From NCBI GenBank assembly GCA_019448385.1, contig JAGTXO010000031.1:312501-376500 (forward strand): 64,000 nt of DNA, written 5' to 3'. Positions within the stretch are counted from its first letter, which is position 1, and the number at the start of each line of letters is the position of its first letter. Positions 1-64,000 of the stretch are shown here, one piece after another. Both the position numbers and the translations under genes were made by a program. The notes below the pieces were generated by a model that was not told the origin of the DNA, ran no database searches, and worked only from the letters and a program-made list of their open reading frames with translations. This DNA comes from Diacronema lutheri. Taxonomy: Eukaryota > Haptophyta > Pavlovophyceae > Pavlovales > Pavlovaceae.

Positions 1-3000
1 CCATACCGCCGTCCACGCCGTCGAGCGCCGGCGCGCCGTCCGTGCCGCCGGCGGCCGGCGGCGGCAACGCGGACAGCGGAAAGGCGCGCACGGCATGCTC
101 GACAAATGCGCCGGCGCTCAGCTCGCGCAGGCCGAGCGTGTCGCGCGCCCACGCGAGCAGCTGCGGCGCGCGCTCCCGGAGTGTCCGGTGCACTGTCCGG
201 CAGAGGAGGCGAAGCGGTTCCGGCTGGCCAGCGCGCCCGTCATCGTCCGAGCACGCGGCCGCCAGGATGGGCAGGAGGAGCGCGCTGACGGCCTCGGGCA
301 CCGCCTCCTCCGACGCGGCGTACACCGGCCGGTCGACCGTTGACCGCACCATCGCCACGCACACCGACGCGCGCGCCGACGCGCGCACCGCGCCGGTCGC
401 GGCGGCGGCGCGAGGCGCGCCGACGACTGCGGGCGCGATGGCGTCGGTCGGTTCCTCCATCGCGCCCTCAATGCGTAGGAGGGGGTACGCGCGCAGCACA
501 GTGGGCGTCGCCCACGGCTGCTCGGCGAGAATGGCGTACAGCTCGACGAGCTGCTCGGCGCTGAGCGCCGAGAGCCAGTCGACGTCGAGCAACACCTCGC
601 ACCACTCCGCGAGGCCGAGCGGGAGGACGCCGATCGCGTCGAGCTGTGCGCCGTACTGCGACGCGACGAGCGTGTCGACAAGCGACACGGGCGCGGCGCG
701 CGCCTCGGCGGGCGCGAGCGCGAGCGGCGCGGGCGCCGTCGGAGCGGAGGCGCGCGTCGCCGGCGCGCCGCGCAGGTGTGCGGGCCACGCCGCGCAGCCG
801 ACGAGCAGCGCAGAGAGCGCGGGCGGCGCGATCCGCGCGTCGGCGGGCGCGACGAGCGCGCGCACGCCGGTGGGCGCGCGCATCGCGAGAACGCAACGTT
901 CGGTGGCGAGGGCGGCGAGCGAGCGGGTGCGCAACTCGGCGAAGAAGGACGACGACGTGAGCGGGATGAACGCGTACGCGTCGCGCGCGTTGTGCGCGCC
1001 GGCCGCGCTGCCCGCGCCGGCCGCGTCGGCGGGCCCGTCGCGCCGGCCGCCGTCGCCACCGTCGCCACCGTCGCCGACATCCGCCGAGCCCGCGAGTGCG
1101 AGGAAGGCGCGAACGAACGCGGTCGCGAGGCAGTCGCGTAGCCAGAGGTTCCAGCCGCGATGCAGCTGGATCGACTCGCGCGAGGATGAGAGGACGAAAT
1201 CGGCGTTAAGCAAGAAGGGGATGCGCGAGTGGACCTGGGATGTGGGATGGGGAAGATAGGGGCACGTGGGTGGGGTTGGGTTGTGGGTGGCGAGGAGAGA
1301 TTGGAGCACGTGGGTGGGGTTGGGTTGTGGGTGGCGAGGAGAGATTGGAGCACGTGGGTGGGGTTGGGTTGCAAGTGGTGCATGCGGTGCAGGGCGGAGG
1401 GCTGCGGATGCACGGCACCGTGCGCGCCTGCCTCTGGTCGTTGCGCCCTAGGCGTGCGCGGTGCGGCAGCCGCGAGGGGGCTCTCGGCGCCATGCAGGGC
1501 TCTTGCAACAAGGCAGCGCCGTGCAGGGCTGGGCTCTTGCAACAAGGCGGCGCAAGGCGGCGCAAGGCGGCGCCCAGCCGCACGCGCTGCAAGAGCCCAG
1601 CATGGCGCCTGCTTTGCTGCAAGAGCCCAGCATGGCGCCTGCTTTGCTGCAAGAGCCCAGCATGGCGCCTGCTTTGCTGCAAGAGCCCAGCATGGCGCCT
1701 GCTTTGCTGCAAGAGCCCAGCACGGCGCCTGCTTTGCTGCAAGAGCCCAGCACGGCGCCCCTGCCGCGGCCGCTGCCCGTCTAACGCGCAGCGGCTGCGC
1801 ACACCTCCGTCGGCAGGAAGGCGTACACGCGGCCTGAGCAGCTCAGAGCGTTGAGCGCACTGTCGTCCCCGTCTGCGCCGGAGCGCAGCGGGAACGCGAC
1901 GGCGCACGAGCGCGCGAGCACGCCGGCGCGGCTGGGCTCCGCCACGTCCGCGGGCACCTGCGCGCCGGGCACGCGCCGGGGACGCGCCGGGAGCGGGATG
2001 GGTGGGATGGGTGGGATGGGTGGGATGGGTGGGATGGGTGGGATGGGCGGGATGGGCGGGATGGGCGGGATGGGCGGGATGGGTGGAATGGGTGCGCGCG
2101 CGTCTCGGGCGGACGAGCGCGCGGCTGTGCGCGGCGTCGGTGGCGGTGCGTGCCAGCCTCGGCACCCGCCACCGCACCCCCCCCCCCCTTTCCCCCTTGG
2201 CCCACCATCTGCAGCCACGGCACCCGCCACCGCCACCGCCACCGCCACCGCCACCGCGCTCGTCGCGTCGCGTCGCGTCGCGTCGCGCAATCCGGGCGCA
2301 GCGAGGCGGCGCACGCACCGCCTCCTCGTGCGAGTAGAGCCAATAGTCGCGCCTCTGCTCCTCGCCGCCCGCGCGCGTGAGCAGCGCGACGACCGCGCAC
2401 GCGTCGCCGTCGCCGTCCGGCGCATGCGCCGCCATGCCGCCATCAGCGTGCGCTCCGTCGATGGCGGGCGCGCGGCGCGGCGCGCGGACGGGCTGGCAGC
2501 GCCGCTCGACCTCGGCGAGCACGCGCCCGTTCACGACGACGCGGAGCTGGCCAATCTTGTTTAAAAAGAGGAGCGTCTCTGGCGCGATCGATGCGAGCTC
2601 GCGCTCCACCTTGGCGCGCTTGCCCGGCTTGAGCGGCAGAAGGATGACGGTGTGGCGCGCGGCAAGGTGAGGGCGCACCGCCTCGGGCACGCTCGTCAGC
2701 GCCGTCGGCACGATGTACCCGAGCCCCGTCGAAGGCTCGGGCGCCTCGCTGAACGCAAAATGGTAGCCGTTCGAAAAGATAGCTGGCCGTGCCGAGACGA
2801 CGAAGACCGATTTGAAGCCGATGCCCTTGTCGCCGATGAAGGCGGCGGAGTGCTTGCGCGCCTTCTTCGTCGACGCGCCCACTGCGCACAGCGCGCGCAC
2901 GTCCGCCGGCCGGAAGCCGCGCTCATTGTTGGAGATGACGAGCGCGCCCTCCGCGCCCGCTGTCCCGAGCGGGTCGGTGTCGAGCAGCTCCATGCAGAGG

Positions 3001-3218
3001 CACGGCGTGACGCCATCGTCGTAAGCGTTGTCCTCGGCGTTCTGGATCAGCTCGAGCACAAAGTGCGTCTCCGTGGAGTAGAGACCTTCCGAGAGGTGCT
3101 GCACGCTCGCCTGCAGGTCGCCGATCAGTGGGTTGCGCTCGCCGGGTGCGCCGTCGCGGTCGAGCCAAAACTTCTCGCGGCGGATCTGCTCAATCACAGC
3201 CGCACCAACGTCGGCCAT
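1..3218 (-). CDS. No Vein/sacsin-like HATPase protein, 5' part, runs off window start
   Basis: Partial gene, ATG at 3218. Exons 3218-2319, 1957-1805 and 1234 to beyond position 1; all joins are GT-AG and phase 0. Exon 1 carries an HSP90/histidine-kinase-type ATPase fold: ELIQNAEDNAY (about residue 60, N box) and GDKGIGFKSVF (about residue 130, nucleotide-binding glycine box). The spliced product reads ...AVAFPLRSG...RVYAFLPTE, then VHSRIPFLLNADFVLSSSRE and WNLWLRDCL, which matches the order of conserved blocks in plant NOV and other sacsin-type ATPase proteins. Sequence after about residue 380 is less conserved and stays open to the window edge. Such proteins are large and usually treated as ATP-dependent chaperone-like factors; the role here is inferred. 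Both introns are filled with minisatellites. Confidence 0.8.
1263..1370. repeat. 44-bp minisatellite in intron 2 of the NOV-like gene
   Basis: Unit starts lie at 1263, 1307 and 1351; the first two units are full length and the third is partial. The unit begins CACGTGGGTGGGGTTGGG. It sits just upstream (in transcript sense) of the acceptor at 1236-1235. Confidence 0.85.
1590..1765. repeat. 30-bp tandem repeat, six copies, intron 2 of the NOV-like gene
   Basis: Copies start at 1590, 1620, 1650, 1680, 1710 and 1740 with unit CAAGAGCCCAGCATGGCGCC plus ten bases. Copies five and six share an A/T-to-C change. There are no spacers, so this is a minisatellite. Shorter degenerate copies of the CTTGCAACAAGG motif continue to about 1500. 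Confidence 0.9.
1993..2092. repeat. 9-bp minisatellite, intron 1 of the NOV-like gene
   Basis: About eleven copies of GGGATGGGT, switching halfway to GGGATGGGC. The same intron also contains a GGTGGC-type run (2220-2260) and CGTCG repeats (2262-2285). Confidence 0.85.
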
Positions 3219-3377
3219 CGCGCCGACCGCGTGCGCGGGCGGCCGCGCGGCAGGATCTCGCGAGGCTCGCGCGCGGCGGGTCTCTCCCCGCGCACGCGCT
3301 CCGCAGTCCGTCTCCTTGACCCCGGCTGCTGGTGCCTTTTGAAAAAAAGGGGCCGTTTGCTTCAGGCTTCACGCGCG

Positions 3378-4706
3378 ATGGCGACGCGTCCTATGGTCGA
3401 GGGGCAGCGCGTCGTCAAGCGGCGGCGGCCGGCGGGGAACCGCGGCGCGAAGCGCGTGCGCACGCTGCTGCGCGACGCGTTGCATGCGCTCCCCGCCGAG
3501 CTGCGCGAGGACATTGAGACGCCCACCACCGCATGGGAGGACACGCCCGAGCCCGCGAGCCTGATGCCCCCACCGGAACCACCGCGCGCAGTCGGCGAGC
3601 GCGTGCGCCTCGACGGCGCGGACGCAGAGGTGCTCAAGGTGAGCAGTAAGGACGCGCACAAGCTGAAGGTACGCCTTCGCGGCACCACGCGCAAGCTGTG
3701 GGTGCTCGACACGCAGCTCGACCCTCCCGAGGCCGGCGCGCTCGCGCGCCTCTGGGGCGCCGGCACAGACGGCGCGGACGTCGCCATCGCCGCCGACCGC
3801 ACCGCGACGGCGAGCGTGCTGCGCGGGCTGGGCGTGGAGTGGTCGCCCGCGCACGGTGTGGACACGGGCGGCGCCGCGTCGGCGGGCAGCGCACGCGCGC
3901 CGCCCCCGCCCCCGCCCCCGGGCGCGCCTGCGGCGCGAGAGTCGCCCGGCTCGCCACCCCGAGAACCCGCGCGGCGCGGCGTGGAGCGGGAGGCAGTGGG
4001 CACAGCGGAGCACGTGAGCGACGTGCAAGCTGGTACTCCCGCCGCCGACGGCACGCGGCCGCGCCCGAGCCGCGCGCCGAGCGGCGGTGCGGTGCGGGCG
4101 GGCGCGGCTGCTGGTGGTGCGGTTGACGCTGGGTTAAATGTCGGCGTGTGCGCGGAGCACTTGAGCGACGTCGTCGGCGCACCACTAGCAGGCGCGGCGG
4201 CTGATGGTGCGGTGCGTGCGGACGCACAGCCCTCGCAACGCGCGGGCGGGGGCGCGGGCGAGCGAGCAGCGGCGGCGGGCGCGGCTGGCAGCCTGCGCTC
4301 TCTCTTCATGCAGCCGGCCACCTTTACGCTCTTCGGCTCAACGGGCGACGATGCGCAGTCGCCGCGCGTGGCGCCGCCCTCGCCCGCGCACCTCACGCCG
4401 GGCGACTCAGCTGCCGCGCCCACCGCGCGCGTGCCGGCGGCGGCTGAGCTGGCGGCGGCGCACGCCGCGGTGCGCGCGTCAAAGCCGCTCGGTGCGGCAG
4501 CAGGTTTACAGCCGTTACTCTTCATGCGCACGCAGCCCGAGGCCGAGCTGACGGATGCGTGGCGCGAGCGGCGGCAGCAGGGCTTCAAGGACTTCAAGTC
4601 GAAGCACAAGACCGACGTGCGGCAAGCGCGCAAGCGGAAGCGGCAGCTGGCGCTGCGCGGCTCGCGCGGCAGGGGCGGCGCCCACCCTGCGCGCGCGCAA
4701 CGATGA
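3378..4706 (+). CDS. Nop8/NOL8 C-terminal-like nucleolar protein
   Basis: Single-exon gene of 442 residues, ATG at 3378. The N-terminus is basic (KRRRPAGNRGAKRVR). Around residues 75-115 lies a small SH3-like stretch with VKVSSKDAHKLKVRLRG-type alternation. The middle is a low-complexity Ala/Gly/Pro linker. The C-terminus has FTLFG (about 330), then LLFMRTQPEAELTDAWRERR and a very basic tail with KHKTDVRQARKRKR. The order FTLFG, hydrophobic strand, W..RR, FK.KHK, basic tail resembles the C-terminus of Nop8/NOL8 proteins, which act in 60S ribosome biogenesis. No RRM is visible, so the assignment rests on the C-terminus only. It starts 159 bp from the divergent NOV-like gene. Confidence 0.5.
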   Translation: MATRPMVEGQRVVKRRRPAGNRGAKRVRTLLRDALHALPAELREDIETPTTAWEDTPEPASLMPPPEPPRAVGERVRLDGADAEVLKVSSKDAHKLKVRLRGTTRKLWVLDTQLDPPEAGALARLWGAGTDGADVAIAADRTATASVLRGLGVEWSPAHGVDTGGAASAGSARAPPPPPPPGAPAARESPGSPPREPARRGVEREAVGTAEHVSDVQAGTPAADGTRPRPSRAPSGGAVRAGAAAGGAVDAGLNVGVCAEHLSDVVGAPLAGAAADGAVRADAQPSQRAGGGAGERAAAAGAAGSLRSLFMQPATFTLFGSTGDDAQSPRVAPPSPAHLTPGDSAAAPTARVPAAAELAAAHAAVRASKPLGAAAGLQPLLFMRTQPEAELTDAWRERRQQGFKDFKSKHKTDVRQARKRKRQLALRGSRGRGGAHPARAQR

Positions 4707-4752
4707 GCGTCGCTGGGCGGGGACCGAGCCGACAAAACAAATAAGAACAAAC
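4707..4752. other. 46-bp convergent intergenic spacer
   Basis: Contains ACAAAACAAATAAGAACAAA, which is AT-rich against a very GC-rich background. It must hold the 3'-end signals of both flanking genes, so their 3' UTRs must be very short or overlap. Confidence 0.4.
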
Positions 4753-7700
4753 TTAAATGTTGACAGCGCGCGGCGGCGGCGGTGATGACCGCCCAGCCTC
4801 GTCCGCGCGCGCCGCGCCCACGCCTTCCGCGGCCGCTGCTTCGAGTACCGCTCTGCTGCCCGGGCGCGAGCTGCGCCGCGAGGGCGGCGCGCTCGTGCCG
4901 CAGTCGGCGCCCACCGTGGAGCCGGAGGCGCTGCGCGCCTCGACCTGCCCTGACGAGCGCGACGTGGCGGCGCGGCCAGCGGCGGATTCAGCGACGCAAC
5001 TCAGTGCCGCGTGCGCGCGACCGCCCGTCGAGACGCGCGCGTGCGTGCTGTCGCCGGTCGTCGAGCCCGAGTCGCGCGCGGTGGCGAGCGACTTGCCCGC
5101 GTCCGCCCATAGCGTCGACTTGAGCTCACCGCCGCGCACCTTGTTCACCATGCGCTCCATCGGGCGCCGCTTGAGGTTGCCCGAGATCGCGCGCGCGCGC
5201 GTGACGAGCGCGCGCGCGGCGCTCGCGGCGCGCTGCTGGTTGTCGCGCAGCTTGGCCATCGTGTCGGCGATCTCGGGGTGCGCCTCGCTCAGCTTTTTAA
5301 ACTCGGTCGCGTACAGCACCATCAGGTTGACGAAGCCCTGCGCAACGATCGACTCGTCGGCATCGAAAGATCCGAGAAGCGACCGCTCGCCGAAAAAGTC
5401 ACCGTCGCGCAGCTCGCCCGTCTTCTCGTCGGCGCTGCCGCGCCCGCCGCGCCGGATGACAGAGACGGTGCCCTCGGTGATGAAGAAGAGGCCGACGTTG
5501 TCCGACGACGACATGATCTCCTCGTCGGGCAGGCAGATGAGCGGCTTCATGCATGAGATGATGGAGCACGAGATCGCGACGGGCAGGCGCATGAACAGCT
5601 CGATCTGCGTGAAGAGCTTACGCTGCAGCGAGATCATCACCTGCAGCCGCAGCGTCGACGGCAGCTCCTGCATCAGCCAGCGCTCGTTCTCCGTGCGCGA
5701 ACGCGTCCATGCGAACTCGGCGTACGAGAGCACGCGGCTCGAGATGTTGGTCGGCGTCCGCTTGTGCCGCAGGAAGGCGCGCAGCTTGTCGAGCCGCTCC
5801 TTGTTGCGCGCGGACGCGGCGTCGAGGTTGGAGAAGGCGGACGAGGCGGAGCCGATCACCGCCGCGTTGAGGAAGACCTGGTCGCAACGCGCGGCCGCGC
5901 GGTGGTGCCGCGAGCGGTGAGCGCGGCGCGCGCGGAGCGTGCCGCGCGTCGCCGCGCGGCCGCGCCGCCGGTGCGCGCACCCCGAGCACGGCGACGAAGG
6001 TGGTGAACCACGCCTCGCCCGCGTGGCGCGGCGTGGAGACGATCTCGCCCGACATGGTCGCCGCGCCCCAAAAATAGATCCAACTGTACTGGTCGATGAG
6101 CTTTGAGATCATGAGCGCGCGCGCGTCGGCGCGCGCGTCGGCCGGCAGCGCGGCGAACTCGGCGGCGGTGAGGTGGATGTCGGCGAGCGGGGCGGGCTGC
6201 ACCAAGCCCGGGTCGTTGGCGCTGATGAGGTTTGGAACGCCGCTCAGGTCGAAGAAGCGCACCGTGAACCAAATGCAGCCGATCCAGTGCCACAGGAGCA
6301 GTAGGAGCAATATAAGCTTTACGATCCGAAAGATGGCTGGGTTGAGCGCCGTCAGCTTGTGCTCGAGCTGGTCGAGGGCACGGCTCATGCGGAAGACGCG
6401 GAGGAGCTTGAACATGCGGAACATGCGCAGCGACCGGTTGATCCGCCCCGCGTCCGAGTCGGCGCCGAGCACGAGGTCGAAGGGGAAGGTACTCACGACA
6501 TCGGGCACGAGCCACGTGCGCGCGTAGTGCTGTACGACCGCCGGGTGGCTCAAGATGATGGTGGTCGCAACGGAGCCACCTTCCTCGGCGAGGCGGTAGC
6601 CGAAGAAGAAGTTGCCCACAATGTCGAGCGCGAAGAAGATGTCGCACACCGTGTCGATCCACGTGACCGGCGCCATGATCGGCTCAAAATCGATCGCGAA
6701 CGCGAGCCGAAACGGAACCGTAACTGTCGACAGGATGACCGCGCAGATCATCAGCGTGTCCCAGCGCGTCTTGAGCCGGTTGTCCGGGTGGATGACGAGC
6801 TTGGACGCCTGCGCGCGCGTCGCTGCCCGTTGCGCCTGCAACAGCCCGCCAAGCGCCTTCGACTTGCGCGTCGACGGCGACGCGGCGGCAGATGAGCTGC
6901 CGCACGACATCGCGCTCATCGCCGGCACACTCACGATGCGACGGCACAGCGTGGACTGGACGGGCGTCGCGTCGGACGGGAGCTCGCCACGCCGCTCCAG
7001 CTCGCGCTTCTGGTCGCGCTCGATCGCGACGATCAGCTCGTTCAGCTCCCGGTTGTTGCGCAGCGCATCGCCGACGTGGTCGGCGCTCAAGAAAGACTGC
7101 GCGCGCGCGCGCGCGCCGCGCGTTGACGAGTCGGCGCCTTCGTGCTGCGGCGTAATGCTCGCGCGGCGCGTCGCGCGACGCAGCCGCGCGACGGGGCCTT
7201 CCGCACTGCTCCGTCCGGTCGGGCTCGACGGCCGTTTCGGGCCGCGCGCGGAGCTGTCGTCACGGATGCGCCCTGTCATGCTGTGTAGCGCCTCGAGCGC
7301 AGCGGCGCCAAAGCGCGAGCCGCGGCGGCCGTTGGACGCACCGCCGCCGACGCCGCCCGTGCTGCCACTGCGATGGGCGCCGCCATGGCCGCTCCAGCCG
7401 CCCTCGCGCTTGTCCCCGTCGGACGGCCGCTGGTGCGGCGAGCGAGGCGCCACCGCCGCGGCGGTCGCCGGCGCGCCGGCGCCGTCGGCGCACGCGTGCG
7501 AAGGCTCGGACTGCGCGTCATGGCCGTCGTGCGCGGCGACGGCCGGGTCGACGGGCGCGCTGCGCGCGATGAGGAATGGCACGGCGTCCGACGCCGCCAT
7601 CGGCTTCAGCGCGCGCATCTCGCGCAGGAGCTCGGCGAGCATCGCCTGCCCCTCGGCGTGCTGCCGCTCCTGCGCCTCAGTGAGCTCGGCGACGCGCAGC

Positions 7701-7978
7701 TGCAGCTCGGGCAGGCTCGCGCCGGCGGACGCGCTCGCCGCTGCGCCCGCCGCAGCGCCCAGCGGCGCGCGCGGCGACGACGCCGCGCCGACCGGTGCTA
7801 GGGCCGGCGGCCGTGCTGCGGGGGGGGCCGGGGGCAGCTGGACGACCTCCTCGTCGTCAGGGAAGACGTCGAGCGTGCGGGAGCGGCAGTAGCGGTCGTC
7901 CGCGTCGGCCGATTCGCCCACGCTTGTCGGGCGCCGCTCGTCGACCGGCGCCGGCGCTGCGGCTGTCGAGCGGCCCAT
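4753..7978 (-). CDS. cyclic-nucleotide-gated-type six-TM cation channel
   Basis: Two exons (7978-5981, 5877-4753; GT-AG, phase 0), 1,040 residues. A long low-complexity N-terminus (about 1-370) precedes the channel core. S1 begins after HPDNRLKTRWDTLMICAVIL. The S4 voltage sensor is RINRSLRMFRMFKLLRVFRM, with regularly spaced arginines. The pore is YFWGAATMSGEIVSTPRHAG: it has the GE filter seen in animal CNG channels (TIGETPPP) and not the GYG/GFG of K+ channels. After the C-linker comes a cyclic-nucleotide-binding domain (GLFFITEGTVSVIRRGG... LRDGDFFGERSLL, about residues 830-900). A non-selective cation channel gated by cyclic nucleotide is the likely function; plasma or ciliary membrane is inferred. 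The initiator is ATG at 7978; an in-frame TTG precedes it. Confidence 0.88.
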
Positions 7979-8033
7979 CAAGGCAGCCCGACCTCACAAG
8001 GGTCACCCCCCAGCAACGTTGGACCTCTTACGT

Positions 8034-8060
8034 CAAAGATAAAATATAATATTTGTTTTC
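8034..8060. promoter_or_regulatory. AT-rich core of the channel/RABL2 divergent promoter
   Basis: AAAGATAAAATATAATATTTG is by far the most AT-rich stretch in the 203-bp spacer between the two divergent start codons. It holds TATA-like sequence on both strands. Promoter function is inferred from position. Confidence 0.4.
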
Positions 8061-8181
8061 GACGCTGCCGTGTGTTGAGAATGCACCCAAACCCAATCAT
8101 CAGGACTGGTTACATCCACAATCCGCCATCGTGTGCCCGCCATCGTGCGGCGTGGTGCGCGACCGTTGACGGCCCGGCACG

Positions 8182-8995
8182 ATGGCGGACCCGGGTATGA
8201 GCGCGCCTCCCACCGACGACGACGAAGAGCCGATCAAAATCATCCTGCTTGGCGACTCGGCCACGGGCAAGAGCAAGCTCGTCGAGCGCTACCTCGTAGA
8301 CAACTACGCGCAGCATCAGCTGTCGACGTGCGTGGCCACGCCGCCGTCCGGCGCGCGCGCGCGCACGTCGCGCTTGCGGTCGTCGCCTCACGCGCGAGCC
8401 ACGCCTGCGGCCGTTGCGCGCGTGCAGGTACGCGCTCACGCTCTTTCGTAAAGACGTCGTGGTCGACGGGAAGTCGTACCACATCGACTTTTGGGACACC
8501 GCCGGGCAGGAGCGCTTCCAGTCTCTCCACCCGAGCTATTACCACCGCGCGCACGCGTGTATCCTCTGCTTTGACGTGACGCGCAAGGTCACGTACAAAA
8601 ACTTGGTCACGTGGTACAAGGAGCTGCGCGAGTTTCGCAAAAATATCCCGTGCATCTGCGTCGCCAATAAGGTGGACGTAGACGCGGCCGTCACGAGCAA
8701 GGCGTTCGCCTTCCCCGAGAAGCATCACATGCGGCTGTTCATGTGCTCGGCCGCGGACGGCACAAACGTCGTGCAGGCGCGCGCATGGCAGCGCGCGCGC
8801 GTGCGTCCGTGGCGCGGCGTGGGCTCACGCGCCCCGTCGCGCCGCCGCGCCCGCGCGCGTCGTGCTCGGCTCGGCGCGCAGGCCTTTGATGCGGCGGTAC
8901 AAGCTGCGATCGAATGCTCGAAGCGGCCACCTGACGATTTTTACGAGGACGTGATGGCGCTGCTCGCTGAGGGGTCAGATCCGGCGCGCACGTAG
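8182..8995 (+). CDS. RABL2: Rab-like GTPase 2 (RABL2)
   Basis: Three exons: 8182-8327, 8428-8776 and 8882-8995; 202 residues. G1 is GDSATGKSKL, switch I region QLSTYALTLFRKD, G3 DFWDTAGQERFQ, G4 ANKVD, G5 SAADG. Sequence is close to animal RABL2 across the whole length (SYYHRAHACILCFDV, RKVTYKNL.TWY.ELREF). RABL2 lacks the C-terminal prenylation cysteines of true Rabs, as here. In other eukaryotes it controls intraflagellar transport entry at the ciliary base, so a flagellated organism is implied. Intron 1 is GT-AG. Intron 2 aligns without a gap only if the donor is GC at 8777 (TNVVQ joined to AFDAAV); a GT donor at 8771 would drop two residues. Confidence 0.93.
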
Positions 8996-9048
8996 GGCGC
9001 ACGACGGACGGTGTGAAATTCATCATTCAAATGTTCAGTTCATTCAGT

Positions 9049-9070
9049 GCCCCCCCCCCCCCCCCCCCCC
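9049..9070. repeat. poly-C tract in the RABL2/HYKK convergent spacer
   Basis: Uninterrupted C homopolymer 15 bp before the stop codon of the minus-strand kinase gene, in the 90-bp spacer between two converging genes. Confidence 0.9.
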
Positions 9071-9085
9071 TTCCTTTCTCTCCTG

Positions 9086-10510
9086 TCAGCCCGCCTCGCG
9101 CCGCGCGATCGCGCGGATGGCTGAGACGCCGACCGCGACGGCGAGCGCGGCCGCCGCGCCGACGAGCGCGCCGGCGAGGACGACGTCTCGCCGTGCCGGC
9201 CGCTCGGCCGGTAGCAGCCAACGCCGTAGTCTGTCGGCGAGTACGAGCGCGCGCGAGCGGCGCGTGCCGTGGCCAAGGGCCCCCTCGGCCACGGCCGCAG
9301 CGTACGCCGCCTCCGCCTCCGCGGGCGCGAGCTCGTGCCACTGCCGCATGAGCGCCCAGCCTGGCGCGCAGTTGATGGCGAGGTACGGTGCGTTGCTCGG
9401 CTCCTCAACAATTGCACGAGCACTGTTCAGCACTGACTGTGCGAGGCGTGCACACACGCACGTGTGCAGCACGCGCAGCTCGGCGCGCGTGAGCTGAAGG
9501 CCGCCACGCCAAGTGCGCGGCTGCGCCGTTGCATACGCGCTGAAACCGCGCACGACGCCGCACGCGGCGCGCAGCGCGGCGCGCCCGTCCGCCTTGTTCT
9601 GGCAGACGTACGCGAGTGCGATCGCGAGCTCGAAAACACGCGTCGAGCGGATCTGGCGGCGGGCGGAACGCGGCGCGTCACGGCGCGTCACGGCGCGTCA
9701 CGGCGCGGCGCGTCGCGTCACGTCGCGTCACGTCGCGTCACGGCGCGTCACGGCGCGTCACGGCGCGTCACGGCGCGGCGCGTCGCGTCACGGCGCGGCG
9801 CGTCGCGTCGCCGCGGGCGGTCGAAGCGCGCGCACAATGTCACCAAAGTCCAGGACTGTGAGGCCGGCGCACGAGAGCGGCATGCGCACATTCGCGGCCA
9901 CGGCGCTGTCGGGCGGCGCGGCGGCCAAGGCCGCAGAGGCGCTGGCGTGGGGGGAGGCGGCGGAGGCGGAGGAGGCGACGGATGGCGAGGGCGATGGCGT
10001 CGTGTGCGCGCCGTCGGGCGGGCGCCCTGTCGCCGCGAGCGAGCCGCCTTCGCCTCGGCCACCGCCACCGCTTCCGCCTCTGCCTCCGCCTGCGCCTCCG
10101 CCGCCCCCGCTCAGCAGCTGCCGGTTGACGAGCACATTATAATCGTTCATATCGCCGTGCAGCACTTGCGTGGGCAGCGCTCTGCGTACGCGCGCGCACG
10201 CGTCGAAGCGCGCGAGGTACGTCTCGGCGAGCGCGCGGTCGGACGCGTCGGGCACCGCCGGCAAATGCCGGCGCGCGGCAGACGCGTTTGCCAGATCCCA
10301 CGTCAAGCGGCGTGCGCCGGCAATCGTGACGTCGCGCGCGCCGAGCCGGTCAGCGAGGGCGTGCGCCGTGCGCGCGATGAGGATGCCGAAACGATGGAGG
10401 AGTTCGGGTGTGTGCTCCACCGCCGCGAGATGCTCGCCCACCTCGAATGTCAGCAGCCGCGCGAACTCGATGACGGGCGTCGTTGGCTCGACGTCAGCGG
10501 CGGACGCGCT

Positions 10511-10554
<44 letters not shown>

Positions 10555-11080
10555 ATCCGGCGGGCGCGTCCGCCGCGCGGCCGTCGGCACCGTCGTCGTC
10601 GGCGACATCGACGGTGGCGCCGCGCGCGCCGCCGCCATGCAGCGGCTCTGCCTCCGCCGGGGCGCCCGCTTTGGCCACGGGGGCGCCGCCGGCGCACGCC
10701 AGCGCGGTGGCCGCCGAACGCCACGCGCGCGCGGGGCACCGCGAGCGGCGCGGCGGCGTTGGCACGCGCACAACGTCCTCGGAGGTCTTGGCACGCAGCG
10801 GGCGCGGCACGCTGACTCCGCCAGCGTGCAACGCGCGCATCGCCGCGTTCTCCAGCTGAAGCTGCTCGAGCGTCGACGCCGCATCCGCGCCGCCGCGGCA
10901 CTCGGCGTGCGCGGCCGCAACTTTGAGCACGTACCGCGGCACGTCGCCCGCATGGAGCAGCCAGTTTTGGTCGTCGTAGGACGGCAGCGGCGTCGCACGC
11001 GTCAACTCGGACGAGAGGCCGAACGCCGCGCGCGCAAGCGCGAGCGCCTCGTCACCGTCGCGCTCTCGCGGCGAGCACAT
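9086..11080 (-). CDS. hydroxylysine kinase-like (HYKK/AGPHD1) phosphotransferase with C-terminal TM
   Basis: Two exons (11080-9836, 9652-9086), 603 residues. The N-terminus has LPSYDDQNWLL, the usual HYKK nucleotide-site motif; the catalytic loop is HGDMNDYNVLV and the Mg site is LDFGD, as in the aminoglycoside phosphotransferase fold. Splicing joins DFGDI to IRSTRVFELAIALAY, matching the spacing in HYKK. HYKK phosphorylates 5-hydroxy-L-lysine with GTP. Unlike typical HYKK, about 150 residues of low complexity (a GDGDGD run from a hexanucleotide repeat) interrupt the N-lobe/C-lobe region, a Gly/Ser-rich insert follows the catalytic loop, and the last 35 residues form a hydrophobic helix (DVVLAGALVGAAAALAVAVG) ending in basic residues, suggesting a membrane tail anchor. 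ATG at 11080 places the first helix as in the family. Confidence 0.85.
9671..9810. repeat. 10-bp tandem array filling the kinase intron
   Basis: Fourteen consecutive decamers in perfect register (CGGCGCGTCA, CGTCGCGTCA, CGGCGCGGCG variants). They occupy most of the 183-nt intron (9835-9653). Confidence 0.9.
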
Positions 11081-12017
11081 CGCTCCCGCCTTCCGCGCGA
11101 TGGCGGCTCCGCGTCTGTCTTCCGATAGGACTTGATCAGAACGGGCGCCGGCCCTCGCGCTGCGCCACGGGCTCGGCGGGCTGTCCGCTGACGTGAGCGC
11201 GTGCACGGTCAAGGGCAGCGCGAGCGCCGCGCCCCGCCGGCTGCCGCGCGCACTCGGAGTCGCAGGCGCGCTCGCGCCGTGCATAGGGGACCACGCGCGC
11301 GCGCTGTGAACAAGGACGAAGAGCACGTCGTCGTCAAGCTGCGGCCCGACATGCTCCACCGCTGGGAGTGTTACCGTCCATCCTTGCGCTGCCGCTGCCA
11401 AACGACGCGCAGGCCGTGCAAGGTTCGCGCGGCGAGCGACCAGGTGTCTCGGCGCGCGCGATGAGCGCCTTTGCGTGCGCGCATCTCGACGCTGTGCGAG
11501 AGCGGCGCGTATCGGTGCCGGCACTCCGCCTGTGGGAGCCGCCGGCGGCCAAGTTCGCGTGCTTGTGCGCGCCACGGGTGGATGGCACGCCATGCGTCAA
11601 CCCGCACGAAATTGGCGGGGCGGCGAGCCGCCGGCGACGGACGGCGCAAAGCGCCTCGCGCCGCCTGTCGCCGCGCCGAGCGACGGCGCGCGGCCGCTCT
11701 TTTGGCGCTCATCGCGACGTCCAGCCCTCCTTTGGCTGCACGCGCGAACTTGGATCACAGGGCGCACCACACGGCGCGGCCAACGTCAAGCTCGATGGCA
11801 ACGTGCGTCTCTTGCCCCTTTCTGACTGTGACTGCGACTGTAGAGGAGGTGCCTCACGGCCCTCACCCCGCGACGAGCTGCGCGGATGCAAACTCAACCG
11901 CTGACTGTGACTGCGACTGAGGAGGTGCCTCACGGCCCTCACCCCGCGACGAGCTGCGCGGATGCAAACTCAACCGCTGACTGTGACTGCGACTGTAGAG
12001 GAGGTGCCTCACGGCCC
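11081..12017. other. 937-bp spacer with an unresolved possible plus-strand gene
   Basis: Between the kinase start codon and the 3' end of the coiled-coil gene. On the plus strand, around 11308-11365, one frame reads NKDEEHVVVKLRPDMLHRWE, which looks protein-coding. Longer open frames follow at 11368-11904 and 11475-11825. I could not connect them into a convincing model or recognise a family. The last 240 bp are the 79-bp repeat array. Confidence 0.3.
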
Positions 12018-12055
12018 TCACCCCGCGACGAGCTGCGCGGATGCAAACTCAACCG
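11822..12055. repeat. 79-bp tandem repeat containing the 3' end of the adjacent coiled-coil gene
   Basis: Copies at 11822-11900 (79 bp), 11901-11976 (76 bp, short deletion after GACTG) and 11977-12055 (79 bp). The copy nearest the gene encodes its last 11 residues (VEFASAQLVAG) and TGA stop. The other two are tandem duplicates of that terminal segment plus its 3' flank. Confidence 0.92.
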
Positions 12056-13206
12056 CACCAGCCGCGTCCAGATACGACCGAGCCCCATCCGCCCTGCCCT
12101 CCTCGCCGCGCAGCCGCGCCGCGAGGTCGCGCGCGCGCAGCGCCTCGTACTTGGCGGTCTGTGACTCAAGCATGTCGAGCACGTAGCCGAGCTGAGCTTG
12201 CAGCTCGGCGCACAGCTCGCGCAGCTCAGCCGCGCCGTCCATGCCGTCAACGCGTGGACGGCGCTCGGAGAGCCGGCGGAGCGCCGCGATCGAGCCAGTG
12301 GCGCACGCGGGCGACGGCGACGGGCAGCTGCCCGCGGCCGCAGCGGCGCCCGCGCCCGCGCCCACGCCCACGCCCGCGCCCACGCCCGCGCCCACGCCCG
12401 CGCGTCCGGCGGGGTGTGCGATCGGCGCAGCACTGGGCGTGCCGCCTGCGCCTCTGACGCCTCCGCCGCGCGCGTCGGCGAGCGCGCGCTCGAGCTCGAG
12501 CGCGCGGTCGTGTCGAAGCCGCATGATCTCACCGTCGCGCTCCTGTAACAGTCGGACGAGCCGCAGCGTCTGGAACGAAGCGCCGCCATCGCTGCTCGAT
12601 TCCACGCCGAAGCGCGCGTGCATGCGCGCCGCGTACTCGCCGGCGACGCGGTCCACGCCCGCCGCCGCGAGCAACGCATCGCTGCCGTCGTCGTCGATGC
12701 CGCCCGCACGGGCGGCGTGCGCGGCGCGCGCGTGCATCGCGTCAGCGACGCGCCGCGCATCGACGAGGCGCGCCTCGAGGGCGCGCAAGATGCGCTGCTG
12801 CTCAGCTAATTTCTCCTCGAGCGTGGCGACGCGGCTCTGCAGCATGCGACGCTCGTCGTGCGCGCTCAGCTCGCGCAAGGCGGCCCCGGCGTGCGCAGCG
12901 TCAAGAGATGCCCCCATCGCTGCGCCGCTGCCCGCCGACTGGTCCACGGCCGGGCCGCTCTCGCGCTCTCGCGGCGGCGGCGCGCTATCGGCGCCAGCGC
13001 CAAGCGCGCGCGCTGGCGACGCCGACAGACCGCCACCCACGCCGCCGGCGCGCGCCCCAGCGGGCGTCGCGAGCGGCGGCGAGCGCGGCGAAAACGGCCG
13101 GCTTAGGAACGCATCAGCTGCCGCACCGGGCGCGCGCCAGCGCGAGTGGCCGGAGCCGAGGTCGTGAAGCGCGGACGGCCTAGATCTGCCGCGCGCAACG
13201 ACCGCG

Positions 13207-13243
<37 letters not shown>

Positions 13244-13637
13244 TGTCGCTCGGGCGCGCCCTGTCCGCCCTTGTCGAGCGGCGATCGCGCCGCTGGCTCT
13301 CGAGGAGCCGACGCAGATGCGTGTTCTCGTGCTGCGCGCTCTCCGCCTGCATTCTCGCCTCCCTAATGCGCTCCTCCGCCCACGCGATCATATTGACCAA
13401 GGCGTGGCCGCCGCGCGCCGGCGGGCGTGCACCGAGCGCGATCGCATCGGTCGGCGCCTCGCCCGCGCTCGACTCGTCGTCGGCTGGTGGCGTGGAGCGT
13501 GCATGCTCGGGCGCGCCAACCGCATCGCGTAGCCGGCGTAAATAGGCACGTTCAGCCTGGAGCACGCCGCCCTTAGGAGGCGCGCCTCGCTCGGCCGCAC
13601 TTAGCCTCGCGCCCGATGCTCGCAGGCTTCGCTCCAT
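12018..13637 (-). CDS. coiled-coil protein of unknown function
   Basis: Single exon, 539 residues, ATG at 13637. Not recognised. Heptad-like segments are visible at about residues 80-120 (AWAEERIREARMQAE...HLRRLLESQRRDRR), 255-315 (DERRMLQSRVATLEEKLAEQ) and 350-390 (LLQERDGEIMRLRHDRALEL). They are separated by disordered Gly/Ala/Pro stretches, an acidic run of ten aspartates (from a GTC microsatellite at 13211-13250) and a Gly-Val/Gly-Ala repeat. A cytoskeletal or centrosomal/ciliary scaffold is possible but unsupported. Its stop codon lies in the 79-bp repeat array, and its start codon is 45 bp from the divergent PYM start. Confidence 0.65.
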
Positions 13638-13682
13638 CGTGCCAGGTTCAAATCCTGTGGGCGAGCCCTACGGCACGCGGCG

Positions 13683-14646
13683 ATGACGGAGGTGATCAAA
13701 GGCACGCGGAGGCCGGACGGCACATACCGGAAGGACGTTGTGCGCAAAGCGGGGTACGTGCCCGAGGACGAGCAGGAGAAATACCACGACAAGGTGGGCG
13801 CGCGCGCCGCGCGCGCCGCGCGCGCCGCGCGCGCCGCGCGCTCTGCGCGCGCCGCGCGCCCGCTCATCATCGACTGCGCAGCGCGCGGCCGCGCGTGCCG
13901 CGCAGTTCAAGGTGCAAGGGCCGAAGGGCGTGCCTGGCGCCGATACATCCGAGGCGGCCACCGTCAAACAGCCGCTCACCAAGTCCGCCAAGAAGAACGC
14001 GGCGCGAAAGGCCAAAAAGCAGGACGGCGGCGCGGAGGCGCTCGCGGCCAATGATGACGCGCCGGGCGGGCGCGGCGGCCACGGCGGCCGGCGCGACGAG
14101 GCAGGGGCGGATGGCGACGGTGGCAACGGCGCTTGCCTGGCGAACGGCGCGGGAGTCACGAGCGAGTCGGGCAGTGGCGCCGGCGGCGCCGGCGGCGCCG
14201 GCGGCGCCAGCGGCGCCGGCGCCGACGCGGGCGCGCTGCTCGCGCAGGAGGTCAGCCGCCGCCTCAGAGCAGCGCGCAAGAAGCTCAGGCACGTCGACGA
14301 GCTGCTTGAGCAGCAAGCGGCGGGCGCTGCGCTCAACGACGACCAGTGCTCCAAGCTGGGCAAGCGGCTTGAGCTCCTCGCCGACGTGTCCTTTCTTGAA
14401 TCGCTCGCCGCGCCGCCCGCAGCAGCCGCCGCCATGCCCGTCGATGGCTCGCCTGTGGACGCGTTCGGCAAGCGGCTGCGCGCGCTGCGCAAGAAGGCGC
14501 GGCAGGTGGACGAGCTGGCTGAGCGGGCGCACAGCGGCCCGGAGCTCACCGACGAGCAGCGCGCAAAGCTCGCCGCCGCGCTCGCGCTCTCGCGCGAGAT
14601 CGACCAGCTCGCGCAGATCCTTGCCGCGGTCGGCGTGTCCGTGTGA
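13683..14646 (+). CDS. PYM1: PYM-type exon-junction-complex disassembly factor, duplicated C-terminus
   Basis: Two exons (13683-13793, 13906-14646), 283 residues. The N-terminus TEVIKGTRRPDGTYRKDVVR then KAGYVPEDEQEKYHDK is the Mago-Y14-binding signature of PYM. Splicing yields YHDK joined to FKVQGPKG, then LTKSAKKNAARKAKK, the same order as animal and plant PYM. The C-terminal module RLRAARKKLRHVDELLEQQ...LNDDQCSKLGKRLELL occurs a second time as RLRALRKKARQVDELAERA...LTDEQRAKLAAALAL (about residues 165-210 and 228-275); most PYM proteins have one. PYM removes exon junction complexes from mRNA at the ribosome, which fits an intron-containing genome. A glycine/alanine-rich linker joins the halves. 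Confidence 0.9.
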
Positions 14647-14694
14647 TGTCAAAACAGGGCGAGGACGGACTGACAACAGCTGACAATTTCTCAC

Positions 14695-17600
14695 TCAGTC
14701 TGGCGCATCGTCTCCGTCGCCATCCTCCCTGCCGCCAGCGCACAGCGGCCGGCAGCACGGGCACGCCCACTTCGCGAAGAGAAGAGCGTGCTCCGCCACC
14801 ATGAGGAGCACGAGGAGCGACGTGGTGGAGAGCGGCGCGCACTGGCCCGGCACGGCCCACGGCGCGCCGTTCGCCTGTAGCGCAGCGCGGCGCGGGACGA
14901 GCGGAGCGCGGCGGTGAGCAGGCGCGCGAAAGTCCGGGCGCGGAGCCGCGTGGCGACGCACCGGTGGCGGCAAAAACTGGGCCAGCCGCTCGTGTGCGGG
15001 CGCGAGCAGACAGTCCGGCAGCGGGCTGCACAGGAGCACGAGCGCGACGGTCGAGACGGGCGAGAGCGCGGCGAGCACGCCGAGCGCGCGCGCGGGCTGC
15101 ACGCGCGCGCCTGCGCCGACGGCGCTCGCCGAGGCTGACGGCAGCGCGCGGCGCTCAAAGATGAGCGCGCGCAGCGCGTGCGCGCGCGCGCCGAGCAGCG
15201 CGTGCGCGAGGAGCAGCAGAGGCAGCGCGGGCTGCGCGGCGCCAAAGAGCGCGACGAGCCCAAACCACGTGACCAGTCGTTCGTCCTCGCCGCCGGTGCA
15301 TACGGCATCGCCCACCGCCGCGCCGGCCGCCGGCTCGAGCTCGACCGTCTCCGCGGGCGCGAGCGCAAGGTGTGCGGCCATGTCCACGCGCAACGCCGCG
15401 TCCGCGGAGTGCCGCTGCCACAGCAAGCGCGCGGCGCGCGTGTGCGCGGCGCGTAGCAGGCCGTCCGCGGCGGCTGCGCTCGCCGCCGTCGAGTCTGCGG
15501 GCGCGAGCTCAAGATCCAAGTGCAGCGCGGGCTGAGCGACGACGGAAGGCGCAGCGCCCGCAGGTGCGCCGCCACCGCCGCCAGTGACAAGGCCGCCACC
15601 GCCGCCAGTGACAAGGCCGCCACCGCCGCCCGCACGCGCGACATCAAAGGCCGCACCATCCGTCGCAGACGGCGGCGGCGTCGCGTCGGTCAGCGTGCGG
15701 CGTACGACGCTCAGGATGGCCGCCCGCAGCTCGTCCGCCATCGTGCGGTCATCATCCAAGCCGTCTGACTCGCGCGCCGGCCGCGCGGGCGACGCACCAG
15801 CCACGAGCCGCACCGAGGCCGCGCCGAGTGCGGCGGCGCGAGCGTCGGCGCGCTCGCCCGCCGCCGGCCGCGGCGCGTCGAGCAGCTCGACAAGCCTTGG
15901 GCCCATGAAAATTGCCATCGCTCGCGGCTCCGCCACCGCGCCGCCACCGCCGCCTGCAGCGCGTGCGGGGCTCGCCACGCCACGAGCTCCTCCGAGTAAC
16001 GTCTGTAACGTATGCCACAGCGCCGCATCCGAACCCGCGTCGACGATCATCACGCGCCCATCCGCCGCCGCGCGCTCGGCCGGCGCATGCGCGAGCTTGG
16101 CGCGCTCGCGCGCGACGAGCGCGCGGCGCCCGCTGCCCGCCATGGAGTGCGCGCGCGACACAACAGCTGCGGCGAGCGTGGGGCCGGACAGAGCCACGCG
16201 CACGTCGGCGGCCCACTGCGAGAGCGCCATGACCGCGCCGAGGCTGAGTATGGCTGCCGCGAGCTCGCGCTCGCGATCGGCCTTGCCGATCGGCACGCCC
16301 TCGCCGAACGCGAGACCGGACGGCAGGAGTGGCCGGACAAATGCCTGCGCGCGATTCAAAAGCGGCCGACGCGTGCGCGCGTGTGGGCGGCGTGGGCGTG
16401 CGCCGCGTTGGCGCGGCGCCAAAAGTGCGGCGCCCGCGCGGAAAGGGAGCGCGCGCGCGCACCTGGAAGGCGAGCGTGGAGAAAGCGTTGGCTAGGTGAA
16501 ACCACAGCTGCGCCCCGGCCACGCTCGACGCGGCGCGCGCGCGCGCGCGAGCCGCGCGGTACGCCAAGGCGCCACACGCGCGCGCGCTGCCATCGCCATC
16601 GCCGTCGCCGTCGGCATCGGCAACGGCAATGCTCGCGCGCCCGCTGAGCGTGCCATCCTCCACGTCCACACTCGCGACGCCGCCTCCGGCGCTGTGAGCG
16701 TGTCCGGCGCGCGCGCGCCCGCCCGTGCACGCGCGCAGGATGGCGGCGAAGAGGGCGTCCAACGTGCCAATGAGCAGCGCGCGCGCGCACGGCAGCGCGA
16801 ACAGCCGCAGCGTGTGCGCGTCGGGACGCGTAACCCACGCGCCCGCACCGCCTGCCGCCTGCCGCCGTAGCCATCGCTCGGCAGTGAGATACGCGGCAAG
16901 CACGGTGCAGAGCGCGATGCCGCCGAGCAGCGCGGCGAGCAAGACCGCGCGGCGCGCAGTCGTAACCGACGCGATCGCCGCCGCCTCCTCCGCGTCCTCG
17001 TCGTTATCGCCCTCACCCTCAGCCGTCGGGGCCACAGCCGCGCGCGCGCCCGGGCCCTGTGGCGATGTCGCGGCCGCGGCCGCAACGGCGTGCTTCGGCG
17101 TGGCTGGCCCGCGGCCTGCGGCGGCAGGCGGCGAGAGCGCTTTGCACACGCGCGCGCCGGCAGCGATCGTCGCGCCGTCGGCAGTGCAGCGCGCCGAGAC
17201 CAGCGCGGCGATCACGCCGCCGCCGCCGCCGTTGCCGTCCGCCGCGCGCGCACCCTCCGCGTCCGCGCGCGCCTCGTTGTCGCCCTTGTCGTCGTCGCCC
17301 TTGTCGTCGTCGTCGTCGTCGTCGTCGTCCGCCGACAGCCGCGGCAGAATGGCGTCGAGCGCGGCCGCGCCGAACGCCATGCCGCGCCCGTCAGCGCTCG
17401 CGCCCGCGGCATGCGCCCACCTGCGCGCGAGATGGCGCGCGCACGCCGCCCAGTCCGCCGCGACGGCGAGCGACCACGCCGGCAGCAGCGTCGAGTAGAC
17501 GAGAGCACCGGCGAGGGCGAGCGCGCCCGCGCCGCGCGCGCCGTCGTTCGCGCGCGCCGCGACCGCGACGCAGCCGGCGGCGGCGAGCGGCACGAGCTGG

Positions 17601-20600
17601 CCGACGAGGCGGCAGCCGAGCGCGACCGGGGTGGCGATGTGCTCGCCGAGGTAGCCACGCAGCTCGTCGAGCGGCGGGCTGCACGCGCTGCTCACCACTG
17701 CGCCCCAGCGCGGCCAAGCGGCCGCCGCCGTCGCAGAGCCGACCGGCGCGCGCCGCGCGCGCACGGCGAGCTTGCCAAGCGCGATCGAGCCCGCACTGAG
17801 CGGATGCGCCCATTGCGCCAGTCCCAGACGGCGCCGCCAATAAAAAAAGCCCCGAGCCGCGAGCGCGTTGCCATTCGCCACTGTGGCGCGCTCGCGGCGC
17901 GTTCCGTTCGTTGGTGCGGGCGGCGGCTTGGACGCGCCGCCGACCGCGCCGCCCGCCTCCACCGCCTCCCAGCCGCGCGGCAGCGGCAGCGCGCGTTCGC
18001 CGCCGCCCGGCACGCCCGCGCCCGCCGGCCACGCGCCGCGCGCGTCGACGGCTGCGCCCGCGAGCGCCCAGCGCAGCTCCGCCCACTGCGCGCGCGCGTG
18101 CAGCGGCCACGCAGCCGGCGCGCCGCCCGCGCCGCGCGTGAGCAGCCGCCGCGCGCCCAGCTCGCCGAGCGACGCGCCCGCGCGCCGGAACATCTCCGCG
18201 AGCGCCGCGAGGCGGGCGTTCTCGCTCGCGCCGTCGCGCAGCTGCCCGCGCACGAGCGCCGCGCGGAGCGCGCCGACGGGCAGCCAGACGACCGCCGCGG
18301 CGCGCGTGCCGTCCGCGCGCGAGAACGGGAAGGCGATGGTCGCGCGCACGAGGCCGTTACGCGCGCGGTCGGCGGAGAACCACAGCCACGTGGCCGCACG
18401 CTCGGCGGCGGTAAGCGCTGGCCTGTGCTTGCGCGAGACGCCGGGCTCGCCGAGCGCCTTGTGCAGCGCGCACCTCGCATGGCGCCGCACGATGGCCGCG
18501 CGGAGCAGCATGGGTGGCGCGCGCAGCCCAAACGCAGCCACCTCACCCAGGCGGTCGTCGTCCGCCGGTAGCCCGCCCGCGCCTCGCAGCTCGGCCGCGC
18601 CGACCGGCGGACGCGGCGCGCGCATCGCCAGGTACGTGAGCGCGCGCGAGCCGCCGCGCGCGCGGCCCACGCCGTCCGCGCCCTCGCCCGCGTACCCGAC
18701 GAGCTGCCGACACGGCACGCCGAGCGCGCGCGCGAGCTCAAGCACGAGCGCGGCGCGCTCGACCGCCGGGGCGTCTCGCGCGTCGAGCGCGGCGGCGCGC
18801 GCGCGCCAGCGCGCCAGCGTGCGCGGCAGGACGTGCGGGCGCGGGCGAGGGTCATTCGCCGCGCTCTCGCGATCATCGTAGCCAAACGCCGCGGACCAGC
18901 CGGGGCCGTCGGCCCGCGCGCCGGGCGCGGCGGCCGGCGCGCCCGTGATGAGCGCGAGCGCCGCGTCGGCCGGCGCGCCGGCGCGCGGGCGTGAGCTGCG
19001 CTGCACAACGGCGACGAGGTCAAAGCCGTGGCCCGCGCCGTGCGCGCCGTCTGCGCCGCCACCCGCCCCGCGGTCGGCCGCGTACTCGCGGCCCTGCGCG
19101 TGCCAGCCGCCATCTTCACCGCCCGTTTGCACGCCGCCATCATTTTCGCGCGCGCCGGCCGTAGCGTCGCGCTCGCCAGCGAGCGCGCGCGAGCTGAGCG
19201 CGGCGGGCGACAAGAAGGGCGGCAGCGAGAATCGCTCGACGAGCACGTGGCACGCGAGGCGCAAGAGGAAAGCGGCGCCTAGGCACGCGCGCACGCGCCA
19301 GTCCGATCCTTCCTCGCCGTCCGCACCATCGCCCTCATCGTCCGCAGCATCGCCATCCGCATCGCCGCCAACTGCGCCGTCGCGTTTCCCGCCGTCGGAG
19401 GTGGCGCGCGCGGGCGCGCCCGGAATGTCCGCCGCGTCCGGAACGCCCGCGCGCGCGTCCGGCGCGCCGTCTTCATCGCGTCGAAGGAGCGCAGAATGCC
19501 GCCAGCGCGTGCGCAGCGCCCAGCCAAGCGCGCGCGGGCGCGTACCCTCCGCGCCGCCCGCCGTGCGCTCAAGCAGCGCGCCCATGGGCGCCGGTGCCGG
19601 CACGCGCGGCGGCACGCCCTCCGTGTCCGCCACGAGTGCGAGGAGGCACACGCTGGCCAGCGCAACTATGGCCGCCACGGCCGCCGGGCTCGCGCCGGCG
19701 CGGCTGGCGCGCGCACCTGCGCGCGGGGGAGGCACAGATGGAATCGGCCTCTTCGCGAGCGGCTCGCCCGCGCGTGCGGAGAACGAGGCGCCGAACGCGC
19801 GTGCAAACTTCTCGACACGCGCCTCGTCCACCTCCGCCTCCGCCTCCGCCTCAGCGCCGCCCTGCGCGCCCACGCTTGCGCCCGCGCGCGCCTGCGAGGT
19901 CGCATCATTCTCGTCGCGTCTGCTTGCGCCGCCGTCCACCCCGCCCGCGTCCGCGTACATCTCCTCGTCCTCGTCATGAAGCCGGTGGAATTGACGCGCT
20001 GCGCGAGCGCCGCCGCCGCCGCCGCCGCGCACCCAGCCGACGCCGACAACGCCGTTACGCGCGCGCGCGCGAGACGTGCGTCGGCCGGGCGCACATTTGG
20101 CCCGGTCGCGATCGAAAGCGTCGAGGCCGCAACAGCTGACGACGATGGCGGCGGCAAGAAGCGCAGTGGCGCCAATCTGCGCGTAGCCGAACGCCAGCCA
20201 CAGCCACGCAGCGCGCTCGGCGGCATGCGCGGCCGCGATCGCGACGCGGCCGGGCGGCGATGGTGGCGATGGCGGCGATGGCGGCGGCGAAGGCGGGGCG
20301 GGCGGCGACGGCGGCGGAACGGGCGGCGGTGGCGGCGGATCGGGCAGCGGCGGAGAGGGCGGCGGCGAGGGCGACGGCGAGGGTGGGGGCGCGGGCGGCA
20401 GCGACGGCGGAGGCGAGGGGGGGCGTACCGCTGGCGGGTGTGACGGCGTGCGCAGCCATGCCTCGGCCAGCGGCGCGCGCGTGGGCGGCCCGCTCGCCAC
20501 AGGCGCGCGGTGCGGCTCGATCGAAGCGAGCGACGGGCCGGGCGCCGGGCTGAGCGGCGAGCTGGGTGGCGGACTGGGCGGCACAGGTTGCGGCAACGCC

Positions 20601-20854
20601 GCGCTGGGCGACGGCGGCGGCAACGTCGCGCTGGGCGACGGCGGAGGCAGAGTCGCGCTGCTCATCGCGCCGCCATCGACGAGGCCGGTCGAGCCGACAT
20701 CGTGCCGTCGCCGACGGCCAGCGTGCGCGGCCGGCGGCCGGTGCGGCGGCGGCGGCGAGGGCGAGGGCGGCGGTGGGTGCGGCGAGGCCGCGTGGCGCGT
20801 GCGGTGCGGCGGCGCGCGCGGCGGGTGCGGCGGCGGGCGCGGCGACGGCGGCGA

Positions 20855-20885
<31 letters not shown>

Positions 20886-21030
20886 GGCGGCGAGGGTGAG
20901 GGCGGTGGCGGGTGCGGCTGCGCGTGGTGGTGAGTCCTGGCGATCGTCGGCGTGGCGCCCGGCGGCGACTGCGGCGGCACGCGCGGCGGGCTGAGCGGCG
21001 GCGGCGGCGGCTGCGGCGGCGGCGGCGGCG

Positions 21031-21062
<32 letters not shown>

Positions 21063-21560
21063 GGCGGCGGCGGCTGCGGCGGCGCGCGTGGCGGGCTCCG
21101 TGGTGGCGGTCGTGCGCCGGGCGGAGGCGATGGCGACGGCGGCGGCGGCTCGGGCGAGGGCGGCACGACGTGCGCGCCTGACGCCCGTGGCGGCGCCCCG
21201 GGCGGCGGCGGCTGGGAAGGCGGCGGGTGGCGCGGCGGCAGCAGCGGAGGCGGTGGATTGTTCGCCAGCGGCACGGGCGGCGTCGGCGGCGGGCGCGGCG
21301 GCGGCGGCACGGGCGGCGTGGGCGGCGGGCGCGGCGGCGGAAGCGCGGGCGGGCGGGGCGGCGGGCGCGGCGGCGGAAGCGCGGGCGGGCGGGGCGGTGG
21401 GGCGTGGGCGGCGGCGATGGCGGCGGGCGGCGGCGGGCTGCCGGGCGGCAGGAGCGGCGGCGGCGGCAGCGATGGCAGCGGCGGCGGCAGCGCGGGCGGG
21501 TAAGGCGGTGGGCACGCTGGTGGACGCGGCGGACGCGGCGGGCGGTCGGGCGGCAGAAGC

Positions 21561-21591
<31 letters not shown>

Positions 21592-23053
21592 GCGGCGATG
21601 GCGGCGGCGGCGACAGCGTCGCCGACGCGGGCGGCGGCGGCAGCGCGGGTGGGTAAGGCGGTGGGTGCGCTGGCGGCAGCAGCGGTGGCGGCGGAGGCAC
21701 CGCGAGCGACGGGGCGGGAGGGAGAACCCGCGCGGCAGCGGCGTGCGCGCGCGCGCCGCTAGCCGCACGCGCGCCGGACGCCTTGGTCGCGCCACGCGCC
21801 CTCCGCTCGAGCAGCGCGGCGAGCGCGCGCTCGCGCATCTCGCTCAGCGCGCGTCGGCGCCCACGCGCGTGGCGCTCGCGTTGGCGCTGGCGCGCGTTCA
21901 CCTCCGCGGCGAGCGCCGCCGCGCCGCCGCTGCCGTCGGCTCGCCCACCTGCGGCGTTGGGTTGCCCGGCCGCGTGCGCGCCACGCGCACCCGCGCCCAG
22001 CCGCGCGCCACCACCGTCGAGAACACTGTCGAGCACGATCGTGTCGGCTGGAACGCCGAGAAGCGCCGACAGTCCGGCGACGAGCCGCTCGCGCGCCGCG
22101 CGTGAGCTGATCTGCTCGACGGACGCGCGCACGCCAGCGGTGAAGTGCAGGGTGCTGTGCGGCTCGGGCGCTGATGGTGGCGCGCGCGGAGGCGACACGG
22201 GCGGCGAGCCAACCGTGGCGTGCGACGCAGTGGCCGCGGCTGCGGCTGCGGCCGTCGCACGCCATGACGCGGGCGCCGAGGCGGGCGCCATGCGCCCCGG
22301 TGCAATGGCGGGCGCACGCACCGCGGTCCCGGCCGGTGGTGCCGGCGTGACGCGCGGCGGTTGGGCCGTGCGCGGCGCGCGCAAAGGCGAGAGCGAGGGT
22401 GAGGGCGAAGGCGAAGGCGAGGGCCTCGTGGGCACCGTCCGGAGCGCACGGTTTTCGAAGGGCGCCGAGCCGAGCTGCGGCTGGCCGTGCATGGCGGCGC
22501 CGGGTGCGTGGCGCACGTCGTGCCGCGCGGCCGCGCTCGCCGCCGCTGCCGACGCCGGCGCCACCGCCGCTGCCGACGCCACCGCTGCCGCCGCCGCTGC
22601 CTCTGCTGCCGATGCCGATGCCGCTGCCGCCACCGCCCGCACGGAAGGCGGCGGGGGCGCGACCATGCCCATCACGCCGCTCTCCGCGAGGCCCGAGCCG
22701 AGATGCGTGACGGTATGCGCGTCGTGCCCCGGGATCGGGCCGCGCGCGCGCGCTCGATCACTGACTCCCTCGTTGACCGGCGGCCGGGCTAGCGACCAGG
22801 CTGGCGCGACGCTCACCGGCGCCACCGCGGCGTTGCGCGAGTGCCACGGCGCCGGCGATGGCGCCACACTGTGCGGCGTGCGCTGCGCGAGCGCGTCGGC
22901 CGTGCGCCCCAACGGGCCGAGGGGCGAGCGAGGCGGCGGAGAAGGCGGCGACGGGTCGTACCAGTGGTGGAACCGCGCGTACCCCGCCACGTTGCTCGCC
23001 CACGCGCTCGCGACGAGCGCCACCAGCGCGCGTCTCCGCGCCGGACCGGCCAT
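14695..23053 (-). CDS. anoctamin/TMEM16-like membrane protein with extensin-like N-terminal region
   Basis: Two exons (23053-16463, 16344-14695; GT-AG, phase 0), 2,746 residues. Residues 1-24 look like a signal peptide (RRALVALVASAWASNVAGYA). Residues about 440-930 are proline-rich with SPPPP/PSPSP/PPSPPP blocks typical of hydroxyproline-rich cell-wall proteins. Membrane segments follow near 945-978, 1118-1144 and 1248-1275. The anoctamin-like part starts near 1790: PPLDELRGYLGEHIATPVAL matches the anoctamin PL.EIR.YFGEKIALYFAW block. Further helices match in order: AQLWFHLANAFSTLAFQ across the splice, then ERLVTWFGLVALFGAAQPAL.LLLLAHALL.ARAHALRAL, the counterpart of [29 protein letters not shown]. 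A WW-like motif split by an insert lies at about 1690-1750. Lipid-scramblase or ion-channel activity is inferred; several conserved charged residues could not be checked. Two fused or adjacent genes cannot be excluded, though one frame is open throughout. Confidence 0.75.
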
Positions 23054-23255
23054 TCTTTTTCAAAAAAGTTTCCGCCGGTTTTCGCGCTTTGAGGCGCGAC
23101 TGCTGGTCTCCGACAATCGGCCAGCAGTCAGCCACGGAGATACGATCAGATCGGCCGCGCGAGAGAGCGAAGCAGCCGTTGTCGGCGGGCGCTTGACCCC
23201 GCCGCTTGCGCGGTCGCGCGCGCACATGCGCCCATGCTAGGGTCTGAAGTGGTCA

Positions 23256-23298
<43 letters not shown>
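23256..23298. repeat. 43-nt poly-G homopolymer
   Basis: Uninterrupted G run, the longest in the window; length in the assembly may not be exact. Confidence 0.95.
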
Positions 23299-23539
23299 CG
23301 CGCAGCACGGCGCACCGTGCCGAGGCCGACGTTGGGGAGCTGGTGGCGCCGCCGCCCCTGCCCCCATCGCCACGCCCGACCCGGCCAGCTCCACTCGATC
23401 GGGCACCGTGTGGAGCGCGCGCGCGCCATGCGCTCGCCGGGAGCGCGCAAGCTCGCATCGTTGCGACGTCGTCGTCGCGCACGTCGGCGGCCGCCTCCGC
23501 CTCCCGCGGCGGAGGGACGGCGCGACGCGCGCAGTCCTC

Positions 23540-23863
23540 TCATCTCGGCGACTGGATCTGCATGCGTTTGAGGAACGGCGCTGATGCGCCTTTCGTCGAC
23601 GCCGTCCTGCGCAGGCTGCTCCCGCCTGCGAGCAGCCCGGCTGGCGGGGCGCGCGCGCGCGGCGCGCCCTCGCGCGCGCGCGGCGAGCGTGCGCCGCCTT
23701 CAGCCGCGTCGTCGACGGCGCGCGGCGGCGTCGGGATGTGGTCGACGGCGTCGGCGGGATGCAGCGGCACGCCCGTCTCGAACGCGAGCAAGAGCCGGCT
23801 TTGCAGGCTGCGCGCGTACCGCTCTCGTGCGCCCTCCGGCAGGCCGTCTTCTTGGAGCGCCAT
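23540..23863 (-). CDS. small unrecognised ORF
   Basis: 107-codon frame, ATG at 23863, 80 bp from the divergent start of the coiled-coil/RS gene. The first 55 residues (ALQEDGLPEGARERYARSLQ and SRLLLAFETGVPLHPADAVD) and the last 20 (STKGASAPFLKRMQIQSPR) look protein-like. The middle is Arg/Pro/Ala-rich and could be an in-frame intron ending at the CTGCGCAG acceptor near 23613. No family recognised. Confidence 0.35.
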   Translation of the reverse strand: MALQEDGLPEGARERYARSLQSRLLLAFETGVPLHPADAVDHIPTPPRAVDDAAEGGARSPRAREGAPRARAPPAGLLAGGSSLRRTASTKGASAPFLKRMQIQSPR

Positions 23864-23943
23864 AGATTCGGTTGCCGCCCCAAACGAACTCGTTCAAAAG
23901 AGCGAAACGTCCGGCTTGGCTTGGGCGTGAGCGACGGCGGCCG

Positions 23944-26433
23944 ATGCCGACGACGGCGCACCCACCGCCGTGGTGCATGGTGCCGGAGGGCATGAAGCGC
24001 GTGGGCGGTGGGTACGACGCGGACGCGCTGCTCCTCTTCCGCTCGCGCCTCGAGAAGGCCGACAAGGCTGTCATCGACCTGCGCGCAGACCGCGACCACC
24101 TGCTCCGCAAGCTGCAGCAGAAGGACGAGGACGTGCGCGAGCACGCGCGGCACGCGGAGAAGCTGCGCGCCGACATCGAGCGGCAGCGGCAGGGTAAGGA
24201 GGAGCTTACCGCGAGCACGAAAGACAGGGTGCACGAATGGCTCGGGTACGGCGCGCGCGCGCGAGCGCGTCCGATCGCGCCGCAGCTCGCCACCGACCGC
24301 GTGCGCACACCCGCCGCCTCATCGCCGCCGCACGCGCGCGCGCGCGCGCGTGCCGTACGCAGCATGAAGCGCGCGCTCGAGGACCAGGCGGCTCACCTCG
24401 AAGCTGGCCTCGCTGACGCGCGCAAGGAGCTGCTACACTCGCGGCGCGAGGTCGCCGACGTGCGGCTGCAGGCGGATGCAGCCGCGCGCCGGCTTTCGGA
24501 GAAGGACGCCGAACTCGCGCGCGTGCACGCCGAGCTGCTTGCGGCCGGGGCGCGCGACCTGCAGACGCACGACGGGCTGCTCGCGCATGCCGCACGCGCG
24601 TCTCAGCTCGACGCGGACAAACGCGCGCTCCAGCACGCCCTCGAGGCGGAGCGGCGCAAGGGCGCAGCCATTGAAGAGGCGCTCCAGGCGCGGCTGCGTG
24701 ACGCGCAGGCAGAGCTGCACGACGAGGCGACGCGCACACTCGGCGCACGCGCCGAGCTCGCCGCGACGGTGCAAGCGCGGCTGCACGCCGAGCTCGACGC
24801 CGACGCGCGGCACGCGCGCGCGCTCGACGATGCGCGCGCAGCCCTTGCTGGCGTGGACGCGCGCGCGGGCGCTGCCGAAATGCGCGCGGCGGAGGTGGAG
24901 CGGAAGCTCGAGGCGACGGAGCGCGAGGAGGCAAGGCTGCGCGCAGCGCTCAACGATGCGCGCGCAGCCCTTGCTGGCGTGGACGCGCGCGCGGGCGCTG
25001 CCGAAATGCGCGCGGCGGAGGTGGAGCGGAAGCTCGAGGCGACGGAGCGCGAGGAGGCAAGGCTGCGCGCAGCGCTCAACGATGCGCGCGCAGCCCTTGC
25101 TGGCGTGGACGCGCGCGCGGGCGCTGCCGAAATGCGCGCGGCGGAGGTGGAGCGGAAGCTTGAGGCGACGGAGCGCGAGGAGGCAAGGCTGCGCGCAGCG
25201 CTCAACGAGGCGATCGCCGGCGCCGCCAAGGACGTCCACGCGCTCGAGCGCGCGCACTCGGCCGAGCGCGCGCGCGCGGCGGAGGCGGAGCACGGCGCGC
25301 GCGCGGCTGCCGATGCGCTCAAGGCGGCGCAGCGGCGCGAGGCCGCAGTGCGCGCGCGGCTCGACGCGGCGGAGGCGGAGGCAGACGCGCGCGTCGAGGC
25401 CGAGCGCGCGGCCGCGCGCGCCGCCGCCACCGCCGCTGCCGAGGCGCTCGCGCGCGTCAAGGACGCCGCCGCGGCGAGGCAGCGCAACGTCGCGGCGGAC
25501 GCGGGCGACGCCGAGCGCCGCCTCGATGCGGAGCAGGCGGCGCGGCGAAGCGTCGAGCACGCGCTCGCGGAGGCGGAGGCGCGGCTGCGCGCCACGCGCG
25601 CCCTTCTCGCGGAGACGCAGCGCGTGCGCGCGAGCGAGCGCGCGGCCGCCGACGTGGCCGTCGACGCGGCCGCCGGCGCACGCGGCCGAGACGCGCGCCG
25701 CTCGCGCGACGGCGCGCGCCGCTCGCGCGGTGACGGGCATGGCCGTGAACGCACGCCGAGCCGCAGCCGCAGCCGTCGGCGCGACCACGGCCACGGCCGT
25801 CACCGCAGCCGCAGCCGCAACGACAATCGCAGCCGCAGCCGCAGCCGCAGCCGCAGCCGCAGCCGCAGCCGCAGCCGCAGGCCCATGGCCTCACCCGCGC
25901 TGGGCGCTCGCGCCCACCGCGCGTCTTCTCGCTCGCCCGCGCGCCGGCCGAGCGCCCGCTCGCCCGCCACGCAGACGCCACGCACGTCGCACCCACGCCC
26001 ATCGGGCTCGCTCTCGCGCGCGCGCGCGCTCGAGCCGCACGCGCCGCGCGCGCTCACGCCGACGCGCCTCTTCGTGCCCGGCGCCGAGCGCGCACGCCAC
26101 TTCGACCGGCCGACGGTCAGCTCGCGCTTGCGCGAGACGCCCGAGCGCTCGCCGCGCGACCCAGCGCTCCGGCCGACGCCGCCGCGCGCGTTGCTGGCCA
26201 GGGTGTTTGCCACCGGCGCGCCCACGCCGCCGCGCTGGAGCGCGCGCCTTGGCGACGCGCCAGCGCCGCACGGCCCCAGGCCCATGCGACCGGCGTGGAT
26301 TCCCGCCGGCTCCCCGGCGAGCGCCGAGCGCCGGCGCGCGCACGCCGCGGGCGCGGGCGAGCGCGCGGCGGACGCGGCGCGCGCACGGGCCGAGCATCGC
26401 CGCGCCGACGAACTCGCCGGCCGCGCGAAGTAG
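23944..26433 (+). CDS. coiled-coil protein with 42-residue repeats and an RS-rich tail
   Basis: Two exons (23944-24245, 24363-26433), 790 residues. The intron is 117 nt and multiple-of-three; splicing joins HEWLG to MKRALEDQ. Residues about 25-560 are almost continuous coiled coil, including three near-identical tandem 42-residue repeats. They are followed by an Arg/Ser region (SRSRSRSRSRSR from a GCCGCA repeat near 25840) and a Pro/Arg-rich tail with scattered TPP/SP sites. RS repeats usually mark splicing-related or chromatin-associated proteins and the long coiled coil suggests a filament or scaffold; neither is proven. No catalytic motif is visible. Confidence 0.75.
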   Translation: MPTTAHPPPWCMVPEGMKRVGGGYDADALLLFRSRLEKADKAVIDLRADRDHLLRKLQQKDEDVREHARHAEKLRADIERQRQGKEELTASTKDRVHEWLGYGARARARPIAPQLATDRVRTPAASSPPHARARARAVRSMKRALEDQAAHLEAGLADARKELLHSRREVADVRLQADAAARRLSEKDAELARVHAELLAAGARDLQTHDGLLAHAARASQLDADKRALQHALEAERRKGAAIEEALQARLRDAQAELHDEATRTLGARAELAATVQARLHAELDADARHARALDDARAALAGVDARAGAAEMRAAEVERKLEATEREEARLRAALNDARAALAGVDARAGAAEMRAAEVERKLEATEREEARLRAALNDARAALAGVDARAGAAEMRAAEVERKLEATEREEARLRAALNEAIAGAAKDVHALERAHSAERARAAEAEHGARAAADALKAAQRREAAVRARLDAAEAEADARVEAERAAARAAATAAAEALARVKDAAAARQRNVAADAGDAERRLDAEQAARRSVEHALAEAEARLRATRALLAETQRVRASERAAADVAVDAAAGARGRDARRSRDGARRSRGDGHGRERTPSRSRSRRRDHGHGRHRSRSRNDNRSRSRSRSRSRSRSRSRRPMASPALGARAHRASSRSPARRPSARSPATQTPRTSHPRPSGSLSRARALEPHAPRALTPTRLFVPGAERARHFDRPTVSSRLRETPERSPRDPALRPTPPRALLARVFATGAPTPPRWSARLGDAPAPHGPRPMRPAWIPAGSPASAERRRAHAAGAGERAADAARARAEHRRADELAGRAK
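24829..25206 (+). repeat. 126-bp in-frame tandem repeat, three copies
   Basis: Copies start at 24829, 24955 and 25081. They are almost identical at the nucleotide level (for example CTCGAGG versus CTTGAGG in copy three). The unit encodes 42 residues from DARAALAGVDARAG to RLRAALN, exactly six heptads, so coiled-coil register is preserved. Confidence 0.95.
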
Positions 26434-26546
26434 CGGCAGTCACGGCCGTTCACCCTCTGAGAGACAGACACGGCCGGACACTTCACTAGTTCACTTTGCC
26501 ACACCCGGCGGGCGGTCCGCCAAGAGCGGCCCCTCCGACACGGGCG

Positions 26547-27170
26547 ATGCTCGCGCTCGCGCTCCGCCAGGGCGTCGCGGTCGTGCGGCCGCGGGTGCCC
26601 GTCGGCGCACGCGCGGTGCCACGCCTTGCGCACGGCGTGCGCACGGCCGCGCGGCCTGCGCAGCCCCGCGACCACACCGCTGCGGCCGCCGGCGGGCTCG
26701 CCTGCCCGTCGCTGCTTGCGCGCGTCGGCGGCGCGTTCTGCGCAGCGGTGGCGTCGACGGTGGCGTCGACGGTGGCGTCGCTCCCGCTGGCCGAGTGCGC
26801 GCCCTCATCGACGCTGAGCGCGGACGGCGTCCTCGACCTGTTCAAGGCAGAGTACCTCACCGAGTGTGGCGTCGGCGGGTTTGCCGGGTACGCGGCCGGC
26901 TTTGCGCTCAAGCGAGCCGCGCAGGTCGTCATCTTCACGACGGGATGCCTGTTCATCGGCATGCAGGTGATGGCGAACCACGGGTACGTGACGGTGCACT
27001 GGGACAAGATCGACAAGGACTGGCGCGGCCGGCTCGACACGGACGGCGACGGGCGCGTGACGCACAAGGACATGCACGGCCAGTACGAGCAGCTCGTCAA
27101 GGTCCTCGAGTCCGGCGTGCCTGGCGCCGCCGGCTTCAGCGCGGGCTTCATCCTCGGGCTGCGCAGCTGA
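26547..27170 (+). CDS. FUN14-family membrane protein with an EF-hand
   Basis: Single exon, 207 residues. An arginine-rich N-terminus (about 1-45) resembles a mitochondrial or plastid targeting peptide. The FUN14 core begins GVGGFAGYAAGFALKRAAQV and continues with FTTGCLFIGMQVMANHGYVT and VHWDKIDKDW, ending with GAAGFSAGFILGLRS. Between the second and last helices lies DTDGDGRVTHKDM, a canonical EF-hand calcium loop (D1, D3, D5, G6, V8, D12). FUN14/FUNDC proteins sit in the outer mitochondrial membrane and act in mitophagy and ER contact in animals. No N-terminal LC3-interacting YxxL motif is visible. A calcium-responsive function is inferred. Confidence 0.85.
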   Translation: MLALALRQGVAVVRPRVPVGARAVPRLAHGVRTAARPAQPRDHTAAAAGGLACPSLLARVGGAFCAAVASTVASTVASLPLAECAPSSTLSADGVLDLFKAEYLTECGVGGFAGYAAGFALKRAAQVVIFTTGCLFIGMQVMANHGYVTVHWDKIDKDWRGRLDTDGDGRVTHKDMHGQYEQLVKVLESGVPGAAGFSAGFILGLRS

Positions 27171-27466
27171 GCGCGCGCCGACCGCTCCGTCCCTGGCTGC
27201 GCGCCCACCGCCACTCGCGCGACCGGCCGCGTCCGTCCGTCGAGCGATGAGCGATCGCCATGGCGTCGCTTCAGTGCGGCGCCGCGCGGTGCCGTCGCTG
27301 CGCGCCTTGACGGTCGCAGCGGGCAGGGCGTACGCCATCAGATCCCCCGGGAGTGCGCTCGCACCCATGCAACTCGTTCCACATGACTGACCAACGACGC
27401 GAACGTCAGCACAGCGGGCCGACAATTTCTAGGCCATCGTCAGCGTGCTCTCATTCGGAAAGTGCC

Positions 27467-28638
27467 TCAGCTGGCGACCACGAGAAACATGCGGTAGGGC
27501 GACGAGCATTGCAGCAGCAGCATCGACGCGATCAGCACCAGGTTGAACCACGCGCTCGCGCCGTCAGAGTCAGTGGCTGCCCACCCTCGAGCAAAGCGAG
27601 AAGACGGCGATGGCGCCATGCGTGCGCCGGCCGTGCTGCTCGCGCCCGCGCCCTCGCCCTCGCCCTCGCCCGCCTCCGCACGGCACGCGTGCACGCGCTC
27701 CGGCGCGGTCACATCCGCATGCCCCAGCGCAAAGGCGCAGCGCCACGAGAGCCGCCGCCGCGCGCCACCGCCGTCGCCGCCGCCGCCGCCGCGACCGCCC
27801 TTGGCGCCCGCCTCGGCCGCGCCGCGCCCTGACGACACCGACGACGCCGCCGCCGACGCCGCCGCCGCGCGCTCAGCCGTGAGTCTCCTCGGCTCATACT
27901 GCAGCTCGGCATGCTTTTTCACCCATGCGGTCGACGCTTTGAGCGCCTGCGACGTGAGCAGGTCCATCACGAACTGAGGCATGCCGAGGACAAGGGAGGA
28001 GGAGGAGTAGAAGACGCGGCAGCGCGCCGGCTGCTCGGGCAGCGCGTCGACGCGCCAGTACCCGACCGAGTCGTGCAAGTCGGACTTGCGGTCGTAGTCG
28101 AGCGTCCACGTCAGGCATCGTGCCTTCGGCGAGTAAAGCTGCGAGATGTAGTACTCGAGCTGGTAGCCCATCACGAGCTTGACGACGTACGTCGCCTTCG
28201 TCTCGACGCTACCGTCCGCCCGCCTTTTGTCGAAATAGTTCTTGACCGAGCTCAGGCCGGGCACCTTGCCGACGTAGCCCTCGCCGTCCGTGATCTGCGC
28301 GAGCGCAAACTCGGCGGGCGCGGCGACGTCCTGCACGGCGACACCCGAGGTCTTTTCAGCGTTCATGCGCATCACCATCTTCCCCTCGGCGAGCGCTGTG
28401 CGGCGTGGCGCCAGCGCCGGCCGCGCATGGGCGTCAGGCGCGCCGGGCGCGCGCAAGCCGCGCGTCGCCGAGGGCGCCGCGCGCGTGCGCGCGCACCTCG
28501 CTCCTCGGAGGCGCTCAGGTCGATGGCCATGTGCCCATTCGTGTAGGCCTTGAGCACGCCCCGATGCGGGTGCGCCTCTTTCGTGCTCGCGGCCAACGTG
28601 CGCGAGACGAGCGCGCACCAAACCGCGAGCGCGCGCAT
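27467..28638 (-). CDS. START/SRPBCC-like lipid-binding domain protein, secretory, C-terminal TM
   Basis: Two exons (28638-28497, 28395-27467; GT-AG, phase 1), 356 residues. The N-terminus RALAVWCALVSRTLAAS looks like a signal peptide. Splicing joins DLSASEER to ALAEGKMVMRMNAEK. The domain reads GVAVQDVAAPAEFALAQITD then YVGKVPGLSSVKNYFDKR, VVKLVMGYQLEYYISQLYSP and WTLDYDRKSDLHDSVGYWRV, the pattern of coenzyme-Q-binding/polyketide-cyclase (SRPBCC) proteins common in algae and plants. After a Gly/Ala-rich linker, the last 30 residues (WFNLVLIASMLLLQCSSPYR) form a membrane helix. A lipid or isoprenoid ligand is inferred. Confidence 0.75.
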
Positions 28639-29092
28639 TACGACGGGCCAATTGTTGAGCGATGGCGTCGCTGGCAATTGGCCCGTCACGGGGCGCTTTG
28701 CGTCTAGTGCTACGCACAGGCCGAGAAGAAGGTGCTCTGCACGCACAGGACGGTGTCGCGGACGCGCGCCTCACGGGGCGGGACGTGTTCAGGGTGCCAC
28801 GTGTGCTTGCGGCCGCTACTTTCATCTCGGTAGCGAGCCGCAGCGCAGGGGCGCTTTCTCTAGCTCTGTCGACGATGCCAGCCATCGGACCAGGTCTCAT
28901 TGCCATCTTCACTCCCTGGCAACGCAGCGCGGGTGCTTTGCGACTGCACCTCACCCGACCGAATACCGGTCCGATCGCGGGTTGAGTCGTTGACGGGCAT
29001 CCAAAATTCCAAATCCCCACTCCCGGTCGGACACTCATGATGATCAACGTCCGTCCACTTTACGACCCGCGTCCGCCGTCGACGCCAGCCCA
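28639..29092. other. 454-bp divergent spacer
   Basis: Between the START-like gene and the LEA-like gene. Less GC-rich than surrounding coding DNA and containing short inverted sequences around CCGGTCCGATCG/CCGGTCGGA (28968-29031). No convincing ORF, tRNA or repeat seen. Confidence 0.3.
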
Positions 29093-31138
29093 ATGCGCAA
29101 CACGCTCGTGCTCAGCGCGCTCGTCGCAGCATGCCCTCCGGCCGCCCTGGCGCGCATGCCATGGGGTGCGCGCGCCGTCGCGCTCGAACAGACGGACGTG
29201 CCAACGATGGACATATGGCCGTCGGCGCGGCGTCCGACGAGCAAGGCGCGCACATCGGCGCGGCGTTGGGGCTGGCTCGCGGCGGGCGACTCAGCGTTCG
29301 GCAGCGGCAGTTCAGCGAAGGAGGAGGCACAGCAGAAGGCGCAGCAGGCGAAGGACGCTGCGGCTAAAGGCGGCTCTTACGTTGGCGGTGCGCTCGCATC
29401 GCTCCTCCGCGCGCTGGCAAGCTCGCCTCCGTGCCGCGCGCACCGCTCACGGCGCACGCCCTCGCTGCGCGCACCCGCACGCGGCGCGCGCAGACAAGCT
29501 ATGGGGCGCCAAGGAGTCGGTGAAGGGCGCCGCCGGCGCCACGTCGGACCGCGCGCACGACGCCAAGGAGCAGGCCAAGCACGGCGCGTGGCGCCGCGCG
29601 CAGCAGGCCGAGGAGACGGGCGAATCGATGGCCAGGAGGGCCAAGGGCGCCACCGAGGGGGGCGGCTCTTACATTGGCGGTGTGCGCCGCCTCAACTGCG
29701 CGCCTCTTCGCAAGACCGAGCGCTCTTCGAGCCTGCACGCACGCCTCGCGCGCGCGCGCTCACGTGCCCGCGCCCAGTGCGCCGTGCCTGCCTCAATCGA
29801 CCGGCGCGCGCGCAGACAAGCTGTGGGGCGCGAAGGAGTCGGCCAAGGACACCGCCAGCGCCGCGTCAGACCGCGCGCACGACATGAAGGAGAACGTTAA
29901 GGAGAGCGCGTGGCGCGGCGCGCAGCAGGCCAAGGACGCGACCGAGTCGGTTGCGGAGAAAGCCAAGGGCGCCACCAAGGAAAGCGGCTCATACATTGGC
30001 GGTGCGCGCGAGCCGTGCGATCCGTGCGCGTCGCGTGCGGCTCGCGTCGCGTAGCTACCCGCCCACCATGTCGACGCGCGCTAACGCGCGCTTGCCGGCA
30101 CGCTGAACGCGAGTGCGCTCGGCCCCATGCATTTGCACGGCGCGTGCGCAGACAAGCTGTGGGGCGCCAAGGAGTCTGTCAAGGACACCGCCAGCGCTGC
30201 GTCGGACCGTGCATACGATGCCAAGGAGCAGGCCAAGCATGGCGCGTGGCGCGGTGCGCAGCAGGCCAGGCGCGCGACTGAGACGGCCGCCGAGAACGCC
30301 AGGGACGCCACCGCGCACAGCGGCTCGTACATTGGCGGTGCGCGCGCCTGCATGCGCGGCTGGTGCGCGTCAGCGTGCATGCTCGTGCGCACACCAGCGT
30401 CCTCACCGGAGGGTATCGACTGTCTCGCACCGCTCTGCCGCATGCACGCGCAGACAAGCTGTGGGGCGCCAAGGAGTCAGCCAAGGACACCGCCAGCGCC
30501 GCGTCGGACCGCGCATACGATGCCAAGGAGCAAGCCAAGCATGGCGCATGGCGCGGCGCGCAGCAGGCCAGACGCGCGACTGAGACGGCCGCCGAGAACG
30601 CCAGGGACGCCACCGCACACAGCGGCTCGTACATTGGCGGTACGCGCGCCTGCATGCGCGCCCAGCGTGCGCCGAGCGCCGAGCGCGCCATGTCCACAGC
30701 TCTCACGGCACGCCCACGCTGCACGCACGCGCGCGCAGATAAGCTGTGGGGCGCCAAGGAGTCGGCCAAGGACACCGCCAACGCCGCGTCGGACCGCGCG
30801 CACGACATGAAGGAGAACGCTAAGGAGGGCGCGTGGCGCGGCGCGCAGCAGGCCAAGGAGGCGACCGAGTCGGTTGCGGAGCGGGCCAAGCGCGCAGCCG
30901 CCGAAGGGCGGTCATACACCGGCGGTGCATCGCGCACGCGCGCGCGCGCGCATGCGTGCTACCAGCCCGACGCCGCCTCGCGCGTTCGCTCACACTCGCA
31001 CCGCTGCGCGCCGCACGCCCGCGCGATCCGCACGTTCGCCCCGACGCCGTTCCCGGGCCTATTGATCGCGCAGAAAAGTTGGAGCAGAGCAGGGATGCGG
31101 CCCAGTCAGTGAAGGACTCGATCAAGGAGGGCTTGTGA
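29093..31138 (+). CDS. LEA-like secreted protein built from tandemly duplicated 186-nt exons
   Basis: Seven exons: 29093-29387, 29494-29679, 29816-30001, 30152-30337, 30454-30639, 30739-30924, 31074-31138; 429 residues. Exon 1 has a signal peptide (RNTLVLSALVAACPPAALAR) and a first Lys/Ala/Gln-rich helix. Exons 2-6 are each exactly 186 nt, phase 1 at both ends, and encode 62-residue repeats starting DKLWGAKES and ending SYIG, with AHDAKEQAKHGAWRGAQQA-type 11-mer periodicity. The composition (Ala, Lys, Glu, Asp; few hydrophobics) resembles group 3 LEA proteins, which protect membranes or proteins under desiccation, freezing or salt. Exon 7 gives a short EKLEQSRDAAQSVKDSIKEG tail. The signal peptide suggests the ER, plastid envelope or outside; the stress role is inferred. 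Confidence 0.85.
29494..30924 (+). repeat. array of five duplicated exons with intervening introns
   Basis: The repeat unit is one 186-nt exon plus a 99-150-nt intron. Exons are strongly alike, while introns differ in length and sequence except for GTGCGCGC/GTACGC donors and GCGCAG acceptors. Exons at 30152-30337 and 30454-30639 are nearly identical and so the most recent duplicates. Confidence 0.9.
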
Positions 31139-31462
31139 GCACTGCGAGCTCACTGCGGCGAGGCGGCCGAGATCAGCTGTATACCAGCATGGGTGACCGT
31201 GATGCATGCAAATTGAGATGAGACAGTCGCGACGGACCGCACAGTGGCCGCGACAGCGGCCTGATCTGCCTGACTCCGCGCCCTCTCTACGCGCGCCGCG
31301 CCACGCCGCACCGCAGCGAGGGCAGCGCGCGCGCTTCCGTGCGCGCCGAACGCAGGCACGGCTCGCAAGCTCCACGCTGCGAGCACAGCCTGGCCGACCG
31401 CCGGCGTGCGAGCAAAGTCCACCCGGAACGTCGCCTGCCAACACCCGCAGAATGCCGCGAGC
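31139..31462. other. 324-bp convergent spacer
   Basis: Between LEA-like and RhoGAP stop codons. GCGAGCTCACTGCG occurs near both ends (about 31145 and 31458), next to each stop. Nothing else recognised. Confidence 0.3.
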
Positions 31463-34243
31463 TCACTGCGCGGGCGCAGCGCCCAGCAGCCTCTGCAGCC
31501 ACGCCTCGGCACGTCGCTGCGCCATCGGCGAGAGCGGGTTGCGTGCCTCAGTCATGCCGCCAAAGAGGAAAAGGCTGAGGAGCGGGCCCTTAGGCGCGCG
31601 CCGGCCCGCGGGCGCAAAACGCCTCGACGCGCCGCCATGCTCGGCGGACGCCGAGGCGGCCTCACCGCCAGGCGGCAGCGGCGCCGCCGTATCGGTGTGC
31701 GCGTGCTTGGTGCCAGCAGTGTGCGCCGCCGCCGCGAGCTCGTCCGTCAGTGACTCAGCGGGCAGGAGGCCCCACAGCTGCTCGGCGCTCACGCTCGAGG
31801 CGAAGTCCTCGTGCTCGCGCCCGCTCGGCGCGCCGGCGACGGCGCCGCGCGCGCGCGCCGCCGTCAGCGTTGGCACGGGCACGGGCAAGGGCGCAACGAG
31901 CGCAAAGCCGCCGTGCGGCGCGTGCGCGTGCAGCGCGAGCGCGGCGGCGCCGATGGCCGCTGCGGCGAGCACGCCACGCCCGAGCGCGCCGCCGCGCCGC
32001 CCGTCGCGCGCGCGCGCGCGGCGGTCGGCCGCCTCCGGACGAGCGCCGGGCGGAGCGTCGACGGGACGCGCGGGCGGGGCGCGCGCGACAACGCCAGCGC
32101 CAGCGACGACGTGCCCGTGCTGCAGCTGCGGTACAGGCGCGGGCGAGCCAACTTCGCTGAGCGTCGCCTCGGTGGGCGCCGGGCTGTGCGACGCCGTCGG
32201 CGACGAGGACGAGGCGCTCGACGACAACGACAGCGTGCGCGCGGCGGCGGCGCCGTCCGCTCCGCCGCCGGCGCGCGCCGCGTTGGCAGGCGGCGAGAAG
32301 GGACGGCCTGGTCGGCCGCGCGGCGGCGGCGCGGGCGGCGGCGCGCCCTCGAGAATCGCGGCGAGCGCGAGCGCGCCACCGTTGCCGCGCGCCTCGGCGA
32401 TGCGCGTGGGTGGCACCAGCCGTCCCGCGCCGTCCGCGGGCGCGCCGCCGTCAGCGCCGGCCGTCGGCGCGTGCAGAGTTGGCGCGGCGGACGCGCCGAA
32501 CGAGAGCGAGGAGGCGACGGGCGCGCCAGCCGGCGCGAATGTGCCGCGCTCTGATCCGCCGCCAACCGAACCGAGTGTGAGACGGCTCGCCCCAAAGAGC
32601 GCGTCGCCGAGTTCCGAGGCGGTCGCGCCGGTGGGCGGCGCGCGCACGCCGCCCTCCTCGAAGAAGTCGTCCGTCGCCCACTCGGAGATGGACGCCGCGT
32701 CGACGGCCATCTGCGCGAAGCAGTCGTCCGCCGCGCACGCTGCGCTCGACGGCGCGGGCGCGCACGCGCCGACGAGCATGTGCGCGCCGTCCGCGCTGTC
32801 CGCGCCCTCGCTGCTGGCGAGCGGCGCGTGCGGCTGCATGAAGCGCGCGTAGAGCTGCGCGTCGTCGCGGCTGAAGCCCGCGCCCACCACCTCGCCACCC
32901 GCGTCGACGCCGTCGCCGGCCGACCGCGCGCCGGCCGGCGTTGGCGGCATGGCTGCGGCGAGCGCCGCCAGGAACGTGTCCGTGCCACCGCCCGGCATTC
33001 CGACCGCATCGTCGTCACCAAAGCCGTCGAGCTCGCGCTCGAGGGCGTCGGCGTCGACGGAGCGTAGGCCCGACGACGGCGCCGTCATCGTCGACGACGA
33101 GTTGGGCGTGCGCGCCGCCGCCGCGCGGAACGCGCCGTCGAACCCATCGCCGAGCGCGTCCGCGCGCCGTTCGGGCGACTCGGCGAGCGCGACGGGCGCG
33201 ACGAGGAGCACCTGCGAGAGGGCGAGCTCGGCGGCGGAGGTAAAGCCGCGCACGTCCATGTCAGAAGGCGAGATCACGCGCCGGATCGCGTCAAGGCACG
33301 CGCCGACGAACTCCGCGTTGCCCGAGCCAAACCCGGGCGACAGCGGCGAGGCACGCGCGCCCGCCGGCGTCGCCGGCGGCGCGCCCGCCGGCGCGCCGTC
33401 CACGTCGCCAGCGCTGGCGCCGTCGGCGGCCGTCGCGTCGTCGAACGCGAGCGTGCCGCCCTCCGCTGGCGACGCGCGCAGCGGCGCGTCGTCGTCCGCG
33501 CGCGCGGGCGCGCACACGCGCGCGCCTTCGACCAGTTTCGCCGTGAGCTGCACGCCCTTGCGCGCGGCGGTAAGAAGTGCCATCGGCTCGCCGCTGGCGG
33601 GCAGCGCGAAGACGACGGGCGCGAAGACGGTAGCGATCGCGCGCGGGCCCATTCGCGTCACGCGCTCGTGCGCTGCCGTGCGCACCGCGCACTGGACGAG
33701 GAAGGCGACCGTTTCGCCGCGCGCGCCCGAAAGGGACGTGAGCACAGCGTGTGCCGCCGCCTCGTCCTCGGCGGCGTCGAGCGCGGCGAGCTCGTCGGGC
33801 ATGAGGAGCGGACGGAGGCGCTCGTCGACCGCGTACCGCTTGATCAGCGCCGCGAGGCAGTCCGTGCTCGCCGCGCGTGCGGCACTCGCGATGCAGGCCG
33901 CGTTGGCCGCGTCGTCCATGCGGCGCGAAACCGCCTCGAGCTCGGCGGCGTGCGGCTCCTTGCGGAAGAGGCCCTCGTGCGCGCACTCCGCGCGGCGTCG
34001 GACGAGCTCGGCCCAGCACAGCGCCGCGCGCGGCGGGATGGCGCTGCCACGCTGCGCGCCGTCGGCGAGCGGCAACGCGGCGGCGGCGGACGCGCCGCCC
34101 GCCGGCTGAGGCGTCTCAGCGTTGGCGGCGATCGCGCGGAGGTCGAGCGGGGTGGGCGGCGCGTCGTCCTTCTTGAGACGCTGGATCGCGTGCGCGCGCG
34201 GCTGGTTGGTCGTCGGCGTGAGCGGCGCGCGCGCCTTGTCCAT
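31463..34243 (-). CDS. RhoGAP-domain protein with C-terminal membrane helix
   Basis: Single exon, 926 residues, ATG at 34243. The RhoGAP fold lies at about residues 65-215: LCWAELVRRRAECAHEGLFR includes the arginine finger in GLFRKE. Next come CLAALIKRYAVDERLRPLLM, the counterpart of the LK.FLRELPEPLL block, and MGPRAIATVFAPVVF, the NLA.VFGP.L block. It should stimulate GTP hydrolysis by Rho/Rac-type GTPases. The remaining 650 residues are Ala/Gly/Ser/Pro-rich and acidic, without recognised domains. Near residue 790 is a hydrophobic helix (GVLAAAAIGAAALALHAHAP) that may anchor it to a membrane, followed by a conserved-looking tail (SLFLFGGMTEARNPLSPMAQ). Confidence 0.8.
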   Translation of the reverse strand: MDKARAPLTPTTNQPRAHAIQRLKKDDAPPTPLDLRAIAANAETPQPAGGASAAAALPLADGAQRGSAIPPRAALCWAELVRRRAECAHEGLFRKEPHAAELEAVSRRMDDAANAACIASAARAASTDCLAALIKRYAVDERLRPLLMPDELAALDAAEDEAAAHAVLTSLSGARGETVAFLVQCAVRTAAHERVTRMGPRAIATVFAPVVFALPASGEPMALLTAARKGVQLTAKLVEGARVCAPARADDDAPLRASPAEGGTLAFDDATAADGASAGDVDGAPAGAPPATPAGARASPLSPGFGSGNAEFVGACLDAIRRVISPSDMDVRGFTSAAELALSQVLLVAPVALAESPERRADALGDGFDGAFRAAAARTPNSSSTMTAPSSGLRSVDADALERELDGFGDDDAVGMPGGGTDTFLAALAAAMPPTPAGARSAGDGVDAGGEVVGAGFSRDDAQLYARFMQPHAPLASSEGADSADGAHMLVGACAPAPSSAACAADDCFAQMAVDAASISEWATDDFFEEGGVRAPPTGATASELGDALFGASRLTLGSVGGGSERGTFAPAGAPVASSLSFGASAAPTLHAPTAGADGGAPADGAGRLVPPTRIAEARGNGGALALAAILEGAPPPAPPPRGRPGRPFSPPANAARAGGGADGAAAARTLSLSSSASSSSPTASHSPAPTEATLSEVGSPAPVPQLQHGHVVAGAGVVARAPPARPVDAPPGARPEAADRRARARDGRRGGALGRGVLAAAAIGAAALALHAHAPHGGFALVAPLPVPVPTLTAARARGAVAGAPSGREHEDFASSVSAEQLWGLLPAESLTDELAAAAHTAGTKHAHTDTAAPLPPGGEAASASAEHGGASRRFAPAGRRAPKGPLLSLFLFGGMTEARNPLSPMAQRRAEAWLQRLLGAAPAQ

Positions 34244-34376
34244 TGTCGTCGCGCGGTCGGTCTCGGGGTCAAGGTCAAATGGGCGTTTGAAATGACCCGC
34301 GCTCTGCGTTGCCACACTTCCAACGCCCGCATGAGGAAGGAGGGCTGAAACGGCTCGCGCATACGAATCGCCCGAG

Positions 34377-36095
34377 ATGTCGAGCAGATCGTGCGAGCTT
34401 GAGGCGCTCAGCCGGAGGGAGCTGCAGCTTTTGGCCAAGCAGCACGGCGTGCGCGCGAACGCTCGCACGGAGGAGCTGATCGCGCAACTCACACCCCGCC
34501 TCGCTGCGGCAGATTCGTCCAAGGCCGCGCGTCTCTCGCCGGGCGTCGCCAGGCCGGGCTCGGACGCCAAGCCTGGCGCGCACTCACCGCACTCGAGTGC
34601 CACGCAGCGCTCGCCGGCGTGCGCGCGCGCGGAGATCCCGTCGCCCCGCGCCAGCGTACCTGTTGCCGCTGCCGCCGCAGTCGCACCGGAGCTCACCAAG
34701 TCCAAGTCGCTCCTGCAGAGCCCGGGCTTTGCGCGCAGGAGGTCGAGCGCGGGCGCGCTCGCGTTCGCCGCGGACGCGAGCAAACCGCTCTTCTCGCTCG
34801 GCGCGACGGCCGCCGCGGTTCCACCGGCACTCGGCGTGGCGGAAGACGATGACAGCGACGAGGCGCTCGACGCCCACCTGCCGTCGATCATCGACGCGCG
34901 CCGACGTGCGCGCGCCGTGCGGCGGCGCTGCGCGGCGCGGCGCGTTGCTCGCTCACGCGCGTCCCGCACCGCGCTTAGTCTTACGCGCCCCGCGCCGCGC
35001 ATTGGCCCTCCGTGCGCTCGCGCCTCGCGACGGTGCGCAGTCGAAGTGATTCGCGGCAAGGTGGCGGCGCGCACGGAGGCGTCGCGCACGCACCGCGCAA
35101 GCCGCGCCAACGAGCGCCGGACCAAGTCAGACAAGCTGCGCTCCGTCCGGCCGACGATGCCCAAGCTGTTCGTGCCCGGCGTCACGACTGGCTCGGGCGC
35201 GCCCAAGGTCGTCAGCCGCTGCCCGGGCACACACCTGCCAGCGCTCCCTGCGCACGGCCACACTTCGGCATCCAACCCGAGCGCGTGCGCGCACGCCGCC
35301 CCGCAGTCCGGCACGCCCGCGTGCGCGTCGCACCGCCACAACTACGCGGCCGGCGCGAGCGCGGGTGGCACGGCCGGTGGCGGAGCGCGGCCGAGCGCGC
35401 GCGTGCACACGCTCGAACACTCACCGTTCGTGCCGCTTAGGAGCGAGAAGAAGCTGACGGTACGTGGGCGGGGCGGCGCCGCGCACGGGGCCCGCGCGCG
35501 CCGCGCTGCGCTGCGCGCCAGCGCGCGTTTAGGCCGCGCCGTGCGCCCGTCGTGCCCGGCCGTGCACTTTCCTTCGTGTTCTGACCGTCTGCTGCCCGCC
35601 GACCGCTGCGCGTGCGCCGCTTCGCTCACGCAGGAGCCCGTTGGCTTCAACTTTTGCATCGGCGCGGACGTGCTGCGCGACGGGCAGCGCGCGCCGGCGC
35701 AGCCGCGCCCCAAGGCGCTGCGCATCGCCGAGAAGCGGCGCAAGGAGGCGGAGGCTAAGGCGGCGGAGAAGGCACGCAAGGCCGAGGAGGTGCGCCGGCG
35801 CGTCGCTGAGCATCGCCTCGAGTTCGCCGCCGCGACGGGCCCCGGCGCGGGCTCGCGCTCGAATGCGCCTGCGCCGGCTGACGTGCCCAAGGCCAAGGCG
35901 CTTGCGCCCACGCTGACCAACCAGCTGCAGTATCCCGATGAGCGCGCTGGCAAGGTGGCTGCGCCCCCTCCTCGCGCGGGGGTCAAGCAAGCCGCGAGCC
36001 ACGAGGCGTTGCGCAAGCAGAAGGTGGACCGTTTCGTGATTGGCGCCAAGGCGCGCCGCAACGCCAAGCTGATGGCCGCGCGTGAGAACCTCTGA
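34377..36095 (+). CDS. SAP-domain basic protein, NuSAP/TPX2-like
   Basis: Three exons (34377-34905, 35041-35459, 35634-36095), 469 residues. The N-terminal SAP motif ELQLLAKQHGVRANARTEEL is followed by a basic, Ser/Ala-rich linker. The second exon includes MPKLFVPGVTTGSGAPKVVS. The second splice joins RSEKKLT to EPVGFNFCIGADV, reminiscent of the KPLT.P..F.F signature of TPX2/NuSAP-type microtubule-binding proteins. A charged single helix follows (RIAEKRRKEAEAKAAEKARK). SAP domains bind AT-rich or scaffold DNA, and NuSAP links chromatin and spindle. The assignment is by domain order and weak motifs. It starts 133 bp from the divergent RhoGAP start codon. Confidence 0.6.
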   Translation: MSSRSCELEALSRRELQLLAKQHGVRANARTEELIAQLTPRLAAADSSKAARLSPGVARPGSDAKPGAHSPHSSATQRSPACARAEIPSPRASVPVAAAAAVAPELTKSKSLLQSPGFARRRSSAGALAFAADASKPLFSLGATAAAVPPALGVAEDDDSDEALDAHLPSIIDARRRARAVRRRCAARRVARSRASRTALSLTRPAPRIGPPCARASRRCAVEVIRGKVAARTEASRTHRASRANERRTKSDKLRSVRPTMPKLFVPGVTTGSGAPKVVSRCPGTHLPALPAHGHTSASNPSACAHAAPQSGTPACASHRHNYAAGASAGGTAGGGARPSARVHTLEHSPFVPLRSEKKLTVRGRGGAAHGARARRAALRASARLGRAVRPSCPAVHFPSCSDRLLPADRCACAASLTQEPVGFNFCIGADVLRDGQRAPAQPRPKALRIAEKRRKEAEAKAAEKARKAEEVRRRVAEHRLEFAAATGPGAGSRSNAPAPADVPKAKALAPTLTNQLQYPDERAGKVAAPPPRAGVKQAASHEALRKQKVDRFVIGAKARRNAKLMAARENL

Positions 36096-36099
36096 GCGC

Positions 36100-36233
36100 G
36101 GCATCGCGAACACGAAGATGCGCCTCGGCTACCCAACTTGTGGCGATTTGGGCCAACTCTGTTTGGCCCGCTTGGGCCAACTCCTGGGCAAACGCCGAAC
36201 AGTGACTTTTGGCAATAAATTCATAAGGGTTTC
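36100..36233. other. lower-GC flank of the transposase remnant with short direct repeats
   Basis: Contains TTGGGCCAACTC twice (about 36148 and 36172) and TGGCAATAAATTCATAAGGG. Much less GC-rich than neighbouring genes. Possibly part of the inserted element. Confidence 0.4.
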
Positions 36234-36780
36234 GTGCTCGAAAAGACGTACCCTCCCCTTGTTGGCTTGTTCAGCTGGTCGCCTTACCAGCAGTGGGGCA
36301 AGCTGCGCAAGCACAAGCTAGATGCGGGCACCCGTGTGATGAAAGCCGGGTGCCCCGAGGTCCTCTTCGTGAAGTTGCTGCGCATGCGGCGTTCCATCTT
36401 TGATGCCCTCGTCGACAAGTGCTGGTGTCCGAGTACCTGTGGCGCTTTGTGGGCGTTGTCGCCGAGCTCACCGCGGAAATGATCACGTGGCTGTCGTCGG
36501 GGGAGGAGCGCGCCTACGTGATGGAGGAGTTCCAGCGCGTGAGCCGGCTGCCGTTCTGCGTTGGTGCCGTCGATGGTTGCCACATTAAGATTGAGGCGCC
36601 CAAGCATCACGCTCGGGCCATCGTTGGCGACGCTGCTCTCGAGCTCAGCGAACACACGCTCGTCGGCTTTCAACATCTGACGACCGTCATCACAGAGCGG
36701 CGCTCACCAACGCGGTCATCGACAAGGCCCGCGTCAAGATCGAAAACGCCTTCAGCCGGCCAAAGAACACCCCCCACCCC
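36234..36780 (+). pseudogene. decayed PIF/Harbinger-type transposase (DDE_Tnp_4)
   Basis: Two overlapping frames. Frame one (36234-36420) carries PEVLFVKLLRMRRSIFDALV, a Harbinger N-terminal helix. The reading then shifts near 36420 to LVSEYLWRFVGVVAELTAEM, GEERAYVMEEFQRVSRLPFC and VGAVDGCHIKIEAPKHH, which contains the first catalytic Asp of the DDE triad (DG.H). Next the coding sequence jumps to NAVIDKARVKIENAFSRPKN (36708-36767), a C-terminal block, so the segment holding the second Asp and Glu appears deleted. At least one frameshift and one internal deletion: not functional. Terminal inverted repeats were not identified. Confidence 0.8.
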
Positions 36781-36812
36781 CCACCCCAACCCTGTCGCTC
36801 GACATGTCAGAT

Positions 36813-39800
36813 TCACCAGTCGTCACCCGCGCCAGCCATGATGGCCTCGATGTCGCAATCGCCGCCGTCGAGCAGAACGTCGATCACGAGCCGATGGTTG
36901 GCCGGGTCGTCGTGCGCGTAGGCGCAGTCTCGGTATTTGCCCTCCACCTCCTCCCACGTTCGGCGCGCGGCGCGCCCATAGTGGAACGCGCCACCATGCG
37001 GCGTGCACGAACCGGCTCGCGCCGCGCGGTCGGCGTCGGCGTCGGCGGCGTACGGCGCGGGCGCGCTCGAGTTCGCGTGCGGCAGCGCGTCGAGCGCCGC
37101 GCGGAACGGGAAGGCGAGCGCGCGCCGCGCCTCCTCGTCGCGGGCGCTCAGCCGGCGGGCGCCCCGCATCGCCGGGTCGTGCAGCACGCGGAAGACGATA
37201 AAATGGAGCCACATGGACCGCACGACGGGCGACCAGTGGCGCGTGAGCGCGCACGCGTGCGGCGCGAGAGCGCGGAGGAGCTGCGCGCGCGCCTCGTCGC
37301 CGAGGGCATGCAGGTGGTTGTGCAAGAAGATGAGAGTCCACGCCTGCACTTTAAAATGGTCGCTCAGCACCTGCCGGACGAGGCGGAGGACGAGCGCGTG
37401 CAGCCCGACGTTCGGCGGCAAAGGTTCGTTGTGCTCCTGCAGCGCGCTCAACCAGAGCCCCAACTGCTTGAGCGCGCCGTACACCGAACGCGGCCGGTGC
37501 GTGCCCGCGCGCGCGAACGCGACGAGCAGGAAGACTTGGAGCAATGGCGGATTGTGCGCGATCTGTAACGCGGCGCATTGGCCGAGCGACTCGGGCCACG
37601 CGTCGCATGGCCGCCGTTTCGCCTCGAGGAGCAGCGCCTGCGATGGCGGCGCGGCGGGCGGCGCACGTCGCGGTGAGCGGCGCGGCGTCGCAAGCGGCCG
37701 CACGCCGTGGGCGCGAGGCGCGGGTGAACGCCGCCATGCTTGCGGCGCGCGCACCTTCATAAGCTGCGCGTAACCGTTCACCGCCTGCCACATGAAACCG
37801 CCGCGCATCATCCCGCCCGGCGCGTACCGCGCGACGTGCTCTGTCCAATGCATAAAGACCGTGAAGAAGAGATGGCCGCGGTTACGTAACCGGTCGAGCC
37901 AACCGTCGCCCGCGCGCGCAAGAAGCGTGCCCTCGTGGCCGCGCCGCGCGCTCGACGTCGCCTCGCCCTCCGCCGCGCCAAGCCGCTCCCATAGTAACGA
38001 CCAAAGCGGATCCGTGACGCCGAAGCCGAGGCCAATGGCCTGCTCGTCCGTCGCGTCGCCCTCACCCACGTCTGCAAGGCTCGCCATCGACAGGCCACTC
38101 ACGCCGCGCGCGCGCGCGCTTGCGAGGCCATACGCGACGCCATGCGCGCCCGCGTGCGTCGGCACCTCGAGCCCGGCCGTGCCGCGGTCGAGCGACAGCG
38201 CGGAGAGCGCGCGCCCGCCCGCGCCGAGCCCGCCCGCGCCGAGCCCGCCCGCGCCAAGCCCGCCCGCGCCAAGCCCACTTACCGAGCGCACGGCGAGCGC
38301 GCACGCGTGCGCTACAAGCGCGCCGTGCGAGAGCGAGCGCGCGGCGCGCGCGTGCTGGCAGGACGCGGCCGTCTCCACCGCGCCGCCGGCCGCATCCGCG
38401 CTGTTGTTCGCGCTCGCGCCCGCGCCCGCCGTGCCGGCGCCGCCCGCTGCGCTGTCGCCGTCGGCGGCGGGCGCGGCGGCGCGGCGTGGCGCGCCCTCGT
38501 CGCCGCCCTCCGCGTCCGCCTCCTCGCGCAACTCCGCGCCATGCGACAGTGACCTGGGGATCCGTTCGCTCGAGCGACGCGGCCGCGCGACGCCGCCGCT
38601 TTCGTGGGGCGCGCCGGCCGCGCGCGCGCGCGCGCCGTCGTCGGCGCTTTCGGCGCCCCGCCCGGGCGAGGCGGGCGAGGCCGTGCCGGTGAGCGAGCCG
38701 CTTGAGAGCGGCGACCTGCGCAACGACGAGAAGGGCGGGCGCTCGCCGTCCGTGCCCGCGTCCGCGCTCGCGCGCCGGCCGCCGAGCGCGCGCCGCGCGC
38801 CCGCGCCCGCGCCCGCGCCTGCGCCCGCGCCGTCAGCTACCGGCGCGTCGGCGTGCTTGCCAAAGCCGATGGCGAGCTGCAGCTGCTCGACGTGCGCGGC
38901 GGCGGCGAGCGCAAAGCCGAACGAGCGCGAGCGCCGCGCCGGCGCGCGCGCGCCGGCGGCGCGCCCACCGCCGCCGCTACCGTCGGTGGCCGAGCCGTTC
39001 GAGCCGTTCGCGCCACTGGCGCTCGCGCTGCTGTACGCGCCGGTGCTCGAAGCGTTCGAGCCGCGCGACGCGGATTCCATGAGCGGCGGGTGGAGCGCGT
39101 GCGCGCGCGGGCGCGGCACGCACACGCCGCGCAGCGCGCGCGAGTTGAGGCTCCACTCGAGGCACCACTGTCGGATGTGACGCCGCCGGTTTTCAATGTC
39201 GGGCAGCACGGCACGCAGCATGGCGGTGCGCGTCTCGGGCAGGCGGAAGAAGGTGACGGCAAGCGTGCGCGCGCAGAAGGCGGTGAGGTCGGGCGTGAGC
39301 GCCTTCGAGTTGAGGCATTCGAGCGCGAACGCGAGCGTCTCGTGCAGCACGTGGCGGTACCGTGCGATGTCGCGCGGCAGCAGCAGGTTGGATGTGACGG
39401 CGTCAAGCTCGCCGCGACACATCACCTGGTAGATCACCTCGAGGCACAGCGCGTGCGACTCGTCGAACGGGTCGGCCATCACGAGGCCGAGCAGCGCCGA
39501 CCACGCCTGCGCGGTGGCCGCGCAAAAGAGCGGTGGTGAAAGAAGGGTGAAGGGGAAGGGGGGGTGGGGGGTTACTCGCGTCAGTGACCGCGCGTGTTCG
39601 CGCGGCGCGGGTCGCACGACGCGTGCGCGGCGCAGCGCGCGCGCGCCTTTAAAAATGCGCGCTGCGCGAACTGGAGAGCCTCCTCGGTGGAGTAGAAGAA
39701 GGCGCAGCGCGACTCCTTGTGCGAGAGGCGGAGGAGCTGAAGCAGTCGCGACTGTGTGTGCTGCAAACGGCGGCGCGTCAACGTCAAATTGGCGCCCGAG

Positions 39801-41194
39801 AGCGACGCGGCGATCGCTGCGCCATTGTCCGAATACCGGCGGCGCATGCCTTCCGACGCGGAGCCGCTGCGCCCGAGCCGCGCCGGCCCGCAGCCGCCAT
39901 CGCTGCTGCCGAAACCGCTGGACCCGCCGGATTCGCCCTCGCGCCTGCCGGCCTCGAGGTCCGCGAGGCTCGTGAGCGAGCACGCCGCTCGGCGCATCGC
40001 GCAGCCGCCGCCGACGCCGCCGGACGGTTGCGGCTGCGATGGCTGCGGCTGCAGCAGCTCCGCAACGCCCGCCGCGCACGCGCCGCCGCTCGCCGCGCGC
40101 GCGCGCCCGACGACAAGGCGGCCCGTCGGCGTGCCGCGCGCGCCGCGCTCGGCCACGCCGTCGGGCGAGCTGCCGCGCGCGCCGCGCGCGCCCGCGGCGG
40201 GTGAGTGTGCCGCGTCGAGGAGCGCGCGTACCTGATGAGACAGCGCGACGACCTGCGTGACGTGCGTGGCGATCTGCGCGAGCTCCGACGGCACGTCGAG
40301 GTGACGTGGCGGCGAATCGATCACCGCGCCGTCAGTCGACGCGTGCGCGCGCGCGTGCTCGGTAAGGTCGTCGAACGACGCGCCCTGGCGCGAGAGCGCG
40401 CAAGGCGTGCCGTTCCCGCCGCCCGTTGATTTGCCCGATCTGTTCGACGCGCCGCCGCCCGTCGCCCAGTCAGATGATGGCAGCTCATCAATGTCGCCGC
40501 CCCCGTGCTCGTCACCGATGCGCAACTCGGGCGGGCGCGCGGGCGCGAGCGCGCCGGCCGCGGCCGCGCCGCATCGCACGCCGTCGATCGTCGCGCCCGA
40601 GCCCGACGCGGAGACAAGCGGCACAATGGGTGACGACATTGTGAAACCGTACTCGGTGAAATACCCAAACGGGCGCTGGAGCACTTGAGGCCCATCGCGG
40701 ACGATCACGATGCCCTTGATCGTGCCGACGCGCTGACCGTCGCGCCAGAGCACCTGCGTTAAGCGCGCGACACGGGCGGCGCGCGCAGCGGGCGGTGCGT
40801 CGGCGCGCGGCGCGAAGGCGACGGGCCGGCCGCGCCGCCGCCAGCGCGGCGCGGCGCAGCCGCACGCGCGGGCAGGCGCGGGCGCGCGCAGGCGCGGGCG
40901 CGCGCAGGGGCGGGCGCGGGCAGGCGCGGGCATGGGCGGCAGCCATGCGCGCCGCCGCCGGTGGCGCGCCCCGCGCCGTGGGCAGCAGCCGCGCGAGCGC
41001 ACGCACCTCCTCGAACCGCTCCGCCGAGCGCGCGGTGCACGACGCCCGACCGAGACGCGGCGTGTACATTTTAGAAAGCGGCACCCAGCAGTCGCCAATG
41101 GGCTCGATGCCGAGAGACGAGATGACGCGGTCGGGCGGCGCGCCGATCGCCGCGCCGAGCGTCGTCGAGACCGGCGGCGCGTCCGCGAGCGAGA

Positions 41195-41234
<40 letters not shown>

Positions 41235-43802
41235 GCCCGCGCAGCGTGCGCCCGCGCCGCCGACCGGCGCGCGCACAAGGCGCACCACCTCAAGGTGGAG
41301 GGACTCGGAGGCGAAGGAGCGCGCGAGCACGTGCACCGTCGTCAGCTGCGCCTCCTCCGCCTCGCTCGCCTGCACCGCCTGCTCGTGCGCGTCGCCGCGC
41401 CCGTTCGCCGCGAGCGGGCTCGCGGGCCCATTCGCCGCCAGGCGCGCGCGGCTCGTGCTCGGCGCGTGCGCCCTGGCCGTCGCAGCGGCGATGGCGTGCG
41501 GCGGGCGCGTCGAAAAGTGCAGGCGGCGCGACACGGCGGACGACGAGCTCGAACCGCAGCAGCCACCGGCGCCGTTGCCGGCGCCGGCGCCGCCGCTGAC
41601 CGTCCGCACCGCCCGCGCGCCGGCCGCGGCGCCGGCCGCCGCACCGTTGCGCGGCGCGTGCGTGCCGTGACCGCCGTGGCCGCCGTGGCCGCCGTGGCCG
41701 CCGCTCGCCGTTGCCTCGGATTGCAGCCAGAGCGCCATGACGGGCAGCACGATGTCGGAACGATGAGCACTGTGTGTCGGATCACCGTACGCGTTGCTGC
41801 ACCCGCCTCCCCCTCCCGCGCTGCCGCCCGGGACGAGCACGTGCGAACGGCAGACGGGCGCGCACGCGTACGGCGCGGAGCCGGCGTCCGCGGCGCTTGA
41901 GCGCGCTGCCGCGGCGCCGACAAGCGCGCTCGCGCCGCCGCCGCCGCTGCTGCCGCTGCCGCTGCCCGCGCTGCCAACCAGCCCACGACGAGCCGAGGGT
42001 GACGCGGCGGCACATGATACGCTCGGCGCCGAACCGCGCCGTAGCGCCAGCGTGGCCCTCGGCGTCAGAGCGTCGTCGTCGGACGCGCAGCCGTCGGACT
42101 TTGCGCCCGAGCCGTCGAAGCCGGACACGCCGCGCCGCGGCGATGGCAGCTCACGCGAGCCGTGCCGGCTCAGTCCGGGCGCGTTGAGTCCGGGCGCGTT
42201 GACTCCGGGCGCGAGGGCGAGGCCGGCGGCCGGCGTGGCGCGCGCGAACGCGTCGCCATCGCCGGGGGCGCCATCGGCGCGCGCCGACGGCGCGCGCGAC
42301 GGCGGGAAGACCGTCGAGATCGTCGACGCGCCCGACGCGGCGGAGAGGGCGAAGGACGCCTCGGAGCCGAAGGATGACGAGGCGCCGAGCGACTCGGCCG
42401 ACGCCGACCGCTCCAGCGCCTGCGCCTGCGCGTCGTCGAGCGCCGGCGCGCCGGCGCGCACGTCCGCCGCGCCCGCCAGCGCGCCCGCGTAGCCGCGCGG
42501 CGCGCCCGCCGCGTGCAGGCGGAGCGGCACGGCAAGGCAGCCCACCCCGCCGCCGGGCGCGAGCACGCCGCCCCTCGCGCCGTCGAACGTCTGCGCCGCC
42601 GCGCCGACGGGCAGCCCCCACGGCGCCGACGGCGCGTGCTCACGCCGCGCCGACGCGGGTGGCTGCCCGATCGAAGCCGCGGCCGCCGCGGCCGCCGCGG
42701 GCCACGCGGGCGCAGTCGTGCCCGACAGTACGGAAATGACCTGCTGCTCAACGCTCTCGCGCGCCTCGGCGCCGGCGCGCCGCTCGTCCGTGCCGCCGCT
42801 GCCCGCGTACGACGTCGCGCGCCCGACCTCGCGCTTGGAGAGCGTCGGCACGAGCGCGAGCCGCGCTCGAACCTTCTCGATCCCAAAGCCAAGGGCCTGG
42901 CGCGCGAGGCCGAGCGATGCGGAGGCGATGGCGATGTGCAGGCGGCAGACCTGCTGCATCTCGATCTCGAAGGAGAGCCGGCCGACCGCCTCGCCGCGCG
43001 CGCTCAGGATCGGCATGTTGTAGTTGGGCGGGCCCGTTGCGAGCTGCAGGAGCGAGAGGCGAACCGACCCAATCTCCGAGGACGGTAAAAACCAAAGACC
43101 GTCCGCGCGCACGGAGAAGACAAGCTCGCGCCGAGCGAGCTCGGCCTGGCGGATCGCCGCGCCAAAGTGCCGCGCCGAGCCCCAGCGCACCGTCGCGCAG
43201 TTCACCAACTTGCCGCCCGCGCGCACGTGCGCGCCGCCTCGCGGAGGGTGCGAGCCGTCGCCGCCGTTGGTCGCTGCGCGCGCCGACGGCGTCCGCCAGA
43301 TGAGCGCGGCCGGCCCGGCCGCGCCAGCGCCCGCGCCGTCGGGCGCGGCGAGGCCGCCCCAAGCGCACTGCACGTGCATCATCTTGATGTCGCGCACCAC
43401 CATCCGCGCCTTGTGCATCCGCAGCGTCACGTCGAACTCGAGCGCGTCCGTGGGCGGGATCGGCACTGGCACGGCGGGCGGCGAGCGGATGGGCGGCCCG
43501 CCCGTGAGCGGGTTGGGCGCAAAGTCGTCTATCGCGCAGCCGAAGCAGGTGCGCATCGACTGCCCGTGCCCGGGCACCGTCGAGCGCCAGCTCGTGTGCC
43601 GCTCGCAGAACAGCAGCCCGCACCGCCGGCAGTGGTGCCGCTTGCCGATCGCCATCACCTTGCGGCAGCCCGCCTGCCGGCACCGCGCTTCGTCGCAGTC
43701 GGGCTCCCACGGCTCTCCGCTCGCCGATGTGGGCATGCGCAGCGGCTCGCGGTAGCACCACGCCGACGCCAGCAGCTCGTCCGTCACGCCGGGCGTGCTC
43801 AT
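36813..43802 (-). CDS. giant FYVE-finger/C2-like protein with C-terminal helical domain
   Basis: Model of four exons, all phase 0: 43802-41007, 40753-39647, 39506-37755, 37637-36813; 2,159 residues. A FYVE-type zinc finger lies at about residues 35-90 (CRKVMAIGKRHHCRRCGLLF then MRTCFGC), which binds phosphoinositide in most relatives. Next comes a C2-like beta domain (LEFDVTLRMHKARMVVRDIK; WFLPSSEIGSVRLSLLQLAT). A long disordered region follows, then VLWRDGQRVGTIKGIVIVRD. The C-terminal part is an alpha-helical domain (DESHALCLEVIYQVMCRGEL; LRNRGHLFFTVFMHWTEHVA; LHALVLRLVRQVLSDHFKVQ) I do not recognise. The join between exons 2 and 3 needs a GC donor at 39646 (FAQRAFLK to AWSALLGLVM). If that is wrong there are two genes, the first ending at 39581 and the second beginning at or after about 39480. 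Endosomal localisation is inferred. Confidence 0.6.
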
Positions 43803-43912
43803 CGCCGCCCCGCACCCTGCTGCTTCAGCCCGAGCTGCGAAGGGGCTCGGCCGCTCCTCACCCCAAACACATGGAGTCGGTCCCAACAATGACGCGATGA
43901 CGCGCTGACGCG

Positions 43913-44866
43913 ATGAGCGGCAGGAAGGCGACGGCCTTCGTGGCCGCGGCGGATGAGGGCGCCGGCGGCACGCCGCAGGTGGAGGTGGAGCACGTGCAGC
44001 GCGTGTACGACTGCATCGCGCGCAGCTGGCACGGCACGCGTTACAAGGCCTGGCCGCGCGTCGAGGCGTTTGCGCGTGCGCTCCCGCGCGGCTCGCTCAT
44101 CGCCGACGTGGGCGCGGGCAACGGCAAGAACCTGCCGGCGTGCGCCGAGACGGGCGTGCTGGGCGAGCCGACCGGACCGAGCTTCCCCATCGCGAGCGAC
44201 CTCTCGTTCGAGCTCGCGAGGATTTGCGCCGAGCGCGGCTTCCAGGTCGCCGCTGCCGACGTGACACGGTTGCCCTTCCGCACGGGCGCCTTCGACGCCG
44301 TGCTATGCATCGCCGTACTGCACCACCTCTCCACGCGCGCGCGCCGCGAGACCGCATGCGCCGAATGCTGCCGGCTTCTCACTCCCGGCGGCCGCGCCGT
44401 CTTCTACGCATGGGCGCAGGAGCAAGAGCCAAGCGCGGGCGCCGCGCGCGCGCTCTCGCGCACCGACGACGCCGCCGACGGTGGCTACTCGGGCCACCGC
44501 TTCCCCACGCAAGATGTGCTCGTACCCTTCCACGTCCCTCTGCGCTGTGTCGACATGCGCGGCGACGGCGAGCACGCGCCGCGGGCGGGCGCGGGCGCGG
44601 ACTTGAGCGCGGCAGTCCGCGTGAGCGTGGGCGCGGCGGATGATGGAGACGGCGCGGGCGCGGCGGCCGCGCGCGAGCACGGCGCCTCGTACGACGCGGC
44701 CAAGCGCTCGGTCGTCTTCCAGCGGTACTGCCACGTGTACTGCCGCGGCGAGCTTGAAAGCCTCTTCGAGCCTCTCGTGCGGGCGGGCGCGGTCGCGGTC
44801 GAGCAGAGCTGGTACGACTGCGGCAACTGGTGCGCTGTTGTCGTACGCCTTCCCGGCGGACCGTGA
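43913..44866 (+). CDS. TRM9/ALKBH8-type tRNA wobble-uridine methyltransferase
   Basis: Single exon, 317 residues. EVEHVQRVYDCIARSWHGTR is the family N-terminus. Motif I of the SAM-binding fold is LIADVGAGNGKNL, the acidic post-I strand ASDLSFELARICAERGFQVA, motif IV FDAVLCIAVLHHLST and post-motif LLTPGGRAVFYAW. The C-terminal signatures DVLVPFHVP and VVFQRYCHVYCRGELESL match TRM9/ALKBH8, which completes mcm5U at the tRNA wobble position with TRM112. No AlkB or RRM domain is fused, so it is the TRM9-like stand-alone form. An Ala/Gly/Asp insert lies at about 200-250. Start codon 110 bp from the divergent FYVE gene. Confidence 0.92.
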   Translation: MSGRKATAFVAAADEGAGGTPQVEVEHVQRVYDCIARSWHGTRYKAWPRVEAFARALPRGSLIADVGAGNGKNLPACAETGVLGEPTGPSFPIASDLSFELARICAERGFQVAAADVTRLPFRTGAFDAVLCIAVLHHLSTRARRETACAECCRLLTPGGRAVFYAWAQEQEPSAGAARALSRTDDAADGGYSGHRFPTQDVLVPFHVPLRCVDMRGDGEHAPRAGAGADLSAAVRVSVGAADDGDGAGAAAAREHGASYDAAKRSVVFQRYCHVYCRGELESLFEPLVRAGAVAVEQSWYDCGNWCAVVVRLPGGP

Positions 44867-45060
44867 GCGCTCGCGAGGGCGCGCTTTGCGTGTGGTCGTG
44901 TTGGCGCCGGGGCGCCGCCCGGGCCACAACTGGCGACTGGCGACTGGCCCGGGAGGGGGTTGGACAGAAGGTTCGAGGTGTACGACATTTCGCCTTCGGG
45001 ACTTCCTAAAAATTCTGCCCGAAATCTTTTGGCGGAGCATCCACGCGCGCTCCAGCCGCG

Positions 45061-45714
45061 ATGTTTGACATCGAGAGCGAGGGGGCGAAGAGCGTGGCGA
45101 TCGCGCTCGTTGCGCTCATCTGGATTGGGAACATTGTGCTCGGCCTCTCCGTGATCCCCGCCTGGCGCCGCGACGGCGCGCCCTTTGTGCGCACAGCGGC
45201 GGCCAAGTCGGCTGCAATCTTCGGCGAGCGCGGTCTCCTCCACCGCGGTGGCGACCTCGTCGCGACCGCGGAGCGTGGCGTCGCCAGCATGCACCTGGTC
45301 GATCTGGGGAGCGGCGACGGAACCATCGTGCGCGCCGCCACGCGCACAGGCGGCTTTGGGCGCGCGACGGGGTACGAGATCAACCCGTTCCTCGTCGCGG
45401 CTTCGCGCGTGCTCAGCTTTGGGCGGCCTGCCGAGCGCTTCCGCTGCGAGAGCATGTGGGACGCTGATCTGCGCGAGGTCGACGTGGTCGTCGTGTACGG
45501 CCTCCCGCCCATCATGGAGCGCATGGGCGCCAAGCTGCTCGGCGAGCTCCCCGAGCACGCGCTCGTCGTCTCCAATGCGTACGAGCTGCCGTCGCTCGGC
45601 AAACCGGCGGTCATTCGCCACGTGGACACGCCGCTGCTCTCGGGTGACGCGAGCAGCTCACTGTACGTCTACCGCATGTCGGAGAGCCGCCGCGCGCGCA
45701 ACAAGGCGAAGTGA
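45061..45714 (+). CDS. FAM173/ATPSCKMT-type lysine N-methyltransferase
   Basis: Single exon, 217 residues. An N-terminal membrane helix (VAIALVALIWIGNIVLGLSV) is followed by the SAM-binding motif HLVDLGSGDGTIVRAA, GYEINPFLVAASRVLSF, then MWDADLREVDVVVVYGLPPI and LLGELPEHALVVSNAYELPS. Order and spacing match mitochondrial FAM173A/B enzymes, which methylate lysine of the adenine nucleotide translocase and ATP-synthase c-subunit. The membrane anchor agrees with an inner-mitochondrial-membrane location. Lies 194 bp after the TRM9-like gene on the same strand. Its last 15 bases plus stop context are duplicated downstream across a poly-G tract. Confidence 0.88.
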   Translation: MFDIESEGAKSVAIALVALIWIGNIVLGLSVIPAWRRDGAPFVRTAAAKSAAIFGERGLLHRGGDLVATAERGVASMHLVDLGSGDGTIVRAATRTGGFGRATGYEINPFLVAASRVLSFGRPAERFRCESMWDADLREVDVVVVYGLPPIMERMGAKLLGELPEHALVVSNAYELPSLGKPAVIRHVDTPLLSGDASSSLYVYRMSESRRARNKAK

Positions 45715-45784
45715 GCGGTGGGGGGGGGGGGGGGGGGTTGGGGGGGGGGGGGGGGGGGGGGGCGACAAGGCGAAGTGAGCGGTG
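45699..45784. repeat. duplicated 3' end of the FAM173-type gene flanking poly-G
   Basis: ACAAGGCGAAGTGAGCGGTG occurs at 45701-45720 (containing the stop codon) and again after 45762, separated by G runs at 45721-45738 and 45741-45762. Confidence 0.9.
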
Positions 45785-46058
45785 AGGAAGGGGGGGGGAG
45801 GGGGGGGGGGGCACCGTCAACAGCGCCGACGGGCAGAACGCAGTGCAGCACCCCCCCAGCTCGGCCATACGAGCAGAACGCAATGCATCACCCGCGCATG
45901 CGCACCAGTCCTCGTGCCGGCACGGGCGGCCCCTGGCGCCAGCAGGCAGCAACCCGTCAGGCAAGCCGCCCACGGCCGTGCGGAACGCGATCCGCCATGA
46001 CGACGCGCCTGCGCGTGCGACTGCTTGCACGCGCGCGGGGTGCCGGGCCATTTCTGCC
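45715..46058. other. 344-bp convergent spacer of G tracts and a duplicated gene fragment
   Basis: Everything here is explained by homopolymer G tracts (to about 45812) and by the oxygenase 3' fragment listed separately. Confidence 0.6.
45812..46056 (-). pseudogene. decayed copy of the 3' part of the adjacent 2OG oxygenase
   Basis: Aligns by eye with 46111-46360 of the intact gene: both contain GCCGACGGGCAGAACGCAGT, GCCAGCAGGCAGCAACCCGT, then GGCAAGCCGCCCACGGCCGT. Translation recalls IAFRTAVGGLPDGLLPAG, but the segment corresponding to the proline/aspartate loop is shortened and the frame is lost. A tandem partial duplication, placed directly downstream of the parent gene. Confidence 0.88.
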
Positions 46059-46892
46059 CTACGACTCGCCAAAATTGAATGAGTAGGACACGCGAGGGCG
46101 GGGGGGAAAGGCACCGTCAATAGCGCCGACGGGCAGAACGCAGTGCAGCAGCCAGCTCGGCCATACGAGCATCAACCCCGGTGCTGGCTCGACCGTCGCG
46201 TACGCGCACCAGCCCTCGGGTCGGTCGGGGTCGACGGCGCACGGGCGGCCCGTGGCGCCAGCAGGCAGCAACCCGTCGGGCAAGCCGCCCACGGCCGTGC
46301 GGAACGCGATCCGCCCTGACCACGCGCCGGCGCGTGCGGCTGCTGGCACGCGCGCGGGATAGTAGCAGCCGGACCAAACGGCGCCGGCGTGATCATGCAG
46401 CCCGTGATAATGGTCGCCGCGCGAGACGTTGCACCAAAGCGAGCTGGGCCGGCGCGGACGATCAACGCGCGCCCCTTGCTCGTCCGCGTGCGCCGCACGC
46501 GCGGCGCGCGCCGCGGCGTTGCGCAGCTTTGCGAGCGCGCGCGGCGTGTCGGATGCGAGCGGGCGCGAGTGGAATGCGCCAACATTCGAGACGTTCAAGC
46601 CATCACCAGCACGCTCGAGCTCGAGCGCGAGCGCGCGCAGCCGCCGGTTGAGCGGGCGCGCGAGGTCGGCGCGCAGCGAGAACGCGTGCACGGTCACATC
46701 CTCCCATCCGGGGTTTGCACTCGCGAGCGCGAGGTGCGGAGGAAGCGAGAGGTCGAGCGCGACATGCCGCTCGAAGATAGGCGGCGCAGGCAGCCGGCGC
46801 GCGGCAACCGTCGCGGGCACGAAGCCCTCGAAGGCGCCCAGCACCTGGCGACACACCCTCGACTCGTACCCGTGTTCGTCCTCGGCCGCCAT
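46059..46892 (-). CDS. putative 2OG-Fe(II) oxygenase (TIGR02466-like)
   Basis: Single exon, 277 residues, ATG at 46892. Core: LWCNVSRGDHYHGLHDHAGA with the H.H/D iron ligands, then VWSGCYYPARVP, IAFRTAVGG and LMLVWPSWLLHCVLPVGAID, ending in RVSYSFNF; these are the S.SG.YY, FPSWL.H.V.P and R.S.SFNF blocks of the putative 2OG-Fe(II) oxygenase family (PF13759). The distal His (LLHCV) and the 2OG-binding Arg (PRVSYSF) are present. Substrate unknown. N-terminal 100 residues are also related to the family (W....L...A...A). Its ATG is 24 bp from the divergent RAP gene ATG. Confidence 0.8.
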   Translation of the reverse strand: MAAEDEHGYESRVCRQVLGAFEGFVPATVAARRLPAPPIFERHVALDLSLPPHLALASANPGWEDVTVHAFSLRADLARPLNRRLRALALELERAGDGLNVSNVGAFHSRPLASDTPRALAKLRNAAARAARAAHADEQGARVDRPRRPSSLWCNVSRGDHYHGLHDHAGAVWSGCYYPARVPAAARAGAWSGRIAFRTAVGGLPDGLLPAGATGRPCAVDPDRPEGWCAYATVEPAPGLMLVWPSWLLHCVLPVGAIDGAFPPRPRVSYSFNFGES

Positions 46893-46915
46893 CGACCTTC
46901 TCCGATGGCGAGATT

Positions 46916-48862
46916 ATGCGTCATGGCGAACGACGCATGAGTGAGCTGCGGAGGCGTGGCGGCGCCGCGGTGTGCGCTGCGAGCGCGCTGCTCGGGCATG
47001 CGCTGCGCACGTGCGCGCGCGTGCCGCGCGTGCTTAACGGGTACGCCGCCATGTCGGCGAGCGCGCGCGTGCGCGGCCCGCCCACCGCGCCGTTCGCCGC
47101 ATCGGCGCGAGCGGGCGAGGCGCCGGCGAGCGCCGCGCCGCGCCAGCCGGGCTCGGCGCTCGGTCGGCTGAGCGAGATGTCGCCTTCCGCCTTGCTCGCT
47201 GTCCTCAGCTCGCTCTCCAACGCCTTTGAGCCTACGCCGCACAGCCCGCTCGCCGTGGCCGCCGCGCGCGCGCCCGCGGACGCGCGCTCCACGCGCGACG
47301 GCGACGGCGATGGCGACGGCGTGGAGGAGGGCGATGCAGACGGCGCGGCGGGCGCGCACCGTGCGCACGAGCACCCGTCAGTCTGCGCTGGCCGGCAGGC
47401 CGCGCGCAGCGCCGCGCAGGCACTCTTCGCCGAGGCCACGGCGCTCGCCGCGCGGCCGGTAGGCGAGGGCGCGCACGGTTGGGTCGAAGCGCTGCCATTC
47501 GGCCAGCTGTGGGTGCTCGCGCGTACGGTGGCGCACGGCCGGCACCCGACGTCGCGCGTGCTCACGGTGAACCACGCGCGCCACCTGATGGCCGCGAGCC
47601 AACGCGCCGTGCAGCGCGCGGCCGCCGAGCGGCGCCGGCGCGCGCCGCGCGGCGCGCCAACCGACGACGCCGTTACGCCGGCGGCCATCGTGAGCCTGGC
47701 GCATTGGGCGGTGCGCGCGGCGAGCGCGGGCGCCTTCTCGCAGATCTGCGCGCCGCGCTTCTTCGGCGCGCTCGCCGAGCTCGCCCTCGACATCGGCGTC
47801 GGAGCCTTTACCGCCCAGATGCTCGCCACGCTCCTGCACGCGTACGCGCGTGCTCTGCGCGTTCTCGGCGGCGGGCCCGACCCGCTCGCGGCGCTCGAGC
47901 TGTCGGCTGCGGGCGGCGTCGGCGTGGCGACGGGCGCCACGCCAACGTCCGCTCGACCCGCGCCTGCTCTCGTCGCGCTGCACGCCGCGCACGCCGCGGG
48001 CGCGCGCGCGGCGGGCGCGCGGTGCCGGCGTTTGGCGCTCGCGCTGCACGCCGCGCTCGCATCTGACGCGCGCGTCGCGACGCTGTCGCCCGCGCACCTG
48101 AGCAAGGTGGCGTGGGCGCTGGGCGTGGACGGGCTGCCCGCGCAGCCGCTGCTCCGCGCGCTCGCAGCCGCACTGCCCGCCGCCGCGCCACGCATGTCTG
48201 CGGATGGGCTCACGAATTGCCTGTGGGCGCTTTGCTGCCGCGGGTATCTGCCGCGCGAGGCGACGACGGCGCTCGTCGACGCGCTCAACCGGAAGGCGGC
48301 GGCATGCTCCGCGGAGGGCAATGCGGCGGCCGGCACCGCCGGCGTGCTCGAGCACGGCCACCGCGTGCAGCTGAACGCGTGTGACGTCGCCCTCCGATTG
48401 GAAGGCCCGTGGACATTGCGACCGACCCCACGCCTCGACGGCCGGCTCCTTGCACCGGACGGGTGCCACCTCGGCGCGAGCTCGGGGTTCTCGGGCGGGC
48501 ACGACTCCGTCGGTCCGAGCTCTGCGCTGCATCTCCAGATCTCCGAGACGCTCAGCTCGATGGGCACGGCGCACGTGAACGAGGCGACGATCGATTCGAT
48601 CGGGTGCGTCGTCGACGTGCTCGTCTCCGACTCAGCCGTCGTGCTCGAGGTGCTCGGCGAGTCGCACTATGCGTTCGGCGGGACCGAGCTGCGCGGCAAG
48701 ACCGCGCTCAAGCTCCGCCTGCTCCGCCTCGAGGGTTGGCTCGTTGTCGAGATCCCCTACTTTGAGTGGAATGCGCTCGGCCAGTCGGCACGCGCGCAGC
48801 GCGAGTACCTCGCGAGTAACATCGTGGGCTACGTGCCGCTCTGGCTCGATCTGGAGCAGTAG
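46916..48862 (+). CDS. RAP-domain organelle RNA-binding protein
   Basis: Single exon, 648 residues from ATG 46916 (a second ATG at 46937). The N-terminus is arginine/alanine-rich and acid-poor, like an organelle transit peptide. Residues about 90-480 are alpha-helical repeats (FGQLWVLARTVAHG; MSADGLTNCLWALCCRGYLP) like those of OPR/FASTK-type proteins. The C-terminal RAP domain is VDVLVSDSAVVLEVLGESHY, ELRGKTALKLRLLRLEGWLV and VEIPYFEWNALGQSARAQRE. RAP proteins act on chloroplast or mitochondrial rRNA/mRNA maturation, and the RAP fold resembles an endonuclease. Which organelle is uncertain. Confidence 0.88.
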   Translation: MRHGERRMSELRRRGGAAVCAASALLGHALRTCARVPRVLNGYAAMSASARVRGPPTAPFAASARAGEAPASAAPRQPGSALGRLSEMSPSALLAVLSSLSNAFEPTPHSPLAVAAARAPADARSTRDGDGDGDGVEEGDADGAAGAHRAHEHPSVCAGRQAARSAAQALFAEATALAARPVGEGAHGWVEALPFGQLWVLARTVAHGRHPTSRVLTVNHARHLMAASQRAVQRAAAERRRRAPRGAPTDDAVTPAAIVSLAHWAVRAASAGAFSQICAPRFFGALAELALDIGVGAFTAQMLATLLHAYARALRVLGGGPDPLAALELSAAGGVGVATGATPTSARPAPALVALHAAHAAGARAAGARCRRLALALHAALASDARVATLSPAHLSKVAWALGVDGLPAQPLLRALAAALPAAAPRMSADGLTNCLWALCCRGYLPREATTALVDALNRKAAACSAEGNAAAGTAGVLEHGHRVQLNACDVALRLEGPWTLRPTPRLDGRLLAPDGCHLGASSGFSGGHDSVGPSSALHLQISETLSSMGTAHVNEATIDSIGCVVDVLVSDSAVVLEVLGESHYAFGGTELRGKTALKLRLLRLEGWLVVEIPYFEWNALGQSARAQREYLASNIVGYVPLWLDLEQ

Positions 48863-49300
48863 GCGCCCATGCGTGCTGCTATACCCGCCTCCCCTGGTCC
48901 CGCCCCCCCCCCCCCCCCCCCGCCCCCCCACCCCCGTGCGCCCCCTCATCTCAGCGAACGGAGGGCAGCTCGGGATGACGGAGCATCCCCTTATCCCAGC
49001 GAACTGAGGGCAGCTCGGGCTGTACCCGATGAGGCGGAGCATCCCCTCATCCCAGCGAACGGAGGGCAGCTCGGGATGACGGAGCATCCCCTCGCGCGAC
49101 GGCGCGCACGCGCGGCAGCGTGCTCCCGGGCTTCGCGGTCAAGCGCTCGACACTCAACGCGGGGCCGCAGGCGGTGACGGCGCAGCCCGGTGCGCGGAAG
49201 GAGCTGCGGCGCATCGCGGCGGCCGTGTGCGGTGGCGAGCGCGCAGGCCGTCGGCGCGGCGTCGGGCGGCTCGTCGACCAGCGTGCACACGTCGATCACG
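48863..49300. other. 438-bp spacer holding poly-C and composite repeat, copy A
   Basis: Poly-C at 48903-48930, then the composite repeat to about 49090. The rest (49090-49300) is GC-rich and may contain an upstream exon of the following gene; not resolved. Confidence 0.5.
48903..49092. repeat. composite dispersed repeat, copy A (poly-C plus 45-57-bp units)
   Basis: Poly-C followed by GTGCGCCCCCTCATCTCAGC, then three units of the form CAGCGAACGGAGGGCAGCTC-GGG...GGAGCATCCCCT. The middle unit carries an extra CTGTACCCGATGAGGC. Copy B, in the same orientation, is at 52088-52325. Confidence 0.88.
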
Positions 49301-50446
49301 ATGACCACGAATACCGTCGGCGCAATCTTCTCCGCGATCGGCTGGCACACGGACGAGAGCACGTACGGTGCAGCGCCCCGAGGCAAGCTTGCCGAACAAG
49401 CCGCCGCGCAGACCAAGGCGGCGACGGCGCGCGCCGTCGGCGAGATGGCCGGGGGCGTCCAGCCCGTCTGCGCGGTCGACCTCGCGCAGATCCTCAGGGA
49501 GGAGGCGACGCAGGTGTCCACCGCGTGCCTGATGCACCCATCGCGCGTCGTGAACGGGCTGCTCCGCGACGTCGTCCGCGCGGCAGTCGAGCGCGACGAG
49601 GCGCTCGTCGCGCTGCCCGAGATGCAGCGAAACACGCGCGTGCGCGAGCTGCGCGGGCGGCTGCTGCGCGGCAACGTGGCGGGCGCGCGTGCCGGCTGCC
49701 CCGCCGCGCTCGAGCGTCACCTGCCCGACATGGTCCTCCACGGCATCGACTACGAGTGCGCGCCCACGCCCAGGTGGAATTACGACCGGCACACGACGCG
49801 CTATCGTGGAAGATCCGCGACCTGCAGCACGTGGCCGATGGGCAGGCGCTGCTCTGCCGGCTCGCGCACATCCACACGCAGCTGACCGGCCGGCCGCCGC
49901 GGTACAATGTGGCGCCGCTGCGCACGCACAATGTGCGCGCGGCGCGCTGCTGCCGCTGCCGCCACCGCGCGCCCAAGCGCGCGCGCGCCGCCGTGCGCGC
50001 CGGCCCGCGGCCAGGTTGGTCACGCGCCCGCGCGCTCGCGCGCCGTGCGCTGCGCGCAGGTGCCGCGCAACGTGCGCCTCACCGCGAACGCCATCTGGGA
50101 CACGCTCCCGGACGACGAGCGCAAGGAGCTGCGCGCGCGGCTCAAGGCGCTGGACCTGCGCGACCACGATGGCGAGCCGCTCAAACGGATCAAGCGAGGG
50201 GTCGACGTGGCAATGCAGACCGCGCACTCGCTCGGCAAACCGAACATCTTGGCAAAGTCTTGCACCCTGCGGTCCTTGCTGCGCCGCTCACCGCTCGTTT
50301 TGATCGCACGGTTGGCGCGGTTCCGCGAGGAGCTGCCGCTGCACAAAGGGAGCGTAGTCGGCGAGAACGGTCGACTTTGCTGCCCTTTGCCCGGGTCGAT
50401 CGCAACTGGCACGAGCTCGTCGGGCACGTCGCCCGGTCTCATGTAG
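49301..50446 (+). CDS. unrecognised protein gene, probably disrupted by one frameshift
   Basis: From ATG 49301 the frame reads TTNTVGAIFSAIGWHTDEST, LAQILREEATQVSTACLMHP, then PDMVLHGIDYECAPTPRWNY. Near 49797 the coding signal moves to another frame (ALSWKIRDLQHVADGQALLC; LAHIHTQLTGRPPRYN) without any plausible intron, suggesting a frameshift in the genome or assembly. An intron 49909-50059 (GT-AG) then joins RPPRYN to VPRNVRLTANAIWDTLPDDE and RKELRARLKALDLRDHDGEP, ending at 50446. Helical and charged; no family recognised. The true 5' end may lie upstream of 49301. Confidence 0.45.
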
Positions 50447-50572
50447 ATCCGCCTGCCGCCGCGAGCTTTGGCGCCTGCGCGGGCAGCGGCGCCGCCGACG
50501 CCGCCGCCATCATAGTCGGAGCTCGATGAGGGCTCGCGGTGCACGTATGGCGCATCGGTGTCGCTAGCTCTT

Positions 50573-51319
50573 CTACTTGCCGCTGCCGGCCGTTTCGCCG
50601 CCCGGCCCGACGCCGCCCGGTGCGGCCGCGCCACCGCCGCCCGCGCAGCTCCCGCCCGCGTCGCCACTGACCGCCGCCGCCGCGCGGCCGCCGCCCGCGC
50701 AGCCGCCGCCCTCTGCGCAGCCGCTTGCAGCCGCCGCGCAACCGCAACAGCCGCCGCTGCCCGCGCCGTCGAGCGCGCTGCAGGCCGCGTTGCCGGCCGC
50801 GTTGCCGGCGCCCAGCTCGCCTGCACACGTTCCGCCGCCGCACGCCCCGCCGCCCGCGCCCGCGCCGTCCGCGCCGCCCGCGCCGCTCGCGCCCGCGCCG
50901 GCCTCGCCGTGCGGCGCGGCGCCCGCGCCCACGGAACACGGCCGCTTGAACGAGCGGCCGGGCGCGGCTGACGCGAATGGCGCGGCCGACTCGTCGCCGC
51001 CGCCGCCGGGGATGCCGGTCGCGCCGCCCGCGTCGCGCAGCCGCTTTGCCGCGCGCGCGCCCTCGCCGCTCGGCTCGCCGGCGGCGCCAGAGGATGCGAG
51101 CTTGGCCTTTTTGCTCCGCCCGCGCCCACCCCGCCCTTTGCCGTTTCGCGCCGTCTGCTCCGCCCGAGTCCGCTTGATGCTGATGATGTCCTGCTCGCGC
51201 TCCGACTGTGTGCGCGGTGCCGCGCTGCTGCTGCCAGCGTCAGGCTCGCGACGGCATCGGAGGTCAAAGATACGGTCATCGACCCAACTGTCCTCACGCC
51301 GAGCGGGGTGACGACTCGA
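50573..51319 (-). CDS. unrecognised basic protein with Gly/Ala/Cys-rich tail, 5' end unresolved
   Basis: An open frame on the minus strand reads DSWVDDRIFDLRCRREPDAG, then TQSEREQDIISIKRTRAEQ and a lysine/arginine-rich nuclear-localisation-like segment (GRGGRGRSKKAKLASSG). It ends in about 110 residues rich in Gly, Ala and Cys and stops at 50573. Third codon positions are GC-rich in this frame. There is no in-frame ATG between the upstream stop (51320-51322) and the conserved-looking part, so a short upstream exon or an unusual start is needed. No family recognised. Converges with the preceding plus-strand gene (126 bp apart). Confidence 0.4.
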   Translation of the reverse strand, partial: SSRHPARREDSWVDDRIFDLRCRREPDAGSSSAAPRTQSEREQDIISIKRTRAEQTARNGKGRGGRGRSKKAKLASSGAAGEPSGEGARAAKRLRDAGGATGIPGGGGDESAAPFASAAPGRSFKRPCSVGAGAAPHGEAGAGASGAGGADGAGAGGGACGGGTCAGELGAGNAAGNAACSALDGAGSGGCCGCAAAASGCAEGGGCAGGGRAAAAVSGDAGGSCAGGGGAAAPGGVGPGGETAGSGK

Positions 51320-51329
51320 TCACCCCGCT
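51302..51329. other. perfect 10-bp stem-loop
   Basis: Arms AGCGGGGTGA (51302-51311) and TCACCCCGCT (51320-51329), 8-nt loop, directly followed on the plus strand by TTTGTATATT. Located at the 5' border of the minus-strand orphan gene. Confidence 0.85.
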
Positions 51330-51375
51330 GTTTGTATATTAATCAGCACGATAAACCCGCCCGCTCAGATGCCCA

Positions 51376-51383
51376 TATATAAA
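51376..51383 (+). promoter_or_regulatory. TATA-box-like element
   Basis: TATATAAA 54 bp upstream of the ATG at 51438, within an AT-rich 100-bp island (51330-51430) that stands out from the GC-rich background. Promoter role inferred from sequence and position. Confidence 0.55.
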
Positions 51384-51437
51384 TGATTAATTTCGCGACG
51401 AGAATCGTCGCTCAAAAATTTACATTTTCACGGGGAG

Positions 51438-52025
51438 ATGCTTGCGCTCCTCCTTTTCTTGGGTGTGTGCGCGTCGCGCGCGCTTGCAGACGACTGCTGG
51501 ACGCTCTGCCGGCTGGACTGCAACTGGCACCAAAAGTGCATTGTGAACTACACTTACTGCGAGTGCGCTCTCGATGGCGGCAAGGTGTTCGCGACATTGC
51601 TTCCCTTCCTCGCCGTGATTGGCGCTTATTACGCCTTCCGCCACTTCTGCAAGGACAACGGACGCGAGGGGCAAGTTAATTCCCATCAGGCGGAGCGCGA
51701 TGTTCCCGTGATTGTGGAGCGCGAAATCATTTCCGTGATTGTGGAGCGCGAAGTCATTCATCAAGAGCGCGCGGCACCCGAAGTCCCGGCCGTCCTCGAG
51801 CCGCCCGCGCAGAGTCCGAGCCCGGCCAAGGTCACGAGCCCCTCCAAGGCCACGCTTGCGGAGCGGGTCCGCTTCCTTCGCGCCGAGCTCGACATCGGCG
51901 CAGACGTGGTTGCCCCGGCCGACGTTGTGGCGCACGCAGAGGCGCAGCTCAAGATGACACCGGCTCTTGGCGCTTCGCTCGCAGACCGGTGCAACGCGGT
52001 GGTGGACAATCTCGGTGGAATGTGA
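51438..52025 (+). CDS. small type I membrane protein, cysteine-rich ectodomain, unknown
   Basis: Single exon, 195 residues. Signal peptide LALLLFLGVCASRALA; short ectodomain with six cysteines (DDCWTLCRLDCNWHQKCIVN, YTYCECAL); one membrane helix (VFATLLPFLAVIGAYYAFRH); cytosolic tail of about 120 residues. The tail has a 9-residue tandem duplication (VIVEREIIS/VIVEREVIH, 27-nt spacing at 51708 and 51735) and ends in an Ala/Glu-rich segment. Codon use is less GC-extreme than in neighbouring genes. No family recognised. Preceded by a TATA-like element. Confidence 0.7.
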   Translation: MLALLLFLGVCASRALADDCWTLCRLDCNWHQKCIVNYTYCECALDGGKVFATLLPFLAVIGAYYAFRHFCKDNGREGQVNSHQAERDVPVIVEREIISVIVEREVIHQERAAPEVPAVLEPPAQSPSPAKVTSPSKATLAERVRFLRAELDIGADVVAPADVVAHAEAQLKMTPALGASLADRCNAVVDNLGGM

Positions 52026-52087
52026 AGCTGCCAAATTGGACGCGTGCGAGCCGTTCGAGGGCCAGATCGCGCCGTGCCAAGTGTGTC

Positions 52088-52094
52088 CAACCCC

Positions 52095-52126
<32 letters not shown>

Positions 52127-52325
52127 ACCCACCCCCGTGCGCCCCCTCATCTCAGCAAACTGAGGGCAGCTCGGGCTGTACCCGACGAGACGGAGCATTC
52201 CCTCATCAGCAAACTAAGGCCGGCAGCTCGGGCTGTACCCGACGAGACGTAGCATCCCCTCATCTCAGCGAACTAAGGCCCGCAGCTCGGGCTGTACCCG
52301 ACGAGACGGAGCATCCCCTCATCTC
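52088..52325. repeat. composite dispersed repeat, copy B
   Basis: Poly-C (52088-52130), GTGCGCCCCCTCATCTCAGC, then three units of about 57-59 bp with CAGCTCGGGCTGTACCCGAC and GAGACGGAGCATCCCCTCAT. The last unit overlaps the final codons and stop of THOC3 on the minus strand. Same order and orientation as copy A 3.2 kb upstream. Confidence 0.9.
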
Positions 52326-53408
52326 GTTCCTTGTCGTCACCCGCGTAGGCGAGCAGCAACTCGGACGGATGCCAGGCGATCGAGTTCATCGCGACGCGCG
52401 TTGGAATCGCGTCGAACTGCTCGCCCGTCCGCGTGTACGCCACGTCAATGTGCGTGTCCTCCGACGCGGACGCGACGAGCGCGCCGTCATGCGAGAATGA
52501 GATGGACCGTACCGGCCACTCGAGCCGGGTGAGTGTCCGGACGCACACCATCTCGGACAGGCTCCAGATCGAGACGAGCGCGTCCGCACCGCCGACCGCG
52601 AAGCAGTCGCCCGCCGGCGAGAACTCGATGCAGTAGCAGTTCGCCGTGTGGCCCTGTTGTCGCGCGCGCCGATCGCGCACGACCAATCAGCGGCTTCGCA
52701 GGGAATGCGCGCCCGCGCGCGCGCTCAGCGCGCCGCGCGCGAGCGGGAGACGCGCGCGGCAAGGCCGGCCGGGCGCCGCGCCGCGTGCAGGCAGGCCGCG
52801 TGCAGACGGGGCGCGTGCACGCGCCGCGCGGCGCGCCGCCGTCGTACGTGGAGCGATCGGAAGGTTTCGGCCTTGCCGCCGCGCAGGAAGTCGGCATACC
52901 GCAGCACCTCGACGGTGCCCATGCCGGTCGTGAGGAAGAAGAGGGAGCCGTCGGCGTTCCACGACATCTCGTTCACCTCGTACGCGAACCGCGTCGTCTT
53001 GAGCATCTTCCCCTTGCGCACGTCGATGATCGAGACGTCGTCGTCCTTGTTGCCGACCGCAATGTGCGCGTCCGGCGACCACGCGATGTTGATGTTCTCG
53101 CCGCGCGTCTCGATCACGTTGGTGCACTTGCCCGTGCGCACGTCCCATAACCGCACCGTCTTGTCACCCGACGCCGTCGCGAGCCGGTCCGGGTGCCCCG
53201 GGTCCCAGCAGAGCTGATCGACGCCCTCCTGGTGGCCGCGCAGCTCGATGTGCGCCTCCTTGCCGCCGCCGTCCGCGAGGCCGGTCCAGACCTGCGCGGT
53301 CGCGTCGACGGAGCCGGACGCGAGTCGGCTGCCCGTCGAGTTCCACGCCACCGCGTGCACCACCTTCTTGTGCTTTTGCAACTCGCGCACCGCGCCGCGC
53401 GCCTTCAT
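52273..53408 (-). CDS. THOC3: THO complex subunit 3 (WD40)
   Basis: Two exons (53408-52848, 52653-52273; GT-AG, phase 0), 313 residues. WD40 repeats match THOC3/TEX1 along the whole length: VHAVAWNSTGSRLASGSVDA, GVDQLCWDPGHPDRLATASG, KTVRLWDVRTGKCTNVIETR, GENINIAWSPDAHIAVGNKD, then ANCYCIEFSPAGDCFAVGGA, WPVRSISFSHDGALVASASE and IAWHPSELLLAYAGDDK. THO couples transcription elongation to mRNA export in the nucleus. The last residues (DEGMLRLVGYSPSCGP) are encoded by the composite repeat; they resemble the usual end (AGTVKLFGLP) loosely, so either the repeat derives from this gene end or it replaced it. Start codon 32 bp from the divergent acyltransferase. Confidence 0.93.
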
Positions 53409-53440
53409 CGCGCGCGCGTCGGTGCCGCGCGGCGTCAACG

Positions 53441-54334
53441 ATGGCCGATCGGGGCCGGGCGCTATGCGCGCTGGCTCTGTTCCCGCTCCGGCTCGTGGTG
53501 CAGGCGCTCGTCGAGCTGGTTGCGTTCGTCGCCTGCGTGGTCGTCTCGCTCGCCACGGCACGCGGCAGCCCCGACACACCCCTCAGCGCGCCGCTGCGCG
53601 CGATCGTCTCGCACGTCGTCCCTCCGATGGCGCGCGTGCTGCTCTGGACGGTGTCGGTGCATGTGCGCGTGCGCGGCTCACGCGCGCCCGACGCGCGCCT
53701 CTTCGTGTGCAACCACGTCTCGATCTGCGACGGGTTCGTCCTGACTGCCGCGCTCGGCGCGCCGTCCTTCGTTGCGCGCGAGGCGGGCCTTGCGCGACTG
53801 CCGATCTTTGGGACGATCGTCGCGGCCATGCAGTGCGTCTTCGTCGACAACGAGAGTGCGTCGAGCCGCGCGGGCGCGGCGCGGGCCATCAGAGATCGCC
53901 TGCTCAGCTCCGGCAGCTGGCCGCCGCTCGCCGTCTTCCCGGAGGGGCGCATCAACCCTTCCGCCGGCCGTGTGCACGCCAACGCGCCGGCGGTGCGGCG
54001 CGGCCCGCTCGCCGCGGCGGACGCGGGCGCGTCGCCGTGCGCGGCCACCGAGGGCGAGACGCTGCTGCCGTTCCGCGAGGGCGCGTTCCGCGCGGCCGTC
54101 CCCTGCCAGCCGCTCCTTGTGCGCTACCCCGGCTCGGCCGTCGCAGCGGCACCGCCCGCGAGCCTGGGCGAAGAGCTCGCGTTGATCGGCCGGTTGATGC
54201 TGCAGCTGTCGACGAGCTGCGTGCTCGAGTTTTTGCCTCTTTACACGCCAACGGCGGAGGAGCGCGCCGACCCAAAGCTCTACTGCGCCAACGTGCGCGC
54301 GCACATGCTTGAGCGGCTGCGCGAGACTACGTGA
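53441..54334 (+). CDS. PlsC-type lysophospholipid acyltransferase
   Basis: Single exon, 297 residues. N-terminal membrane helix (LVVQALVELVAFVACVVVSL). Acyltransferase motif I is CNHVSICDG (H.4.D catalytic dyad), followed by FVAREAGLARLPIFGTIVAA (motif II region) and VFPEGRINPSAG (motif III, FPEG). C-terminal FLPLYTPTAEERADPKLYCA resembles LPCAT/AGPAT-like proteins. It should acylate a lysophospholipid at sn-2 at the ER or plastid envelope; headgroup preference cannot be told. A 30-residue Ala/Gly insert follows motif III. Confidence 0.85.
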   Translation: MADRGRALCALALFPLRLVVQALVELVAFVACVVVSLATARGSPDTPLSAPLRAIVSHVVPPMARVLLWTVSVHVRVRGSRAPDARLFVCNHVSICDGFVLTAALGAPSFVAREAGLARLPIFGTIVAAMQCVFVDNESASSRAGAARAIRDRLLSSGSWPPLAVFPEGRINPSAGRVHANAPAVRRGPLAAADAGASPCAATEGETLLPFREGAFRAAVPCQPLLVRYPGSAVAAAPPASLGEELALIGRLMLQLSTSCVLEFLPLYTPTAEERADPKLYCANVRAHMLERLRETT

Positions 54335-54478
54335 GCGCCCTATACTAGGGGCGCCTCGCTGCGCACTTCCTGACCCCGCACTTCCTGACCCGTCGGAACT
54401 CCCCCCGCGTCGTTAGACTACTTGCGCCGGCCCGCGGCGCGCGGCGCGCGCCTTTCGGCTCGCAGCCTTCAAATGGCA
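54335..54478. other. 144-bp convergent spacer
   Basis: Contains CGCACTTCCTGACC twice in tandem (54361 and 54376). Nothing else seen. Confidence 0.3.
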
Positions 54479-55747
54479 TCACACGTTGCTCATGGCGAGC
54501 TTGCGCTGCAGGTGCTCGCCCGCGATCACCGCGTCGAAGCGCCGCGCCTCGCCTGGCTGCAGCAGCGGCTCGACAAGCGCATCGTGCCTGGGTCCGGTGA
54601 AGAACGCGATTGAAAGCCGGCGCTGCGTGATGGCGGAATTCGTCACGCGGTGCATCGCCGAGCGCCACCGGCCGTTGACCCAGAGCTCGATCAGGTCGCC
54701 CGCGTTGACTACCAGCCCGCCGGGCGGCACAGCCACCCACTCGCCCGCCATCCTTCCGGCGGTTGCATTCGGCGCGCGGAAGACCTCGAGCCCGCCAACT
54801 GTCGGGTCCTGCATGAGGAGCGTGTACCCCTGCGCTCGAGAAGACGGCAGCAATGGGGGGGGGGGGGGGGGGGGAGGGGGGGGGGGGGGGGCAGAGCAGC
54901 ACACGCAAGGAGGAAGAGCGCAAACGTCGGCGCGTGACGCGGCTGGCACGCGTGCCGTCCACTCGGCGAGGGAAGCTATGCATGGTGGGTGGGGGGGGAA
55001 GGAAGGGGGGGGGGGGGGGGGGGGGCATACGGGGCACACCTGGTAGTCCGTATGCGCACCGTAGCGCGCCTGGCCGGCGGGGAGCGAGTCAACGCCGCCA
55101 GGGACGGCCGGGTAGTGCGCGAGGCGCAGCGCGTTCGCCTGCGTGCCCCTGTACGCGCCCTCGAAGAGCTCGTCCGGCACGCCAAGCGCGCGGGCAGTCA
55201 TCCGCAGGATCGCTCCGTGCAACATGTCCATCGCGGCCCAATGTTCGCCCGCGCTGGGGAAGAGGGTGGGCGGGAAGCGCGGACGCGAGGCGAGGTCATC
55301 GATGCTCGCCGGCGGCCGCCCGCGCAGCGCCACGTTCTCGACGAGATCGGGTTGCGCGCCCGCGCCCTCGCCGCCGAGCGCGCCCGCCGACGTGCGGCCG
55401 ACGCTCTCGACGCCAAGCGACGTGTAGCCCTCGGGGCCGTAACGACCGGATGGGTCGGAGTAGGCGCGCTTGCGCTCGAGCGGCTCGTCGAAGAAGTCGA
55501 GCGCCGCCGCGCGGAACGGCGCAAACGCGTCGGGCGGCACGCCGTCGCCCGTCACGCGCGCAAAGCCCCATTCGCGCATCGCGTGGTCCCACGCCGCGGC
55601 GGTCGCGTCACGCGCGGAGGCGAGCGGCGAGTCGTCGGGCACCAGAAAGGGCGATATGTCCACTGACGGGAAGTCCGCGGCGCACGCCTCCTCGCCTGAC
55701 GCGCGCTGCGCGCACACGACAACGAGGAGGGCAACAGCCGTCCGCAT
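54479..55747 (-). CDS. isopenicillin-N-synthase-like 2OG-Fe(II) dioxygenase
   Basis: Two exons (55747-55040, 54829-54479; GT-AG, phase 0), 352 residues. A signal peptide (RTAVALLVVVCAQRASG) precedes the DIOX N-terminal domain (FPSVDISPFLVPDDSP; WGFARVTGDGVPPDAFAPF; RYGPEGYTSLGVESVG). The iron site is GAHTDY (H.D) with the distal His in SAMHRVTNS, and the 2OG site is RRLSIAFFTGP (R.S). Splicing joins GAHTDYQ to GYTLLMQDPTVGGLEVF, the standard contiguous motif. Substrate unknown; relatives oxidise small metabolites. The intron holds two poly-C (transcript sense) homopolymers. Confidence 0.9.
   Translation of the reverse strand: MRTAVALLVVVCAQRASGEEACAADFPSVDISPFLVPDDSPLASARDATAAAWDHAMREWGFARVTGDGVPPDAFAPFRAAALDFFDEPLERKRAYSDPSGRYGPEGYTSLGVESVGRTSAGALGGEGAGAQPDLVENVALRGRPPASIDDLASRPRFPPTLFPSAGEHWAAMDMLHGAILRMTARALGVPDELFEGAYRGTQANALRLAHYPAVPGGVDSLPAGQARYGAHTDYQVCPVCPPPPPPPSFPPHPPCIASLAEWTARVPAASRADVCALPPCVCCSAPPPPPPPPPPPPLLPSSRAQGYTLLMQDPTVGGLEVFRAPNATAGRMAGEWVAVPPGGLVVNAGDLIELWVNGRWRSAMHRVTNSAITQRRLSIAFFTGPRHDALVEPLLQPGEARRFDAVIAGEHLQRKLAMSNV
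54855..55026. repeat. two poly-G tracts inside the dioxygenase intron
   Basis: G runs at about 54855-54890 (interrupted by one A) and 55006-55025, 115 bp apart, each followed by related sequence (GGCAGAGCAGCACAC/GGCATACGGGGCACAC). The second copy flanks the donor site, suggesting local duplication. Confidence 0.7.
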
Positions 55748-55995
55748 CGTCTTGCGGCCGCACTCCGGACAGTCACAACTCACAAACAATCACCTGACTG
55801 ACTGTCGTGGTGACGTGGGCTCAAACGAAAAACTGTGAGTGAATAAACAACGAGAAGAACAACGCGCACGAGCGCGGCGCAACCCTCACAACACCCCAGT
55901 GCCGCCCAGCGGCGGTACATCGCGTCGATGGCGACGTTCTCCAGGGCCAGCAGCTTTTCGTAGGCACGACAGCGAGGGCCGCCATCGTGAGCGCT

Positions 55996-58104
55996 TTAAC
56001 TGCGGCGGCGGCGCAGCAGCACAAGCACGCTGCTGCCCGCAATGGCGACGAGCGCGCACACCCACGCGAGCGCGGCGGGCCTGCGCGCCCACAGCGCGCG
56101 CGCCTCCGCCTGCGTGCCGTAGGCCAACGGCGAGGACGGGAGCGACTTGGCCTTCGCGCGCCGCCACGACGCGGACGTGTGCATCGGCGAGATGGGCGGA
56201 AACTCGTCGTGCAGGGTCGCGAGCGCGCCGGCGCCCGCCGCTTCGCACGCCTGCCTGACCAGTTTGGCGTCCATGGGTAGCCCCATTTTCCAACGGCGCG
56301 CGAGATACGGCGAGCGGCCGATCGCCTCAAGGAACTCGCGCCGCGTGCCGCCCTGCGCGCCGCCCCTCGTCGCGGACGGCTCGCCGCCGCCTGCGGCCGC
56401 GGTGGCCTGGTCCCACACGCTCGCCTTGACGAGCCACAGCTGCGACCGCAGCGCGCCGCGCTCGCCGCCGCCCTGCGCCCCGCTCCCGCCCGCGCCCTCG
56501 CTCATCGCTGCCGCACCCCCGGCCCCAGGCCCGCCGTCGCCGTCGGGCACGTCGGCCACGCTGGCGTGCGCGACGCGCGGCACCAGCTCTCCAGCAAGCT
56601 GCATGGCCGTCTCCTCGCCCAGCGTCGCCGTGCCGCCCGCGCTGAGCAGGAGGCGTAGATCGCGCGACGTTGCGACGATGCGCCAGAAACGGGCGTACGG
56701 GAGGAGCGCGATGTGCGCGTGCTCCGGGTCCGGGCGGTAGCATCCGGACATATTGTTCCAGCGAAGCACCTCGCCGTTCTCGCCAATCTCCACCTCGCCC
56801 GCGTAGAGCACGGGGCCCTCGCCCGCGAGCAGCGGGTGGCCGCTGGCCTGCCCGAACGGCGCACTCGCGGTGCCGACTCGAAGGAACCTCTCACCGACAC
56901 ACCGGACGAAGGGATGGGCGCCCGGCCGGAGCTGCGCGGCGGCCTGCGTGCAGCGCGAGCCGATGTACGTCGACGGGACCGTGCGCGCGCGCCTGGGCTG
57001 CTCGTCGCCGCTCGAGCCGCTCGCGGCCGTGGCCGGCGGATGGTCGACACACGGAGCTACCTGCACGCGCGGTGGCGCGCTCGCGCGCACACGCCGACAC
57101 TCGAGCGAGCCATCAGGCATGGGAAAGGCGCAGACGGTGAGCAGGTTGATCTTTGGACGCCGGTGCTGCGCGCCCGGGCCCGTCGGCCCGCGCCGGTTGG
57201 ACTGCTGCTTTGACTCGCTCGAATCCGAGGCGGGCACCTGCGGGGGCGCCGACGCCGGCCCGTGCTGCGCCGCGTGCGCGCGCGCGCCGGCGCCGGATGC
57301 GACTTGGTGGTCGACGTCGTCGGCGTTGGCCGCGCGGCCGCTCGTCCTGCTCTCCGCGCTTGCGCCCGCCGACGAGATGCGCGCGCACGATGCCTGCCGC
57401 TCGTCCTCGTCGCTGCTACTGCTCGTAACAGCCGTCCCCCAGACGGGAAAATAGCCCGCGCCGCCGCCGGCGCGCACGCTCAGCTCGCACGGCGAGGCGC
57501 CGAGGCGGTCGAGCGGCGGCGTGTCGCCACCGCCGACCGACTGCGCCAGCTTGGCCGGGTCGCCGCCCAGCCGGCACGCGAGGATGCCCAGCCGATGCAC
57601 GACGCGCGCGACCGGCTGAACACCCGCCGCGTCGTCGGCGCCGGCCGCAAACTGGAAGGCGACGAGGACGCGCGGCGAGTAGTCGTGGCCGAGGACAAAA
57701 GGGAACGTACCGAGCGCGACGACACCCAGCGCGTCGAGCCACTCCGCGTACCCGTCGTCCACCGGCACGCCGTCGAGCGACGCGGCGGCGAGCATGAGCG
57801 GCTCCCGCCGGCTCCACGTGAGCGAGACGAGCCCGCCGTTCGAGCGCGCGCCGTGCCGCTCGAGGCCGCTCTCATCGCGCGCGGCGGAATTGAGGCGCGG
57901 CAGCACGTCCCCCGACGCGCGCCACGAGCTGCGCACCCACGAGACACCCATGCGCCGCCAGAGCTCGACGAGCTGGAACGCTTCGGCGTCGTCAATCTCG
58001 AGCAGCGCGCCGCACGGCGCGGACTGGTCGTCGTCATCGAGCAGGGTGGAGAGCACGGCTGCGCTCGCCGAGGCCCGGCTCTTTCTCGTCAAGTTGCCGC
58101 CCAT
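55996..58104 (-). CDS. orphan protein with N-myristoylation motif and C-terminal tail anchor
   Basis: Single exon, 702 residues. ATG at 58104 gives MGGNLTRKSR, a good N-myristoylation consensus (G2, T6); an in-frame GTG lies upstream. Residues about 25-230 are globular (LLEIDDAEAFQLVELWRRMG; WSRREPLMLAAASLDGVPVD; PFVLGHDYSPRVLVAFQFAA). A long disordered middle follows. At about 440-500 is LYAGEVEIGENGEVLRWNNM then SGCYRPDPEHAHIALLPYAR, a GE...WNN.SG.YRP motif seen in assorted bacterial and plant proteins of unknown function. The C-terminus is a membrane helix (AALAWVCALVAIAGSSVLVL) ending LRRRRS, typical of tail anchors. No enzymatic motif recognised. Confidence 0.7.
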   Translation of the reverse strand: MGGNLTRKSRASASAAVLSTLLDDDDQSAPCGALLEIDDAEAFQLVELWRRMGVSWVRSSWRASGDVLPRLNSAARDESGLERHGARSNGGLVSLTWSRREPLMLAAASLDGVPVDDGYAEWLDALGVVALGTFPFVLGHDYSPRVLVAFQFAAGADDAAGVQPVARVVHRLGILACRLGGDPAKLAQSVGGGDTPPLDRLGASPCELSVRAGGGAGYFPVWGTAVTSSSSDEDERQASCARISSAGASAESRTSGRAANADDVDHQVASGAGARAHAAQHGPASAPPQVPASDSSESKQQSNRRGPTGPGAQHRRPKINLLTVCAFPMPDGSLECRRVRASAPPRVQVAPCVDHPPATAASGSSGDEQPRRARTVPSTYIGSRCTQAAAQLRPGAHPFVRCVGERFLRVGTASAPFGQASGHPLLAGEGPVLYAGEVEIGENGEVLRWNNMSGCYRPDPEHAHIALLPYARFWRIVATSRDLRLLLSAGGTATLGEETAMQLAGELVPRVAHASVADVPDGDGGPGAGGAAAMSEGAGGSGAQGGGERGALRSQLWLVKASVWDQATAAAGGGEPSATRGGAQGGTRREFLEAIGRSPYLARRWKMGLPMDAKLVRQACEAAGAGALATLHDEFPPISPMHTSASWRRAKAKSLPSSPLAYGTQAEARALWARRPAALAWVCALVAIAGSSVLVLLRRRRS

Positions 58105-58833
58105 CCCGACTGGGCGCGCGCGGGGCACGGATCCGGGGCGCGTCCCCTTTCTCGTCGCCCTTCGCGAGCGCTCTGCTGATCACCTCTGCTCCAGAATGCC
58201 AGGCGTTGAATAGACTTGACTTCTGACATGACTCGGCGAGCTGATGGCGGATTCAACCGAATGTTTCACTGGCGCGACGCCGACGGCCAGCCGGTGTGGC
58301 GAAAGTAGGCGCACGACAAGCTGACGGGCACACATGGCATGCGCGCGGTTGAGAACACGAACTATTTGGCATGCTGGAGAAAGCCGCAGCTCGCCGTGAC
58401 CGCCACTGACCGCCCAGCAGCAGAGCCGCACCACCCCGCCTTCTGCGGTCTACATTGCGCACCGACCCCGTTCCAAAGAGACGTGTTGGCGCCTGCGCGC
58501 CGAATGCATTCAGCGCGACGAGCGCACAGCCGGAGGGGACGATCACTTCTGTCTCGGCGGCAACCGCGCCAGCGACGTGACGAGTGAGCGGAGGGTGGGG
58601 GTGGAGCAAGTGGGACGCTGCGCATCGCGCCAGCATGCCGCAGGCTCCATTTTGGCGGAGGACACTTCACCGCCGTCGGCGTGCCGCGCGCCACGCGGGC
58701 GGCGGCGCGTCGACAGTGATTCGCACGCCATCGCGCGGCCATCGTGCGTGTGCCGCGCCATCGTGGATTGCCGGATCCGCATTTTCTGAGCCGGACTTTT
58801 GAGCCTCGTGCCGCGTACGCGCTCGTGGCGGCC
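58105..58833. other. 729-bp divergent spacer with repeated GCCATCGTG motif
   Basis: No convincing ORF, tRNA or repeat seen between 58105 and about 58720. GCCATCGTG occurs at 58738-58746 and 58757-58765, upstream of the eL20 start. Confidence 0.4.
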
Positions 58834-60035
58834 ATGACGATCAAGACCTTTCAGATCATCGGGCGCATGAAGCCGTCCGAGAAGGATCCGGCGCCCAAGG
58901 TGTACCGGATGAAGCTCTTTGCGCGCGACGACGTCTGCGCCCGGAGCAAGTTCTGGTATTTCATCAGGTGCGCCGCGCCCTGCGGACCCGGGACGTGCGG
59001 CGGCCAGGGCGGCGCGACGAGCGGCGCTCCGCCGGCGAGGCCCATGCGTTTGGGCGTGTGCCAGCTTGTGTGCATGCCAAGGTGGCGAGCTTCCGTTGTG
59101 GCTCTGCTGGCGCACTGCTGGCACACGCCGCACGCGCGCGGCTTGGCGCGCTTGGCCGGCACTGCGTGCGCTGCCATCGCCACGGCGCGGGCAGAATGGC
59201 AAGCGGTGCACGGGCGCTGCGGCGCACGCTGGGCATGGAGGTTAGGCTCACGCGCGCTCGCATGTGTCTGCCATCCTTCGTGTCGCGTGCGCTGCCTCGT
59301 CATCGCGCCTCGCTCGCGCAGCAAGCTCCGCCGCGTGAAGAAGGCCAACGGCCAGATCCTCACGTGCCACGAGCTCATCGAGAAGAACACGCGCGTCGTC
59401 AAGAACTACGGCGTCTGGCTGCGCTACGAGAGCCGGACGGGCACGCACAACATGTGCGCGCGCGAAGTGGCCGCACGCCAATTCCAGACCCCGCCCCTCT
59501 CTGCGCGCGCCAGGCGCGCGGTTTCCTTGCGCGACGGTGGCCTGGCGCGTGAGCCGCCGGCGCGCGGGATGGAGGCTGCAGGCCGATCCCGAAACGCAGC
59601 GTCGGTTGTGCGCGGTGGTGCTCAGCAACAGGCTGGGCTGTTCTCGCCGCCGCGGCCGAGCGCGCCGCTCCGCTCTGCGTGCCAGGGCGCGGCGGCTGCT
59701 TGGGCTTAGCTTACGCTCTCGCTCGCGAGCGGCCTGCGCCTTCGCTTCATTCGTGTCCTCGCCTCGTCGCGCGTAGGTACAAGGAGTACCGCGAGTGCAG
59801 CATCAACTCCGCGATCCAGGCCGTCTACAACGACCTCGCCGGCCGCAACCGCGCGCGACCGCGCGGCATTCAGATCATCCGCACCGTCGAGGTGAAGCCG
59901 GCGTCGTGCAAGCGGGTCAACGTGACGCAGTTCCATGATTCGAAGATCAAGTTCCCGCTCGCGCACCGCGTCTTGCGCGTCGAGAAGAAGTTCAAGACGA
60001 CCTTCAAGGCGAGCCGGCCTAACACGTACTTCTGA
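58834..60035 (+). CDS. RPL18A: 60S ribosomal protein eL20 (L18a)
   Basis: Three exons: 58834-58967, 59322-59453, 59777-60035; 174 residues. FQIIGRMKPSEKDPAPKVYR, MKLFARDDVCARSKFWYFI, then KLRRVKKANGQILTCHELIE, NYGVWLRYESRTGTHNM joined to YKEYRECSINSAIQAVYNDL, and FHDSKIKFPLAHRVLRVEKK are the eL20 core. Length is that of the family. The exon 2/3 join is phase 2 (AT|G) and restores HNMYKEY. The two introns (354 and 323 nt) are the longest well-supported ones here, in keeping with ribosomal protein genes. Cytosolic large-subunit protein. Confidence 0.96.
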
Positions 60036-60212
60036 GCGCCGTCAGCCGTGTACGCCGTTTGGCGCTGCCCTCCGCGACCGGGTGCGACAGGGAGCACCGC
60101 GAGCGGCGCGGGCGACCAGGCAGGGCGACGCGGGCCCGGGCGCGAACAGAACACTATGCGTATGGGGGGAGGAAAATTGAAGAGAGGATAGTTGGGGGGA
60201 GAGCCGAGAGCG

Positions 60213-61248
60213 TCACAGGCCGAACGCCGCGAAGAAGGCTTTGCCGTCTGCGATGACCGGACGGCCCGGTGATTTGCTGCCGAGGCCCGGAAGGCACGCT
60301 GCGCCTTGCGGGTCGCGGCAGGCGCCACCATTCGAACCGCCATACGCTGCGAGCACGGCGGAGGCCTTGTGCGCGTGTGGGTCTGCGGTGGGCTGCACTG
60401 CGCACGCGTCCTGGCATGCCCGCAGCGCGGGTGCGAGGCCGAGCGTCTCGTCGATGGGGTCGCTGAGCGACAAATTAGCTGGCGGCGCGGAGTCGAGCAG
60501 CGACGGCTGCCGCGGCGGCAGCGGCTGCACGCGCCTCGCCGCGGGCAAGCCGGAGCGCGACGTGGCCGGCCGCAGAGGCAGCATGGTCGAAGGCGCGCTC
60601 GCGCTCGACGGGTCGCACCGCGGCTCTGCGGCCGGCCGTGCGACGGATTGCGCCACAACGGCAATCTTGGTCTCAGGCTGTGCATCGTGGGCAAAGGGCG
60701 CGACGTCGGCCCGGTACCAGCGGCGGGCTTCGTACTTGTCGCGCGCGTACGCAAGCTTGAAGGACGCGGCCGCATCCTGGCTCGGCTTTGGCGGCGCGCC
60801 ATCGGCGCCAAAATGCGCGTTGGAGCAGGCGTTGCCAACGTCGCGCATGACAGCGAGTTCCGGCGTGCACCACAGGTACGTGCCCGTGTTGAACGCCTTC
60901 ACCTGCGAGATGTGCCGCCCGAGCCCGCGGTGCACCTGCGCGCAGTCTGCAAGGGCGGCGGCGCACGGTGCGCGCGCCGTTGGAGGCGGCGACAAGCAAG
61001 CAAGTCGCATGAGCGTACGCTAAGCGATGCGCGTGCACACCGATGCACACAAAAATGCCGTGTGGAAGCGCCGCCCAGCCGGTCTGCTTGGACGTGCAGT
61101 CCGCGCACGACGCGTTGTCTACGAGGCGAGCGAGGCGCTTGAGCTCGGCATGGATCTCGGCGTCGTGCGCGCGCGCGTACTCCTTGTCTGCCTCGCTCCT
61201 ACCCCCCGACAGCCATGCCTGGTACGCGTGCTGCGCGTTGTGCTGCAT
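60213..61248 (-). CDS. ArfGAP-domain protein
   Basis: Two exons (61248-61041, 60946-60213; GT-AG, phase 1), 313 residues. Splicing completes the zinc finger: CADCTSKQTGWAALPHGIFV then CIDCAQVHRGLGRHISQVKA, a CX2CX16CX2C finger with the catalytic arginine in VHRGLG. LAVMRDVGNACSNAHFG and KLAYARDKYEARRWYR continue the ArfGAP fold (EFIR.KYE.K.W). The C-terminal 130 residues are Ala/Pro-rich, ending SKSPGRPVIADGKAFFAAFG. It should stimulate GTP hydrolysis on Arf GTPases in vesicle traffic; resembles the SMAP/AGFG class by length. Confidence 0.92.
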
Positions 61249-61440
61249 GATCGTCGGTTCGGTTCGGCCGCGCAAAGGGCGTTGGACGGCCCCGGGGCCT
61301 TGTCCTCGACTGCGAAAAGCGCGCTCGAAAAATGACGTCAGTCTGATTGCACCCTGACTGGAGCCACACTGAAGCCACCATCTGAGCGCCTGCTCACGTG
61401 AAGCGCGCGCCATCTCTCAACCGACCCGCCCAAAAGGCGC

Positions 61441-62879
61441 TCACCGTAAAGGTGCATACTCGCCACGCAGCAAACCGCGCAACGCCGGCAGCCCCGGCGC
61501 CTGCGTCTCTGCAGTGGGCGCTGTGGGCGCGCCAAGCGTCGCCGCCGGCGCGCGCTTCCAGTGAGCAGCCGTTTTGGGCTCGGGCTCAGGCTCATTCTCC
61601 GAGTGAGGCGTCGACGCCCGGGGCACACGCACGTGGCGCTCGTGGCTAGCGCCGCGGGGCGGGGGGGGCACAAGGCCCTTTGCGTCGCCGCACGCGCCGC
61701 TGTCGTCAGACCCGCCATCGCCAAACCCGCCGCGCCACGCGTCGAGCTGCTCGCCCAGCCACACCTGCTCGCGCACAACGTCTGCGAACGTGTGCACGGG
61801 CAGATCCATCCCGACATCGTCGCCGAACGGGCATTCCATCCTGTACGCCTGTGCGCGCCGAATAAAGTTGAAAACCACAGCGGATGGGCGCGGTCTCGAC
61901 GCGCGCGGCCGCCGCGCGGTGCACAGCGGCGCGGCGCCTTTGCGCGCGCGCGCGCACGCGCCGCGGCGATGATCGTGCCGAGCGCAGACGGCCGCACCAT
62001 CTGCAGAATGGAAAGCATGGCTGCCGCGATCACGCCGACCGCCGGAACCGAGAAAACGCCCATCTCGGGCAGGAGCGCGAGCGGCGCGACGGCGAGGTAG
62101 AGCGCGACGGCGCCCGTCAGTTGCGCGTCGTACAGCGGCGGCATCGGCGTCAGCCGGATCTTGAGCGCGACGCCGATGCATCCGGCGAGTCCGGACACGG
62201 ACCGATCGATGCCAACGTACGCGGCCGCGCGCAGCTCGGCGGTGGGCAGCCGCGCGCGGGCGGCGCGCGAAACGGCCTCGTCGGCAAACGCGTGTGCGAG
62301 CTCGGCACGCAGCATGTCGAGGCACGCGTGCGGCCCCCACACGCCCGCACAACCGCTCGCCAGCGCGAGCTCGCGCGCCGACAGGTGGCGAAGTGCGGGC
62401 TCGCCCATGTCCTCGGGCAGCACGGCCTCCGCGTCGCCAGGCGCGCGGCCGATCGAGCGCAGGTGGCACGCGCTCGAATAGCCAAACGCGACGACGAGCG
62501 ACTGAATCCGGCCGCGCCGCGTGTCGGCGCCGACCGCTGCGCGCACCTGCTGCGTGAGGTTGAGCGCGTGGAAGATGAGCGCGCCCCACACGCTCCGGCC
62601 CTCCCACCAGCGAGCGTAAGCAATGTTGACGCGTGCGGCGACCAGCATGCCGAGCACACCACCAATCACGGCGAACGCTGGCACGAGCGTATGCCCAGAC
62701 TCGGCCGCGAGCCACTCGGCGAGCGCGTCCAGCTCGTCGACGCCGCGCATGCGCGTCAGCGCCCACCACACGGCCGCAGCGTACGCCGATGCGGCGAGCA
62801 CGCGCGCGTTCGGAAAATGTGCCACCACCGAGAGCAGCCCGTGCCAGCCTGGGCTGCCGGCGCTGCGGCGGAGCGGCAT
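61441..62879 (-). CDS. bestrophin-family anion channel (plastid/bacterial type)
   Basis: ATG at 62879. Exon 1 codes for the four-helix core: ARVLAASAYAAAVWWALTRM, GVLGMLVAARVNIAYARWWE with GRSVWGALIFHALN (bestrophin R..NIAY.RWWEGR..WG), and IRLTPMPPLYDAQLTGAVAL. A downstream exon carries NFIRRAQAYRMECPFGDDVG followed by MDLPVHTFADVV, the E.PFG.D..DLP motif that ends the channel. The two lie in different frames. A GT donor at about 61999 and an acceptor after GTCGAG near 61881 would restore frame but the junction residues are not conserved, so the splice is unresolved. Resembles plant VCCN/bacterial bestrophins that conduct chloride in thylakoid or cell membranes. Confidence 0.8.
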
Positions 62880-63024
62880 CGCGTTCGGCAGGCGTGCGGA
62901 CGCGAGCGATGCGTGCTCCGTGGTGATGGGGGAAAGGAAAGAAATTTTCAAGGAAAGGAAAGGACTGGTTTTGAAGTTTTCAGTCAGGCCCTTTTCTCGG
63001 CCATTTCCGTTTCCGACTCCTCAA

Positions 63025-64000
63025 TCACTGCGCCGCGTGCGGCCGCGCGCCGTGCCGCCGGCTCGAGCCGGCCCCCAACCTGCCGCCTTGCGCGAGTCGC
63101 AACTGCGCGGGCGGCATGCGCGCGCGCGCTGCGCCGCCTGCTAGCGCGCGAGCCACCTTCTCCGCCTCGTACGCGTCCAGCAGCAGCCTGTCCGGCGCGT
63201 GGCCGGCTCGGCGCGTGAGCCGGATGACGTGCTCCGCCACGTCGAGTTCGCCCTGCTGCAGCGCCGCGCCCAGCAGCTTGGCGCACGTGCCCACCGCCGG
63301 CAGGCAGCCCACGCGTTCCATCTCGCTCAGCACGCCCCCGAGCCTGTGCATCTGGCCGCCCTCGACGCCAGCAAGCATTAGGTGGGTGAACGCAACGGGC
63401 GTGAAGCGCGGCGCAAAGAGCGACTTGCGCAGCTCCGCCTGCTCGCGGAACACGTCGAGCGCGCGGTCGTGCGCGCCAACCGACGTGCACATCTCGTACC
63501 TACGGGAGCACGGCACGCCGCGCGCGAGGCGAGAAGGCGCACGCGACGGCGGCGCACGGCCGCGCGATGGCGATCAGCTGGATTGTCGGCTGCCATGCGG
63601 CCACGCGCGCCTGCCCGCCCGCCCGCCCGTGCGTGCGTGCGCGCACATGGAGTCGAACGCGCGCTCGTCGGGCAGGAACTGCGGCAGCGAGAGCGTCTTT
63701 TCAAAAAGGGCGAATGCGGCCTCGAGCTGGCCGGCCTTGCCGCACGCGCGGAGGAGCTCGACGTAGGTGTACGAGTCGACGCGCAGTCGCGCCGCGCGCA
63801 TCTCCGCCCACAAGTCGAGCACGCGCTGGTAGAGCGCGAGCGTAAGGCGGTCGGGTCCCCGATCATCAGCGGTGACGCGTGTCATCGCGAGCGTGCAGCC
63901 GCGAATAAGCATCTCGTACGTGGAGGCGGTGGGTGCGGTGCCCTCCGCCTTCATCTCGGCGAAGCATGCAAAGGCCTGCGCGCGCGCGCCGGGGGAGGAG
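63025..64000 (-). CDS. pentatricopeptide repeat (PPR) protein, 3' part, runs off window end
   Basis: Exons 63975(or beyond)-63647 and 63499-63025; intron 63646-63500 with donor GTGCGCGC, phase 2. Repeats of about 35 residues are visible: TASTYEMLIRGCTLAM, DSYTYVELLRACGKAGQLEA, DERAFDSM joined to YEMCTSVGAHDRALDVFREQ, VAFTHLMLAGVEGGQMHRLG and CAKLLGAALQQGELDVAEHV. PPR proteins bind organelle RNA. A GCGCAG acceptor at 63978-63976 suggests another intron at the window edge. Ends in an Arg/Ala-rich tail. Confidence 0.85.

Follow-up and report, generated by a model that had tools for sequence, protein, structure and literature searches.

In the Diacronema lutheri DNA analysed here, a stretch of 64,000 nt that we refer to as the window, the predicted gene at 29093-31138 (+) contains five consecutive exons of one exact length, and at least three paralogues in the same genome share its exon cassette. 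A first-pass annotation of the window had singled out the run of five exons; that observation is right and indeed understated, as three further genes carry the cassette. Since related predicted exons occur in three other D. lutheri genes, the family probably expanded and was rearranged in steps of single exons. On balance, and with some reserve, we favour the joint reading that this is a LEA-like gene family of symmetric exon cassettes that were copied and exchanged, that it encodes a predicted amphipathic-helix protectant, and that its first exons address the products to compartments. What is new here is the set of at least three paralogues with a shared cassette, together with an exchange between loci that the sequences suggest; the interpretation offered by the first-pass annotation is partly supported overall.

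Gene structure and paralogues

The window gene, with seven predicted exons, has 429 codons followed by a stop. Each of exons 2-6 measures exactly 186 nt, is phase 1 on both sides and encodes 62 residues, so that the exon run reported by the first-pass annotation is confirmed by the predicted coordinates and their GT-AG introns. The first base of a codon is left behind at every predicted junction of the gene (phase 1), and introns 1-6, of 106, 136, 150, 116, 99 and 149 nt, all have the form GT...GCAG. The predicted features are as follows.

29093..29387, +, exon 1: 295 nt; start codon, predicted signal peptide MRNTLVLSALVAACPPAALA, Arg/Ser-rich stretch
within 29093..29387, +, 3' portion of exon 1: first part of the repeat region; terminal GGSYV-G
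29388..29493, +, intron 1: 106 nt, GT-AG, phase 1
29494..29679, +, exon 2 (unit 1): 186 nt, phase 1-1
29680..29815, +, intron 2: 136 nt
29816..30001, +, exon 3 (unit 2): 186 nt; exon positions 127-186 are a predicted gene-conversion tract (2 differences in 60 against exon 3 of the C95 paralogue)
30002..30151, +, intron 3: 150 nt; in-frame stops
30152..30337, +, exon 4 (unit 3): 186 nt; 95.2% identity to unit 4
30338..30453, +, intron 4: 116 nt
30454..30639, +, exon 5 (unit 4): 186 nt
30640..30738, +, intron 5: 99 nt; length divisible by three, reading frame open
30739..30924, +, exon 6 (unit 5): 186 nt
30925..31073, +, intron 6: 149 nt
31074..31138, +, last exon: 65 nt; EKLEQSRDAAQSVKDSIKEGL, then TGA

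The lengths of introns 1, 2, 4 and 6 are not divisible by three. Intron 5 (30640-30738) is the sole intron of the gene whose length is divisible by three and whose frame stays open, and its retention would give an isoform with 33 added residues. The GC content of the repeat exons is 88% at third codon positions, 65% at first and 58% at second, and that of the introns is 75%; the third-position value, set against that of the introns, gives the exons a coding signature.

Searches of the D. lutheri genome itself (43,492,796 bases, 103 contigs) place paralogues on three contigs other than that of the window (C93, on which the window gene occupies 341593-343638), here called C95, C91 and C101; the best candidates were scored, and three is therefore a lower bound. 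Their gene models are listed below.

C95, 107585-108903: 307 aa; exons of 448, 219, 186 and 71 nt
C91, 166323-167304: 182 aa; exons of 34, 246, 192 and 77 nt
C101, 11945-13606: 474 aa; exons of 586, 672 and 167 nt

In the four models, which were built with the phase-1 cassette rule already in view, all 14 introns are phase 1 and all 10 internal exons are symmetric (five of 186 nt in the window gene; 219 and 186; 246 and 192; 672 nt). We note that the deposited D. lutheri protein KFE25_008442 equals the C91 model letter for letter, so that 3 of the 14 junctions match an independent annotation; the annotation of this genome is described as having been made with RNA-seq (PMC8379373). No deposited spliced protein was found for the window gene or for the C95 or C101 model in protein searches that scored about 8000 candidates each (C95 was not queried alone).

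The cassettes of the four models start with [D/E]KLxxAKE or nearly so, and most of them end with GSY[I/V]G or nearly so. A splice acceptor followed by KLxxAKE, a pattern that was derived from these same genes, has eight matches in 43.5 Mb, all of them at family cassette starts (8 of the 14 model starts), and the reversed-pattern control has none in the genome. The donor pattern, with up to two mismatches allowed, has 15 genome matches, eight of which (0-1 mismatch) are family exons and seven (2 mismatches) lie elsewhere, compared with 11 for its control with the mismatch classes pooled. The donor-pattern matches on C92 were rejected as family members: they belong to a near-duplicate gene pair at C92:329200-333500, two near-identical copies about 3.2 kb apart that are unrelated to the cassette family. 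When unit 2 was used as a DNA query in the same genome, matches fell on C93, C95 and C91 only. A different search of this genome gave a weak match on C86 (E 0.0095, 29% identity).

The C101 gene carries, at C101:12245-13331, tandem 111-nt (37-residue) repeats within single exons, and the family has thus grown both inside exons and by whole exons. Beside the C91 paralogue (168180-168225 and from 168369) lies a small separate gene model, MSDREDPTRMAPNVA-DKLSRAKEDVK..., with the same phase-1 junction ahead of its DKLxxAKE exon. Between the two C91 genes, at about 167640-167910 on the minus strand, is an Ala/Lys/Glu-rich LEA-like stretch (ISDAKDTLVSQ...AKERATQAIKESAAKEQAVRAIDEGAEKAKSKG), which suggests a small cluster. 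A shared upstream element was considered and rejected: a 7-mer is common to four of five upstream regions, a count not above chance, as random window segments, which are GC-richer than the upstream regions, hold on average 12 such 7-mers.

Protein character and family assignment

The group 3 LEA 11-mer rule, as formulated in PMC10295645, runs apolar-apolar-acidic/amide-x-apolar-basic-acidic/amide-basic-apolar-x-acidic/amide. The units match this rule at 60-71% compared with shuffled means of 39-42%, and 0 of 2000 shuffles equalled the real score in each of the five units, which supports the earlier description of the repeats as LEA-like. The pattern extends across all four paralogous proteins, with windowed z values of 8.7-16.2. 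Arranged modulo 11, the units have four positions that are mostly Ala or small apolar, one that is Lys/Arg and three that are mostly Asp/Glu/Gln, with position 8 of the 11-mer (column 9 of the modulo-11 table), basic by the rule, being mostly Ala/Ser. Five weakly matching proteins, some of them labelled YtxH or apolipoprotein, also score high on the 11-mer test (z 9.1-11.2), and the test therefore marks a helix class and not a clade.

Three of the proteins have their maximum hydrophobic moment at 98 degrees and that of C101 has it at 100 degrees (0.25-0.34 against 0.18-0.21 when shuffled), as would an 11/3 helix. AlphaFold2, given one unit with the other four as the alignment, predicted a single helix over residues 2-57 with a mean pLDDT of 73, and such a single predicted helix says little alone. 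The window protein is hydrophilic (GRAVY -0.94) and has one Cys and 14 Trp among its 429 residues. LEA proteins are usually Trp-poor, and 14 Trp is odd for one of them.

No family exceeded its cut-off in Pfam (a release older than PF28479 and PF27970) for the window protein or any of the other three, or in NCBIfam for the window, C95 and C91 proteins. The prospect, raised by the first-pass annotation, that a profile search might assign the repeat to an unrelated family has thus not materialized in these two collections, where LEA_4 also falls short of its cut-off. Against a gathering score of 51.1, LEA_4 reached 16.2 bits on the exon 1 piece, 19.3 on the C95 exon and 15.2 on joined C95, and it had no match in the spliced window protein up to E 10. 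COR15A and COR15B are likewise described as not above the LEA_4 threshold and are yet filed as LEA_4 (PMC2292704). Precomputed Pfam labels place PF28479 on the window ORF P0001 and PF27970 on the C91 protein P0004, and both labels also sit on weak relatives; the repeats may thus already belong to a family that has a name. Because the LEA_4 profile stays short of its cut-off and the two labels belong to a newer Pfam, we call the protein LEA-like only: it is LEA-like and is not a filed member of LEA_4. The window protein also matches NCBIfam lipo_Ag473 below its cut-off of 100 bits (E 6.6e-9, 36.6 bits), which we take to reflect likeness of composition and repeats, not kinship.

The protein searches, each with about 8000 candidates scored, returned two of the window's own ORFs together with the protein and an ORF of C91; the other five matches (P0003 and P0006-P0009) are weak, and one of them is from Clydaea vesicula. 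The best of the five, P0003, has E 8.2e-11 and 36% identity with 50% of the query covered. The C101 protein as query had no match among about 8000 candidates scored, and no close relative outside D. lutheri was found in these searches, at a depth at which distant ones may be missed. Pattern searches with an alignment in which unit 3 stood twice and unit 4 was left out gave 42 stretches in viral contigs and 35 in prokaryote genomes, collections in which haptophytes are not expected, and none of either set was confirmed by tblastn. Among the papers listed on haptophyte LEA proteins and on LEA exon duplication, no title or abstract opening revealed the cassette family, and 'late embryogenesis' has 0 occurrences in the main text of the D. 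lutheri genome paper (PMC8379373).

The window protein begins as a signal peptide does, with a short basic segment, a hydrophobic core (Kyte-Doolittle 2.07 over residues 5-19) and Ala-Leu-Ala, and the 54 residues after this putative signal peptide have 8 basic and 4 acidic side chains. A hydrophobic N-terminal stretch is also present in the C95 and C101 proteins and is lacking in that of C91. Judged from its N-terminus, the ER, secretion or a complex plastid is a possible destination of the window protein. The first-pass annotation had held a signal peptide to be unusual for a group 3 LEA protein, a view at odds with Arabidopsis precedents: LEA_4 proteins of that plant are reported as predicted in all compartments (PMC2292704), several have been observed in the ER, and ER and plastid members are known (PMC8698616).

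Alternatively, and this is the main rival to a LEA-like protectant, the protein might be a lipid-surface coat of the perilipin, apolipoprotein or phasin kind, its 11/3 helix lying against lipid droplets or the membranes of the ER or the plastid. The helix signature also fits lipid-surface proteins, and the hydrophobic stripe drifts by about 190 degrees across the five units (about 290 residues), as might suit such a coat. Perilipin 4, for instance, is described as a repetitive amphipathic helix of great length and weak hydrophobicity, the human protein carrying 29 33-mer repeats (PMC8064757), and the window family resembles perilipin 4, apolipoproteins and phasins in its 11/3-type helix, long arrays and weak apolar face. 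The C95 protein has weak matches to Apolipoprotein (5.4e-6, 26.7 bits against a cut-off of 90), to YtxH (PF12732) as second best (3e-5, 24.8 bits against 37.5), to phasin (0.0053, below cut-off) and to Perilipin (7.2 bits against 33), and further ones, again below cut-off, to LEA_4, ApoO and ApoLp-III. Every one of the lipid-family matches is nevertheless under its cut-off, and the window protein has no match to the Perilipin or Apolipoprotein A1/A4/E profiles. Its only Pfam match is to YtxH (E 0.13, 13.2 bits), so that the likeness to YtxH-like proteins is a weak match only in both the window and the C95 protein. Moreover, the charge order of the 11-mers obeys the group 3 LEA rule, unlike that of the lipid-surface proteins, and the predicted signal peptide, a further difference from them, would if real exclude the protein from the cytosol, the site of lipid droplets. 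We therefore regard a lipid coat as unlikely and retain the LEA-like protectant as the preferred reading.

Origin of the repeat exons

The five units are homologous, lie head to tail and share one phase, which supports the earlier proposal that the gene grew by tandem duplication of a symmetric exon. Their pairwise nucleotide identity is 75.8-95.2%, and every one of them is distinct in sequence. The two middle exons, units 3 and 4, are indeed nearly identical, being the closest pair at 95.2%; nine codons differ between them, one of the nine non-synonymously (dN 0.007, dS 0.212; binomial P 0.00026 if 72% of changes are assumed to be non-synonymous by expectation). A tree of nine units has good support at one of its six inner branches and does not give the order of duplication.

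As the first-pass annotation noted, the introns vary in length, from 99 to 150 nt; they are less alike than the exons, yet not wholly dissimilar. With splice ends included, all 15 intron pairs exceed mononucleotide shuffles; with 6 nt trimmed from each intron end and 400 segments of the window as reference, 4 of the 15 reach P < 0.05, of which that of introns 1 and 5 (P 0.0025) alone stays significant when corrected for 15 tests. Introns 4 and 5 agree at 20 of their first 21 bases; beyond these they can be aligned with gaps only, and the gapped alignment has 78 identical positions against 61 +/- 3 in shuffles. This likeness of introns 4 and 5 weakens the case for exon-bounded conversion between units 3 and 4. 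That the exons are more alike than the introns fits purifying selection or conversion within exons, and the sequences do not tell the two apart.

These comparisons also bear on a second alternative, namely that the repeats arose first within one exon and that introns, in the manner of introner-like elements, were inserted later at the same site of each unit. The 37-aa repeats inside single exons of C101 would suit such a history, as would the 11 of 15 trimmed intron pairs whose likeness does not exceed that of random segments from the window. Against it, the junctions have the same place and phase in four models despite differing unit lengths, and introns 4 and 5, with their shared starts and their alignment beyond shuffles, adjoin the most similar exons. 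Late insertion is on this evidence quite improbable, and duplication of exons together with their introns remains our preferred account.

A different kind of event is suggested by unit 2. Exon 3 of the C95 model is, like the window units, exactly 186 nt. Of the 37 sites at which it differs from unit 2, 2 fall within the final 60 bases. The two exons agree at 23 variable sites in a row, a stretch reached in 0 of 5000 permutations, which treat sites as exchangeable. Units 1, 3 and 4 have no such tract with C95 exon 3, unit 5 is marginal (0.027 corrected), and the remaining 13 of the 15 pairs in the permutation test are not significant once corrected. A fixed cut, chosen post hoc, puts 5 of the 37 differences in the last 66 nt (P 0.001). 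The 8 intron bases that follow the tract also agree, but these are a common donor start here. In a comparison with unit 5 by 31-nt blocks, unit 2 is 87-97% identical in blocks one to five, and the final block falls to 65%. The two-site tract, the permutations that failed to reach it and the block pattern against unit 5 together lead us to the reading that unit 2 or C95 exon 3 is a mosaic, which suggests ectopic gene conversion between the two loci.

It is very improbable that the locus is non-functional or mis-assembled and its exons plain neutral copies: the failure to find a deposited spliced protein for the window locus among the roughly 8000 candidates scored per search would be in keeping with it, but few of the changes that separate units 3 and 4 are non-synonymous, the frame is open across seven predicted exons, GC3 in the repeat exons is high, no two units are identical, and public contigs of at most 4.1 kb (possibly not independent of this genome's record) hold ORFs (P0001, P0002 and P0005) identical to those of the window and C91.

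Discussion

We propose that a cassette bounded by phase 1 on both sides could be gained, dropped or exchanged with the reading frame left intact. New copies would come from unequal exchange; the likeness of some copies would be maintained by selection, by gene conversion within exons or by both. The predicted protein would be loosely ordered in water and might, on drying or when bound to a surface, become one long amphipathic helix. A larger number of cassettes would give a longer shield, and family members are predicted to reach different compartments according to their first exons. A more ambitious version, in which a haptophyte possesses a LEA-like toolkit of one interchangeable cassette that is copied in tandem, converted within exons across contigs and fitted with varied first-exon caps to yield compartment-specific shield lengths, is one that we advance as speculation and hold to be doubtful in its entirety.

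The closest comparison is with group 3 LEA proteins (LEA_4; the Arabidopsis members and C. elegans LEA-1), which the window protein resembles in its repeated 11-mers of one charge/apolar pattern, its hydrophilic character and its predicted amphipathic helix; some Arabidopsis members are ER- or organelle-targeted, and the window protein has its predicted signal peptide. It differs from them in being Trp-rich, in scoring below the LEA_4 cut-off, in having a repeat unit of 62 residues that equals one symmetric exon, and in having no close relative outside D. lutheri among the roughly 8000 candidates scored per search. As in known tandem duplications of symmetric exons, an exon of one phase has been copied head to tail with its introns (the window junctions being predicted); unlike in those cases, the related cassettes are spread here over four loci, two of which have probably exchanged sequence once.

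The number of 11-mers is reported to vary among group 3 LEA proteins, and the C. elegans LEA-1 paper, where it turns to the matter, leaves the importance of that number unclear (PMC8670023). In the window family protein length seems to change in one-exon steps, and the number of units, which as the first-pass annotation proposed may vary between strains, could be counted. The mosaic exon, for its part, shows on a small scale what is probably exchange between dispersed genes. We note finally that the reading frames adjoining the window gene, at 31466-35341 (-) and 36816-40079 (-), contain a RhoGAP domain and a DUF1765 domain, both above their Pfam cut-offs.
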